Shown: positions 1 through 36,438 of the stretch, piece by piece
Position numbering within the stretch: position 1 is the stretch's first letter
Layout of the letters: each line of letters opens with the position of its first letter
Source of the DNA: a virus
Virus record (IMG/VR): IMGVR_UViG_3300030108_004973
Location: 1 to 36,438 of that record
DNA: 36,438 nt
Direction: 5' to 3' (one strand)
Program-made: the position numbers and the translations under genes
Notes under the pieces: model-generated
The model's input: the letters and a program-made list of their open reading frames with translations, nothing else
What the model was told of the DNA's origin: nothing
Database searches by the model: none

Positions 1-95
1 AACTGGCCGCTATTGCTGCACCTCGTAAAAAAATTACAGGTGCCGATTTTGCAGTGCTTCGAAACCGCAAGAAAAATGGCAAGAAAAAAAGCTAA
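1..95 (+). CDS. 3' part of a 42-aa basic phage protein (partial copy)
   Basis: Base 1 is the second base of codon 12 of the small gene that is complete at 36306-36434. The stop TAA is at 93-95. The last 20 bases overlap the next gene, which starts at 76 in another frame. See the full copy for the description. Confidence 0.85.
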   Translation, partial: LAAIAAPRKKITGADFAVLRNRKKNGKKKS

Positions 96-98
96 ATC
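1..98. repeat. Left copy of the terminal direct repeat (circular contig closure)
   Basis: Bases 1-98 are identical to 36340-36437; base 99 (t) differs from the last base 36438 (c). A gene that starts at 36306 runs in frame through the right copy and its 3' end is found again at 1-95, so the two ends are the same locus. This is what assembly of a circular or circularly permuted genome gives. A true short terminal repeat is possible but less likely, because the repeat lies inside a gene. Confidence 0.9.
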
Positions 99-249
99 TG
101 GGGGCAAGATTTGTCCAGAGGGGAAGGCTTGGGCAAGAAGGACGTTTGATACGTATCCTTCCGCCTACGCTAACCTAGCTGCGAGCAAGTATTGCAAGGA
201 CCCCAACTACGCCAAGAAGTCCAAAGGCGGCAAAAGAAAGGGAAGATAG
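76..249 (+). CDS. Small basic phage protein, KSGGKICPEGKAWA type
   Basis: A 57-aa, Lys/Arg/Gly-rich protein with a distinctive core containing KICPEGKAWA, RTFDTYPSAYAN and KYCKDPNY. I recall this core from small conserved proteins of aquatic phages; its function is unknown to me. I chose the ATG at 76 because the reading frame farther upstream is simply the preceding gene's sequence in another phase and lacks the family character. The gene overlaps the end of the preceding gene by 20 bases, and its stop shares a base with the GTG start of the next gene (TAGTG). The two Cys residues and the basic tail could suit nucleic-acid or metal binding, but that is inference. Confidence 0.75.
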   Translation: MARKKAKSGGKICPEGKAWARRTFDTYPSAYANLAASKYCKDPNYAKKSKGGKRKGR

Positions 250-497
250 TGGCTCAACTCAAACAGTGGTTAAAGCAAGACTGGGTCAGGATAGGTACGG
301 ATGGATCTATAAAGGGCAAGTGCGGCACTTCACCCAACAAGAAAAGGCCAGACAGATGCCTGCCTAGGCGCAAGGCAATGAGTCTTACTAAAGCCGAAAG
401 AGCAGCCACTGCTAAAAAGAAAAAACGTGCTGGATCAAGAGGTCAAAAAGTTGTCGCAAACACCCCAAGAGCAAAGGTAAGAAGTGGCGGTAAATAA
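249..497 (+). CDS. Small basic phage protein, WVRIGTDGSIKGKCGTS type
   Basis: An 82-aa protein starting at GTG 249, which overlaps the previous stop. The core WVRIGTDGSIKGKCGTS is followed by PDRCLP and by a Lys/Arg/Ala-rich helix (SLTKAERAATAKKKKR). This arrangement is familiar to me from phages and large algal viruses, where such proteins are annotated as domains of unknown function (possibly DUF5872; from memory, not checked). It sits in a run of tiny basic proteins between the holin-like genes and the tail nozzle gene, so it is a late gene, perhaps a virion or DNA-associated protein. No catalytic motif is visible. Confidence 0.7.
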   Translation: MAQLKQWLKQDWVRIGTDGSIKGKCGTSPNKKRPDRCLPRRKAMSLTKAERAATAKKKKRAGSRGQKVVANTPRAKVRSGGK

Positions 498-732
498 GAA
501 AAACATGAAGTGCAACAAGCCACGGAGACAGGTATCCGGTGGTAAGAAATTTGTTGTGAAGGCGTGTCAAGGCGGTAAAGAAAAAATTGTTCGTTTTGGT
601 GATGCTAATATGTCCATCAAGAAAAGCAACCCTGCGCGTAAAAGAAGTTACTGTGCTAGGTCTAGTGGTATTAAGGGCAAGAATAATAAACTATCTGCGA
701 ACTACTGGTCCCGCCGGGCCTGGAATTGCTAA
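484..732 (+). CDS. Small basic Cys-containing phage protein, FGDANMSIKKSNPARKRSY type
   Basis: An 82-aa protein with GTG start at 484, preceded by an AAAGG-like site and overlapping the previous gene by 14 bases. An ATG at 505 is an alternative but has no visible ribosome site. The core MKCNKPRR, VVKACQGG, FGDANMSIKKSNPARKRSYCARSS and NYWSRRAWNC is a pattern I recognise from phages of aquatic metagenomes, where it is usually left as hypothetical. Several Cys residues and a strongly basic composition suggest a small structural or nucleic-acid-associated role, without proof. The stop overlaps the start of the nozzle gene (TAATG). Confidence 0.75.
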   Translation: MAVNKKNMKCNKPRRQVSGGKKFVVKACQGGKEKIVRFGDANMSIKKSNPARKRSYCARSSGIKGKNNKLSANYWSRRAWNC

Positions 733-3263
733 TGTCTAGATACGATCAGTATGGTCAACAGGATGACCGGATTATAGAAGAACTCGATACAGGCTTTATT
801 GGGTTCAATAATCGTTTGCGTCCAGACCAGCTTGCTCCAGGTGTTCTTACTCAGTCTAACAATGGTCGATTGGGAATAAACGGAGAGTGGCAGTCGAGAA
901 AATCACTTTCATTTTTGGCCGCCCCATTTCAGCCCGCTGCACTGAAGGTGGGTTCGGTGCGATTACATGATGACGCATGGCCATCTATCTCCGGCACTCC
1001 ATCTATTGATAGTGGCACTATAACGATCACTTTTTCATCAGATGCATTTCCCTATAAAACAATAGCGAAAGAGTCTTGGGTAGGCCAAGTTGTAAATTTA
1101 AATGGATTTGCTGGGAACATTCCAATAGATGGAAACTACGCCATAGCATCCGCCCCTGCCAATAATAGCATAACGGTTTTGATCACAGGACTTACCACGA
1201 TTACCTCCGTTGGAACAGTTAGGGGACCGCGATTGGATGATGCGGCAATTAACGTAGTTGAAGACGCAATAGAATACAGCGATCCAAACAACAACTCCGA
1301 AAGCTATGTTTTGTGCGTTGGAACAAACCAGGCAAATGTTGTAAAAACATCAGATAGCTCCACAGTAGACATCGCCTATCCTAGTGGAGAAAGTGCAGAT
1401 GGAGGGCAAGCCCTACAGGCATTTAATAAAGTGTTTATCTTCCGCAATGGAAAGGTGGCCCTGGAGTGGAATGGTTCACTGACTGGAACCCCCGCATTTA
1501 CCCGAGTACCCAATGGAGCATTCCAATATCCCGAAGACATCATAGTCGCCGCTGGTAGTTTTCAAATTGTAGACCAGATAGCCACCGTGGTATCGGATAC
1601 TGGATCTTTGAGCCAAGGGACTTCTATATTCATAAAAAATGGTGTAAATAAAGACATCGTAGATCCCGATGAAACCGAGTACGATGTTAGCGGATCTGGG
1701 CTAATTCAAAATGTTAAATTTTTAGTAAAGGAAGTTTTTGTAGATGGTTCCACCCAGGCAATATCTACAACTAGTCTGTCTACTACTTCTGGCACTGGTG
1801 AGTTTACTGGTTACAATAAAGCAATACTAACCACAAGTTCTGCTCACGGACTTAAGGTGGGTGATCCAATCACCATAGCAAATTATCATTCATCGATTGA
1901 TGGCAATAGAATAGTGGCCGAGGTGCCAAGCACAACCACCTTTGCAGTGTATATATCTGGAACACTAAGCAGTCAATCTCCCAGCGGGTCTCCCACCGTA
2001 GCCATTAAAAAAGGTTTTACATTCTCGGTGCCAACTGAGGGGACAACAGGTTCAACGTCAAAAGACACGCTGACATCCACTCCAATCTTTGTAGAACAAG
2101 CTTCTGAGGGTGCCGGGTATACACACATGCCCGCTCCACCATTTGGTGAATATCACCAAGAGAGAATAGTGGTTCCGTACAGGTATGAGATGGGCGAAGA
2201 TACGAGCGGCACAACGATTACCGATCGCAATGTCCACGACGAGCTTATCTTTTCTCAGATACTGGACGATTCCACATATGACTATATGTATGGTCAGTTT
2301 AGGCTAAATGCAGGAACATCTGATTTTATTGTAGGGCTTCATTCTTTCTCGGAAGATAAGTTAGTGGTATTTAACCGAAACAGCGTACACCTGATAAGCA
2401 ATAGCCTAAAGCTGAAAGAGGCAAGAAGCACATTGATCACTAACGAGGTGGGGTGTTTGGCCCGAAAGAGCATTGTCCAGGTAGCAAACAACCTCATCTT
2501 TCTTTCCGATAATGGAGTTTACGGTGTAGATTTCCAAGACCTGTACAATTTGCGTGGAAGAGATCTTCCGTTATCAGCCACCATCGAGGCTACCATTGAA
2601 GACATAAATAAAGATGCTGCCGAGAATGCTGTAGCCGTATATTTCGATAACAGGTATTTCATAGCTGTACCCACGGGAAATTCGACAACAAACAATAAGC
2701 TTTTAATATACAACTTCATTAACAAGGCTTGGGAATCAATAGATTCCATCAATGATTCCGCTTGGGATTTTACACATCTAGCGGTGGCTGGTAAAGGAGG
2801 AGATCGTGGAGTTTACGCAATAAACCGAACAGGAGGCGTACACAAAATTGAAGGTGGATCTGGGGGCAATGATGTTTATGTGGTTCAGGTTGGATCTGAT
2901 TCTGAGTCCTCGGCGATTCAATCGTCGGCGGTAACCAGGATGTATACACTACAATCTATAGACAGAAAAAAATGGAACAATTTTGAACTGCACATAGAGT
3001 CCGAAACGGGATTAGCTAGTAATGGAAGATTATCTGTTGAAACAGAGAATGTTGATAGCAATGTATCCCTGGGAACACTGGCAAGTTTTAATGGCGGCAA
3101 CCAGTTGACTGAAGGAGAGGATTATTCAATTCGAGGAAGGATAGGAAACAGAAGAGCATACGGATTGCAATTTACACTAGATACCACTTTTGGAAGACCA
3201 AAATTTAGATCCCTAAAGGTAGCGGGAGCAAAAACATTTAGAAACCCAGCAAAAGCAGAATAA
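732..3263 (+). CDS. Tail nozzle / phage stabilisation-like protein
   Basis: An 843-aa, beta-rich protein. The start is ATG 732, overlapping the previous stop (TAATG); an upstream TTG at 726 is less likely. The N-terminal region resembles virion proteins that open with a short 'GF.GFNNRLRPDQL.PGVLTQSNN' arm. The C-terminal half carries VFNRNSVHLIS, EVGCLARKSIV and LIFLSDNGVYGVD, typical of the beta-propeller part of podovirus nozzle or P22 gp10-like stabilisation proteins, which close the portal/adaptor and support the tail tip. A middle segment (about residues 360-440) looks like an inserted beta domain. The position next to a fibre gene fits a tail role. The family assignment rests on motif recall. 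Confidence 0.75.
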   Translation: MSRYDQYGQQDDRIIEELDTGFIGFNNRLRPDQLAPGVLTQSNNGRLGINGEWQSRKSLSFLAAPFQPAALKVGSVRLHDDAWPSISGTPSIDSGTITITFSSDAFPYKTIAKESWVGQVVNLNGFAGNIPIDGNYAIASAPANNSITVLITGLTTITSVGTVRGPRLDDAAINVVEDAIEYSDPNNNSESYVLCVGTNQANVVKTSDSSTVDIAYPSGESADGGQALQAFNKVFIFRNGKVALEWNGSLTGTPAFTRVPNGAFQYPEDIIVAAGSFQIVDQIATVVSDTGSLSQGTSIFIKNGVNKDIVDPDETEYDVSGSGLIQNVKFLVKEVFVDGSTQAISTTSLSTTSGTGEFTGYNKAILTTSSAHGLKVGDPITIANYHSSIDGNRIVAEVPSTTTFAVYISGTLSSQSPSGSPTVAIKKGFTFSVPTEGTTGSTSKDTLTSTPIFVEQASEGAGYTHMPAPPFGEYHQERIVVPYRYEMGEDTSGTTITDRNVHDELIFSQILDDSTYDYMYGQFRLNAGTSDFIVGLHSFSEDKLVVFNRNSVHLISNSLKLKEARSTLITNEVGCLARKSIVQVANNLIFLSDNGVYGVDFQDLYNLRGRDLPLSATIEATIEDINKDAAENAVAVYFDNRYFIAVPTGNSTTNNKLLIYNFINKAWESIDSINDSAWDFTHLAVAGKGGDRGVYAINRTGGVHKIEGGSGGNDVYVVQVGSDSESSAIQSSAVTRMYTLQSIDRKKWNNFELHIESETGLASNGRLSVETENVDSNVSLGTLASFNGGNQLTEGEDYSIRGRIGNRRAYGLQFTLDTTFGRPKFRSLKVAGAKTFRNPAKAE

Positions 3264-4039
3264 TGGCTATACTAAGCAAAGGAACAACTTACGCCGACGG
3301 CGATCAAATAACATCAACAAACTTAAATGCACTTGTTGACAGTGCGACATTCGCATCTGGAGCAGTCGAGTCTGGCGGGGGCATACAGCTTAACGGTAGC
3401 GGTCAATTAAAGGTGGCTGGCAATCTAGATATTGGTACATCCAACCTGACGGCTACTGGCACGGTTAGCCTCGGGACCACATCTTTCGCTGGAGATGTTA
3501 CGTTTGATACCACAACGCTCAAGGTGGATGCATCTAATAATCGAGTAGGTATTGGAACTGCTAGCCCTACTACGTTATTAGACATCAATGACGATGCAGC
3601 AACGGGTGTGGGTATCCGAGTTACTGGCGGAGGTGGTGGAGGTCCACTCGCTCAGTTTGTTAGAGATGTTAGCTCATCGGGCAGTTTAGAAATAAATTTA
3701 GCTGGAGGAGATCCTCAAATTAAATTAACATCGTCAGGCAGTGATGTATTTACAATCGGAGTGGATGAAAGTGAAAACACTTTTCAAATATGCACTGGTG
3801 GTGCCGTTGGATCAAACCAAGCCCTCGTGGTTGGCCTGACTGGGAAGGTCGGCATTGGGGAAACTGTTCCATCCGCTCCGCTAACTGTAACATCTACAAC
3901 AGGTGGTGTGCTTCTGCCTCGCATGACCACCACGCAGATGAATGCAATCTCATCTCCTGCTAATGGAGAAATGATTTACAACACAACGGCGAACAAGTTC
4001 TACGGATATGCGGGTGGAGCATGGGTAGCTTTACATTAA
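3263..4039 (+). CDS. Short tail fibre protein
   Basis: A 258-aa, Gly/Thr/Ser-rich protein. Its pattern of short beta repeats (SLGTTSFAGDVTF, NNRVGIGTASPTT, GKVGIGETVPSAP) is typical of trimeric fibre shafts. The C terminus, 'RMTTTQMNAISSPANGEMIYNT...KFYGYAGGAWVAL', is a very common phage fibre ending. A Gly run (about residues 121-127) interrupts the shaft. It overlaps the nozzle stop (TAATG), so the two are probably translated together. It likely binds a host surface sugar or protein, but there is no recognisable receptor-binding domain beyond the terminal motif. Confidence 0.8.
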   Translation: MAILSKGTTYADGDQITSTNLNALVDSATFASGAVESGGGIQLNGSGQLKVAGNLDIGTSNLTATGTVSLGTTSFAGDVTFDTTTLKVDASNNRVGIGTASPTTLLDINDDAATGVGIRVTGGGGGGPLAQFVRDVSSSGSLEINLAGGDPQIKLTSSGSDVFTIGVDESENTFQICTGGAVGSNQALVVGLTGKVGIGETVPSAPLTVTSTTGGVLLPRMTTTQMNAISSPANGEMIYNTTANKFYGYAGGAWVALH

Positions 4040-4049
4040 GGGAATATTC

Positions 4050-5900
4050 ATGGCATATTTTGGCGAAGAGATGGACCTAGATCCATACGACGAAGACGAG
4101 TTTTTTATTAGTATAGGTTTAGGGCCTACTAGAGTTGGGGGCTTTGAAACTCCTGGAACTAGGGCTTTGCAGGGTCTTCCATCCATTTTAGGTCAAATTG
4201 CTGGTAGAGCTGATGAAATGGGGAGAGACTATGATGACGAAAGTTATATTTATCGTCCAATTTATGAAACCCCAGAAGGCAGAGTTGAAATGCAGGGGCC
4301 AATGCACACTATTCCAGTTCCTTTAGATCAAGAAGTTGGAGGAGGTGGTCCACCCAGGAGGCCCAATAATACAAATACTACTAGCCCCACTGTCGATGAT
4401 GTCATTTATGGCCCAGACCCATCAAACACCGGGACAGGTGTTCGTCAAATTACTTTGCCTACTGGCCAAGTAATAACTGTTCCAGAAAATTTAAACCCGT
4501 TTCAATTATATACACAAGGGCTAATAACTAGAGAAATTTATGAGAGACTTGCAGGCGATAGAGCTATCCCTGATTCACGAATCAATCAAGAGGTATCTTC
4601 ACCAGAAATAACCGAAGTTTCGGATTTGAGTGGTGATGGTCTTAGAAGAAATACAACAGCAGATCCTACTATAGAAACTCCAGTAACGGACACTATACAA
4701 CCAACAGTCGAAACAGATATATCACAGGTTTCTGACTTAAGCAGAGGCGGACTTAGAAGAAATATGAATGAAGAAGATGAAGAATTTGAGGATGGCACAG
4801 GTCCAGGAAATGGGGATGGTCCAGGAAATTTTGGGGGTCAGGGAGGCTCTGGCGGACAAGGTGGTCAAGGTGGCTCTGGCGGACAAGGCGGTTCTGGCGG
4901 GACAGCCAGTGTTGTGTTCAACCCATATCAACCCACCTTGAGGTCATTTGATTTGGAAGGCGAATACGGGAGACTCATTCCCTCTACTCAAAGTGGTGTG
5001 CTTCCCGAATTGGCGGACTTCATGAATTATTATGGATCCTCTGTTCCGGGCATGACCCAACAGATGGCAGATGTCACTGGTGCAGGCCAAACCGCATTTG
5101 CCCGACAACTTTTGGGAATGGACGTGGCCGAGCCAGGCGACCGCATCAGCACTTTCGATATTGCCCAAGAAACATCGAGGCAACAGCGGGGAGCATTGGG
5201 TGACGTGTTTGGACTAGGTCCAGATGCGACATACGCAGATATTACCGCTGCTGGCACAGCTCCAATGCAAGGACTCAGCCAAGTAAGAGAAACCGTTTTG
5301 CCGGGGCTAAGGAGTGCCTTTGAGGAATCAGAACAGCGGCTAAGACAAGGTCTGTCTGGACGACAACTACAAAATGTTGAGCAGCAAGCCAGAGCAAGGT
5401 TTGGAGATAGATTAAGGGATAGCGCAGCTTTTGTGGGCGAAGTAACTGATGTGGCAGCAGAAGAGGCCGGACTATTTTCCAAAAACCTACAGGACTTGTT
5501 AGGTATTAGTCAGACCACCTCCAACCTGGGACAGCAAGAAGCATACGCTATGTCGCCATTCACCCAAGCTGCCATAGGGTCTGCCGACCTTGGACCTGGC
5601 CTAGCATTGGCTGGAGATATTGGAAGGCAAGCGGCTGCGGCTACACCAAGTCCAACAGACCTATTTGGTCTTGAAGCTGGTGAACGCCAGTTCGGGCTTG
5701 ATCTAGAAGCCCTTGAGGCGGCAGCGTCAGCAGGGGACTTGAATGTAGTTTCTAGTCTGCTCGGGACTATAGGATCCGCAATGCGTGGAGGTCCAATGGC
5801 TGGACTACAACAACAGCCGACATATACTACAGGAACATATACTGGTGTACCCATAGGACAGGCAAATAACCCCTTTAGTTTTAATTTGAGAGGATTTTAA
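4050..5900 (+). CDS. Structural protein with Gly-rich linker, probably internal virion protein
   Basis: A 616-aa protein with a clear three-part layout. An acidic N-terminal part (about residues 1-185) is followed by a disordered, low-complexity part (about 190-290) and then a helical, Ala/Gln-rich C-terminal part (about 290-616). The middle part holds two copies of VSDLSxxGLRRN, then an acidic run and a GGQGGSGG repeat. The C-terminal helices (ETSRQQRGALGDVFG, ESEQRLRQGLSGRQLQNVEQQARARF) resemble phage internal or ejection proteins found just upstream of the largest gene. I do not recognise a catalytic motif. It is the first of three large genes in a row; the next starts 2 bases after its stop. 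The call is by position and composition. Confidence 0.6.
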   Translation: MAYFGEEMDLDPYDEDEFFISIGLGPTRVGGFETPGTRALQGLPSILGQIAGRADEMGRDYDDESYIYRPIYETPEGRVEMQGPMHTIPVPLDQEVGGGGPPRRPNNTNTTSPTVDDVIYGPDPSNTGTGVRQITLPTGQVITVPENLNPFQLYTQGLITREIYERLAGDRAIPDSRINQEVSSPEITEVSDLSGDGLRRNTTADPTIETPVTDTIQPTVETDISQVSDLSRGGLRRNMNEEDEEFEDGTGPGNGDGPGNFGGQGGSGGQGGQGGSGGQGGSGGTASVVFNPYQPTLRSFDLEGEYGRLIPSTQSGVLPELADFMNYYGSSVPGMTQQMADVTGAGQTAFARQLLGMDVAEPGDRISTFDIAQETSRQQRGALGDVFGLGPDATYADITAAGTAPMQGLSQVRETVLPGLRSAFEESEQRLRQGLSGRQLQNVEQQARARFGDRLRDSAAFVGEVTDVAAEEAGLFSKNLQDLLGISQTTSNLGQQEAYAMSPFTQAAIGSADLGPGLALAGDIGRQAAAATPSPTDLFGLEAGERQFGLDLEALEAAASAGDLNVVSSLLGTIGSAMRGGPMAGLQQQPTYTTGTYTGVPIGQANNPFSFNLRGF

Positions 5901-5902
5901 AT

Positions 5903-7672
5903 ATGGCTACATTTGCAGGAAGAAACTCGCCAACGGCACTAGCCGCATTGGCACCATCTATCACCAACCTAGCCGCTGCACAGCGAGCTAAGTCTCAGGC
6001 TGCTGCTGGTCTTATGAACACCTTGGGTGTCCAATTTGAAAAGCAGAAACAGCAGGAAGCCCGCAAACAGAAGAACCAGGCTGCACAACAAGTGGCCGAA
6101 GGGCTACTGAAGGACGAGGCATTCCGTAGACAAGTTCCTGGCATTAGCACCTCCGCCGATCTAGTAAAGCTAGTTGGTGCGGAGAATGTCATTGAATATG
6201 GGATGAAGTCGCAGCAAGCCGATCGACTTGCACAGCAGTCTGCCGCCCAAATTGATCTTACCCGGAAGCAGATTGATCAATATGATATAGATGCCAAGCA
6301 ACGCGAAGCTGATGAAGCCTCCAGCAAAGCTCTAACCACATTGGTTGGTAGTATGTATGGAGAAGGTTTCACACAGGAAGACCTGATAACAGGGCTGCAA
6401 GGGCTAAGTTCTGGTGATGCTGTTCGTGCGTTGAACATATACAACGAACGCAACCCCGGAGAAATGCTTGAGCAGAGGACAATCGGGGGCCGCACTTTCG
6501 TTTACAATACGAAGACTGGAGCGATGGTTGATTTGGGTACAGGATCGGAATTGCCAGAGGCGTATACTAAGGGGTTGGCGTTGATCAAGGAGCAGTTTAC
6601 AGAGGGTACTCCTGAATACGATCGGGCTGTTCAAGATTTGACCGATCGCACCTTGGGTTATGATGTTACATTGGGCGAAACTGCTTTTGGTGGACAGCCT
6701 GCGGCTGCGGCTGCTGGTCCGTTTGTTCCAACGGAAGCAGAGACAACCCTATTTAGTAGAATGCCCAACATCTTCACCGAGGACAATATGGTGGACTCAG
6801 AGAAGCTGGAGGCAGAGCTGGCGAAGATGGATTTTCTTTCTCCTCAAGAGGTTGAAAGAATGAGATTGTTTGCTCAGGACCAATCCATACAGCGTAGGCG
6901 TGCGGCCTATGGAGCTGTGGCCGAAGAGGAAGAAAAACCTGGATTTTTTAAGTCTAGGTTTCCTGGGCTTTATGCTGGCGGAATAGTTGCCAGTATGGTT
7001 GGACAAGGCGAGTCGGGGAGACAAGCACCCGACATTGCGCGTGAAATGATGATAAGTGGTGCTACACGATATGGCCTTCCATCTATTTCAGATCCTCGCC
7101 TTCCCGCTTCTAGGTCTGATGAGATAGGCAGGGGAATAAGACAGCCCACCAGAATGGTTGGACAAGGCGGACCAGGCGTTCCCATGGTAAGACCATCGGC
7201 TAGAGTTCCAGCAGTTGTAACAGGACAACCCGGTCCCGGGATCCGTGGAGGAATGGAAGCCACTGGTCAGGGAAGAGTGGCTGCGGCACAACAGGTGGCA
7301 GAAAATCCACTATCTAATGCTGTTGTAAAAGTAATAGGTCCACAGATTAAAGCACTTGGAGAACGCATTGATGAAAGACTGCGGGCCAATCGCACGCTCA
7401 AAGAAGAGCAAGCTACATTTAGAAGAGCCAAAGAGCTGGCCAGACAAGAACTCTTGACGACATACAAGGGCAAGGATCGTGGTCAGATATTAAAGGAATT
7501 GGAAAAGGCCAGACTCAACCGAATCAAACAGATGCCTAAAACATCTGCACAAACTAAGGCACAGCAAAAAATCCACGAGGTGTTGGTGGATATGTTGGGT
7601 ATGGGCGAAGGACCCATAACCAGTTATGGCGATCCTCGTATGCAGCCGCAGCCTTTGTTGCCCGTAGAATAG
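5903..7672 (+). CDS. Internal virion-type protein, coiled-coil rich
   Basis: A 589-aa protein rich in Ala, Gln and charged residues. The first 130 residues form long amphipathic helices (FEKQKQQEARKQKNQAAQQVAEG, QSAAQIDLTRKQIDQY) consistent with coiled coils. A hydrophobic Gly/Ala stretch lies near residues 350-370 (YAGGIVASMVGQG), and a second basic helical part lies near 495-560. Its position between the 616-aa and 1391-aa proteins matches the block of internal (core/ejection) proteins of podoviruses, which are injected with the DNA. No lytic transglycosylase or peptidase motif is visible. The next gene starts 1 base after the stop. Confidence 0.55.
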   Translation: MATFAGRNSPTALAALAPSITNLAAAQRAKSQAAAGLMNTLGVQFEKQKQQEARKQKNQAAQQVAEGLLKDEAFRRQVPGISTSADLVKLVGAENVIEYGMKSQQADRLAQQSAAQIDLTRKQIDQYDIDAKQREADEASSKALTTLVGSMYGEGFTQEDLITGLQGLSSGDAVRALNIYNERNPGEMLEQRTIGGRTFVYNTKTGAMVDLGTGSELPEAYTKGLALIKEQFTEGTPEYDRAVQDLTDRTLGYDVTLGETAFGGQPAAAAAGPFVPTEAETTLFSRMPNIFTEDNMVDSEKLEAELAKMDFLSPQEVERMRLFAQDQSIQRRRAAYGAVAEEEEKPGFFKSRFPGLYAGGIVASMVGQGESGRQAPDIAREMMISGATRYGLPSISDPRLPASRSDEIGRGIRQPTRMVGQGGPGVPMVRPSARVPAVVTGQPGPGIRGGMEATGQGRVAAAQQVAENPLSNAVVKVIGPQIKALGERIDERLRANRTLKEEQATFRRAKELARQELLTTYKGKDRGQILKELEKARLNRIKQMPKTSAQTKAQQKIHEVLVDMLGMGEGPITSYGDPRMQPQPLLPVE

Positions 7673-7673
7673 T

Positions 7674-10600
7674 ATGCCAGAAATCGTTGGATCATATCCC
7701 TCTCAAGAAGAGCTTGAGAGGAGGCGACAAGCAGCCGCCGGACTACCAGTGGAAACAGGACCCGGCCTTGGCCGCACCATTGGTGGTCTGGGCGTTGATG
7801 TTGTTGGCGGCGGGTTATCAGCCGCTGCCGGGTATGCCCTGGCTCCGGCAACATTTGGCCTATCCATACCTGTATTGGCTATTGGCGGTGGCATGGCTTC
7901 CAACTATGCTGCTCAGAAGATTGAGGGAGAAGGCTTCTCCCTTGGCCGCATGATAGCCTCTGGCTTCCTTAACTTAATACCCGGTGCAGGCAAATTGGCC
8001 GCTACTACCACTGGTAAGATAGCAGGCCGTGAGCTAGGTCAGTTTGCCCTCAAAGAAGGTATCAGGGGTAGCGGTATAGCTATGGGAGAAAAGGCCGTAC
8101 AGACGGCCATAGACGAACAGCGTTTTCCTACATTCGATGAGTTCAAGAATAGTGCCGCACTCGGTGCAGCATTTGGCGGCACCGTTGGTTTGGGTATCGG
8201 CGTAGCCGCACAGAAAGGTTTGTTTAATAAGATAGGCGGTCTTAATGCCAAGGAGCTAAACGAAAAACTAAAGGTAGAGGAAGAACGAACCTCTATAGTA
8301 AATGGCATTGCGGACCTAGCTGAAAAGGGGGACGCTTATGAAGGCATCCTTGGATCAAGGACACAATTTTTTCGCGATGGACTTACTGAAAGAGTCGATA
8401 GGACCAAAGCTCCAATAAACGATCAGGTTTATGACGCGATCAATCAGGACCTGTCTAATGCGCTAAACCCAGACGATGCATCATTGAAGTTGGATAGATT
8501 TATCAATGCCGCATCTGATAAGCGTAATGAAAATGTTGATGCTAGAATAATCGCGGGGCAAAAAAACAATATAGTTTATGGAGAGTTAGCATCAATCAAT
8601 CGGTTGGGTAGGGCAAAGCCATTTAACAATGCCGAGGGGCCACAGGCCAAGGCATTTAAAAAATCGGTAATGGATGAATACGAAGCCTTGTATGAGCAGC
8701 GAAGAGAGCAGTATCGCCAAAAGACCGAAGAACTTGCGGACCAAACTATAGCCACCGATGAAGCAGATCGGTTGGCTAATCTCGTTCTTGATCAAGATAA
8801 AACTTCCGTGAGGTCTGGGTTCTTGGGTAAGGCCCAAAGGCTTGGACAAAAGTTTGTGAATTTTGTACGTCCATCCAACACCATTGGACGCATAGCCACC
8901 GAAATTGAGGAGAAACGATATCTCTCCAGGAGTAGCGATCGCATTGCTATCAATGCGGAGAAGGCCGTTAACAATGCTGTTAAAAATGCCAAAATGAATG
9001 TGGCCGATAGGGCCAGCTTGGCTAATGATATAAACGAGTATTTAGTAAACAAACGAACATTGGGACAACTCCCCAAGTCTATTCGGGACAATGCCGGGGA
9101 GGAACTGGAGCTGTATCGCAAGGAGCTAGATAGTTTACAAAAGAAACTATTGCAATACTTGGGCGGAGAGTTTGGTGAAACACTACCTGATGAAACCCGG
9201 CAACGCCTTATGGAGGTTATTGGGAATAGCATTCGCGACCAGAATTTTGTCACTCGTTCATTTAGGTTTTATGTCGATAAGGGATATACCCCAAGCAACG
9301 AACTAAGGGAAAAGGCTATAAGTGGCGAAGCACGGCGAATTGGTCGGGAGATGGCTGAAATACAAGCAAGGGAAATGTCTGGAGGCAAAAAACCAGACAC
9401 CGATTTGGTGCAGCAGCTAGAAGCTGGTGAAGAGTTGAGGCAACTGGCCAGGGAGCAGGCCACAAAAGAGATGGCTCAAAGGGATCAGTATAGCGCTAAG
9501 AAGATTCAGGAAAACCCTGACAAAGCCCGTGAGCGAGCAGCCGATAAAAATGAAATAAAGTTTCAAGCACAAGGCATTCTGGAAGGCCGTGGCAACCTCA
9601 GCGATGAGCTTCGAGAATACCTTGGGGAAATCACTGATCCCGGAGAAAAGCTTTTCCAAACCTTAAATAAGACATCCAGGCTGGTTAATGCGTTGCAAGT
9701 AGATGAAGCACTGGTTAATTTATTCCGGCGAAAAGATGTCCAAGATGTTTTAAGGATCAATACAGAAACCGCTACCGAACGTATACTCACCAACACTGCA
9801 TATGGTGCGGAGTTGATGAATAACGTAATGGTGCCGCGAGAGGTGAATGATGCACTTAGAAGTTTGTTTTATTCAGATGCTGGATACTTGATGAATAACG
9901 CCGTTGGGCGTGTTGTGCTAGATAATTTGAAGAGCTTAAATGCTCTATCCAAAATATCTAAGACCATCTACAATCCGGCATCCTATGCACCCAACTTCAT
10001 TGGTAACTTCTCTTCCGTAATAGCATCGGGCATAGTCCCATTCCGTGGTCTTGGCAGGGGGGTGAAATTTAGTCTGTCGGAGTTTGAGTTTGTACGCAAA
10101 AAGATATTGAGGGGCAAAGCCAACCGCAAGGACATGGAGCGTATGCTTCGTTTCGAACAACTTGGTGGAGGCAGTGCCAACGTAATGACCAGCGAAATCA
10201 GAAAGGCTGGTAATCGAGGTCTATTTGGCGATCTCAACCAAACTATAGCGGATCCATTTAGCAAGCTATATAATGTGGGTGATACCACTATGCGTTATGT
10301 TGCCTGGGAAGGTACTCAAAGACAGTTGAAGAAGGCCATCCCAGCACTAGCCCAAGAGGGCAACAAGGAAGCACTTGAAATAGCTGCTATGCGTATTGTA
10401 CGCAATACCTTCCAAGACTATGACAAGGTTCCGGCATTTATCAAAAAACTTTCTCAAATCGGTATTGCTAGCCCATTCGTAAACTTCACAGCTGAGCTTA
10501 TGCGTAACACCTACAATCAGGGTAGGTATGCGTATATGATGATGAAGAACCCACGCAAGTTAATTAGCGAGCTGGGTCTTGATGGAATAGATATAGATGC

Positions 10601-11849
10601 CAAAGCTGAGAGGGGATTGCAAATTCTAGGCTTAAAGAGAGCAGTTGCATTTACAGGTGTAATGGCTGGAGCCGGAACAGCGGTGGAAATGATTGGCAGC
10701 AACGCCAAGGACTTCTTTGGAGATAATTACAAGAACCTGTCTGACGAAGAGAAGCTGGCGTTGAACCAAACCGTGGCTAAGAGCTGGCACCGTGGTAAAC
10801 GGCTATTGTACATAGCCAATGCAGACGGTAAGACTGGAAGGTATTTGGATACCGAATATATAGTTCCTCAAACTCTCATGACATCTGCTTTTGTTTCGGG
10901 ACTGAAGGACGACCCGTTAGAGGTGCTTCCAAAACTATTCATGGATAACTTCCTGGGTGAAGGTACATTTCTACTCCAGGCATCCAGCAACCTATTTGGC
11001 AAGGACCAGAATGGCCGGGATATTAGCGTAAAGCCTGGGCTGGTTGGGCAAACCTACGACAGGGTAAATGCTTTTGTACAAGCGGCATTCGAACCAGGAG
11101 CTGTTCGAGAACTTGAGAAATGGAACAAGACCTTGAGGGGCATGGAAAACTCCTTAGAGGTAAAACGCATGGTGGAACGCCTAGCTGGATTACGTTGGGA
11201 GGAATATGACATTGAGCGTGACGCCGCTCGGCGACTAGCACCCGATGCTACGGCTATCAATAATGCCAAGGGATTGCTTGGCACTAGCCGTAAGTATGAC
11301 ATCAAGGAGCAGTACGATCGGAACTACGTCAAACTCAACCAGGATCGCGAAGGCATTTTAAAGAAGATCACGGGCCACTACAACAATTTGAAGGTGCTGG
11401 GATTGGATAGCGAGCAAGCACTCAATGTTTTAGATAAAACAGCCCTATCCACCAACGATAAGTTTGAAAGCATCACAGGCTACTACAGCCCGATGCCATA
11501 CGAGCAACCCCTCACTAAGACAGAGATCTATGAATCTTTGGGAGACACCCCAGAGCAACGCATGCAGTCAATCCGGGCAATGCGTGGGCAAGGAGTGGAT
11601 CCTAGGGAGATCAAAAATTTAATGGATATGCATAAGCGAATGGTGCGGAAAGCCCGACGGGGCGATCCTGTTATGCCAGCATCGCTAATGCTTCTTAAGA
11701 AGATGAACCCAGAGGATCGACTCCGTAGGTTGATTGATCCCAATGGTCCATACCGATTAACGCGATCGAACAGACCCCTCATTCGAGAGCTACAAAGACT
11801 GAACATACTCGAAAGAGATATGATTCGGTATTTGCCACCGGGCCAGTAA
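7674..11849 (+). CDS. Very large internal/ejection-type virion protein
   Basis: At 1391 aa this is the largest gene and the last of the rightward late genes. Near the N terminus it has Gly/Ala-rich hydrophobic segments (about residues 30-90; GGGLSAAAGYALAP, VLAIGGGMASNYAA) that could enter a membrane. It then has long charged helical stretches (about 180-650), and a second hydrophobic zone around 1000-1025 (AVAFTGVMAGAGTAVEMIG). A segment near residues 760-800 with ASYAPNFIGNFSS and SGIVPFRGL recalls the large ejection or polyvalent proteins of podoviruses. Size, composition and gene order fit a protein that forms a trans-envelope conduit for DNA. A cell-wall lytic motif is not evident. The family name is uncertain. 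Confidence 0.6.
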   Translation: MPEIVGSYPSQEELERRRQAAAGLPVETGPGLGRTIGGLGVDVVGGGLSAAAGYALAPATFGLSIPVLAIGGGMASNYAAQKIEGEGFSLGRMIASGFLNLIPGAGKLAATTTGKIAGRELGQFALKEGIRGSGIAMGEKAVQTAIDEQRFPTFDEFKNSAALGAAFGGTVGLGIGVAAQKGLFNKIGGLNAKELNEKLKVEEERTSIVNGIADLAEKGDAYEGILGSRTQFFRDGLTERVDRTKAPINDQVYDAINQDLSNALNPDDASLKLDRFINAASDKRNENVDARIIAGQKNNIVYGELASINRLGRAKPFNNAEGPQAKAFKKSVMDEYEALYEQRREQYRQKTEELADQTIATDEADRLANLVLDQDKTSVRSGFLGKAQRLGQKFVNFVRPSNTIGRIATEIEEKRYLSRSSDRIAINAEKAVNNAVKNAKMNVADRASLANDINEYLVNKRTLGQLPKSIRDNAGEELELYRKELDSLQKKLLQYLGGEFGETLPDETRQRLMEVIGNSIRDQNFVTRSFRFYVDKGYTPSNELREKAISGEARRIGREMAEIQAREMSGGKKPDTDLVQQLEAGEELRQLAREQATKEMAQRDQYSAKKIQENPDKARERAADKNEIKFQAQGILEGRGNLSDELREYLGEITDPGEKLFQTLNKTSRLVNALQVDEALVNLFRRKDVQDVLRINTETATERILTNTAYGAELMNNVMVPREVNDALRSLFYSDAGYLMNNAVGRVVLDNLKSLNALSKISKTIYNPASYAPNFIGNFSSVIASGIVPFRGLGRGVKFSLSEFEFVRKKILRGKANRKDMERMLRFEQLGGGSANVMTSEIRKAGNRGLFGDLNQTIADPFSKLYNVGDTTMRYVAWEGTQRQLKKAIPALAQEGNKEALEIAAMRIVRNTFQDYDKVPAFIKKLSQIGIASPFVNFTAELMRNTYNQGRYAYMMMKNPRKLISELGLDGIDIDAKAERGLQILGLKRAVAFTGVMAGAGTAVEMIGSNAKDFFGDNYKNLSDEEKLALNQTVAKSWHRGKRLLYIANADGKTGRYLDTEYIVPQTLMTSAFVSGLKDDPLEVLPKLFMDNFLGEGTFLLQASSNLFGKDQNGRDISVKPGLVGQTYDRVNAFVQAAFEPGAVRELEKWNKTLRGMENSLEVKRMVERLAGLRWEEYDIERDAARRLAPDATAINNAKGLLGTSRKYDIKEQYDRNYVKLNQDREGILKKITGHYNNLKVLGLDSEQALNVLDKTALSTNDKFESITGYYSPMPYEQPLTKTEIYESLGDTPEQRMQSIRAMRGQGVDPREIKNLMDMHKRMVRKARRGDPVMPASLMLLKKMNPEDRLRRLIDPNGPYRLTRSNRPLIRELQRLNILERDMIRYLPPGQ

Positions 11850-11865
11850 GCATCGTCAGTCGCAT

Positions 11866-11892
11866 AAAAAGGGGGACCCTAATGGGTCCCCC
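11866..11892 (-). terminator. Intrinsic terminator of the leftward early operon
   Basis: Read on the minus strand, a perfect 9-bp GC-rich stem (GGGGGACCC/GGGTCCCCC, 11892-11884 with 11879-11871) with a 4-nt loop is followed directly by TTTTT (11870-11866). It lies 62 bases past the last leftward stop. Read on the plus strand the stem is not followed by T, so termination of the rightward late transcript here is doubtful. Confidence 0.9.
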
Positions 11893-11924
11893 TCGCCGAT
11901 GACTAACTAACACACATTAAACAT

Positions 11925-11942
11925 TCTGCCATAGTGGGCAGA
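11925..11942. other. Small hairpin between convergent operons
   Basis: TCTGCC (11925-11930) pairs with GGCAGA (11937-11942) around a 6-nt loop. It has no T-run on either side. It lies between the end of the leftward operon and its terminator and could protect the transcript 3' end. The rest of the 105-base convergent gap holds only the terminator. Confidence 0.4.
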
Positions 11943-11954
11943 CAAAATTTGATG

Positions 11955-12278
11955 TCAAGGGATCTCTACCTTTTTCTGATGAAGTTCTTCAATTTTTTTC
12001 TCGTAGTAGCCCGCAATCCAGCTTTGAAGCATGGTCTTAAAATCTTTGTCTAACAGTCCATCCGTGCGGTAAGCAATAAATTTCTCTCCGCCGATATTGA
12101 CTTCCTGCAAGTAGTACGTCATTTCGCTTGATTCGATACTGAGTTTAGATCTATCCAGCGGCCATACGCAACGATGGTCAACGCCGCCAATCACCGGGCA
12201 AATGCTCCTCGCCAAACCAGACTCGCTCGACATCCAAAATTTGCTCCATTGAGCAACCTCCCCCCACTCAACCTTCAC
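11955..12278 (-). CDS. Hypothetical protein, last gene of the early operon
   Basis: The open frame codes for 107 aa from GTG 12278, overlapping the previous gene by 11 bases. The C-terminal half (MTYYLQEVNIGGEKFIAYRTDG, then an amphipathic helix with KKIEELHQKK) looks like a real small protein. The N-terminal part is less convincing. A strong GGGGGAGG site around 12255-12264 lies inside the first codons and would suit a start farther downstream, and an ATG at 12122 gives a 55-aa version. I do not recognise the family and the start is uncertain. Confidence 0.55.
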   Translation of the reverse strand: MKVEWGEVAQWSKFWMSSESGLARSICPVIGGVDHRCVWPLDRSKLSIESSEMTYYLQEVNIGGEKFIAYRTDGLLDKDFKTMLQSWIAGYYEKKIEELHQKKVEIP

Positions 12279-12504
12279 CGTTGCCCTTCTCCTCTGCGGC
12301 CATTTGTGCCTTTAGCTCATCGATCTGGGATCCGGTAATGGTTTCCCACGTTTTGGCAACCTTGTCTTGGGCCACCCGATGTGCATAATTGATGTAGGTG
12401 TTCGTCGATATAGATGCAAAAACATCTAGCACAGTTTGCTGATTAAATGTGGTTTCAATCAGGCGTTCTTTTAGTTGTTCGTCGGTAATATCTTCAGGTT
12501 TCAT
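12268..12504 (-). CDS. Hypothetical small helical protein
   Basis: A 78-aa, acidic, largely helical protein beginning MKPEDITDEQLKERL, with no membrane segment, Cys cluster or catalytic motif that I can see. The ATG at 12504 lies 10 bases after the DUF1599-like gene. Its 3' end overlaps the following gene. Its place in the operon suggests an early accessory role. Function is unknown. Confidence 0.65.
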   Translation of the reverse strand: MKPEDITDEQLKERLIETTFNQQTVLDVFASISTNTYINYAHRVAQDKVAKTWETITGSQIDELKAQMAAEEKGNGEG

Positions 12505-12514
12505 ATGTTTATAT

Positions 12515-12826
12515 TTATGGGTAGGTTCTTTCGTTGAGCATTGCGAGTGCTATCGTGGAATATCCTATGAGATCTCGGAAGGCATCCTCGATGCCCTCAT
12601 GGCTCACCCGCAACTCACCCGTCTTGCAATAGGTTTGGATACGTTTCACTTTGTCGCCCATGCGGATGCACAATCCCACGAGGGGATCTACGCCATACTC
12701 GGACGCCATATTGAAATTTGCGAAGGCACCATCGCCCCCGGTGTAGTCGTTGCTTTTTGCCGCCAATACCGATGTCAATTCGACATACACCTTTTCGGCG
12801 TGGGCGATGAGTTGTTCATTCGTCAT
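12515..12826 (-). CDS. DUF1599-like (nucleotide modification-associated domain 1) protein
   Basis: A 103-aa protein matching my memory of the DUF1599 pattern. It has KSNDYTGGDGAFANF (about residues 24-38), then CIRMGDKVKRIQT (about 53-65), then a C-terminal EDAFRDLIGYSTIALAML helix. This is an all-helical, MazG-like fold seen in many phages and linked by gene neighbourhood to modified-nucleotide metabolism; a reaction is not established. It overlaps the upstream 59-aa gene by 11 bases. The neighbouring nucleases and SSB-like protein place it in DNA metabolism. Confidence 0.8.
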   Translation of the reverse strand: MTNEQLIAHAEKVYVELTSVLAAKSNDYTGGDGAFANFNMASEYGVDPLVGLCIRMGDKVKRIQTYCKTGELRVSHEGIEDAFRDLIGYSTIALAMLNERTYP

Positions 12827-12995
12827 TAAATGTGATGGTCATGTCCGGGACTAATTCTATATTGCCATGCCAATGGTATCCAATACCTGCGAGAGCCTGC
12901 TCGAACAATGCAATCATTTCGACGATGGTCAAATCGTCGTCTTGCATGCTCACCTCGCAATGGCCATGGGTAGTTTCTATGGTGATGGAGGTCAT
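12816..12995 (-). CDS. Small acidic hypothetical protein (59 aa)
   Basis: This ORF fills what would otherwise be a 165-base gap. It starts at ATG 12995 in an ATGA overlap with the upstream stop and ends inside the DUF1599-like gene's start region. The translation opens MTSITIETTHGHCEVSMQDDD, continues with a helix (LTIVEMIALFEQALAGIGY) and ends in acidic residues. The coupling and the lack of any other use for the gap make it a likely real gene. Function is unknown. Confidence 0.7.
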   Translation of the reverse strand: MTSITIETTHGHCEVSMQDDDLTIVEMIALFEQALAGIGYHWHGNIELVPDMTITFNDE

Positions 12996-13360
12996 AAGTG
13001 TCCTAAAATTTTTGCCTTGCGGTTGTCCTGATGTGTAGCTTGAAAGGTTTCATGGACGGGTTTAGGCAAGCCTAGTTTTGAAAAAGCTGCATTTAGTTCC
13101 TCGTCATGGCCAAATACGGATGGCCTAAATAGCTCCATCATTTCGTAGAGGATCTGGCCACGCTCAGGAGTTGCCTTAGATGGATATGCCCACCAGATTA
13201 TTGATGCGGCCCATCCTCGTATTCTGGAGTCGGCAACATGTTTCTGCAATAGTTTTGCCCAATGGGCTGATGGCTGTTTTTTTACAGCCTCGGTCAGGCT
13301 GTGTTTTTTTCTAGAAACTTCCCCCGCTTTTTCATATTGTGTTTTGTCGTTTGTATTCAT
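12992..13360 (-). CDS. Hypothetical early protein
   Basis: A 122-aa protein from ATG 13360, chosen because AAAGGAA lies at a suitable distance upstream. The open frame extends farther upstream but there only shadows the HNH gene. It has a basic, helical N-terminal half, then SRIRGWAASIIWWAYPSK and a C-terminal half with ILYEMMELFRPSVFGHDEELNAAFSKLGLPKP. I do not recognise it. It overlaps the HNH gene end by 29 bases and is followed by a coupled 59-aa gene. Confidence 0.65.
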   Translation of the reverse strand: MNTNDKTQYEKAGEVSRKKHSLTEAVKKQPSAHWAKLLQKHVADSRIRGWAASIIWWAYPSKATPERGQILYEMMELFRPSVFGHDEELNAAFSKLGLPKPVHETFQATHQDNRKAKILGHL

Positions 13361-13739
13361 GTCGTTTTTTCCTTTCATCGAGACTTTTCTTTTTATGGCA
13401 CGACTTGCAAACTGCCTGCAATCCATCGGCCTCGCAGTAGAGTCTTTGTAATAATTCGTTCCAATCGTATTCCAACCAAATTTTATTGTCAAATCCTTCT
13501 ATTGGCACAACGGGTTCAATGTGGTCCGCTTGCATCTGATTTTGTGGAAATAGTTCACCACATTCTGAGCAGCGGTGCAAGCGACATTTGCGACCTGTCT
13601 TTGGATTAGTGCCATCCTCAACATAGCTATCCCGGATAGCCCTATATTTGACTGGCCACATGGCCCGGCGTAGGGCGGACATAATAAACGATCGCATTCT
13701 AGCAACAGTCCATTCTCCTCCATTAAAAGGCTTCTCCAT
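13332..13739 (-). CDS. HNH endonuclease
   Basis: A 135-aa protein with a zinc-finger HNH layout. A CxxC pair (C57, C60) is followed by the ADHIEP catalytic motif (D72, H73), N94 in the region of the middle Asn, and a second CxxC with a following His (C111, C114, H115). The N-terminal part (KYRAIRDSYV, TNPKTGRKCRLHRC) is typical of small phage HNH proteins. Such enzymes nick or cut DNA and are linked to packaging or host DNA breakdown. Here it sits in the replication operon, between a PD-(D/E)XK protein and a protein of unknown role, not beside the terminase. All metal-binding residues are intact. Confidence 0.88.
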   Translation of the reverse strand: MEKPFNGGEWTVARMRSFIMSALRRAMWPVKYRAIRDSYVEDGTNPKTGRKCRLHRCSECGELFPQNQMQADHIEPVVPIEGFDNKIWLEYDWNELLQRLYCEADGLQAVCKSCHKKKSLDERKKRHEYKRQNTI

Positions 13740-13748
13740 GTTGGGGGT

Positions 13749-14213
13749 TTAAATGTACGTTGTAAGCTCATTTTGTGTGGCGACATAGGATGGATATTGT
13801 AATCTATGTTCCAGCCTATCCTCTGTAAACAGTTCTTCGACCGCCATCCAACCAGCAAACCGAAACTTTGGGAAACGGCCAACAACCAGTGCATACAAAT
13901 CGCACACCTCTTTTCGTTTGATGGCCTTTACCATGAGCCTGCCGTTCTCTCTGCGAGTTGTTTTAACATCCACCAGTTTGCCGTTAGCTAGCAAGCAATC
14001 CTCAAGACCGAAATGTTCGGCATCCATGTCTGGCCAAATGTTGTGGTGTTTACAAAAAGCTATCTCTGCCGCCACTGAATCAAGCTCTCTCTCCTCGGGA
14101 GTGCCATTGCCATAGATGGTAGCTGTGGCATTTACAGACCTGTCATGCTCGTAGCGACGTTTAGCTATATATTGTGCAAGCCTCTGTTCGGTTTTGTTCA
14201 ATGCTATAATCAT
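13749..14213 (-). CDS. PD-(D/E)XK-type endonuclease-like protein
   Basis: A 154-aa protein carrying the elements of a small restriction-like nuclease. A helix with Glu (AAEIAFCKH, E50) precedes EDCLLANGKLVDVKTT, where D72, D82 and K84 can form the D...(D/E)xK site on a beta hairpin. Phage proteins of this look are usually annotated as hypothetical or putative nucleases. It overlaps the start side of the larger exonuclease gene by 4 bases (ATGA), so they are coupled. Substrate is unknown. A branch-resolving or DNA-degrading role would suit the operon. The assignment comes from motif spacing. Confidence 0.65.
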   Translation of the reverse strand: MIIALNKTEQRLAQYIAKRRYEHDRSVNATATIYGNGTPEERELDSVAAEIAFCKHHNIWPDMDAEHFGLEDCLLANGKLVDVKTTRRENGRLMVKAIKRKEVCDLYALVVGRFPKFRFAGWMAVEELFTEDRLEHRLQYPSYVATQNELTTYI

Positions 14214-14968
14214 GAGTATAAATCATTCATCACATTGTAGTAATGATTGGTGGCTAGGGCTTTTTTGAGGTGTTTCATTTGTGCTTTTTCGGTCCACCGT
14301 TTTATGCCCATTTGGCATGTTTCGGTATCGATGATCACCGAATAGATGGGCAAATTATAATCAGCACCGATCTGACGCCGGATGATATCAGCACCGATCG
14401 CTAGCTGCATGGCATCTTTGGGATAGGTCTTGGTTCTAGGATCTGCTCCCTTGCATTCTCGGGTTTTAAAATCGAATACGCACACCTGGTCATCCATCTC
14501 TGCGACGAGGTCCATGGTTCCCGCCAACATCAAATCGACATCAAATATCATACGCTCCGCGGCTGTCGGAAATACCTGGTTCTCGTCCATCCATTCTAAA
14601 AATGGGCGATAGTATGCAGCATACTCGCTGTTGTAATCAGCACCATGCATGAGGTGCAAAATGGCCTGCTCAATCTCGGCATGGATGCGTGTGCCGAACA
14701 CGCTGCTCTCCACTAGGGATCCATCCAGATCAGTTCGCATCCCCCAAGACTGCCGCTCGACAACATCGAACGACAGCCCAGGATTGGAGCGAGTTATATG
14801 ATAGATTTTTTCCATCCGCCACCGATCCAAGAATGGATTGGGTGCTATGCCGAGCTTCGTCGTTATAGACACCGCCAAGTCGCCTTTTGCCTTACGCATT
14901 TTGGCGAGCGTATCGACCGTCTTCAATAGACGAATCGAACCATTCTTGTATCGGCGGTAGATGTGCAT
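14210..14968 (-). CDS. PD-(D/E)XK exonuclease (Cas4/RecB-like)
   Basis: A 252-aa protein with the motif order of phage RecB/Cas4-type nucleases. FGTRIHAEIE (about residues 91-100, His96) is followed by LAGTMDLVAEM (D153), VFDFKTRE (D166, K168) and a later MQLA helix. These enzymes trim DNA ends in recombination and replication. There is no CxxC or C-terminal Cys cluster, so an Fe-S cluster is unlikely, unlike in Cas4. It lies directly downstream of the SSB-like gene, a common pairing in phage replication modules. The catalytic residues look complete. Confidence 0.8.
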   Translation of the reverse strand: MHIYRRYKNGSIRLLKTVDTLAKMRKAKGDLAVSITTKLGIAPNPFLDRWRMEKIYHITRSNPGLSFDVVERQSWGMRTDLDGSLVESSVFGTRIHAEIEQAILHLMHGADYNSEYAAYYRPFLEWMDENQVFPTAAERMIFDVDLMLAGTMDLVAEMDDQVCVFDFKTRECKGADPRTKTYPKDAMQLAIGADIIRRQIGADYNLPIYSVIIDTETCQMGIKRWTEKAQMKHLKKALATNHYYNVMNDLYS

Positions 14969-14969
14969 T

Positions 14970-15464
14970 TTAGAACGGGACCTCTTCGTCGGCTTCTGCG
15001 GCTATTTCCGCTTTGGAGTCATGAAGGGTAGCCGTGGGGTTGGCTGTGATGCGATCGGCAACCGCATAGATGGAACGAGCCAGGGCTTCCAGCTCCTTCT
15101 CGAACTCAGCACCTTTGAGTTTGGTGCCACTGAGAAGCGAACATGCGTTGTTGATCGACATACCAACACGCATCCCTATCTCACGCTCGCCGTGAGCTAC
15201 ACGGCTAACATTGGATGCTGGAGTGGCTGATGGCACTACGCCCATGGGTTTATCAAATCCGCCCTTGGGCAATCCCTTCTTGGTCCGGTTGCCGGAGTCC
15301 TTGAAGACGACTGGCGTTCCTTCTTTCCACCACGGATCCTCGGTGGCTCCGTTTGCCATGACGGTGGTTCCGTCAGACAGGTTGACGACGAAAGGAAAAT
15401 ATGTATTTCCTTGATTGCTTTCCCAGGGATCGCCCAGGCGTTTTCTGCTAGTTACTGTGATCAT
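14970..15464 (-). CDS. Single-stranded DNA-binding-like protein
   Basis: A 164-aa protein with a beta-rich N-terminal half (about residues 1-60; YFPFVVNLSDGTTVMANG) that could form an OB-fold. It has a charged helical middle and an acidic tail ending EADEEVPF, close to the D/E-D-x-PF tip that recruits partners in bacterial SSB. It is sandwiched between the primase-helicase and an exonuclease, as phage SSB genes often are. I cannot confirm the OB-fold from sequence alone, so the tail and neighbourhood carry most of the call. Confidence 0.6.
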   Translation of the reverse strand: MITVTSRKRLGDPWESNQGNTYFPFVVNLSDGTTVMANGATEDPWWKEGTPVVFKDSGNRTKKGLPKGGFDKPMGVVPSATPASNVSRVAHGEREIGMRVGMSINNACSLLSGTKLKGAEFEKELEALARSIYAVADRITANPTATLHDSKAEIAAEADEEVPF

Positions 15465-15466
15465 AT

Positions 15467-17251
15467 TTAAAATGGGAGATCCCCTCCCGGTGTTGGTTTC
15501 GGTTCTAGTGAAAAGGTGCGACGCTTAATGTCAAACCATAAATCGCGGTAGATGGTGATGCCATTGGCCCTTTGTTTCGGGACATACATTCTGCCATCGG
15601 GCATCTCATCAGAGACATCCTCTCCGGCCTCGATTGCTTTTTCTTTCGCCTTGTTCCGCCAGATTATGACAACGCAATGAGCTGCGGCTCCGATGCCTTG
15701 GCCACCCAAGATGTCCTCTAGTTCTGGTATTTGTCCAGACCCGGCCTTCTTCGCGTCGGCATGACAGACGAGCAATACTGTGACATCATTATCGATGGCA
15801 AACTTGGCGGCTTCCTTGGCAATGCGTTCCTGTCCACCCCAATCATCCTTGGCTGCAATATGCATAAGGGCATCTATGACGAATAGATCAACACCGTATC
15901 GACGATGTGCATACAGAAAATCTTGGTGCAAAGATTCCCAACTATTTGTTCCGCCTTCCATCCCTTCAATGAACCACAGCCTGTCCTGAAACTGTGTAAG
16001 ATCAGACTGGATACTGTCTTCCTTTGGCATATGTCCATTATGCATCCATAACATATTGAATAGCATGGATTTGCTAGGTATCTCAAAGGAAGCAATGCAA
16101 GCACGCCTATCATTATTTAGCATTTCATGCATACAGCTCTGGTAAAGCCATTGGCTTTTTCCGTGTCCTGGATATCCAGCTACAATGTTAAGTTCGCCTT
16201 TCCTGAACCTGTATTTGAGTTCTGGAAACAGGAATGGATTGTGTTCGTTCTCCTGTTGGTAGCGATCAATCTCTTCTGCAAGTTCTGCGGCCATCCCATC
16301 GACAGGCTTAAGGGTCTTGGGATCATATGATTCGGCGTTCTCGTATAGTGAACCCATGCCACATCCAGACAGGAGCAGATCATTGAGATCATTGTGGGGA
16401 GATGGTACACGAAGCCGCTTGCACCTGGTGATACCCAAACGCTTGGCCACTTCGGCGGACGCTTTCTCTCCGGCTTCGTCGTTGTCAAAGCAAAGGTAGA
16501 TGGTTTCGAATCTTTCCAAAGCCTCATAATCATTCTCGATCCAGCCCATATTGGAACATCCACTTGGAACGGATAGCACAGGCATGTCGGCACCCATATC
16601 GGAGAGGGACATAGCATCTATCTCCCCCTCACAGATGGTGATCTGGTCGGCAGTATCATCCACCGTGGGCCATCCCCATAGCGTGGCATAGGCAGCGGTG
16701 GACCAGATGTCTTTCCGCCCCTTATCGCCCTTATCTACACCCACGCTCTTTAGCATAACGTAGTCCCCATCGGGCGATACAAACTTAAATGCATAGAAAT
16801 CGGAGTTGTAGCTACTATTCCGGCTATGGCTCCTCACCTCATATTTGCGTAGAGTGGAAGTGGATAGGCCACGCTCCTTGGTGAGATATTCCATCGCCCA
16901 GGATCCGGTGAGCGGCTTGACCTGCACCTTGGGTGTCTCGGGCTTGGGTGCAGCGGCCACAGTCTGTACATCCGTTATGCCCAGCAACGCCTTTATTTCA
17001 GCCTGGGTTTCGTGGTAATTTCCCACCTGTCTCATCACCAACTTAAGGATGTTTGTAGACTCTCCAGTCGATTTGTCTTTGGCTAGATAGACACCGCCCC
17101 TGCCGGGATAGACCCCTGTGGATTGGCCTTCGCCACCATCCAGATCGCCCATGGCGTAGCTACTGCCACGCCGCTTGGCGTTGGGAAAATACGTTTTCAT
17201 CACAACATCGATGTGCTGCGAGAGGTGTTTGTTTAGGTCATCAGGTGTCAT
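15467..17251 (-). CDS. Primase-helicase (TOPRIM plus DnaB-type ATPase)
   Basis: A 594-aa, T7 gp4-like fusion. The N-terminal TOPRIM half has ITICEGEIDAMSL (about residues 204-216) and IYLCFDNDEAG (about 251-261), the metal-binding Glu and DxD. The C-terminal helicase half has Walker A GYPGHGKSQ (about 359-367), Walker B VDLFVIDAL (about 454-462) and LLVCHAD (motif H3-like). No Cys zinc-binding primase domain precedes TOPRIM, so primer synthesis may be lost or differ. The extreme C terminus is GGDLPF, an SSB-like tip. ATG 17251 is chosen for the AAGGG site upstream; TTG 17272 is an alternative. It is the only replication enzyme I can identify, so a host polymerase probably does synthesis. Confidence 0.9.
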   Translation of the reverse strand: MTPDDLNKHLSQHIDVVMKTYFPNAKRRGSSYAMGDLDGGEGQSTGVYPGRGGVYLAKDKSTGESTNILKLVMRQVGNYHETQAEIKALLGITDVQTVAAAPKPETPKVQVKPLTGSWAMEYLTKERGLSTSTLRKYEVRSHSRNSSYNSDFYAFKFVSPDGDYVMLKSVGVDKGDKGRKDIWSTAAYATLWGWPTVDDTADQITICEGEIDAMSLSDMGADMPVLSVPSGCSNMGWIENDYEALERFETIYLCFDNDEAGEKASAEVAKRLGITRCKRLRVPSPHNDLNDLLLSGCGMGSLYENAESYDPKTLKPVDGMAAELAEEIDRYQQENEHNPFLFPELKYRFRKGELNIVAGYPGHGKSQWLYQSCMHEMLNNDRRACIASFEIPSKSMLFNMLWMHNGHMPKEDSIQSDLTQFQDRLWFIEGMEGGTNSWESLHQDFLYAHRRYGVDLFVIDALMHIAAKDDWGGQERIAKEAAKFAIDNDVTVLLVCHADAKKAGSGQIPELEDILGGQGIGAAAHCVVIIWRNKAKEKAIEAGEDVSDEMPDGRMYVPKQRANGITIYRDLWFDIKRRTFSLEPKPTPGGDLPF

Positions 17252-17696
17252 TGATATACCCTTCGTCGTCAATACGGCTCTTTATCCACTCTAATTTTTC
17301 TTCCGTGCGCAGACTTGCTAGGTATTCGGGCATGATCTCATTCACTATTTGAACTTCCTGCTCTTGGTCCTCTCTAACCATGCTTGGCTTCCGAGCTTCC
17401 CGATCCTTTCGGTCCTGCTCTCGGGCAGCGACAGCGTCAAACCAGTAGGTGCGGACGTACCCAGCATCAGCTAGGGCAGACCATCCGCCCGTGGCGAATA
17501 AATCGGCATGCTCCCAATTCGGCCAAAGCATACATCCTGACTGTATATAGCTCTCCAATATCAGCGAGCGGCCTGAACGGCCCCTCACCTCCAGCTTCCA
17601 GTCTTCGGGACTGTCGGCTGTTTTCTTTAGTCGCACCACCTGACCGCATAAAAGGCGATCGCCATGGTGGAATGTTAAATAAGATCCTACGTCCAT
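17241..17696 (-). CDS. Hypothetical early protein
   Basis: A 151-aa protein from ATG 17696, where GGGAAG lies upstream; a TTG at 17711 is possible. The N-terminal half (MDVGSYLTFHHGDRLLCGQVVRL, WKLEVRGRSGRSLIL) looks like a small beta barrel. The C-terminal half is charged and helical (AAREQDRKDREARKP). It overlaps the primase-helicase start by 11 bases, implying coupled translation and perhaps a partner role. I do not recognise the family. Confidence 0.65.
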   Translation of the reverse strand: MDVGSYLTFHHGDRLLCGQVVRLKKTADSPEDWKLEVRGRSGRSLILESYIQSGCMLWPNWEHADLFATGGWSALADAGYVRTYWFDAVAAREQDRKDREARKPSMVREDQEQEVQIVNEIMPEYLASLRTEEKLEWIKSRIDDEGYINDT

Positions 17697-17698
17697 AT

Positions 17699-17929
17699 CT
17701 ATTCTTCCCAATAAAATTTATCAATGCGGGCATCCACTTCCGGGCGGGACAGCTTATGGCCAGGTGGTGTCCAAGTGAAGGCGATGAGTTCACCAGGCGT
17801 GTGAGTAGATTGCAACACTTCATCCGTAGTTTCTATCAGGGATCCTTGGTTCCTATAAGGGATCGTTTTGACACCTTCGCTGCTATCAAAGATCCAACCG
17901 AAACACCATCTGTTTTTGTGACTAATCAT
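17699..17929 (-). CDS. Hypothetical small protein
   Basis: A 76-aa protein beginning MISHKNRWCFGWIFD with a Trp/Tyr/Phe-rich beta-like composition. It overlaps the previous gene by 8 bases and is followed after 2 bases by the next. No motif is recognised. Confidence 0.6.
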   Translation of the reverse strand: MISHKNRWCFGWIFDSSEGVKTIPYRNQGSLIETTDEVLQSTHTPGELIAFTWTPPGHKLSRPEVDARIDKFYWEE

Positions 17930-18194
17930 TCTCCCAGCCCTCCTTCAATCCCTTTTCGGTGTTTTCCTTAACGTGAGCAATGAGATCTTCCTCATTTTCG
18001 GCCATGGACTGGAGACATGCCTTTCGTAGATCAACCAGTATTGGACTCACCAACTTGACAGTGAAATCCATGGCACCCTCAGACATACCCTCCACTTCGA
18101 CGTGGTTGATAGATTCCTCAAACATTCCGATGCCCACCATGACGGCGTTGCGGATGTAGAGGTCGGACAATTTTGCGTCCACAAACTCGCTCAC
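17922..18194 (-). CDS. Hypothetical small acidic protein
   Basis: A 90-aa, acidic, probably helical protein (MSEFVDAKLSDLYIRNAVMVG; LVDLRKACLQSMAENEEDLI). The start overlaps the upstream stop by 4 bases. It is part of the run of small early genes whose products often redirect host functions. I see no family signature. Confidence 0.6.
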   Translation of the reverse strand: MSEFVDAKLSDLYIRNAVMVGIGMFEESINHVEVEGMSEGAMDFTVKLVSPILVDLRKACLQSMAENEEDLIAHVKENTEKGLKEGWEND

Positions 18195-18457
18195 TTGAAA
18201 CTCCTCTCTAATGCGTGGAACAACTCATCTATTTGCTCAGGGGTTGGACCGTTGTCCAGCATTTCGATCTCCTCCATATAGAGGCGTTCCATCTGACTAG
18301 GGGTATACCCTGAGTCGCCAGGCATCTCGACACCCTGGTGATGATAGGATGGAGGCTTGATTTTGAATGTTCCGCCGAGGGCGGGTTGAACGGCGGAGCC
18401 GAAAGCGTCAGACACCTCTGACGCTAAACCATTATCATTATTCTTACTGTTAGTCAT
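18191..18457 (-). CDS. Hypothetical small protein after the AT-rich spacer
   Basis: An 88-aa protein starting MTNSKNNDNG. It has a Pro/Gly-rich middle and an acidic C-terminal helix (YTPSQMERLYMEEIEMLDNG). It begins just after a 53-base AT-rich spacer, the only real intergenic gap in the early operon, so it may open a second transcription unit. Function is unknown. Confidence 0.6.
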   Translation of the reverse strand: MTNSKNNDNGLASEVSDAFGSAVQPALGGTFKIKPPSYHHQGVEMPGDSGYTPSQMERLYMEEIEMLDNGPTPEQIDELFHALERSFK

Positions 18458-18477
18458 ATTATTAGTTATTATTAGTT
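18458..18477. repeat. Tandem 10-bp AT-rich repeat before the second early gene block
   Basis: ATTATTAGTT occurs twice head to tail at 18458-18467 and 18468-18477, directly upstream (minus strand) of the ATG at 18457. The surrounding 18458-18510 is almost all A/T and includes TATAAC-like and ATATATCATATTAA stretches on the minus strand that could form a promoter. No clear -35 box is seen. Confidence 0.45.
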
Positions 18478-18501
18478 ATATGTTAATATGATATATGTTG
18501 T

Positions 18502-18531
18502 GCTATAACCTTATTCGCCTTTGGTTATAGC
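18502..18531. promoter_or_regulatory. Perfect 9-bp inverted repeat at the end of the winged-helix gene
   Basis: GCTATAACC (18502-18510) and GGTTATAGC (18523-18531) are exact reverse complements separated by 12 bases that hold the stop codon of the winged-helix gene. No T-run follows on the minus strand, so it is not a standard terminator. Being next to a DNA-binding protein gene and upstream of the AT-rich spacer, it could be an operator for autoregulation. That function is inference. Confidence 0.5.
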
Positions 18532-18783
18532 ATCAAGCAAATATCTCTTAGATAGCCGCATTTTCCTGGTTTGGTTGCGTCCCATTTTCTGGATGACGCC
18601 CCGCTTTACCAGTCTCCCAATCAACTCCTGAATGTAATGCTCGGACAGACCGATATCCTCGGCGATACGCAAATTGGACGCGAAACAGCCATCCGGCCAC
18701 CCGCCGATGTACCCGGCGAGTAGGGCTTCCGCAGGACCGAGGGTCCCTTTCAGGAGTGAGCTTGGCACCCAAACACCACGCAT
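18511..18783 (-). CDS. Winged helix-turn-helix DNA-binding protein
   Basis: A 90-aa protein. ATG 18783 was chosen for the upstream CAGGAG; the open frame continues to a GTG at 18813. Residues about 30-60 (CFASNLRIAEDIGLSEHYIQELIGRLVKRGVIQKM) read as a helix-turn-helix followed by the wing of a small winged-helix domain, like those at the N terminus of phage replication initiators or in transcription regulators. There is no partner domain, so it could be a repressor, activator or replication-origin binder. Candidate targets in this window are the inverted repeat at its own 3' end and the 17-bp iterons at 19909-19976. Confidence 0.7.
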   Translation of the reverse strand: MRGVWVPSSLLKGTLGPAEALLAGYIGGWPDGCFASNLRIAEDIGLSEHYIQELIGRLVKRGVIQKMGRNQTRKMRLSKRYLLDAITKGE

Positions 18784-18944
18784 GCTATACGATGCTCCTG
18801 TTTTTTGATCCACTCACTGGATAGTGCATCTGCGATCACTTGCTCGCCGTGCAAGTAAACATCCGTAATCTCCACTTCATTATCCCATGGCTCGTACTTG
18901 AACAACCATTCACCTCCAAAATCGTCTATATATTCGTCAATCAT
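18750..18944 (-). CDS. Hypothetical small acidic protein
   Basis: A 64-aa protein starting MIDEYIDDFGGEWLFKY, acidic and aromatic-rich. It overlaps the Zn-knuckle gene by 4 bases (ATGA) and runs into the winged-helix gene by about 34 bases. Function is unknown. Confidence 0.55.
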   Translation of the reverse strand: MIDEYIDDFGGEWLFKYEPWDNEVEITDVYLHGEQVIADALSSEWIKKQEHRIACVVFGCQAHS

Positions 18945-19780
18945 GCTGCTCCCTTCGTAGCTGTTGGTCTTTTGAAAAATGCGAACGAGCTGTCGTCGCG
19001 AGATGGGCTAAATGTAGCTGTGATAGCTATAGCATCGCCCTGGTCCACGTCAAGAGAGGATGGCACACTCCCCCAACATCTCCGGCCATCCTCGAGCTGT
19101 ATGAGGCATTTGATGGACCATCCCCAATCAGACTCGACATCCTTGAGATTGAGGATGGTACCCTCGATGGGGTAACGACCGCTCTCCCAATCGGGAGCCA
19201 TGGCCTTCCTGGCAGCGTCCGCCTCTTCGCGGGCTTTCCGTTTCGCTTCCTTCTCGGGATACTCCCGGACTATCCGATGGACGAAAGCAATCTGCTTCCG
19301 ACTCAAGCTGAAATACTGTGACAGCTTGCGGAGCATATCCTCCGCAATGGAACGCTCCCAACTGCCGAGATCCTGATTATCACGAGCAGCCTCCAGGAAA
19401 CGCACCACGGGCTTCCACCGCCACGAACGACGCATGGCCTTTCGAAGGCCAGCCAGGTATATCCTATTGGCCTTGTGGGCCGCTCGTATCTCGCCAGCAC
19501 TCTCAAAGTCTAGCCTGCCGGAACAAGTAGTTCCAATAATGACATGCTCGCCGCTATCATGCTGATAAATGCCTCCAGATTTCAGAGCAGCACCACAATG
19601 GGTGCAATGGTTTAGGCTGTACCCGTTCGATTCGACGGCAACCTGAAGGTCGATTGGCATTGGATCCACTGGCTCCCCGAAATAAAGGCTCCTATTGTCG
19701 AATGACTCGACAAACCGATACGCCCGAGGGTTAAAACCGCCGCTAAGGCGGTGTTTCTTTATATTGCTATTGTTAGTCAT
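18941..19780 (-). CDS. Zinc-knuckle-containing phage protein, first gene of the early operon
   Basis: A 279-aa protein from ATG 19780 (GTG 19798 is an alternative). Residues about 57-88 hold HCTHCGAALKSGG, then HDSGEHVIIGTTC (C59, C62, H74, H79, C86). This small zinc site resembles one in uncharacterised phage proteins where a TGExxxVGxxC-like segment follows the CxxC. A long charged helix follows (about 165-190; REYPEKEAKRKAREEADAARK), then a beta-rich C-terminal part (TILNLKDVESDWGWSIKCLIQLEDGRRCWG). As the first early gene next to the iteron region it may bind nucleic acid; that is inference. Confidence 0.65.
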   Translation of the reverse strand: MTNNSNIKKHRLSGGFNPRAYRFVESFDNRSLYFGEPVDPMPIDLQVAVESNGYSLNHCTHCGAALKSGGIYQHDSGEHVIIGTTCSGRLDFESAGEIRAAHKANRIYLAGLRKAMRRSWRWKPVVRFLEAARDNQDLGSWERSIAEDMLRKLSQYFSLSRKQIAFVHRIVREYPEKEAKRKAREEADAARKAMAPDWESGRYPIEGTILNLKDVESDWGWSIKCLIQLEDGRRCWGSVPSSLDVDQGDAIAITATFSPSRDDSSFAFFKRPTATKGAA

Positions 19781-19794
19781 CCCCACCACACTAA

Positions 19795-19862
19795 GCACAC
19801 TCCCCTACATGTCAAATGCGTTCCATCTAGTTTTTTGTTTTACAGTAAGGCACACTCCCCTA
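19795..19862. repeat. 13-bp direct repeat pair upstream of the early operon
   Basis: GCACACTCCCCTA occurs at 19795-19807 and 19850-19862, each preceded by a TAAG. The copies are 55 bases apart in the leader/promoter region of the leftward operon. They could be operator sites or parts of early promoters. Confidence 0.5.
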
Positions 19863-19884
19863 GCGGCCCCACCGGATGGCTGCT

Positions 19885-19897
19885 GGTCCTTCGGACC
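19885..19897. other. Small GGTCC/GGACC hairpin in the divergent region
   Basis: GGTCC (19885-19889) and GGACC (19893-19897) pair around a TTC loop. There is no T-run, so it is not a terminator. It immediately precedes the iteron array. Confidence 0.4.
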
Positions 19898-19908
19898 AAA
19901 TCTGGCTA

Positions 19909-19976
19909 GGCAAAAATTGCCTACCGGCAAAAAATTCCCATAGGTAAAAATTTCCCATGGGCAAAATTTGCCTACA
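19909..19976. repeat. Four 17-bp tandem iterons (candidate origin or operator array)
   Basis: Four head-to-tail units of exactly 17 bp start at 19909, 19926, 19943 and 19960: GGCAAAAATTGCCTACC, GGCAAAAAATTCCCATA, GGTAAAAATTTCCCATG and GGCAAAATTTGCCTACA. Units 1 and 4 are near-perfect dyads (GGCAAA..TTGCC). The array lies in the only divergent intergenic region, between the leftward replication operon and the rightward GC-rich cassette. Iterated AT-cored dyads at about 1.6 helical turns fit initiator-binding iterons or cooperative repressor sites. Confidence 0.75.
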
Positions 19977-19997
19977 AAAAAGGTCAATTTTTCTCGC

Positions 19998-20012
19998 GAT
20001 CCGGCCCGGATC
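19998..20012. promoter_or_regulatory. GATCCG/CGGATC dyad before the GC-rich cassette
   Basis: GATCCG (19998-20003) and CGGATC (20007-20012) form a perfect 6-bp dyad with a 3-base centre, 17 bases before the ATG at 20030. It could be an operator or an RNA hairpin in the leader. Nothing else is recognisable between the iterons and this gene; no good ribosome site is seen. Confidence 0.4.
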
Positions 20013-20029
20013 TGTCAACATTTTGGACG

Positions 20030-20518
20030 ATGACAAACACATTGATAAACGCGGCCGCCGCTCTGTTCCGGCCGCAACCGCCCCGAGCGGTATACAAGAC
20101 CCGCAACCTATCGTTGCGGCTCCCCAAGGGAGCAAATCCGGCCCGGTACCTACTGGACCTCACCCGGCCTGTCCGGGTTTATCGGAACCTGACCCGCGAC
20201 TGCTACTCCATCCAGCAGGGCGGAATCGTAAAAGCCCACGCCGACAGCGTCGTTCTTGAGGATGTCGCCTGGACGGTTAGTCAACCCGGCCGCCGCCGGG
20301 TGATTCGTGACGGTAAGAAAAATGTCCATGCATTCGCCGTTGGATACCTGGTCCCGACCACGACCGCAGCCTATGCGGCCCCCGTAAGATACAACCCTTA
20401 CAAGATGGACAGCTTCCGGGCCGATCAATACAACGCCCGCTTGACCAAAAGCGACGGCGCCTATCTGAACGCCCACAGCCAATCGTTCGCCCTTTGGAGC
20501 CCGGAGGTTGAAAAATGA
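20030..20518 (+). CDS. Hypothetical protein of the GC-rich cassette
   Basis: A 162-aa protein, basic at the N terminus (LFRPQPPRAVYKTRNLSLRLPKG), then beta-rich (YSIQQGGIVKAHADSVVLEDVAWTVSQPG). The C-terminal part has YNPYKMDSFRADQYNARL. I do not recognise the family. The codons are dominated by GCC, CGC and CCG, unlike the rest of the genome. It overlaps the next gene by 4 bases (ATGA), so the two form one translation unit. The neighbouring gene resembles actinophage proteins, which suggests that the pair came from a GC-rich phage. Confidence 0.7.
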   Translation: MTNTLINAAAALFRPQPPRAVYKTRNLSLRLPKGANPARYLLDLTRPVRVYRNLTRDCYSIQQGGIVKAHADSVVLEDVAWTVSQPGRRRVIRDGKKNVHAFAVGYLVPTTTAAYAAPVRYNPYKMDSFRADQYNARLTKSDGAYLNAHSQSFALWSPEVEK

Positions 20519-21129
20519 GACGCCTAGCCGAAACTAGCGACCGGGCTATCACGGCCCGGCTTCGCGCCTGGCTCCGAGTAGCCACCGACCGCCAATGGGC
20601 CGACGGCCTGGCATGGTATCCGGCCGCCCAGCTGATAGCGGCCGCAATCGCGGCCCGAGTAGGGATTAGCCGCCACGCAGCCGCCAACGTCATCGCCGCC
20701 CTCTCCCCGCGTAACCGTTGGGAGCGTAACATCGAAGATGCCCAGAACCTAGCGGCCGCTTGGGCCGCCGGAGAACCGGAGGAGAGCGTGACGGTCTGCA
20801 CGCCTCACGCCAACCGCCGGAAGGCCTGGGCCGCCCTTCATGGCGAGCCGATCAGCGACTCCGCCCCGAAAAGCCACGCGTTCGCCCTCAACATCAGCCG
20901 ATTGGACCCGGCCCGGGTTACCATCGATTGCTGGGCGATGCGATCGGCCCTGGTCCCGCCGGGAGAGCTTGCCCGACTGCCAGCCCCGCCCGCTTGCCAG
21001 GAGTCGCCGACGGAAGTCCAGTATCGCCGCCTTGAGCGGCTACACCTAGAGGCCGCCGAGCGTGAAGGCCTAGCCGGGTTCGAGTTGCAAGCAATTGTTT
21101 GGACCGCTATCCGGGAGGCGTGGAAATGA
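20515..21129 (+). CDS. Phage protein with SPRNRWERN motif (actinophage-like family of unknown function)
   Basis: A 204-aa protein. It opens with WYPAAQLIAAAIAARVGIS, followed by VIAALSPRNRWERNIEDA (about residues 59-76), KSHAFALNISRLDP, VTIDCWAMRSAL (about 138-149) and a C-terminal GFELQAIVWTAIREAW. I recall this motif order from proteins common in actinobacteriophages, with unknown function. The helix-rich layout with a late 'VTID.WA.R' Asp recalls helix-hairpin-helix DNA glycosylases, but this is only a guess. A 60-base sample at 20521-20580 has 41 G/C, against 21 at 27181-27240, so the gene is probably acquired. Confidence 0.7.
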   Translation: MRRLAETSDRAITARLRAWLRVATDRQWADGLAWYPAAQLIAAAIAARVGISRHAAANVIAALSPRNRWERNIEDAQNLAAAWAAGEPEESVTVCTPHANRRKAWAALHGEPISDSAPKSHAFALNISRLDPARVTIDCWAMRSALVPPGELARLPAPPACQESPTEVQYRRLERLHLEAAEREGLAGFELQAIVWTAIREAWK

Positions 21130-21227
21130 GGGATCCCGAAGAGCAAACCGAAGCCGCCCTGATCGTCGGGATTTGCCTATTGTTGGCGCCGATCCTGATC
21201 CTAATCCTCCTTCTCATGGGATACTAG
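21126..21227 (+). CDS. 33-aa single-pass membrane peptide
   Basis: ATG 21126 overlaps the previous stop (ATGA). The product begins with a charged MRDPEEQTEA segment and then has an unbroken hydrophobic run of about 20 residues (IVGICLLLAPILILILLLMG) before the stop at 21225-21227. The coupling and clean transmembrane design make it a likely gene. It may be a small inner-membrane effector or an accessory of the GC-rich cassette. Confidence 0.6.
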   Translation: MRDPEEQTEAALIVGICLLLAPILILILLLMGY

Positions 21228-21510
21228 CCACGCCAAAATCCATCCCCCAGCCGGAAGCGAAAGCGCCACCCACGCGCGACCGCTTTCGGCTTCCGCGTGT
21301 CCGCTTCCGAACGGCCCGCCGCGTGTCTTCGCTTCGCTCGCCGCGTCGGGTACCCGCTTCGCGGCTAATAATAGCAACTCGCTACGCTCGCAGCGCCGCC
21401 GTCTTCGCGGCTAGATCGCTTCGCGATACCATCTTCCGCTACGCGGCAATCATAGCAGCTCGCTACGCTCACAACAAGGGGGGGGGAGTGCTCGCTGCGC
21501 TCACACTCCT
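21226..21510. repeat. Block of short GC-rich palindromes and imperfect repeats (no gene)
   Basis: No convincing gene lies between 21228 and 21578. The stretch is packed with mini-dyads built on CGC-TTC-GCG and CGC-TAC-GCG, such as CCGCTTCGCGG (21354-21364), ATCGCTTCGCGAT (21415-21427) and CCGCTACGCGG (21436-21446). The 19-mer ATAGCAACTCGCTACGCTC (21371-21389) returns at 21452-21470 with one change, inside a longer imperfect repeat about 82 bases apart. A run of nine G (21478-21486) and a GGAGTG/CACTCC stem (21485-21509) close the block. It marks the edge of the GC-rich cassette. Confidence 0.65.
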
Positions 21511-21543
21511 GCTACTACTCATAAACTGCCCCTCAAAAAATTG

Positions 21544-21572
21544 TTGACTTCATGGCTCCAATTTAGTACTCT
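21544..21572 (+). promoter_or_regulatory. Candidate promoter before the packaging operon
   Basis: TTGACT (21544-21549) and TACTCT (21567-21572) are 17 bases apart, just before the GTG at 21579. This would start transcription at or very near the start codon, giving a leaderless message, which fits the lack of a ribosome site. The -10 match is weak. Confidence 0.3.
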
Positions 21573-21578
21573 CCCATT

Positions 21579-22142
21579 GTGGGGGACGATAAGGCAGCAA
21601 TAAAGCACGAGTTACTAGCATCCATTGAAGACGAACTACGTCGAGCTGAGGCTGCCGCTCCCCCACACGCTAAACTGCTTGAGCGGTACAACCCGGAGAA
21701 GGCCGCTCGCATCCTTTTCCTCCATGCCCAAGGCAAGTCCCAGACCTGTTTATGTAAGAAATATGGCTACGATCGGTCCACGGTGATACGCATTATTACC
21801 ACCTATGCAGACCAGTTAGGCAAGTGGCGTGAACTCGGGGGCAAGCTAGCCTCCTACTCCTACCTCAATATCACTAGCCTGGAGGAGGATATGATTGAAA
21901 GTGTGCGTGAAGGCATGGATAGTGGTGAGCTAAAGCCCACCTTCAAGGACATCAAGGACATTTCCATCGCCAAGGCCAATAGCAGCCGGGAAGCCATGCT
22001 GGCCCGGGGGGAGGCAACTAGTATTAGCCGCGAAGAGAAGGTGTGGACAGACGATGACTATAAAAAGCTAATGGAACAAGCACGTAACCAGATGGCCAAT
22101 GAGGCTATACCTGCGGAGACAGTAGATGAGCGGGAAGGGTGA
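21579..22142 (+). CDS. Putative small terminase subunit
   Basis: A 187-aa protein from GTG 21579, the only start near the 5' end. Residues about 40-75 (YNPEKAARILFLHAQGKSQTCLCKKYGYDRSTVIRII) form a helix-turn-helix of the kind that opens small terminase subunits. The rest is charged and helical (ADQLGKWRELGGKL, a long acidic middle, MLARGEATSISREEKVW). Small terminases recognise the phage DNA and feed it to TerL, whose gene lies just downstream. No ribosome site is evident. The call rests on the DNA-binding fold and position. Confidence 0.65.
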   Translation: MGDDKAAIKHELLASIEDELRRAEAAAPPHAKLLERYNPEKAARILFLHAQGKSQTCLCKKYGYDRSTVIRIITTYADQLGKWRELGGKLASYSYLNITSLEEDMIESVREGMDSGELKPTFKDIKDISIAKANSSREAMLARGEATSISREEKVWTDDDYKKLMEQARNQMANEAIPAETVDEREG

Positions 22143-22329
22143 CAGGGACAGAACCACCGATCGGGACGCATACGATCGTGGATGGGAACGCATTTTCGGG
22201 GGAAACATAGATTCGACGAAAGCAGCGATGCTTTCGGACGTGGGTGCAAATCCCACTTCCTCCACCATAGAAAAACAATCATTTGTGGCACCGCCAATTA
22301 GGCACGGAATAAGGAAGATCATTGAGTAA
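22126..22329 (+). CDS. Small SGKGD...WERIFG phage protein whose frame runs through the tmRNA-like RNA
   Basis: The ATG at 22126 overlaps the end of the terminase small subunit gene. The first 24 codons encode MSGKGD, a basic DRD stretch, then a Y-D-R and WERIFG. This matches a tiny protein seen in many phages, typically ending soon after the W.(R/A/K)IFG motif. From codon 25 (base 22198) the frame is the tmRNA-like sequence, giving the nonsense-like 'DVGANPTSST' that T-arms yield when translated. The frame stays open to 22329 (67 aa). Either the C-terminal part is dual-coding or the native stop was lost when the RNA element arrived. The N-terminal part is the credible protein. Confidence 0.55.
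   Translation: MSGKGDRDRTTDRDAYDRGWERIFGGNIDSTKAAMLSDVGANPTSSTIEKQSFVAPPIRHGIRKIIE
22198..22267 (+). ncRNA. tmRNA-like tRNA-like domain without mRNA-like domain (mini-ssrA)
   Basis: A 70-nt element folding as the tRNA-like end of tmRNA. Acceptor stem GGGGGAA (22198-22204) pairs with TTCCTCC (22257-22263), including G3:U70, the alanine identity pair, followed by A73 (22264) and encoded CCA (22265-22267). AGATTCGAC (22209-22217) matches the conserved tmRNA D-loop signature. GAAAGC/GCTTTC (22218-22223/22230-22235) is a P2-like helix closed by only six bases. GGAC (22236-22239) and T-arm GTGGG/CCCAC (22240-22256) follow as in bacterial tmRNA. The T-loop is TGCAAAT (position 55 is G). The tag ORF and pseudoknots are absent. 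It lies between the terminase genes and has no D-stem or anticodon arm, so it is not a normal tRNA. Confidence 0.8.
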
Positions 22330-22549
22330 TATGAACAAAAACGCCCAACTCGTCCAGAAGTCTCTGGATACCATTGTCCCTGGTTGGGAGACAGTGATGG
22401 TGGCGTCTATCACAGAACATGGTTTTGAATATGACATCTTCAACAAAACTGATGTCGAAAACTACCAAGAAAACCTGGCGGTGCTGTTAGCCCTTGTTAC
22501 GAAGAAGTCTCAACAGGAGCTGAAAGAAATTGACTGGCTAGATGATTAG
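22322..22549 (+). CDS. Hypothetical small protein upstream of TerL
   Basis: A 75-aa acidic protein. TTG 22322 has AAGGA six bases upstream; ATG 22331 is an alternative. The product (MNKNAQLVQKSLDTIVPGWE; ITEHGFEYDIFNKTDVENYQENL; KKSQQELKEIDWLDD) shows no known motif. It overlaps the TerL start by 8 bases, so its translation is coupled to TerL. It sits just after the tmRNA-like RNA; RNA processing there would create its message's 5' end. Confidence 0.6.
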   Translation: MSNMNKNAQLVQKSLDTIVPGWETVMVASITEHGFEYDIFNKTDVENYQENLAVLLALVTKKSQQELKEIDWLDD

Positions 22550-24200
22550 CTTTACAGAGCATCCCTTCCTAGAGGCCCCTACGGCGGAGGAGATAGTTTG
22601 GCTATACGATCACAATCTCCCACTCCTCAAACAACTTCATAAGGCCCATGAGGGGCGTATAGAGGCCAGTGTTAGCGACCCCATACGATATGGGTTTGAC
22701 CTGCCTGGTTGGGAACGCGTTCGCGATGGTTTGCAAAGCTATAATGAGTGCTTGGCCCTCGGGGGGAATAGGTCTGGCAAGACCACTGGTTTTGCAAAGA
22801 TAGTTATGGAGTCCGTAACGGAGAGTAAGGATGGCCATGTGGTATGCTTTAGCCAGAATGAAGACACCTCCATCAAGGTGCAGCAAGCTGCCATATGGGA
22901 GATGATGCCCCGGGAGATGAAGAAGAAAACCAAAAGCATGGATGGCTACATCAACTTCTCCATGCAAAACGGATTTACGGGCAAGAGTTTCATCTTTCCA
23001 GACACCCGAACCAGGGTAGATTTCAAGACTTACACTCAGTTTAGCAACAACCAAACCATCCTTGAGGGCTTCGAATATGGATTTCCGGACCCGGTGGGTA
23101 TCAATATTGGTGCATGGTTGGATGAATATTTGGGTGACGCTACGCTAGTCAACACTCTCAGATTTCGTCTAGCCACCCGAGATGCTGTAATGGGTGTAGG
23201 GTTTACCCCTATAGATGGCTACACGCCTTTCATTTCTGATTACCTCAAGAATGTAGAAACATTGGAAACTAGGGGTGCAGCCCTAATCAAGGGCCGAGAA
23301 GTCCCTGTGCGGCAATACAGCCCATCTAGGGATGCTTCTGTAGTCTATTTGCATTCCGACGAAAACCCCTTCGGGGGGTATGAGCGTATAGCGAAGGATT
23401 TGAGGGGTAGACCCGACGAAGAAATCTTGGTTCGTGCTTATGGGGTCCCGGTGAAAAGCATGACTTCCCTCCTTCCTCTCTTCAACACCGAGGTGAATGT
23501 GTTGAGCGATGAGAAGGAGAACAAGTATGGAATGAGGTTTCCCGACGTCTCCAATAAGGCGAGATATACCATTTATCAGGTGGTGGACCCGGCGGGTGCC
23601 AGAAACTATGTCTCGATATGGGCTGCAGTTGATGATCGGGACAATGTGTACATTTGCCGGGAGTGGCCTGATTGGGATACATATGGCGAGTGGGCCGATT
23701 TCGGGGACCCGAAGTGGAGGTATGGTCCTGCCTCCAAGAAGATAGGGCTGAGTGTCCAGGGCTATTGCGACTTGTTCGATGAGGTGGAGGATGAGCTGGG
23801 TGTGGAAGTGTTCGAGAGGATAGGTGATTCCAGGTTCTTTGCCAAGGAGAACGAGAATAATGAGGACCTCTTCATGTCCTTTGAGGAGCATGGATTTATA
23901 TTCGTTCCATCCGATGGCCGGATGGAGGAGGTGGGCTTATCTGCATTGGATGAGTGGTTCAATTACAACCCGAATGAGCCGATTGATTCGGCCAATCGCC
24001 CGAGGTGCTACATTCACGAGAGCTGCCGCAACCTAATCGATAGCCTCATCAACTACAACTCAAAGGGGAAAATGGACGAACCCCTTAAGGACTTCTTCGA
24101 TGCCATACGTTATTTGCGAATGGCAAATGCTGGGGAAGGTCCAGTCCATGTAACCGCTCGCGATTTAGCAGTGACTCGCCGAGCTATGGGAGGATATTAA
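22542..24200 (+). CDS. terL: Large terminase subunit (packaging ATPase-nuclease)
   Basis: A 552-aa protein, usual size for TerL. The N-terminal ATPase has Walker A LGGNRSGKTT (about residues 73-82) and a Walker B-like INIGAWLDE (about 186-194). The C-terminal RNase H-like nuclease has VVDPAGARN, then IGDSRF, and FFDAIRYLRM near the end, which supply acidic metal ligands. It is the motor that translocates DNA into the prohead and cuts it. The first codons overlap the preceding gene. A gene starts immediately after its stop, and the portal gene lies close downstream. Confidence 0.93.
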   Translation: MISFTEHPFLEAPTAEEIVWLYDHNLPLLKQLHKAHEGRIEASVSDPIRYGFDLPGWERVRDGLQSYNECLALGGNRSGKTTGFAKIVMESVTESKDGHVVCFSQNEDTSIKVQQAAIWEMMPREMKKKTKSMDGYINFSMQNGFTGKSFIFPDTRTRVDFKTYTQFSNNQTILEGFEYGFPDPVGINIGAWLDEYLGDATLVNTLRFRLATRDAVMGVGFTPIDGYTPFISDYLKNVETLETRGAALIKGREVPVRQYSPSRDASVVYLHSDENPFGGYERIAKDLRGRPDEEILVRAYGVPVKSMTSLLPLFNTEVNVLSDEKENKYGMRFPDVSNKARYTIYQVVDPAGARNYVSIWAAVDDRDNVYICREWPDWDTYGEWADFGDPKWRYGPASKKIGLSVQGYCDLFDEVEDELGVEVFERIGDSRFFAKENENNEDLFMSFEEHGFIFVPSDGRMEEVGLSALDEWFNYNPNEPIDSANRPRCYIHESCRNLIDSLINYNSKGKMDEPLKDFFDAIRYLRMANAGEGPVHVTARDLAVTRRAMGGY

Positions 24201-24578
24201 ATGAAGATAAGACTAAGCGAATTAGCCCAACAAGGCCATTATGGATGGGATGAGATATTGGCTTTGGCCAAGGAGAAGTTGTCCGAAGATATGATCACTG
24301 GTGTGGGCAAAAACACCTGGATTAGTGAAGAGGGTCAGGAGATATTAACGGAAGCCATTGATGTTCCTGAAGCCACTCCAGCCCACTATAAGGGACAGGT
24401 AATAAAGGTGGCCCCCAACAAGAAGTATGTATATGTGTACATCCGTGAGGCAGGCATGAAGGTTCCGGTCTTGGTTCCCAAGAAATTGGCAAAGAAACTA
24501 GTGGGGAAGCAAATATTGATAGAAGCTATACAGGATGTCAGTGGCACGTCTTACAGGTACAGAAGAGCAGCAGCTTGA
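24201..24578 (+). CDS. Hypothetical protein between TerL and portal
   Basis: A 125-aa protein whose ATG follows the TerL stop directly. The N-terminal helix pattern (IRLSELAQQGHYGWDEILALAKEKL) resembles a small DNA-binding helical domain. A middle beta stretch (YKGQVIKVAPNKKYVYVYIR) and a basic tail (KKLAKKLVGKQ; YRYRRAAA) follow. It is part of the packaging operon; role unknown. Confidence 0.65.
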   Translation: MKIRLSELAQQGHYGWDEILALAKEKLSEDMITGVGKNTWISEEGQEILTEAIDVPEATPAHYKGQVIKVAPNKKYVYVYIREAGMKVPVLVPKKLAKKLVGKQILIEAIQDVSGTSYRYRRAAA

Positions 24579-24774
24579 TACATTGGTATTGTCCCGCCGA
24601 TGGCAGTTGGAACAAATCGATCGACTACTTGGTTGGGAGGTATGGCGGGCGTTCGCGACGGGAAATTGGAACGCCGTTATGGATCCAGCCGATTTCTGTG
24701 ATAGAATAGGCGTAAACAAGAACTACGCCCAGGTCGTCGTAGAGCGGGTCTGCAAAAAAGCGAAACACATTTAA
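24535..24774 (+). CDS. Hypothetical small protein before portal
   Basis: A 79-aa protein starting at ATG 24535 inside the previous gene (44-base overlap), ending one base before the portal start. It contains an amphipathic helix (LSRRWQLEQIDRLLGWEVW) and PADFCDRIGVNKNYAQVVVERV, which reads as a small helix-turn-helix. The intact frame up to the portal start supports a real gene. Function is unknown. Confidence 0.6.
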   Translation: MSVARLTGTEEQQLDTLVLSRRWQLEQIDRLLGWEVWRAFATGNWNAVMDPADFCDRIGVNKNYAQVVVERVCKKAKHI

Positions 24775-24775
24775 C

Positions 24776-26866
24776 ATGGAAACAGACTATTCCAAAGCCA
24801 TTACATATGTTGGCAAGGAGCCGGACATAGAGGCTTTGCGTCAGGCATACCAAACCACCGACACCGAATTGGAAAGCTATTACGACTTGTGCCGCACGTC
24901 CTACGACGATCGCCGCAACTGGTGGCCCGGGAAGAGCCGCGACTTGCGTAAGCATGGTGCCGATGCTTTCCCGTGGGATGGTGCTTCCGACCTGGAAAGT
25001 CATGTCATCGATGAACGTGTCACTCGGTTAGTCTCTTTGTTTATGTCCGCCCTGAACCGAGCAAACATCCAGGCTTTTCCTGTAGAGGTGGCCGATGTCC
25101 CGAGGTCGAAGGTGGTGAGCAACTTCCTGAAGTGGATGACTACCTCTGGCTATATTCCACGCTTCAAGCGTGAGGCGGAGTTAGCCGCTAACTACTTCCT
25201 AGAGCGTGGGGTAATGATCACCTACTGCGGGTGGCTTATGGAAGATCGCACTTTCAAACAGAAGTTTGATATGCAGCGTATCGCCGCTGCCGACCCCAAC
25301 CTGGCCCAAATGATATTGGATGGCACCCAAGATGATGAGGTGGTTGTTCAAATGCAGGCCGTAATTAAGGTGACAAAGCAAAATGCCCGGAAAGCCCTGA
25401 AGGACTTGAGGGAGTTTGGTATGGCCGAAGTGCCTACGGTGAGGCGGCAGATCAACGCTCCCGAAGTAAAGACACTGGCCCCTGATGGCGATTTTATTTT
25501 CCCTGCATATGTGACAGATCCCCAGCGTGCACCATACTGCTTTTGGCGTACCTACTACACTGCACAAGAGTTGCAGAACAAAGTGATCACTGATGGGTGG
25601 GATGAAAATTTCGTGGAACACGTCATCTCTAACTACTCTGGAGTAAACATAAACTCCTTGGAGAGGGAACAGGAGGGAAGGCGTAGCATATCAATGACTG
25701 ACGATGCTTACGAGGCCGAGGAACTAGTAGAAATAATACATGGATACCAGAGACTGATCGATGAGGCCGACGGGTCTGAAGGGATCTACGAGACCGTGTT
25801 CCACGAATCATTTTCGGGCGATGACGGACTTGGCATACAGGGGTATGCCAAATTCGAGTTGCTCAATGGGTATGAGGACTACCCTGTGGTGGTTACTCGT
25901 TTTAGCGAGGACACCAAGCGTTTGTATGACACCATGACTGTTCCATCGCTTCTGCGGGGGATACAGAGCCAAGTGAAGGTGGAACGCGATAGCCGCATTG
26001 ACAGCAATAGCCTATCCACCCTGCCCGCCGTTACACACCCGAAGGGGCGTAAACCCGAGGAGATCGGGCCGGGTCGTTTTATTCCGGAGGTCAGGGCTGG
26101 AGAGATCAGGTTTATGGAAGGACCAGGCTTCAATCCTGGATCCGTCGAGATGGAGAATAGTTTACAGGAACAAGCCGATCGCATGGTAGGGCTTGATGAG
26201 CAATCTCCTCTATCTGGCATCCGGCGTCAGTTTCTGGTAGACAAATATTTGCAACATATGGCCGAAGTGATAGCGTTATGCTACCGCAACTTCCAACGAT
26301 TTGGACAGGATAGGATATTTTTCAATGTTACCGGAGTACCCGATCCCCAGATGTTTACTAAGGGCAACCCTGATGAAAACTTTGATGTAACAATTAGCTT
26401 TGATGTTCTCAATTCAGGTGGCGAAAAGCAGGAAGCCAAACTAAATCAACTACTTTCTCTGGTCCAGATGGACCGCAATGGACGCATAGATATGGATAAG
26501 CTCCTATCTGCGATAGCTTCCTCCATCGATCCCATATTGGCAGATGGAGTGATGAGGCCAGTCGAAGCGGCACAAGACCAAATGTTAAAAGATATTACCG
26601 ATGACCTATCCAAAATTTATGCAGGAATCGAAGTACCAGCAAGGCCGAATGGCTCTCAAGCGGCTCTTCAAATCATTCAGCAATATACTCAACAGCCGGA
26701 TGTGCAAGAGCGTTTACAACAAGATGAAGCCTTTGCGGCTCGTCTTCAGAAATATGCTGGCCAGTATCAGTTCGCTATGCAGCAAGCTCAGAACGCCCAA
26801 ATAGGGCGTATTGGTACAGCACCAGCCCAGATGGGTCAGATGCAGACCCAACAGATGCAACAGTGA
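24776..26866 (+). CDS. Portal protein
   Basis: A 696-aa protein of the size and look of podovirus portals. The N-terminal part contains WWPGKSRDLRKHGADAFPWDGASDLESHVID (about residues 44-74), a signature found in this portal group. A long stem region follows (INSLEREQEGRRSI; PVVVTRFSEDTKRLYD). A C-terminal crown-like, Gln-rich tail contains repeated AQMGQMQTQQM. The portal is the ring through which DNA enters and leaves. A 74-aa gene starts in the overlap at its stop (GTGA). Confidence 0.88.
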   Translation: METDYSKAITYVGKEPDIEALRQAYQTTDTELESYYDLCRTSYDDRRNWWPGKSRDLRKHGADAFPWDGASDLESHVIDERVTRLVSLFMSALNRANIQAFPVEVADVPRSKVVSNFLKWMTTSGYIPRFKREAELAANYFLERGVMITYCGWLMEDRTFKQKFDMQRIAAADPNLAQMILDGTQDDEVVVQMQAVIKVTKQNARKALKDLREFGMAEVPTVRRQINAPEVKTLAPDGDFIFPAYVTDPQRAPYCFWRTYYTAQELQNKVITDGWDENFVEHVISNYSGVNINSLEREQEGRRSISMTDDAYEAEELVEIIHGYQRLIDEADGSEGIYETVFHESFSGDDGLGIQGYAKFELLNGYEDYPVVVTRFSEDTKRLYDTMTVPSLLRGIQSQVKVERDSRIDSNSLSTLPAVTHPKGRKPEEIGPGRFIPEVRAGEIRFMEGPGFNPGSVEMENSLQEQADRMVGLDEQSPLSGIRRQFLVDKYLQHMAEVIALCYRNFQRFGQDRIFFNVTGVPDPQMFTKGNPDENFDVTISFDVLNSGGEKQEAKLNQLLSLVQMDRNGRIDMDKLLSAIASSIDPILADGVMRPVEAAQDQMLKDITDDLSKIYAGIEVPARPNGSQAALQIIQQYTQQPDVQERLQQDEAFAARLQKYAGQYQFAMQQAQNAQIGRIGTAPAQMGQMQTQQMQQ

Positions 26867-27087
26867 TAAGCCCTGAGAGCGACATAGCCTTTTTGTCCAA
26901 ATATGAGCATTTTGCTCGATTTGTGAATACGGTGAGGCAAAGGCGAGAGGCTTCTATAGCAAGGCTCCGGGGAGCATCGACCAATGAAGTGATGCAGATA
27001 TCGGGTGAAATATCTGCATACGACGACATCCTACAGGATGCAAATTATGAAGACCTGCTAAAAAAGTGGCAGGGCCATGTGGAATGA
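26863..27087 (+). CDS. Hypothetical small protein after portal
   Basis: A 74-aa protein, GTG 26863 overlapping the portal stop. It is helical and charged (YEHFARFVNTVRQRREASIARLRG; SAYDDILQDANYEDLLKKW). A similar small protein commonly follows portal genes in phages of this kind, without known function. It ends one base before the three-way-junction RNA element. Confidence 0.7.
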   Translation: MISPESDIAFLSKYEHFARFVNTVRQRREASIARLRGASTNEVMQISGEISAYDDILQDANYEDLLKKWQGHVE

Positions 27088-27145
27088 GCTGTTTCGCGTG
27101 ATATAATCACGGTTCGCCATCGCTGGCGTTAATAAGCGGAACAGC
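27088..27145 (+). promoter_or_regulatory. Three-way-junction RNA leader of the scaffold/capsid genes
   Basis: An outer stem (27088-27096 with 27137-27145, 9 bp with one G-U) encloses two perfect hairpins: CGTGAT-ATA-ATCACG (27097-27111) and CGCCA-TCGC-TGGCG (27115-27128). It fills the entire gap before the scaffold ATG at 27150. There is no T-run, so it is not a terminator. The start codon lies 5 bases after the outer stem, so opening or processing of the junction could control translation. The start's own ribosome site (GGAA) is within the outer stem. Confidence 0.65.
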
Positions 27146-27149
27146 AATT

Positions 27150-28220
27150 ATGAGTGAAGTAGTCGAGGCGATCGCTGATGCCTCTCAAAATACAGCGGAA
27201 AATACTAATATATCTACGTCTGATTTTCAAATGAGACGTGCCAGGCAAATGGAAGAGCAAGCTGCTCCTCCTGCACCTGAACCGGAGGCCGAGGAGCCTT
27301 CTATTTCCGAAGAGGTTGAGGCTGAGGCCCCGCCCCAGGAGGAAGAAGAAGTCCAAGGTCAAACAGATGTTCTTTCAAATATCGACTTGGATAATTTATC
27401 CGAGGCGGAAATAAAACAACTCTCCGAGGCATTGTCCAGTCGGGCCGTTGATCGATTTGGTCAACTTACCGCAAGGGCGAAAGCCGCCGAAGAGAAAGCG
27501 AGAGATCTTGAGGATAGCTTAAAGAACCAGCAAGAGCAGGTGCTTTCGGCCACTTCTGAAATCGAGAACAATCCTTACGACGATCTGAAAAGCGTCCAAG
27601 ACATCCAAAACAAAGCCAAGGAAATCAATGATGTGATTGAATGGGCGGAGGATGTTTTATTTGAGTCTGCTGACTATGGCCCGGATGAAGAGGTCACAGA
27701 GTCAAACGGACAATCAATGACGAAAACGCAGGTCCGTGAAGCGCTGAAACAAGCCAGGAAGTCTCGTGACAAATACCTACCGGATCAGTTTCGGAAGGTA
27801 AAGAAAGTGGAGGACGCAACTAAGCTACGCAAGGAGTATGGTCAGAAGGCCATGAAAGAGTTCAAGTGGCTCGGCGACAAAGAAAGCGATCAAACTAAGC
27901 AGTTTGTACAGCTTGCCAGCCAACCCGCACTCCAGAAGGCATATGAGCAAAATCCTGATTTGAGCTGGCAGTTGCCATATTTATTGGCCCATTCGGTCAA
28001 TAGCATGTATGGAGGCAAGTCTAAGCCATCTACAAATGCACAAGATGCATTCAAGCCATCTCCGCCCAAAAGTCCGTCTCCGGCTGGAGCCAAGTCCGAT
28101 AAGTCTGAGGATAATTCATCCAAAGCACTTAAAGATCTCAAATCAAGGTTTAGGGAATCTGGCAACAAAGACGACTTCCAGAAACTCCGAGAAGCCCGCT
28201 GGTCACGCGGTCTTGTTTAA
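27150..28220 (+). CDS. Scaffolding protein
   Basis: A 356-aa, highly charged and helical protein upstream of the major capsid gene. The N-terminal third is acidic and disordered (EPEAEEPSISEEVEAEAPPQ). The middle is coiled-coil rich (AEEKARDLEDSLKNQQEQV). The C-terminal part is basic (KALKDLKSRFRESGNK; REARWSRGLV), as in scaffolds that hold capsid proteins during prohead assembly. No protease motif is seen. Its start sits directly behind the three-way-junction leader. Confidence 0.75.
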   Translation: MSEVVEAIADASQNTAENTNISTSDFQMRRARQMEEQAAPPAPEPEAEEPSISEEVEAEAPPQEEEEVQGQTDVLSNIDLDNLSEAEIKQLSEALSSRAVDRFGQLTARAKAAEEKARDLEDSLKNQQEQVLSATSEIENNPYDDLKSVQDIQNKAKEINDVIEWAEDVLFESADYGPDEEVTESNGQSMTKTQVREALKQARKSRDKYLPDQFRKVKKVEDATKLRKEYGQKAMKEFKWLGDKESDQTKQFVQLASQPALQKAYEQNPDLSWQLPYLLAHSVNSMYGGKSKPSTNAQDAFKPSPPKSPSPAGAKSDKSEDNSSKALKDLKSRFRESGNKDDFQKLREARWSRGLV

Positions 28221-28234
28221 CCTGAACATATAAA

Positions 28235-29227
28235 ATGGCACTATCAAATACATTCGATACAACTAGTCCAGGTTCCGCTGCTTCTAATAGGGAAGATCTT
28301 AGCGATGTGCTAACGATTTTGGCCCCCGAGGAAACTCCGGTCCTGAGTTCATTACCCAAAGTTCGAGCCACTGCCACCATTCATGAATGGACAGTAGACT
28401 CTCTTTCGGCCCCCACTAAAGTGGGTGTGGCTGAAGGCGCCGATGTCAGCACTTTCACTGATCAGTTCAGTGGTCGTGCAAAACTCAACAACAACACTCA
28501 GAAGTTCCGCCGCGACTTTATGGTTAGCGATCTTCAAGAGGCTGTTGACTCCGTTGGACCTGCAAAAATTGCTCAGGCTGAGGCTAAAGCAGTCAGGGAA
28601 ATCAAGCGTGATATTGAATTTACGCTGCTTTCGGACAACGACAAATCCACGGAAAACGGAGCTGGTTCAGTTTACGGTCTTCGCGGATTGGGAGACTGGA
28701 TTGATTCCAGTGGACCGTCCGACGTTCCTGCTGACTATCGCACCCCTGCTGACAGCATTCACTCAACTGGTGACTTTACGGAAACCGTGATGAATAACAT
28801 CATCACTTCCATTTACCGTGTTAGTGGAACAACCAACTCCTTGACGCTCATAGCAGACACTGCTCTTCGCCGTAAGATTAGTGACTTTGCTCGTTTGGGA
28901 GTAGATAACAGCACTTCCAACCAAGGTGTTCGCACCGTCAACTATAACGGTGAGTCGGCTCAGATTAAGCTCTCAGTGGAGCTTTATCAGTCTGATCACG
29001 GTGTTGTTTCTATCATCAACATGAACCCTGATTGTGCGCCTGACACATCACTCAAGGACACTGGCTTTTTTGTCAATCCTGAGTATGCCGGTATTGGCGA
29101 GCTAATCCCCATGGGTAGCACACGCCTTCCGAATCTCGGAGGTGGAGAACGTGGATTTGTAGATTGCGCGCTTACGCTGGCAATGTACCATCCCGGCGCG
29201 CATGGTAAAGTAACCGCAATCGCATAA
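28235..29227 (+). CDS. Major capsid protein, DUF5309-like (HK97-fold)
   Basis: A 330-aa protein beginning with the familiar pattern SNREDLSDVLTILAPEETPVLSSLPK (about residues 18-43), then HEWTVDSLSAP and FMVSDLQEAVD. These resemble the DUF5309/SU10-type capsid group as I recall it. Position after the scaffold and before a decoration-like gene fits. It would form the icosahedral head. The end of the gene is followed by a strong AAGGAGG ribosome site for the next gene. Confidence 0.88.
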   Translation: MALSNTFDTTSPGSAASNREDLSDVLTILAPEETPVLSSLPKVRATATIHEWTVDSLSAPTKVGVAEGADVSTFTDQFSGRAKLNNNTQKFRRDFMVSDLQEAVDSVGPAKIAQAEAKAVREIKRDIEFTLLSDNDKSTENGAGSVYGLRGLGDWIDSSGPSDVPADYRTPADSIHSTGDFTETVMNNIITSIYRVSGTTNSLTLIADTALRRKISDFARLGVDNSTSNQGVRTVNYNGESAQIKLSVELYQSDHGVVSIINMNPDCAPDTSLKDTGFFVNPEYAGIGELIPMGSTRLPNLGGGERGFVDCALTLAMYHPGAHGKVTAIA

Positions 29228-29240
29228 GGAGGCAACTGCA

Positions 29241-29708
29241 ATGGAATTAAAAAACGTTCGCAACATAGAAACCCTCGCTGCGGGATACACCCATGAAGGC
29301 AGCATCGATATTAAAAACGATGTTCCCACAGGTGGTGTTATCAATGTAACTCTAGCAAGCTCTCAGCTTGCTGGAAAAATTGGTAAGGCTTCAATCATCG
29401 TCGATGAGATTGTTCCAAAAAAATCAACGTCTGGAACCACTTATACGGGTTATACCGTTATTATGGGAGACGATGGTGATACGGATGGTCTGATTGCATC
29501 CGCAGAGCTAGCCGAAGATCAAACTCCGGTGGCTGCGGGAACAATTCTCACCAACACTGGTGATGATGTGTACCTCGCTCCGGCAATAGATAACTTAGAC
29601 ATCACATTCACCGCTTCAGGTGAAACAGATGAGGCTCTTGCTAATGGTGGTAAGATTCGTGTTCTTTTAGAATACTATCCAACCGCTGGTGCAGCTTTTG
29701 GAGCTTAG
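29241..29708 (+). CDS. Head decoration-like protein
   Basis: A 155-aa, beta-rich protein just after the major capsid gene, with the strongest Shine-Dalgarno in the genome (AAGGAGG, 29226-29232), implying high expression. It has NVRNIETLAAGYTHEG, PTGGVINVTLASS, then a Thr/Gly/Asp-rich middle and a C-terminal beta stretch (GGKIRVLLEYYP). This composition and placement suit a capsid-cementing protein. The call is by position and composition; no family motif is recognised. A terminator follows. Confidence 0.6.
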   Translation: MELKNVRNIETLAAGYTHEGSIDIKNDVPTGGVINVTLASSQLAGKIGKASIIVDEIVPKKSTSGTTYTGYTVIMGDDGDTDGLIASAELAEDQTPVAAGTILTNTGDDVYLAPAIDNLDITFTASGETDEALANGGKIRVLLEYYPTAGAAFGA

Positions 29709-29732
29709 TTGTCTTTCTAACTAATTAACTAT

Positions 29733-29766
29733 GGGAGGTCAGGCCAGTTCTGGCCTCCCTTTTTTT
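29733..29766 (+). terminator. Intrinsic terminator after the capsid genes
   Basis: AGGCCA (29741-29746) pairs with TGGCCT (29751-29756) across a 4-base loop; the outer GGGAGG (29733-29738) can also pair with CCTCCC (29754-29759). A run of T follows at 29760-29766. It would limit transcripts of the highly expressed capsid and decoration genes relative to the downstream genes. Confidence 0.88.
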
Positions 29767-29786
29767 AATTTTTACATTTTAAAAAC

Positions 29787-30104
29787 ATGGACTCATCAAA
29801 CGCATTTGGAAGAAAAATTATAAAAATTGGAACCAGTGTCGGTAATGCAGGGGGAAAGACTAAGTCAAAGAAAAAAAAGTTATCTTCTGATTTGCTTGAG
29901 CAAAAATTAAAGATAAAACGCGAAAGAGGTTTTTATAAGGATATGAAAAAAGCATATCCTATTGGAGAATTGACAAGCCCAGGTCTGCGGTCTGATGCTC
30001 GGCGAGAGCAGCACTCTCGAAAGGTTGATATTCGCAGAGCTCAAGAAGCATTTAAGGCAGCGAAAAAAGCTGCAAGAAAAACAAAAAAAGCTTCTAAGAA
30101 GTAA
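29787..30104 (+). CDS. Lysine-rich basic protein
   Basis: A 105-aa protein with an extreme Lys/Arg content (KTKSKKKKLSSDLLEQKLKIKRERG; KAAKKAARKTKKASKK at the C terminus). The first gene after the terminator. The Ala/Lys-rich tail looks like a histone-H1-like nucleic-acid-binding end. It may bind packaged DNA or RNA; this is inference from charge only. The A-rich coding sequence stands out from its neighbours. Confidence 0.65.
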   Translation: MDSSNAFGRKIIKIGTSVGNAGGKTKSKKKKLSSDLLEQKLKIKRERGFYKDMKKAYPIGELTSPGLRSDARREQHSRKVDIRRAQEAFKAAKKAARKTKKASKK

Positions 30105-30107
30105 TCT

Positions 30108-30272
30108 ATGAAATTTATTAGATGTCAGGGATTGGGATGTGATATCCGATCCTACTGTGACCGATACGAGCCGCAAGGCTTGTCTAACGGTAAAAAACTT
30201 AAATTTTATTTTTTAGCAAAGAGACTAAATAAGTTTCTCCGAGGTTGTTTGTTTTTTAAAAGCTCTATCTAA
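30108..30272 (+). CDS. Small Cys-containing phage protein (CxGxGCxxRxxCxRY type)
   Basis: A 54-aa ORF with ATG at 30108, 3 bases after the previous stop. RCQGLGCDIRSYCDRYEP at residues 5-22 places C6, C11 and C17 in a pattern seen in tiny phage proteins that I know as unnamed zinc-knuckle-like hypotheticals. A later Cys (LRGCLFF) completes the usual set. The stop shares its last base with the next start. Confidence 0.7.
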   Translation: MKFIRCQGLGCDIRSYCDRYEPQGLSNGKKLKFYFLAKRLNKFLRGCLFFKSSI

Positions 30273-30577
30273 TGAACATTATTACCGCTGTTCCAAAATA
30301 TTCTGATGGCGAAGTCAATCGAGCGTTTATGCGTGAGATCAAAACGGGTTTTAGGCTGGAAAGGGAAACCGAAAAAGCCCGAACGGATATAGCCCGAAAA
30401 GAATCTAGCGAACTTAAGGGAAGTACCCATCCGGTTTTGGGTAAACCTGTAGCAGTGATTCCAGGTAGAGAATTTTTTCGTATGGTGAATAATTACGGTC
30501 ACGAAACCGTGCATTCTAAATCATTCTTGAAATATCTTAATAAGAAACATCCAGATCTCTCACCTAATAGAGCCTGA
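30272..30577 (+). CDS. Hypothetical head-region protein
   Basis: A 101-aa protein with helical N-terminal part (VNRAFMREIKTGFRLERETEKARTDIARKE), then PVLGKPVAVIPGREFFRMVNNYG. It overlaps the preceding and following genes by one base each. It is in the usual place of small head-completion or virion accessory proteins. I do not recognise it. Confidence 0.65.
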   Translation: MNIITAVPKYSDGEVNRAFMREIKTGFRLERETEKARTDIARKESSELKGSTHPVLGKPVAVIPGREFFRMVNNYGHETVHSKSFLKYLNKKHPDLSPNRA

Positions 30578-31650
30578 TGCTACTTAAGGACAATAAAGAC
30601 TTGTATGACTTGATATCCGCCCTAGCGGGTACATCTGATTTTACCTCTGCCGAAAACACCCATTTGCTGGCTTTGGCAAACAGGCGGATGTACGAAGCAT
30701 ACAACCGAACACCCTATTGGGTCAGATATCTTATTTCTGCCGAACCAAGAAGCATCGAAAACCAAATATGTCCATTTACCCAGGACGGGTATTATGTGTT
30801 TGGGGCCGGGACCGATGGAGTAAATGGATTGTATGAGCTAAATGGCACAGAGAACGGCCAGTCGGCGTACACGCATTACGACACCATCGATATATCTGCC
30901 ACCGCGATAGAGAGCGGTACAGCATACCAAATTGAATATGCTGGCACATCCGATTTTACATCTGTTGGTTCTTCTAGCAACGATCCTGGTACCATCTTCA
31001 CCGCAAGTGGGGTGCCTACCGGGACAGGCAAGGTTAAAACTGCCGCATTTAGTTTAATAAGAAGCGGTGCCGCTTGGATAATTATCGAGGGCTTTCCAAA
31101 CGCTACAGAAACAGCGTACTATTCTCTTACGACAGACACAACAACACAAATACCAGAAACAGGATGGTCGATCGGCACATCCACGTCAGCCAAGGCAAAT
31201 GCTCCCAGAGTGAGAGATCTCAGTGACATTGGTGAGTTTATCAGGATTTTCCGCGAGCAGCCATTTCTTAACCAATCTTCTGCGGAATACGAATTTAATG
31301 TTCAAAGTGATGGTGCGCATATTTTCAACATAATTAGTACGGACGATTCTCAGGTCTTTGTGACATACAAAAAGCGAATCACTACAAACGATGATGGCAA
31401 TCCTTTGACCACCCTGGATACCGATGGGACCGCCGGGACCAAAGAGGTGCCACAAGAATTTTTTTACTATATGGCTCATGCCACATATGCTGACTTTCTT
31501 CGAATGGATGGGCAACATCAAAAGGCTGCTTTTGAAGACCAAATTGCTGAAAACTATTTAGGCGAAGAAATGGATAACCCACAACAAGTAGCAAACAACA
31601 ATACCATAGGCAAACGCTTTAGAACACACGTATCTCAACAATCACGATAA
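30577..31650 (+). CDS. Head-to-tail adaptor-like protein with inserted beta domain
   Basis: A 357-aa protein. The two ends look like an adaptor (gp11/gp4-like): helices near the N terminus (LLALANRRMYEAYNRTPYWVRYL) and C terminus (FFYYMAHATYADFLRMDGQHQKAAFEDQIAENYL). Between them is a beta-rich insert (about residues 90-155) with GTAYQIEYAGTSDFTSVGSSSNDPGTIFTASG, a motif known from phage tail proteins. Adaptors seal the portal and join it to the nozzle. The insert is unusual in an adaptor and may decorate the neck. Confidence 0.65.
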   Translation: MLLKDNKDLYDLISALAGTSDFTSAENTHLLALANRRMYEAYNRTPYWVRYLISAEPRSIENQICPFTQDGYYVFGAGTDGVNGLYELNGTENGQSAYTHYDTIDISATAIESGTAYQIEYAGTSDFTSVGSSSNDPGTIFTASGVPTGTGKVKTAAFSLIRSGAAWIIIEGFPNATETAYYSLTTDTTTQIPETGWSIGTSTSAKANAPRVRDLSDIGEFIRIFREQPFLNQSSAEYEFNVQSDGAHIFNIISTDDSQVFVTYKKRITTNDDGNPLTTLDTDGTAGTKEVPQEFFYYMAHATYADFLRMDGQHQKAAFEDQIAENYLGEEMDNPQQVANNNTIGKRFRTHVSQQSR

Positions 31651-31967
31651 TGAACTCAAGAGTATCAAACTTATATGTCGGGAATATTAACCCGAAAGCA
31701 TCACCTAAATTTCAAAGGTTAGAGGCTACAACAGGCAGTGCAGTGTCTTTATCTACCCTGCACGAAGACACGGACTATGTCATCATAGACGTACAAAGCA
31801 ATAACGTAATGGTTCGTTTTGATGGAGCAGCGGCTACCTCTGCAAACGGACATCTCCTTGTAAAAGAGCAGGGCTTAATAGTTCTTAGCAGGAATGCAGC
31901 AGCAAAAGCTAGCTTTATAGGAAGCGGCGGAACGTCGGTTGTCTTTGCAGAGCAGTTCGTAGACTAG
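31650..31967 (+). CDS. Small beta-rich virion-type protein
   Basis: A 105-aa beta-rich protein (YVIIDVQSNNVMVRFDG; HLLVKEQGLIVLS; ASFIGSGGTSVVFAEQF). The pattern resembles small phage proteins in the head-tail region that give a simple beta barrel. It begins in the TAATG overlap with the adaptor stop. Role unknown. Confidence 0.65.
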   Translation: MNSRVSNLYVGNINPKASPKFQRLEATTGSAVSLSTLHEDTDYVIIDVQSNNVMVRFDGAAATSANGHLLVKEQGLIVLSRNAAAKASFIGSGGTSVVFAEQFVD

Positions 31968-31971
31968 TCCA

Positions 31972-32145
31972 ATGAGAAACGTAGGACTTAAAAACATTTT
32001 TGAGTTCTTACGTCTTGGTCGCGTAGGAGCTAGGATCGGTGGAGTAGCAGTTACCGTCTACGATAATTTTCTCGTGGACGATGGAGCTGGTGGCACTGAA
32101 TCATTTGTAGATTCATCAGGACAAACATTTAGAGTGAGACAATAA
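31972..32145 (+). CDS. Hypothetical 57-aa protein
   Basis: ATG 31972 to TAA 32145, overlapping the fibre start by one base. The product (NVGLKNIFEFLRLGRVGARIGGVAVTVYDNFLVDDGAGG) is beta-strand-like with a basic N terminus. Position between a virion protein and a fibre, and overlap on one side, support it. Function unknown. Confidence 0.6.
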   Translation: MRNVGLKNIFEFLRLGRVGARIGGVAVTVYDNFLVDDGAGGTESFVDSSGQTFRVRQ

Positions 32146-33374
32146 TGGCATACAACAGTATACACACGGGTTCAACAGTAGATACGGCTGTAACCAAGAC
32201 CACCAATATGCCTGCCTTTGGTCCAGGGGTGGCGAACTACGCTAGCCTCCCTGGTAGTCCTTCGTCTGGTGATGTCGTACTGGTTGAAGCCGCAACTACT
32301 GGATTTGATGCAGGTTTTTATCGTTATAGTGGGTCGGCTTGGGTGTACATGGGGAACACCAGACAAGATGCCGATGATATTGATGACACTTCAACAACTC
32401 ACAGGTTTACTACAGCCGCTGATATAAGTAGGCTATCGAACACTAGTGGCACCAACACTGGCGACCAAGATCTATCATCTTACCAGCTTAAGCCAAGTGA
32501 GGGAGCTTTTGCAAATGGTGACAAGACTAAGTTGGACGGTATTTCTACTGGTGCAGATGTAACGAATACAAGCACAGTGACTGCTGCTGGGGCGTTAATG
32601 GACAGCGAAGTTACCAATCTTGCTCAGGTAAAAGCTTTTTCCTCATCTGATTACGCAACGGCTGCCCAAGGCGTTAAGGCCGATTCTGCTATGCAGGATC
32701 TTTCGGATGATAGTAGCCCGCAACTTGGTGGTAACTTAGACGTTCAGGCGACAGAAATAAACACCTCTACAAGTAACGGCAATATTAAGCTAAATCCCAA
32801 CGGCACAGGGTGCGTAGAGGCGATGGGTGATGGCACTACATCAGGCACCGCTGGAGCAATACAACTAAACTGTTCTTACAATACTCACGGGATAAAAATA
32901 CAATCTCCCGCACATTCTGATGGTGCAACTTACACCCTTACCTTACCAACAGCGGTTGGTAGTAACAACGCTGTTTTAGCAACAACTAGTGCAGGGGTTT
33001 TAAGTTTTACAAACAATCCTACACTAACCACACCTGTAGTCACCACCCTAGACATGGCTGGTGCTATACAGGAGAAAACATTAAATTCAACTACCATTAC
33101 AGGCAACACCGCTTTGAATGCGGGTAACGGAACTGTGCAGAGATGGGTTCTTTCTGGTAATGTAAATATTACAGATAGCCTAAATGAGGGGGAGTCTGTT
33201 ACTCTTGTAATTGATGATGGTAGTGGAAGACTAATCGATTGGGATTATAGTAGTTTAAATATAGAATGGGTTGGAGGATCGGCTCCAACCTTAGACACTA
33301 CGAACGAAACGATAGTGGTTATATGGAAACTTAATAGCACACTGTACGGAGTGTCGCCTGGAGTAGCATCATGA
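32145..33374 (+). CDS. Tail fibre protein
   Basis: A 409-aa Thr/Ser/Asn/Gly-rich protein with repetitive beta shaft segments (SRLSNTSGTNTGDQDLS, DGISTGADVTNTSTV, PNGTGCVEAMGDGTTSGTAG, AVGSNNAVLATTSAGVLSF). The 'TGDQDLSSY' and 'KTKLDGISTGADVT' signatures are common in phage fibres. A C-terminal domain (about 315-409; VLSGNVNITDSLNEGESVTLVIDDGSGRLIDW) could be the tip. The gene overlaps a fibre-assembly-like gene, as usual for fibres. Confidence 0.85.
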   Translation: MAYNSIHTGSTVDTAVTKTTNMPAFGPGVANYASLPGSPSSGDVVLVEAATTGFDAGFYRYSGSAWVYMGNTRQDADDIDDTSTTHRFTTAADISRLSNTSGTNTGDQDLSSYQLKPSEGAFANGDKTKLDGISTGADVTNTSTVTAAGALMDSEVTNLAQVKAFSSSDYATAAQGVKADSAMQDLSDDSSPQLGGNLDVQATEINTSTSNGNIKLNPNGTGCVEAMGDGTTSGTAGAIQLNCSYNTHGIKIQSPAHSDGATYTLTLPTAVGSNNAVLATTSAGVLSFTNNPTLTTPVVTTLDMAGAIQEKTLNSTTITGNTALNAGNGTVQRWVLSGNVNITDSLNEGESVTLVIDDGSGRLIDWDYSSLNIEWVGGSAPTLDTTNETIVVIWKLNSTLYGVSPGVAS

Positions 33375-34051
33375 ACATTTTAAAAATACAAGACGGCAAT
33401 CCTATACCGTATTCCGAATCTCGCTTAAAAGCAGACAATCCCCAAGTTTCATTTCCAAGTCCTTTGAACGCAACGGTCTTGGCAGACTTTGATTGTTATA
33501 TTTATACCGTTGATCCTCAGCCAGAGTACAATCCTACATTACAATATGTAACAAATTTTTTTGAGCAAAGGGTAGAGTTGTGGTATCAAGCTTGGGACGT
33601 TGTAGATTTTGATACAGATACATCGTCGCATAGATTGAAAAGCCAAGTATCGTCTGACCGTTGGGCAAAAGAACAGGGAGGCGTTGAATGGTTAGATAGC
33701 AATTTTGACACATGGTTGATAGCTACTGACGAAAACAGCCAAATTAAAATGACATCTGTTCTGAGTGTTCTAACTGCCAATCCTTCATTTACAGGGTACC
33801 AAAATTGGAAGACCAAAAAGCAGGTTGAGGTAGTTTATTCTGATATTGATAAAGACGGCAACGAAATCGAAGTTACTGAACAAGTTTGGCAAACTCAGTT
33901 TAGGCAAACCACCCTAGAGGAATACAATGAAATGATAGCATTGGTAAGCACCCACATTGAGAAATGTTTTCAAGCCGAGGCTAATTGCTACACCAAGATC
34001 GACTCTGGCGATCTAACCGTTACGTTTCAGAGCGAGTACGACAATCTCTAA
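33371..34051 (+). CDS. Fibre-associated protein (IPYS...DNPxVSFP type)
   Basis: A 226-aa protein that begins with MNILKIQDGNPIPYSESRLKADNPQVSFP-like sequence, a known start of phage fibre-linked proteins. The middle contains WYQAWDVV and LDSNFDTWL, and the C-terminal part is charged. Such proteins follow fibre genes and are thought to help fibre assembly or to form the fibre tip. It overlaps the fibre stop by 4 bases. Function is not proven. Confidence 0.7.
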   Translation: MNILKIQDGNPIPYSESRLKADNPQVSFPSPLNATVLADFDCYIYTVDPQPEYNPTLQYVTNFFEQRVELWYQAWDVVDFDTDTSSHRLKSQVSSDRWAKEQGGVEWLDSNFDTWLIATDENSQIKMTSVLSVLTANPSFTGYQNWKTKKQVEVVYSDIDKDGNEIEVTEQVWQTQFRQTTLEEYNEMIALVSTHIEKCFQAEANCYTKIDSGDLTVTFQSEYDNL

Positions 34052-34722
34052 TGTTAAGATGGAAATCCAGTTTGAAGCCCGCTGCGGCGGCACCCGCTGT
34101 TCCAACACCAGATTTACTACACTGGCCACTAAATGACGCCGCAGGGACAACCATCGCTGCTAGCGTAGGGCCTGGGTCAACAACCAGTACAGGCACTCTG
34201 AATGGGGATTACTTGTACATGGACAGCGGTGATGCTGCATTTGAAAGTAGCTCTACTTTAACTTACGGAACTAATATTGTCAGTGTTAGCTTTTGGTTTC
34301 AGACCGATAATACTAGTATGTACGGATCTGTTTTTAGATCCGAAATTTACTCCAACACTAATATGTTTCAGTTTTATAACGGTGGAGGATGGAAGACTCT
34401 GCGCGTTAAAGGTGACTCCGGATATCTAGAGGAACGAGTATACGATTTGCTTTCTGCGAACACATGGTACCATTTTGTCTGCGTATTTGATGGATCAACC
34501 GCTTCCGGTGATGCAAAATTTTATATAAACAAAGTTTCGCAAACATTATCAAATAACTCTAACACAAAAACAGGGACGAGTAATTTTGCTACTGCTGAGT
34601 TTTGCATGAAAGGGCCGTATGCCACTACCGGCGATTTCCTTATGGACGATCTTCGCATCTACTCTGGAGAACTAACAACCTCACAGATTGATGCTATATA
34701 CGACGCAGGGAGGCCATCGTGA
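34051..34722 (+). CDS. LamG/concanavalin-like lectin domain protein
   Basis: A 223-aa protein from ATG 34051 (TAATG overlap). After a Pro-Ala linker, LLHWPLNDAAGTTI begins a LamG/concanavalin-like jelly roll. SVSFWFQTDNTSM, NTWYHFVCVFDGS, AKFYINKV and LMDDLRIYSGELTTSQIDAIYDAG are all typical of that fold. These domains bind sugars. In a phage fibre operon it probably gives host-surface glycan binding. It is not preceded by a signal peptide, so it is likely a virion part. Confidence 0.85.
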   Translation: MLRWKSSLKPAAAAPAVPTPDLLHWPLNDAAGTTIAASVGPGSTTSTGTLNGDYLYMDSGDAAFESSSTLTYGTNIVSVSFWFQTDNTSMYGSVFRSEIYSNTNMFQFYNGGGWKTLRVKGDSGYLEERVYDLLSANTWYHFVCVFDGSTASGDAKFYINKVSQTLSNNSNTKTGTSNFATAEFCMKGPYATTGDFLMDDLRIYSGELTTSQIDAIYDAGRPS

Positions 34723-35162
34723 AAACACTCTTAGCAGCCATTATGTTCACAACCACGACTCTCTTCGGAGCCGATATAGTTTTGACGTGGCAGGACAACT
34801 CTGACAACGAGGATGGTTTTGAGATTTGGCGGCAGCAAAGTGGAGGGGAGTGGCTCCTCATCGCAGCAACTAAGGCGGATGACGCTACCTTTACGGACGG
34901 TGTCATTCCTGTAGGAACAACGCTGTCATATCGGGTAAGAGCTTGGAATCAGTTCGGGGAATCGGATTACACTAACACAGTCAGCGTCAGTACATTTCCG
35001 CCAGCGGCTCCGAGCGGTTTGAGCGGAGCAGTGATTAAGAGCCAACCTGTTTCAGTGATGCCGCAAATGTTGAAGGAAGAGCTTGGTACGCCAATCCGCA
35101 GGAGCGTTTCAGTAAGAACCTACAGAGATCAGAACGGGAGGTTAGTTATAGACAGATCATGA
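34719..35162 (+). CDS. Secreted fibronectin type III domain protein
   Basis: A 147-aa protein, GTG 34719 overlapping the previous stop. The first 18 residues (MKTLLAAIMFTTTTLFGA) look like a cleavable signal peptide. Residues about 20-93 form a fibronectin type III domain (LTWQDNSDNEDGFEIWRQ; LSYRVRAWNQFGESDYTNTV). A Pro-rich linker and short basic tail follow. A secreted FN3 domain is odd in a phage; it may act in the periplasm or on the cell surface late in infection. Confidence 0.8.
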   Translation: MKTLLAAIMFTTTTLFGADIVLTWQDNSDNEDGFEIWRQQSGGEWLLIAATKADDATFTDGVIPVGTTLSYRVRAWNQFGESDYTNTVSVSTFPPAAPSGLSGAVIKSQPVSVMPQMLKEELGTPIRRSVSVRTYRDQNGRLVIDRS

Positions 35163-35404
35163 GGACTGTAACTAGGATAGGTGGCTCCAATGGAGATAGG
35201 TTTTTGGATCTTAGTGACTACAAACGGATACTAGGTTCTATTTGTGAAGAAAACGGATGGGAGTACGACACATTTAGAGACTATATATTTTTTAACGAAC
35301 AATGTTTTAATATTAAAGATAGGCAGGAACTCAAGAGTAAGCTAGAGAAAAGAAAGCTTTCAATTAGTAAACTTAAAGAGTACGCCTCAGAATACGAGCA
35401 GTGA
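35159..35404 (+). CDS. Hypothetical small protein
   Basis: An 81-aa charged protein (GDRFLDLSDYKRILGSICEENGWEYDTF; DRQELKSKLEKRKLSISKLKEYAS). Helical C-terminal half. Overlaps its neighbours (ATGA and GTGA). It lies between the FN3 protein and the holin-like genes, and may take part in lysis timing, but no motif supports a role. Confidence 0.6.
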   Translation: MRTVTRIGGSNGDRFLDLSDYKRILGSICEENGWEYDTFRDYIFFNEQCFNIKDRQELKSKLEKRKLSISKLKEYASEYEQ

Positions 35405-35565
35405 GGGAAGTGGTAGAAAGATCGGCGATAGGAGTGTTGGGGTCAGGAACTGGCTTGGCCCTAGCAGGGACGAATCAAATATTATCAGTGATAGCATCTG
35501 TGTTCACTATAATATTTATGGGTCTTTCTATTGTAAAAATTATAAAGGATATAAAGAAAAAATGA
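35401..35565 (+). CDS. Small membrane protein, candidate holin
   Basis: A 54-aa ORF from GTG 35401 (overlap GTGA). A hydrophobic stretch (IGVLGSGTGLALAGTN) and a clear transmembrane segment (ILSVIASVFTIIFMGLSIVKII) are followed by the basic tail KDIKKK. Two membrane passes with a Lys-rich cytoplasmic end is the usual holin layout. It is coupled to the next membrane gene, so they may be a holin pair. Confidence 0.65.
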   Translation: MREVVERSAIGVLGSGTGLALAGTNQILSVIASVFTIIFMGLSIVKIIKDIKKK

Positions 35566-35972
35566 GTGGAGAACTAGTGGCAATGCTTGGCGGCGGAGTC
35601 ACGGGATTTGTCATGAAACTGATTTCAGCACAAATGCAAATCCAAGCTAATGCCATTCAATCAATGATACAAAAGCAAAAGGTAGCAGATGATTCCGCAG
35701 ATAAAGCAGCAAAACGAACAGGAGAGGGAGGAGCGTGGATCAGACGTTTCATTGCAATTTGCATACTTTTCTCAGTCGTATTTGCCCCCTTCATCATGGC
35801 ATTTTTTGATATACCAGTAACGGTTGAAAGTGCTAAAAACGGAATATTAAAATTTTTAGGAATAGGGTCAGACAAATGGCAAAGCTTAGAAGGATTTGTA
35901 TTATTGCCAGAGGTTCGGCAAGGGATGTTAGCACTACTAGGATTTTACTTCGGAAGCTCACAAGTTAAATAG
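35562..35972 (+). CDS. Membrane protein, holin-like (3TM family look)
   Basis: A 136-aa protein. A soluble N-terminal helix (MQIQANAIQSMIQKQKVADDSADKAAKR) is followed by WIRRFIAICILFSVVFAPFIMAFF (membrane), an amphipathic stretch and a final hydrophobic segment (MLALLGFYFGSSQVK). This pattern matches putative holins of aquatic phages as I recall them. It is coupled to the 54-aa membrane protein by ATGA. No endolysin gene is next to it. Confidence 0.65.
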   Translation: MSGELVAMLGGGVTGFVMKLISAQMQIQANAIQSMIQKQKVADDSADKAAKRTGEGGAWIRRFIAICILFSVVFAPFIMAFFDIPVTVESAKNGILKFLGIGSDKWQSLEGFVLLPEVRQGMLALLGFYFGSSQVK

Positions 35973-35981
35973 GAAATATAT

Positions 35982-36044
35982 ATGCACTACGGAAAACGCA
36001 AAAAATGCCCAATGGGCAAAACCAAAGGAAAGGGAAGACGATAA
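35982..36044 (+). CDS. Tiny basic protein (20 aa)
   Basis: MHYGKRKKCPMGKTKGKGRR, from ATG 35982, with GGAAA upstream (35972-35976), to TAA 36042-36044. The stop overlaps the next start (TAATG). It belongs to the run of Lys/Gly-rich micro-proteins. Confidence 0.6.
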   Translation: MHYGKRKKCPMGKTKGKGRR

Positions 36045-36103
36045 TGCCCGGATACGGAAAAATGTATGGCAAAAAAAAGCCTAAACCTCGCAAAAAGAAA
36101 TAG
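36044..36103 (+). CDS. Tiny basic protein (19 aa)
   Basis: MPGYGKMYGKKKPKPRKKK, from ATG 36044 in a TAATG overlap. I recall MPGYGK-type micro-proteins from other aquatic phages, unannotated. Function unknown. Confidence 0.6.
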   Translation: MPGYGKMYGKKKPKPRKKK

Positions 36104-36123
36104 CCAAATAAGGAGTTGTTACC

Positions 36124-36306
36124 ATGCCGATGGGAGTAAAACATTATTTCAAGGATGGGAAGGAACATAAAGGCGGTCTTCACAAGATGCCTAATGGTCA
36201 GTTGCATTCTGGAAAAACTCACGGTGCCTCTTCTAGGAGATTGTTTCACTACGGAGAGTTGTCTAAATCTGCTCAAAATAAAGCCAGAAAGTCTTGGAAA
36301 GTATAA
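36124..36306 (+). CDS. Small basic phage protein, HYFKDGKEHKGGLHKMPNG type
   Basis: A 60-aa protein with a good AAGGAG site at 36110-36115. The sequence HYFKDGKEHKGGLHKMPNG followed by HSGKTHG and RLFHYGELSKSAQNKA is characteristic of a conserved small protein of aquatic phages. His- and Lys-rich, it might bind nucleic acid or be a minor virion protein. Function is not known. It overlaps the next start (TAATG). Confidence 0.75.
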   Translation: MPMGVKHYFKDGKEHKGGLHKMPNGQLHSGKTHGASSRRLFHYGELSKSAQNKARKSWKV

Positions 36307-36434
36307 TGCCTTTTAATAAATATAGTCCCGCCCAACGCAAACTGGCCGCTATTGCTGCACCTCGTAAAAAAATTACAGGTGCCGATTTTGCAGTGCTTCG
36401 AAACCGCAAGAAAAATGGCAAGAAAAAAAGCTAA
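36306..36434 (+). CDS. Small basic phage protein (MPFNKYSPAQRKLAAIAAPRKKITGADF), complete copy across the junction
   Basis: A 42-aa protein with the core AQRKLAAIAAPRKKITGADF and a Lys/Arg tail, familiar from aquatic phages. Only its 3' 95 bases are seen at the window start; the full gene is here because the last 98 bases repeat the first. Its end overlaps the next gene (76-249 at the left), which starts at 36415 in this copy. Confidence 0.75.
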   Translation: MPFNKYSPAQRKLAAIAAPRKKITGADFAVLRNRKKNGKKKS

Positions 36435-36437
36435 ATC
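36340..36437. repeat. Right copy of the terminal direct repeat
   Basis: Identical to bases 1-98. See the left copy for the reasoning. Confidence 0.9.
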
Positions 36438-36438
36438 C
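36415..36438 (+). CDS. 5' partial copy of the gene at 76-249
   Basis: ATG GCA AGA repeats the start of the 57-aa basic protein and is cut by the end of the contig. It should be merged with the copy at 76 after circular closure. Confidence 0.8.

Follow-up and report, generated by a model that had tools for sequence, protein, structure and literature searches.

Organisation of the genome and host signal

The stretch of DNA analysed here (the window) is an entire virus record of 36.4 kb, and it probably holds a complete marine phage genome because 98 bases are common to both of its ends. As the initial annotation had it, the locus of interest is located between a leftward replication operon and a rightward cassette, and the first genes on its two sides are indeed divergently oriented (Table 1). 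The cassette has a G + C content of 64-66% and encodes L5 gp82-like and DUF7178 genes, and its GC skew is at odds with its rightward coding direction. A nearby winged-helix gene, which had also been pointed out, is present about 1.1 kb from the locus and within the leftward operon, its open reading frame extending to 18813 instead of 18783.

Further to the right, between a terminase-small-subunit-like gene and the next ORF, there is an element of 70 nt with a 52.8-bit match to the tmRNA model (RF00023) that covers both ends of the model. A short hairpin takes the place of the mRNA-like part, and the element consists of a lone tRNA-like domain with a CCA end; versions with another hairpin can be found in four more distant relatives (L022, L023, L054 and L057). 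It may represent a minimal tmRNA or else a decoy.

With respect to the host, the pentamer GANTC occurs 83 times in the window compared to 140 expected occurrences. It is the most avoided dyad 5-mer both in the window and in the pooled relatives, and it is likewise avoided in alphaproteobacterial loci. This fits an alphaproteobacterial host of the CcrM-carrying type.

The 17-bp array and its surroundings

In the intergenic region between the two divergent genes there are four head-to-tail units with an exact period of 17 bp, all of which have the form GG-AT-core-CC. The array had been placed at 19909-19976; its existence holds, and its bounds are better set at 19907-19974. The periodicity goes beyond chance: the identity at lag 17 (37 of 51 positions) was never reached when the region was simulated 5000 times with a Markov model, and the lag identity of the array was matched at no lag from 9 to 45 in 300 simulations of the whole window. 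Two of the units had been described as dyads, and unit 1 is in fact a perfect and unit 4 a nearly perfect one. A scan with the matrix of the units returned no fifth copy in the 36.4 kb, and the array reaches from 123 to 56 bp before the start codon of the first rightward gene (20030).

Table 1. Positions of the features in and around the divergent control region
Feature	Positions	Strand	Basis or remark
AT-rich tract	18440-18535		direct repeats and TGCTATAACC/GGTTATAGCA dyad
Winged-helix protein, resembling O-like replication initiators	18511-18813	-	profile resemblance; role as array binder judged unlikely
First leftward gene, phrog_4750-like	18941-19798	-	profile resemblance
Candidate leftward promoter block (TTTGACA, GGGGAGTGTGC box, start codon context)	19776-19819	-	found by pattern in the control regions of 15 of 20 relatives
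First GCACACTCCCCTA box	19795-19807		sequence and relatives
Second GCACACTCCCCTA box	19850-19862		sequence and relatives
TGGTCCTTCGGACCA hairpin sequence	19884-19898		common to several relatives
Unit 1, TAGGCAAAAATTGCCTA	19907-19923		perfect dyad; 25.1 bits by fliF-site matrix
Unit 2, CCGGCAAAAAATTCCCA	19924-19940		17.0 bits by fliF-site matrix
Unit 3, TAGGTAAAAATTTCCCA	19941-19957		18.8 bits by fliF-site matrix
Unit 4, TGGGCAAAATTTGCCTA	19958-19974		near-perfect dyad; 25.4 bits by fliF-site matrix
Candidate rightward promoter (CTCGCG, about 17 bp, CAACAT)	19992-20026	+	assigned by eye, guided by the CATGAT that relatives have at this position; inferred
First rightward gene, mycobacteriophage L5 gp82 family (PF25735)	20030-20518	+	profile match
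GC-rich cassette	20030-21500	+	base composition
70-nt tRNA-like element	22198-22267	+	match to RF00023

Candidate promoters of the sigma70 type, recognised by eye and by conservation, flank the array on both sides, and near it no sigma54 site was found even when up to two mismatches were allowed. Repeated dyads are located close to the promoters of divergent genes, as far as can be judged from position and from the conserved leftward promoter block, and a multi-site operator, which had been named as one option at the outset, gains support from this arrangement. The GCACACTCCCCTA box occurs in one to three copies and is near-invariant across all relatives; its first copy in the window sits between TTGACA and the leftward start codon, and no known regulator could be assigned to it.

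An intrinsic terminator or another RNA element was considered as well and rejected: there is no T-run 3' of the array on the plus strand, the minus strand offers only a weak stem of the kind expected by chance, and no Rfam model matches there. Comparisons with named phages and plasmids gave either no similar DNA or matches at chance level, and a literature search returned no match to the unit sequence. The unit may resemble the 17-bp KorC operator of IncP plasmids.

Control regions of related phages

By searching IMG/VR with the terminase, the primase-helicase, the winged-helix protein and the DUF7178 protein, about 20 distinct orthologous control regions were collected. The leftward TTTGACA block is recognisable by pattern in 15 of 20 and the GCACACTCCCCTA box in all of them, and it is the sequence between the leftward promoter block and the first rightward gene that is exchanged among the phages. 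One relative (L013) keeps the array with five units spaced 17, 17, 17 and 16 bp, of which the two outer ones are identical and the inner ones diverged, and three others (L005, L006 and L008) have a single unit of this type followed by TAGGT/ACCTA half-sites. No unit was found in the other thirteen control regions scanned. Elements that differ from the array, namely dyads of the TAGGTATTTTTACCTA type, dyads of GCTTTACNGTAAAGC or a site with TGTTCCACGTGGAACA, occur at the same spot in most relatives. The check on conservation proposed in the initial annotation therefore has a divided outcome, and the absence of the array from most close relatives is part of what that annotation had itself named as speaking against its reading.

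Among the relatives, the array does not covary with the first gene on the left or on the right, and three phages (L013, L096 and L153) have a near-identical start of the first rightward gene but do not have the array in common. Among named phages, the closest terminase is that of C75C1, which has neither the boxes nor the array. The TGTTCCACGTGGAACA palindrome, which resembles the bacterial chromosome partition site parS, can be found in perfect form in several relatives' control regions (L008:2218, L009:2297, L010:1, where the contig begins inside the palindrome, L096:1247, L153:3752 and L161:3740) and is absent from that of the phage studied here. In another relative, the corresponding control region harbours about four 19-bp tandem repeats of the GCTTCCTAGAAAGCGCCTC type (approximately at L015:3263-3345).

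Matching sites at flagellar promoters

Across bacterial genomes at large, the strict tandem pattern gave ten scattered matches, few of them near one gene class. In contrast to the two sites given by the reversed pattern as a control, the generalised dyad TAGGYAAWWWTTRCCTA was found at 14 sites in 13 of 385 genomes, which represent the class of the Kordiimonadaceae MAG G001. With the neighbourhoods of 13 of these 14 exact sites inspected, ten sites lie beside flagellar genes and three have other neighbours. The flagellar neighbours are fliF in five cases (L188, L193, L197, L198 and L201, by Pfam FliF), a flagellin gene in three (L190 and L192 by the Pfam N-terminal domain, one of them just under the cut-off, and L191 by sequence similarity) and flaG in two (L194 and L199, by Pfam FlaG).

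This association was also seen in genomes that had been drawn without regard to the motif. Using a matrix made only from the phage units, a site of at least 14 bits was present upstream of fliF (400 bp upstream and 60 bp into the gene) in 18 of 28 genomes compared to none of 22 upstream regions of recA (p = 7e-7, Fisher's exact test), and strong matches numbered 21 in 12.6 kb of fliF-upstream sequence, the figure for the full 214 kb of these loci being 26. The fliF sites mostly reside 50-175 bp before the start codon, a range that includes the distance between the array and the rightward start codon, and several of them are paired with a spacing of 21-22 bp as compared to 17 bp in the phage. 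In turn, when the window is scanned with a matrix derived from the fliF sites, the four highest scores belong to the phage units (Table 1), and the next match has 12.4 bits. As the phage matrix had served to select these fliF sites in the first place, the result shows consistency and is no independent test. Two other dyads of this phage group were considered as host sites, too, and rejected, as neither TAGGTAWWWWTACCTA (1 of 115) nor GCTTTACNGTAAAGC (0 of 115) was enriched in 115 alphaproteobacterial genomes.

On the basis of these comparisons, the unit of the array is, by sequence, the same dyad as that found before fliF, flagellin and flaG genes in alphaproteobacteria. The match suggests that the phage has copied a motility switch of its host to the place where both of its early gene sets are turned on.

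The likely binder

In Caulobacter, FlbD acts via ftr sites at fliF and at later flagellar promoters (PMC3930126, PMC3096577), and its binding to ftr4 upstream of fliF results in repression, while ftr sites of later genes confer activation (PMC3930126). Because of this binding to ftr4 and of the gene context of the matching sites, the protein that binds to the array is likely to be FlbD or an orthologue, with the name being derived from gene context and not from a matched footprint or an ftr consensus. As expected for a sigma54 activator, the dyad on the flaG side in L199 has a perfect sigma54 site 81 bp away, and a site with at most one mismatch occurred in none of 300 random segments. If FlbD binds in the phage, the lack of a sigma54 promoter in that region makes a mode of action like that at fliF the likelier one. 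The presence of FliX was considered as a proxy for FlbD and discarded as uninformative, as nearly all flagellated genomes carry FliX and its presence does not separate genomes with and without a fliF site, three with the site lacking a FliX match.

The reading that we hold to be reasonably probable is that the array comprises four operator sites for a flagellar regulator of the host, most likely FlbD, in the divergent promoter region of the phage. FlbD, a sigma54-type enhancer-binding protein of alphaproteobacteria, or its orthologue in the infected cell would bind to the units and would then repress or activate the phage promoters on either side, the mode seen at ftr4 and fliF being the likelier one, so that early phage transcription would follow the flagellar and cell-cycle state of the host; titration of the regulator might be an added effect. 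Binding by FlbD, regulation of both promoters and coupling to host motility are all what we infer.

Alternative explanations

The array had initially been described as iterons, possibly those of a replication origin bound by the winged-helix protein. In keeping with such a role, the repeats are in tandem, have AT-rich cores and lie close to a replication operon, and the protein resembles O-like initiator profiles. However, most relatives that keep the protein, recognition helix included, do so without the array: the recognition-helix region ISDHYVQVLIGRLVKRG is identical in L156, from an array-carrying phage, and in L089, whose contig, as far as it reaches, shows a control region of a type without the array. 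The winged-helix protein was therefore rejected as the binder, its recognition helix being constant across array types. The skew analysis that had been proposed for mapping the origin likewise points elsewhere, with the minimum of the detrended GC skew near 21.9 kb (21880), about 2 kb from the array, and an origin at the array was rejected on this ground, too. A better candidate for the origin is the AT-rich tract just downstream of the winged-helix gene (Table 1), which in the close relatives where it is readable is 73-82% AT and has a ACATATAACATA-like motif in common. Together with the match of the unit to flagellar promoters this leaves an origin at the array the least probable of the readings considered, and the array probably does not consist of origin repeats.

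Two further explanations, both of which we regard as unlikely, are compatible with operator-like dyads. According to one of them, the array serves a regulator encoded by the phage itself, and the flagellar match is due to convergence on a Fis-type dyad; dyads between divergent promoters and their differing copy number and sequence among relatives would suit this, but the ORFs scanned yielded no DNA-binding regulator apart from the winged-helix protein and an HTH protein resembling the terminase small subunit, and the match to the fliF sites is specific. According to the other, the array is mainly a sponge that titrates the flagellar regulator and shuts down flagellum synthesis without regulating phage promoters. 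As the phage genome is amplified to many copies, its four strong sites, which match the host regulon, would be apt for this purpose. However, a number of four to five per genome is perhaps rather low, and the array is located exactly between divergent promoters, about as far from the start codon as the fliF sites are.

Similar arrays in unrelated phages and implications

Unit 1 is present in exact form in 23 IMG/VR stretches. In six unrelated contigs (L138, L140, L141, L145, L146 and L147) a second unit is located exactly 17 bp away, an arrangement found nowhere in simulated sequence of equal total length (1.6 Mb). Clusters of flagellar-type dyads, with up to six in about 180 bp, also occur in unrelated phage contigs (L175:2856-3032, L133:354-582 and L141:7115-12679). 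As GANTC avoidance was not found in the unrelated phages with similar arrays, some of them may have other hosts or binders.

We put forward only tentatively that several unrelated phage lineages independently acquired arrays of flagellar-regulator sites, by which transcription would be timed according to the motility and cell-cycle state of the host, and that in the present group the control region might work as a slot with exchangeable content, host-type sites (this dyad, a parS-like site and others) being swapped between relatives with otherwise similar genes.

If operation by a host flagellar regulator holds true, the phage would directly read the motility regulator of its host, and the timing of infection would be linked to the flagellated state of marine alphaproteobacteria. 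It would also provide a sequence handle for the host prediction of uncultured phages, as carriers of the site would infect cells with the regulator, and a reason why the control regions of very similar phages differ so strongly.

Comparison with known systems

Like origin iterons such as those bound by lambda O, the array consists of units that are repeated head to tail and have AT-rich cores, and it lies close to a replication operon, but it is neither in or next to the initiator gene nor kept with the initiator, and its unit is a flagellar promoter site. With the multi-site operators of phages it has in common repeated dyads between divergent promoters that vary among relatives, whereas a cognate phage repressor was not found here and the unit matches a host regulon. 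Differences from the FlbD/ftr system of Caulobacter crescentus are that the phage units number four to five with a 17-bp period, as opposed to one or two spaced by about 21 bp, and that the array sits away from flagellar genes and without a sigma54 promoter. The two are alike in the gene context of the unit, in that a 17-bp GG-AT-core-CC dyad, sometimes paired, resides 50-180 bp upstream of fliF in many alphaproteobacteria, and FlbD can repress as well as activate.

Follow-up and report, generated by a model that had tools for sequence, protein, structure and literature searches.

Among tmRNAs reduced to the tRNA-like domain (TLD), the open-access literature already describes one that is phage-borne, the TLD-only tmRNA of mycobacteriophage DS6A (tmRNA Website 11587), DS6A being the single phage from which such a gene is reported there (PMC4131195, PMC11915505; Mao et al. 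2009, RNA Biol 6:355). According to the same accounts, a DS6A-like molecule strongly inhibits tmRNA whether or not it can be charged, perhaps via SmpB titration (PMC4131195, PMC11915505). In mitochondria, tmRNAs devoid of a tag reading frame are found together with SmpB, and a helpful role on incomplete mRNAs has been proposed for them (PMC11915505). Furthermore, integration commonly takes place at ssrA, fragments of which occur in prophages (PMC9004378).

In this work, we analyzed a stretch of 36,438 nt from a marine phage, comprising the IMG/VR virus record IMGVR_UViG_3300030108_004973 (hereafter, the window), in which a 70-nt element had been predicted from the sequence at 22198-22267 as a tmRNA TLD lacking the mRNA-like domain. 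This original prediction was correct to the base: RF00023 matches 22198-22267 (+) exactly and end to end, from model position 1 to 374, with the mRNA-like domain wholly skipped. The score of 52.8 bits lies above the curated gathering score of 47 (E 7e-20 in a 701-base stretch), and both the 5' and the 3' halves contribute to it, a match of the 3' half only being what the original prediction had named as speaking against it. At the gathering score this was the only Rfam match in the whole window, and no second tmRNA or tmRNA part was found elsewhere in the phage record. Our own family model R1, built partly from the window sequence, gave 96.2 bits for the same positions. ARAGORN, proposed as a parallel check, made no call on the TLD region while RF00023 matched above its cut-off; thus, normal annotation would overlook this gene.

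All the predicted structural parts were present in the element. The 5' strand of the 7-bp acceptor stem (22198-22204, with G3 at 22200) pairs with 22257-22263, and the 3' strand (22257-22267) carries U70 at 22261, A73 at 22264 and the encoded CCA at 22265-22267, as located by the sequence and the RF00023 alignment. Together with G3:U70, A73 and CCA, the TLD contains AGATTCGAC and GGAC (22236-22239, preceding the T-arm). The D-loop signature of tmRNA, GATTCGAC, occupies 22210-22217, and is nearly unchanged in the relatives found through TerL, which are the sequences where conservation of GATTCGAC and GGAC can be assessed and where a few changes do occur. Not counting the C-G pair, GATTCGAC is separated from GGAC by only 16 nt, which form the P2 hairpin, leaving no mRNA-like domain. 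P2 (22217-22236) consists of 8 bp, from C20-G39 to A27-U32, and closes on a GCGA tetraloop (22225-22228), rather than on the 6-nt loop that had been envisaged in place of the tag region. The T-arm (22240-22256) has the loop TGCAAAT, in which position 55 is G, not U, and the TGC is constant throughout the window family. The minimum-energy fold of the 70 nt corresponds exactly to acceptor, P2 and T-arm, at -28.4 kcal/mol (z = -3.75; 0 of 200 shuffles equally stable), and it is retained when folded inside the 241-nt mRNA context.

Two other identities were considered and rejected. A permuted (two-piece) tmRNA, in which the 3' part precedes the 5' part, scored only 12.9 bits with RF04321, whose cut-off is 47. 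A canonical or misread tRNA would have a D-stem and an anticodon arm, neither of which is in the fold, where the P2 hairpin stands alone, and ARAGORN reported none. Across ten bacterial genomes, RF00023 recovered the full-length tmRNAs at 77-265 bits and, besides genuine tmRNAs and one TLD discussed below (L147), nothing exceeded 39.6 bits; this background, along with the missing D-stem and anticodon arm, led us to reject a misread tRNA.

Relatives of the element were sought with a context-free pattern describing TLDs that lack the mRNA-like domain. This pattern fixed GATTCGAC and GGAC and left out acceptor pairing, G3:U70 and A73, acceptor pairing being checked afterwards. It matched 61 IMG/VR stretches and, across 257 Gb of GTDB genomes, a further 31. 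After the acceptor-pairing check, the viral matches were mostly genuine and the genuine GTDB matches came down to one, L147, whose contig also encodes terminase and portal and belongs to a MAG with a separate full tmRNA of its own. Within the searches made, the TLD-only gene is nearly absent from bacterial genomes and nearly restricted to phages. Of the 60 unique candidates in which six or more acceptor pairs form, 57 have G3:U70 and the remaining three resemble chance matches; this fraction is the fair number for its constancy, since the 57-sequence set was filtered on G3:U70. In these 57 sequences, acceptor pairs 1-3 are fixed and pairs 4-7 take several forms, with 398 of 399 acceptor cells paired, and the outer five P2 pairs are formed in 91% of cells, compared to 51% with shuffled partners. 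Within the window family, each of the five P2 pairs that were counted has changes on both sides, and 97.8% of all stem cells are paired, a level reached by 0 of 500 shuffles. P2 loops alternate among stable tetraloops (GCGA, GAAA, GAGA, UUCG and others). The stems are therefore kept in relatives by compensatory changes, loss of pairing being the other outcome named in advance as adverse to the prediction. The alanine identity elements of the window TLD, G3:U70 and A73, are constant in its relatives while the adjacent pairs and P2 covary, which argues for a functional RNA and against an attachment-site relic; judging from this conservation, the RNA is probably alanylated. We conclude that these 70 nt constitute a genuine RNA gene, namely a tmRNA cut down to its tRNA-like domain.

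The distribution of such genes among phages is broad. A pattern for the 3' part of the window family alone matched 84 IMG/VR stretches as near-identical copies; IMG/VR contigs are partly redundant, so that stretch counts do not equal counts of independent phages. Around 20 dissimilar TLD-only types were identified in other phage contigs, many of them with a P2 helix, an asymmetric internal loop and a distal stem, and several located inside tRNA arrays, on contigs with 4 to 25 tRNA genes. The cultured phages BRock, pSt2308, LuckySocke (Streptomyces) and Jojan60 (Stenotrophomonas) carry unannotated TLD-only genes above the tmRNA cut-off (L230 1491-1571, L229 1501-1581, L231 1501-1581 and L233 1492-1574, respectively), which adjoin tRNA genes. 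The same search called XacN1, PaMx31, Rb1, QDWS359 and S-CAM3 as full permuted tmRNAs, and thus it separates TLD-only from permuted genes. Three loci (L004, L011 and L055) were set aside, as they are TLD-only by RF00023 but ARAGORN calls a 343-nt tmRNA. A Blast search of the 70-mer against annotated phages returned T-arm matches only, several of them to tRNAs, and the nearest annotated phage, C75C1 (TerL 72%), is without the element. On one phage contig bearing a TLD-only tmRNA, a Pistol ribozyme (RF02679) was also observed (L033, 5916-6012, -).

With regard to genomic position, the original prediction had assigned the element to a packaging operon, and the TLD does lie in the terS-terL operon; it had made no mention of the ORF at 22126-22329 (+) that surrounds the TLD in frame. 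Upstream of terL, the terS-like gene (21579-22142, +) displays a weak HTH match (Pfam HTH_23, E 8e-5, below the curated cut-off). It is followed by the ORF just mentioned, a small 'GKGD' protein gene of 67 aa in which the TLD forms codons 25-48; by a 75-aa small ORF (22322-22549, +) that overlaps both neighbours and is conserved in part of the relatives; and by the terminase large subunit gene (22542-24200, +; phrog_2, E 3e-11). In relatives with TerL identity of at least 85% and enough upstream sequence, the TLD is always upstream of terL, and between terS and terL wherever the sequence covers terS. It occurs in part of the group with 78-79% TerL identity and is absent at 75% and below; some close relatives are without it, so the TLD is dispensable. 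The TLD site of the TLD-less relatives holds no tRNA or other Rfam RNA, and one of these relatives (L132) has a RAGATH-24 RNA (RF03049) at 283-423 (-). Furthermore, the same TLD type is found upstream of HNH-terS-terL in the L007 group, where the terminase family is a different one (phrog_9), and, in L013, at a distance of 4 nt from a TerL of a third kind. The TerLs of these three groups have no significant similarity to each other, and the TLDs beside them share, P2 excluded, 50-52 of their 52 bases. Other TLDs lie between terL and portal (L005), upstream of terL (L012) or upstream of the major head gene (L039), and that of L147 is on the strand opposite terL, hence outside that operon. Promoter-like sites showed no excess over shuffles; terminator-like sites numbered 8, against 4.9 +/- 2.2 expected, with none between terS and terL.

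The GKGD gene was delimited from the ORF list, its TLD-less homologues and its pattern of selection. TLD-less relatives keep the same gene minus the TLD, and the N-terminus and the conserved C-terminal motif share one frame in 44 of 46 unique TLD-bearing GKGD ORFs. TLD lengths within this gene are 70, 73 and 97 nt (including the three bases after A73), all 1 modulo 3, and outside the GKGD context 69-nt TLDs occur too. Pooled pairwise pN/pS was 0.16 in the first 10 GKGD codons and 0.30 in the 12 C-terminal codons, and pS was approximately 0.75 in the GKGD flanks versus 0.25 in the first seven TLD codons, all rough values given the short segments and the near-saturated pS. Both halves of the GKGD gene thus look to be under purifying selection, apparently at the protein level in the flanks and at the RNA level in the TLD. 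Starts and stops overlap along terS, GKGD, the small ORF and terL, suggesting translational coupling as a possible reason for keeping the frame. Several variants of this gene were also observed: 97-nt TLDs in which the P2 loop is extended by 27 nt of GTGTCAC-like repeats with the frame kept (L113-L115, L174, L178, L180-L192), apparent in-frame deletions in which a remnant of the 5' end of the TLD persists as a scar (L106, L108, L110), and an in-frame Cys-rich insertion directly after the TLD, of approximately 65-80 aa where complete (L009, L067/L068, L101, L178). These insertions share one place in the gene, as if the site collects cassettes.

In some loci (L010, L052/L074, L087, L088, L174, L180), the end of the TLD is the start of a tRNA-Thr(UGU), with no spacer and no encoded CCA, both RNAs standing head to tail and in frame with the GKGD gene. 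The arrangement resembles tandem tRNA precursors, and it supports a putative release of the TLD by tRNA enzymes. We consider it moderately probable that the TLD acts as an alanyl-TLD that lowers host trans-translation during infection. The TLD would probably be excised from the polycistronic late mRNA by tRNA-processing enzymes, the GKGD transcript being either translated through the TLD or cut to release it; the excised, CCA-ended RNA would probably receive alanine by virtue of its G3:U70 and A73, and would most likely compete with the tmRNA of the host for stalled ribosomes as well as for SmpB and EF-Tu. Since it offers no template for a tag, it may tie up SmpB or enter ribosomes as a dead end. 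No phage SmpB was found among 13 phage records, and the partner is assumed to be that of the host. The RF00023 match, the constancy of G3:U70, the compensation in P2, the low pS of the TLD and the tRNA-Thr tandem are consistent with this inhibition, as are the near absence from bacterial genomes, the near-identity outside P2 among phages with dissimilar terminases, the TLD types inside tRNA arrays and the DS6A-like precedent; the lack of the TLD in part of the close relatives speaks against it.

A somewhat unlikely alternative, which nevertheless stays the main rival, is a tag-less rescue, in which alanyl-TLD and host SmpB would enter stalled ribosomes and the nascent chain would be moved onto alanine and released untagged, so that ribosomes and phage proteins are salvaged instead of rescue being blocked. 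Its standing derives from G3:U70: inhibition is independent of alanine according to the reviews, so SmpB titration alone leaves the invariant pair unexplained, and the invariance of both G3:U70 and A73 suggests that charging matters. The co-occurrence of tag-frame-less mitochondrial tmRNAs with SmpB (PMC11915505) points the same way; however, the open-access accounts relate that in E. coli tmRNA was inhibited by a TLD molecule of similar kind, and tag-less rescue offers no evident way to release a ribosome without a stop codon. We are similarly doubtful of a dual-use gene, in which one stretch of transcript would either encode the linker of a small protein of the packaging operon or, at times of low ribosome occupancy, be folded and excised as an alanyl-mini-tmRNA, the RNA gene being nested in frame as a cassette that moves among phages with unrelated terminases. 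Each excision would leave a non-stop message, tying RNA release to translation status.

The remaining explanations give the RNA no part in trans-translation. RNase P and RNase Z are not known to require G3:U70 or GATTCGAC, and both features are kept, so we regard as quite improbable that the fold does nothing more than mark an RNase P and RNase Z cut separating or tuning the terS and terL messages; this punctuation had been offered in the original prediction, and in its simple form it leaves the invariant G3:U70 unexplained. It fits where the TLD lies in the window family, between terS and terL, and its place near packaging genes elsewhere, as well as the TLD-tRNA tandems, which resemble a processed precursor, but TLDs of other types sit in tRNA arrays, and in close relatives the operon persists without the TLD. 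These arrays would instead agree with a decoy, that is, a cheap substrate for a host defence or stress nuclease acting on tRNA-like RNAs or CCA ends, by which tRNAs are spared, and phage tRNA arrays may indeed counter tRNA loss. We hold the decoy to be less probable still, as an anticodon or D-arm would be expected to be kept, and it is the tmRNA-specific GATTCGAC, P2 and GGAC that are kept instead. Finally, a functionless attachment-site relic or host ssrA fragment acquired by the phage, also raised in the original prediction, is in line with the integration at ssrA and the prophage fragments cited above (PMC9004378), yet the 5' half accompanies the 3' half in 121 of 121 matches found through the latter (loci examined, some being duplicate loci of one contig), and covariation and depressed synonymous change indicate selection on the TLD; we consider it extremely improbable.

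If the inhibition of trans-translation holds true, many phage lineages possess a minimal RNA directed at the host's main ribosome-rescue pathway, in a class of gene that common tRNA annotation overlooks. The conserved G3:U70 sharpens the question of whether such an RNA is a mere SmpB sponge or requires charging and ribosome entry, and cultured carriers such as LuckySocke, on Streptomyces lividans, make it tractable. In addition, an RNA gene maintained in frame within a protein gene is unusual.

A block of trans-translation by a TLD is plausible by analogy and has a precedent in the published accounts of DS6A-like molecules, and is thus not new; what is new is the breadth across phages, with the window type as a widespread variant. 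The open-access literature makes no mention of recurrence beside terminase genes, of a G55 T-loop, of a tRNA-Thr tandem or of in-frame nesting. The window TLD shares with bacterial one-piece ssrA (RF00023) the acceptor with G3:U70, A73, the GATTCGAC D-loop, the start and end of P2, GGAC, the T-arm and CCA, and differs in having no mRNA-like domain, no pseudoknots and a P2 that is a short hairpin. The two-piece tmRNA of the methylophage Melnitz (PMC9004378) is likewise phage-borne, in marine phages; however, full phage tmRNAs of this kind keep the tag-coding domain and are detected by ARAGORN, neither of which applies to the window TLD. CDS-less organelle tmRNAs, from mitochondria and, at about 65 bp, from Mallomonadaceae plastids (PMC11915505), are also TLDs without a tag frame, but arose by reduction of organelle genes with no phage context. 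The closest likeness is to DS6A, as the window element too is a phage-borne TLD-only tmRNA without a tag reading frame; as far as known, the sequence and the phages are different, DS6A being absent from the phage collections compared, and, unlike the DS6A gene as described, the window type forms a large family by terminase genes, with in-frame nesting, a G55 T-loop and a tRNA-Thr tandem.
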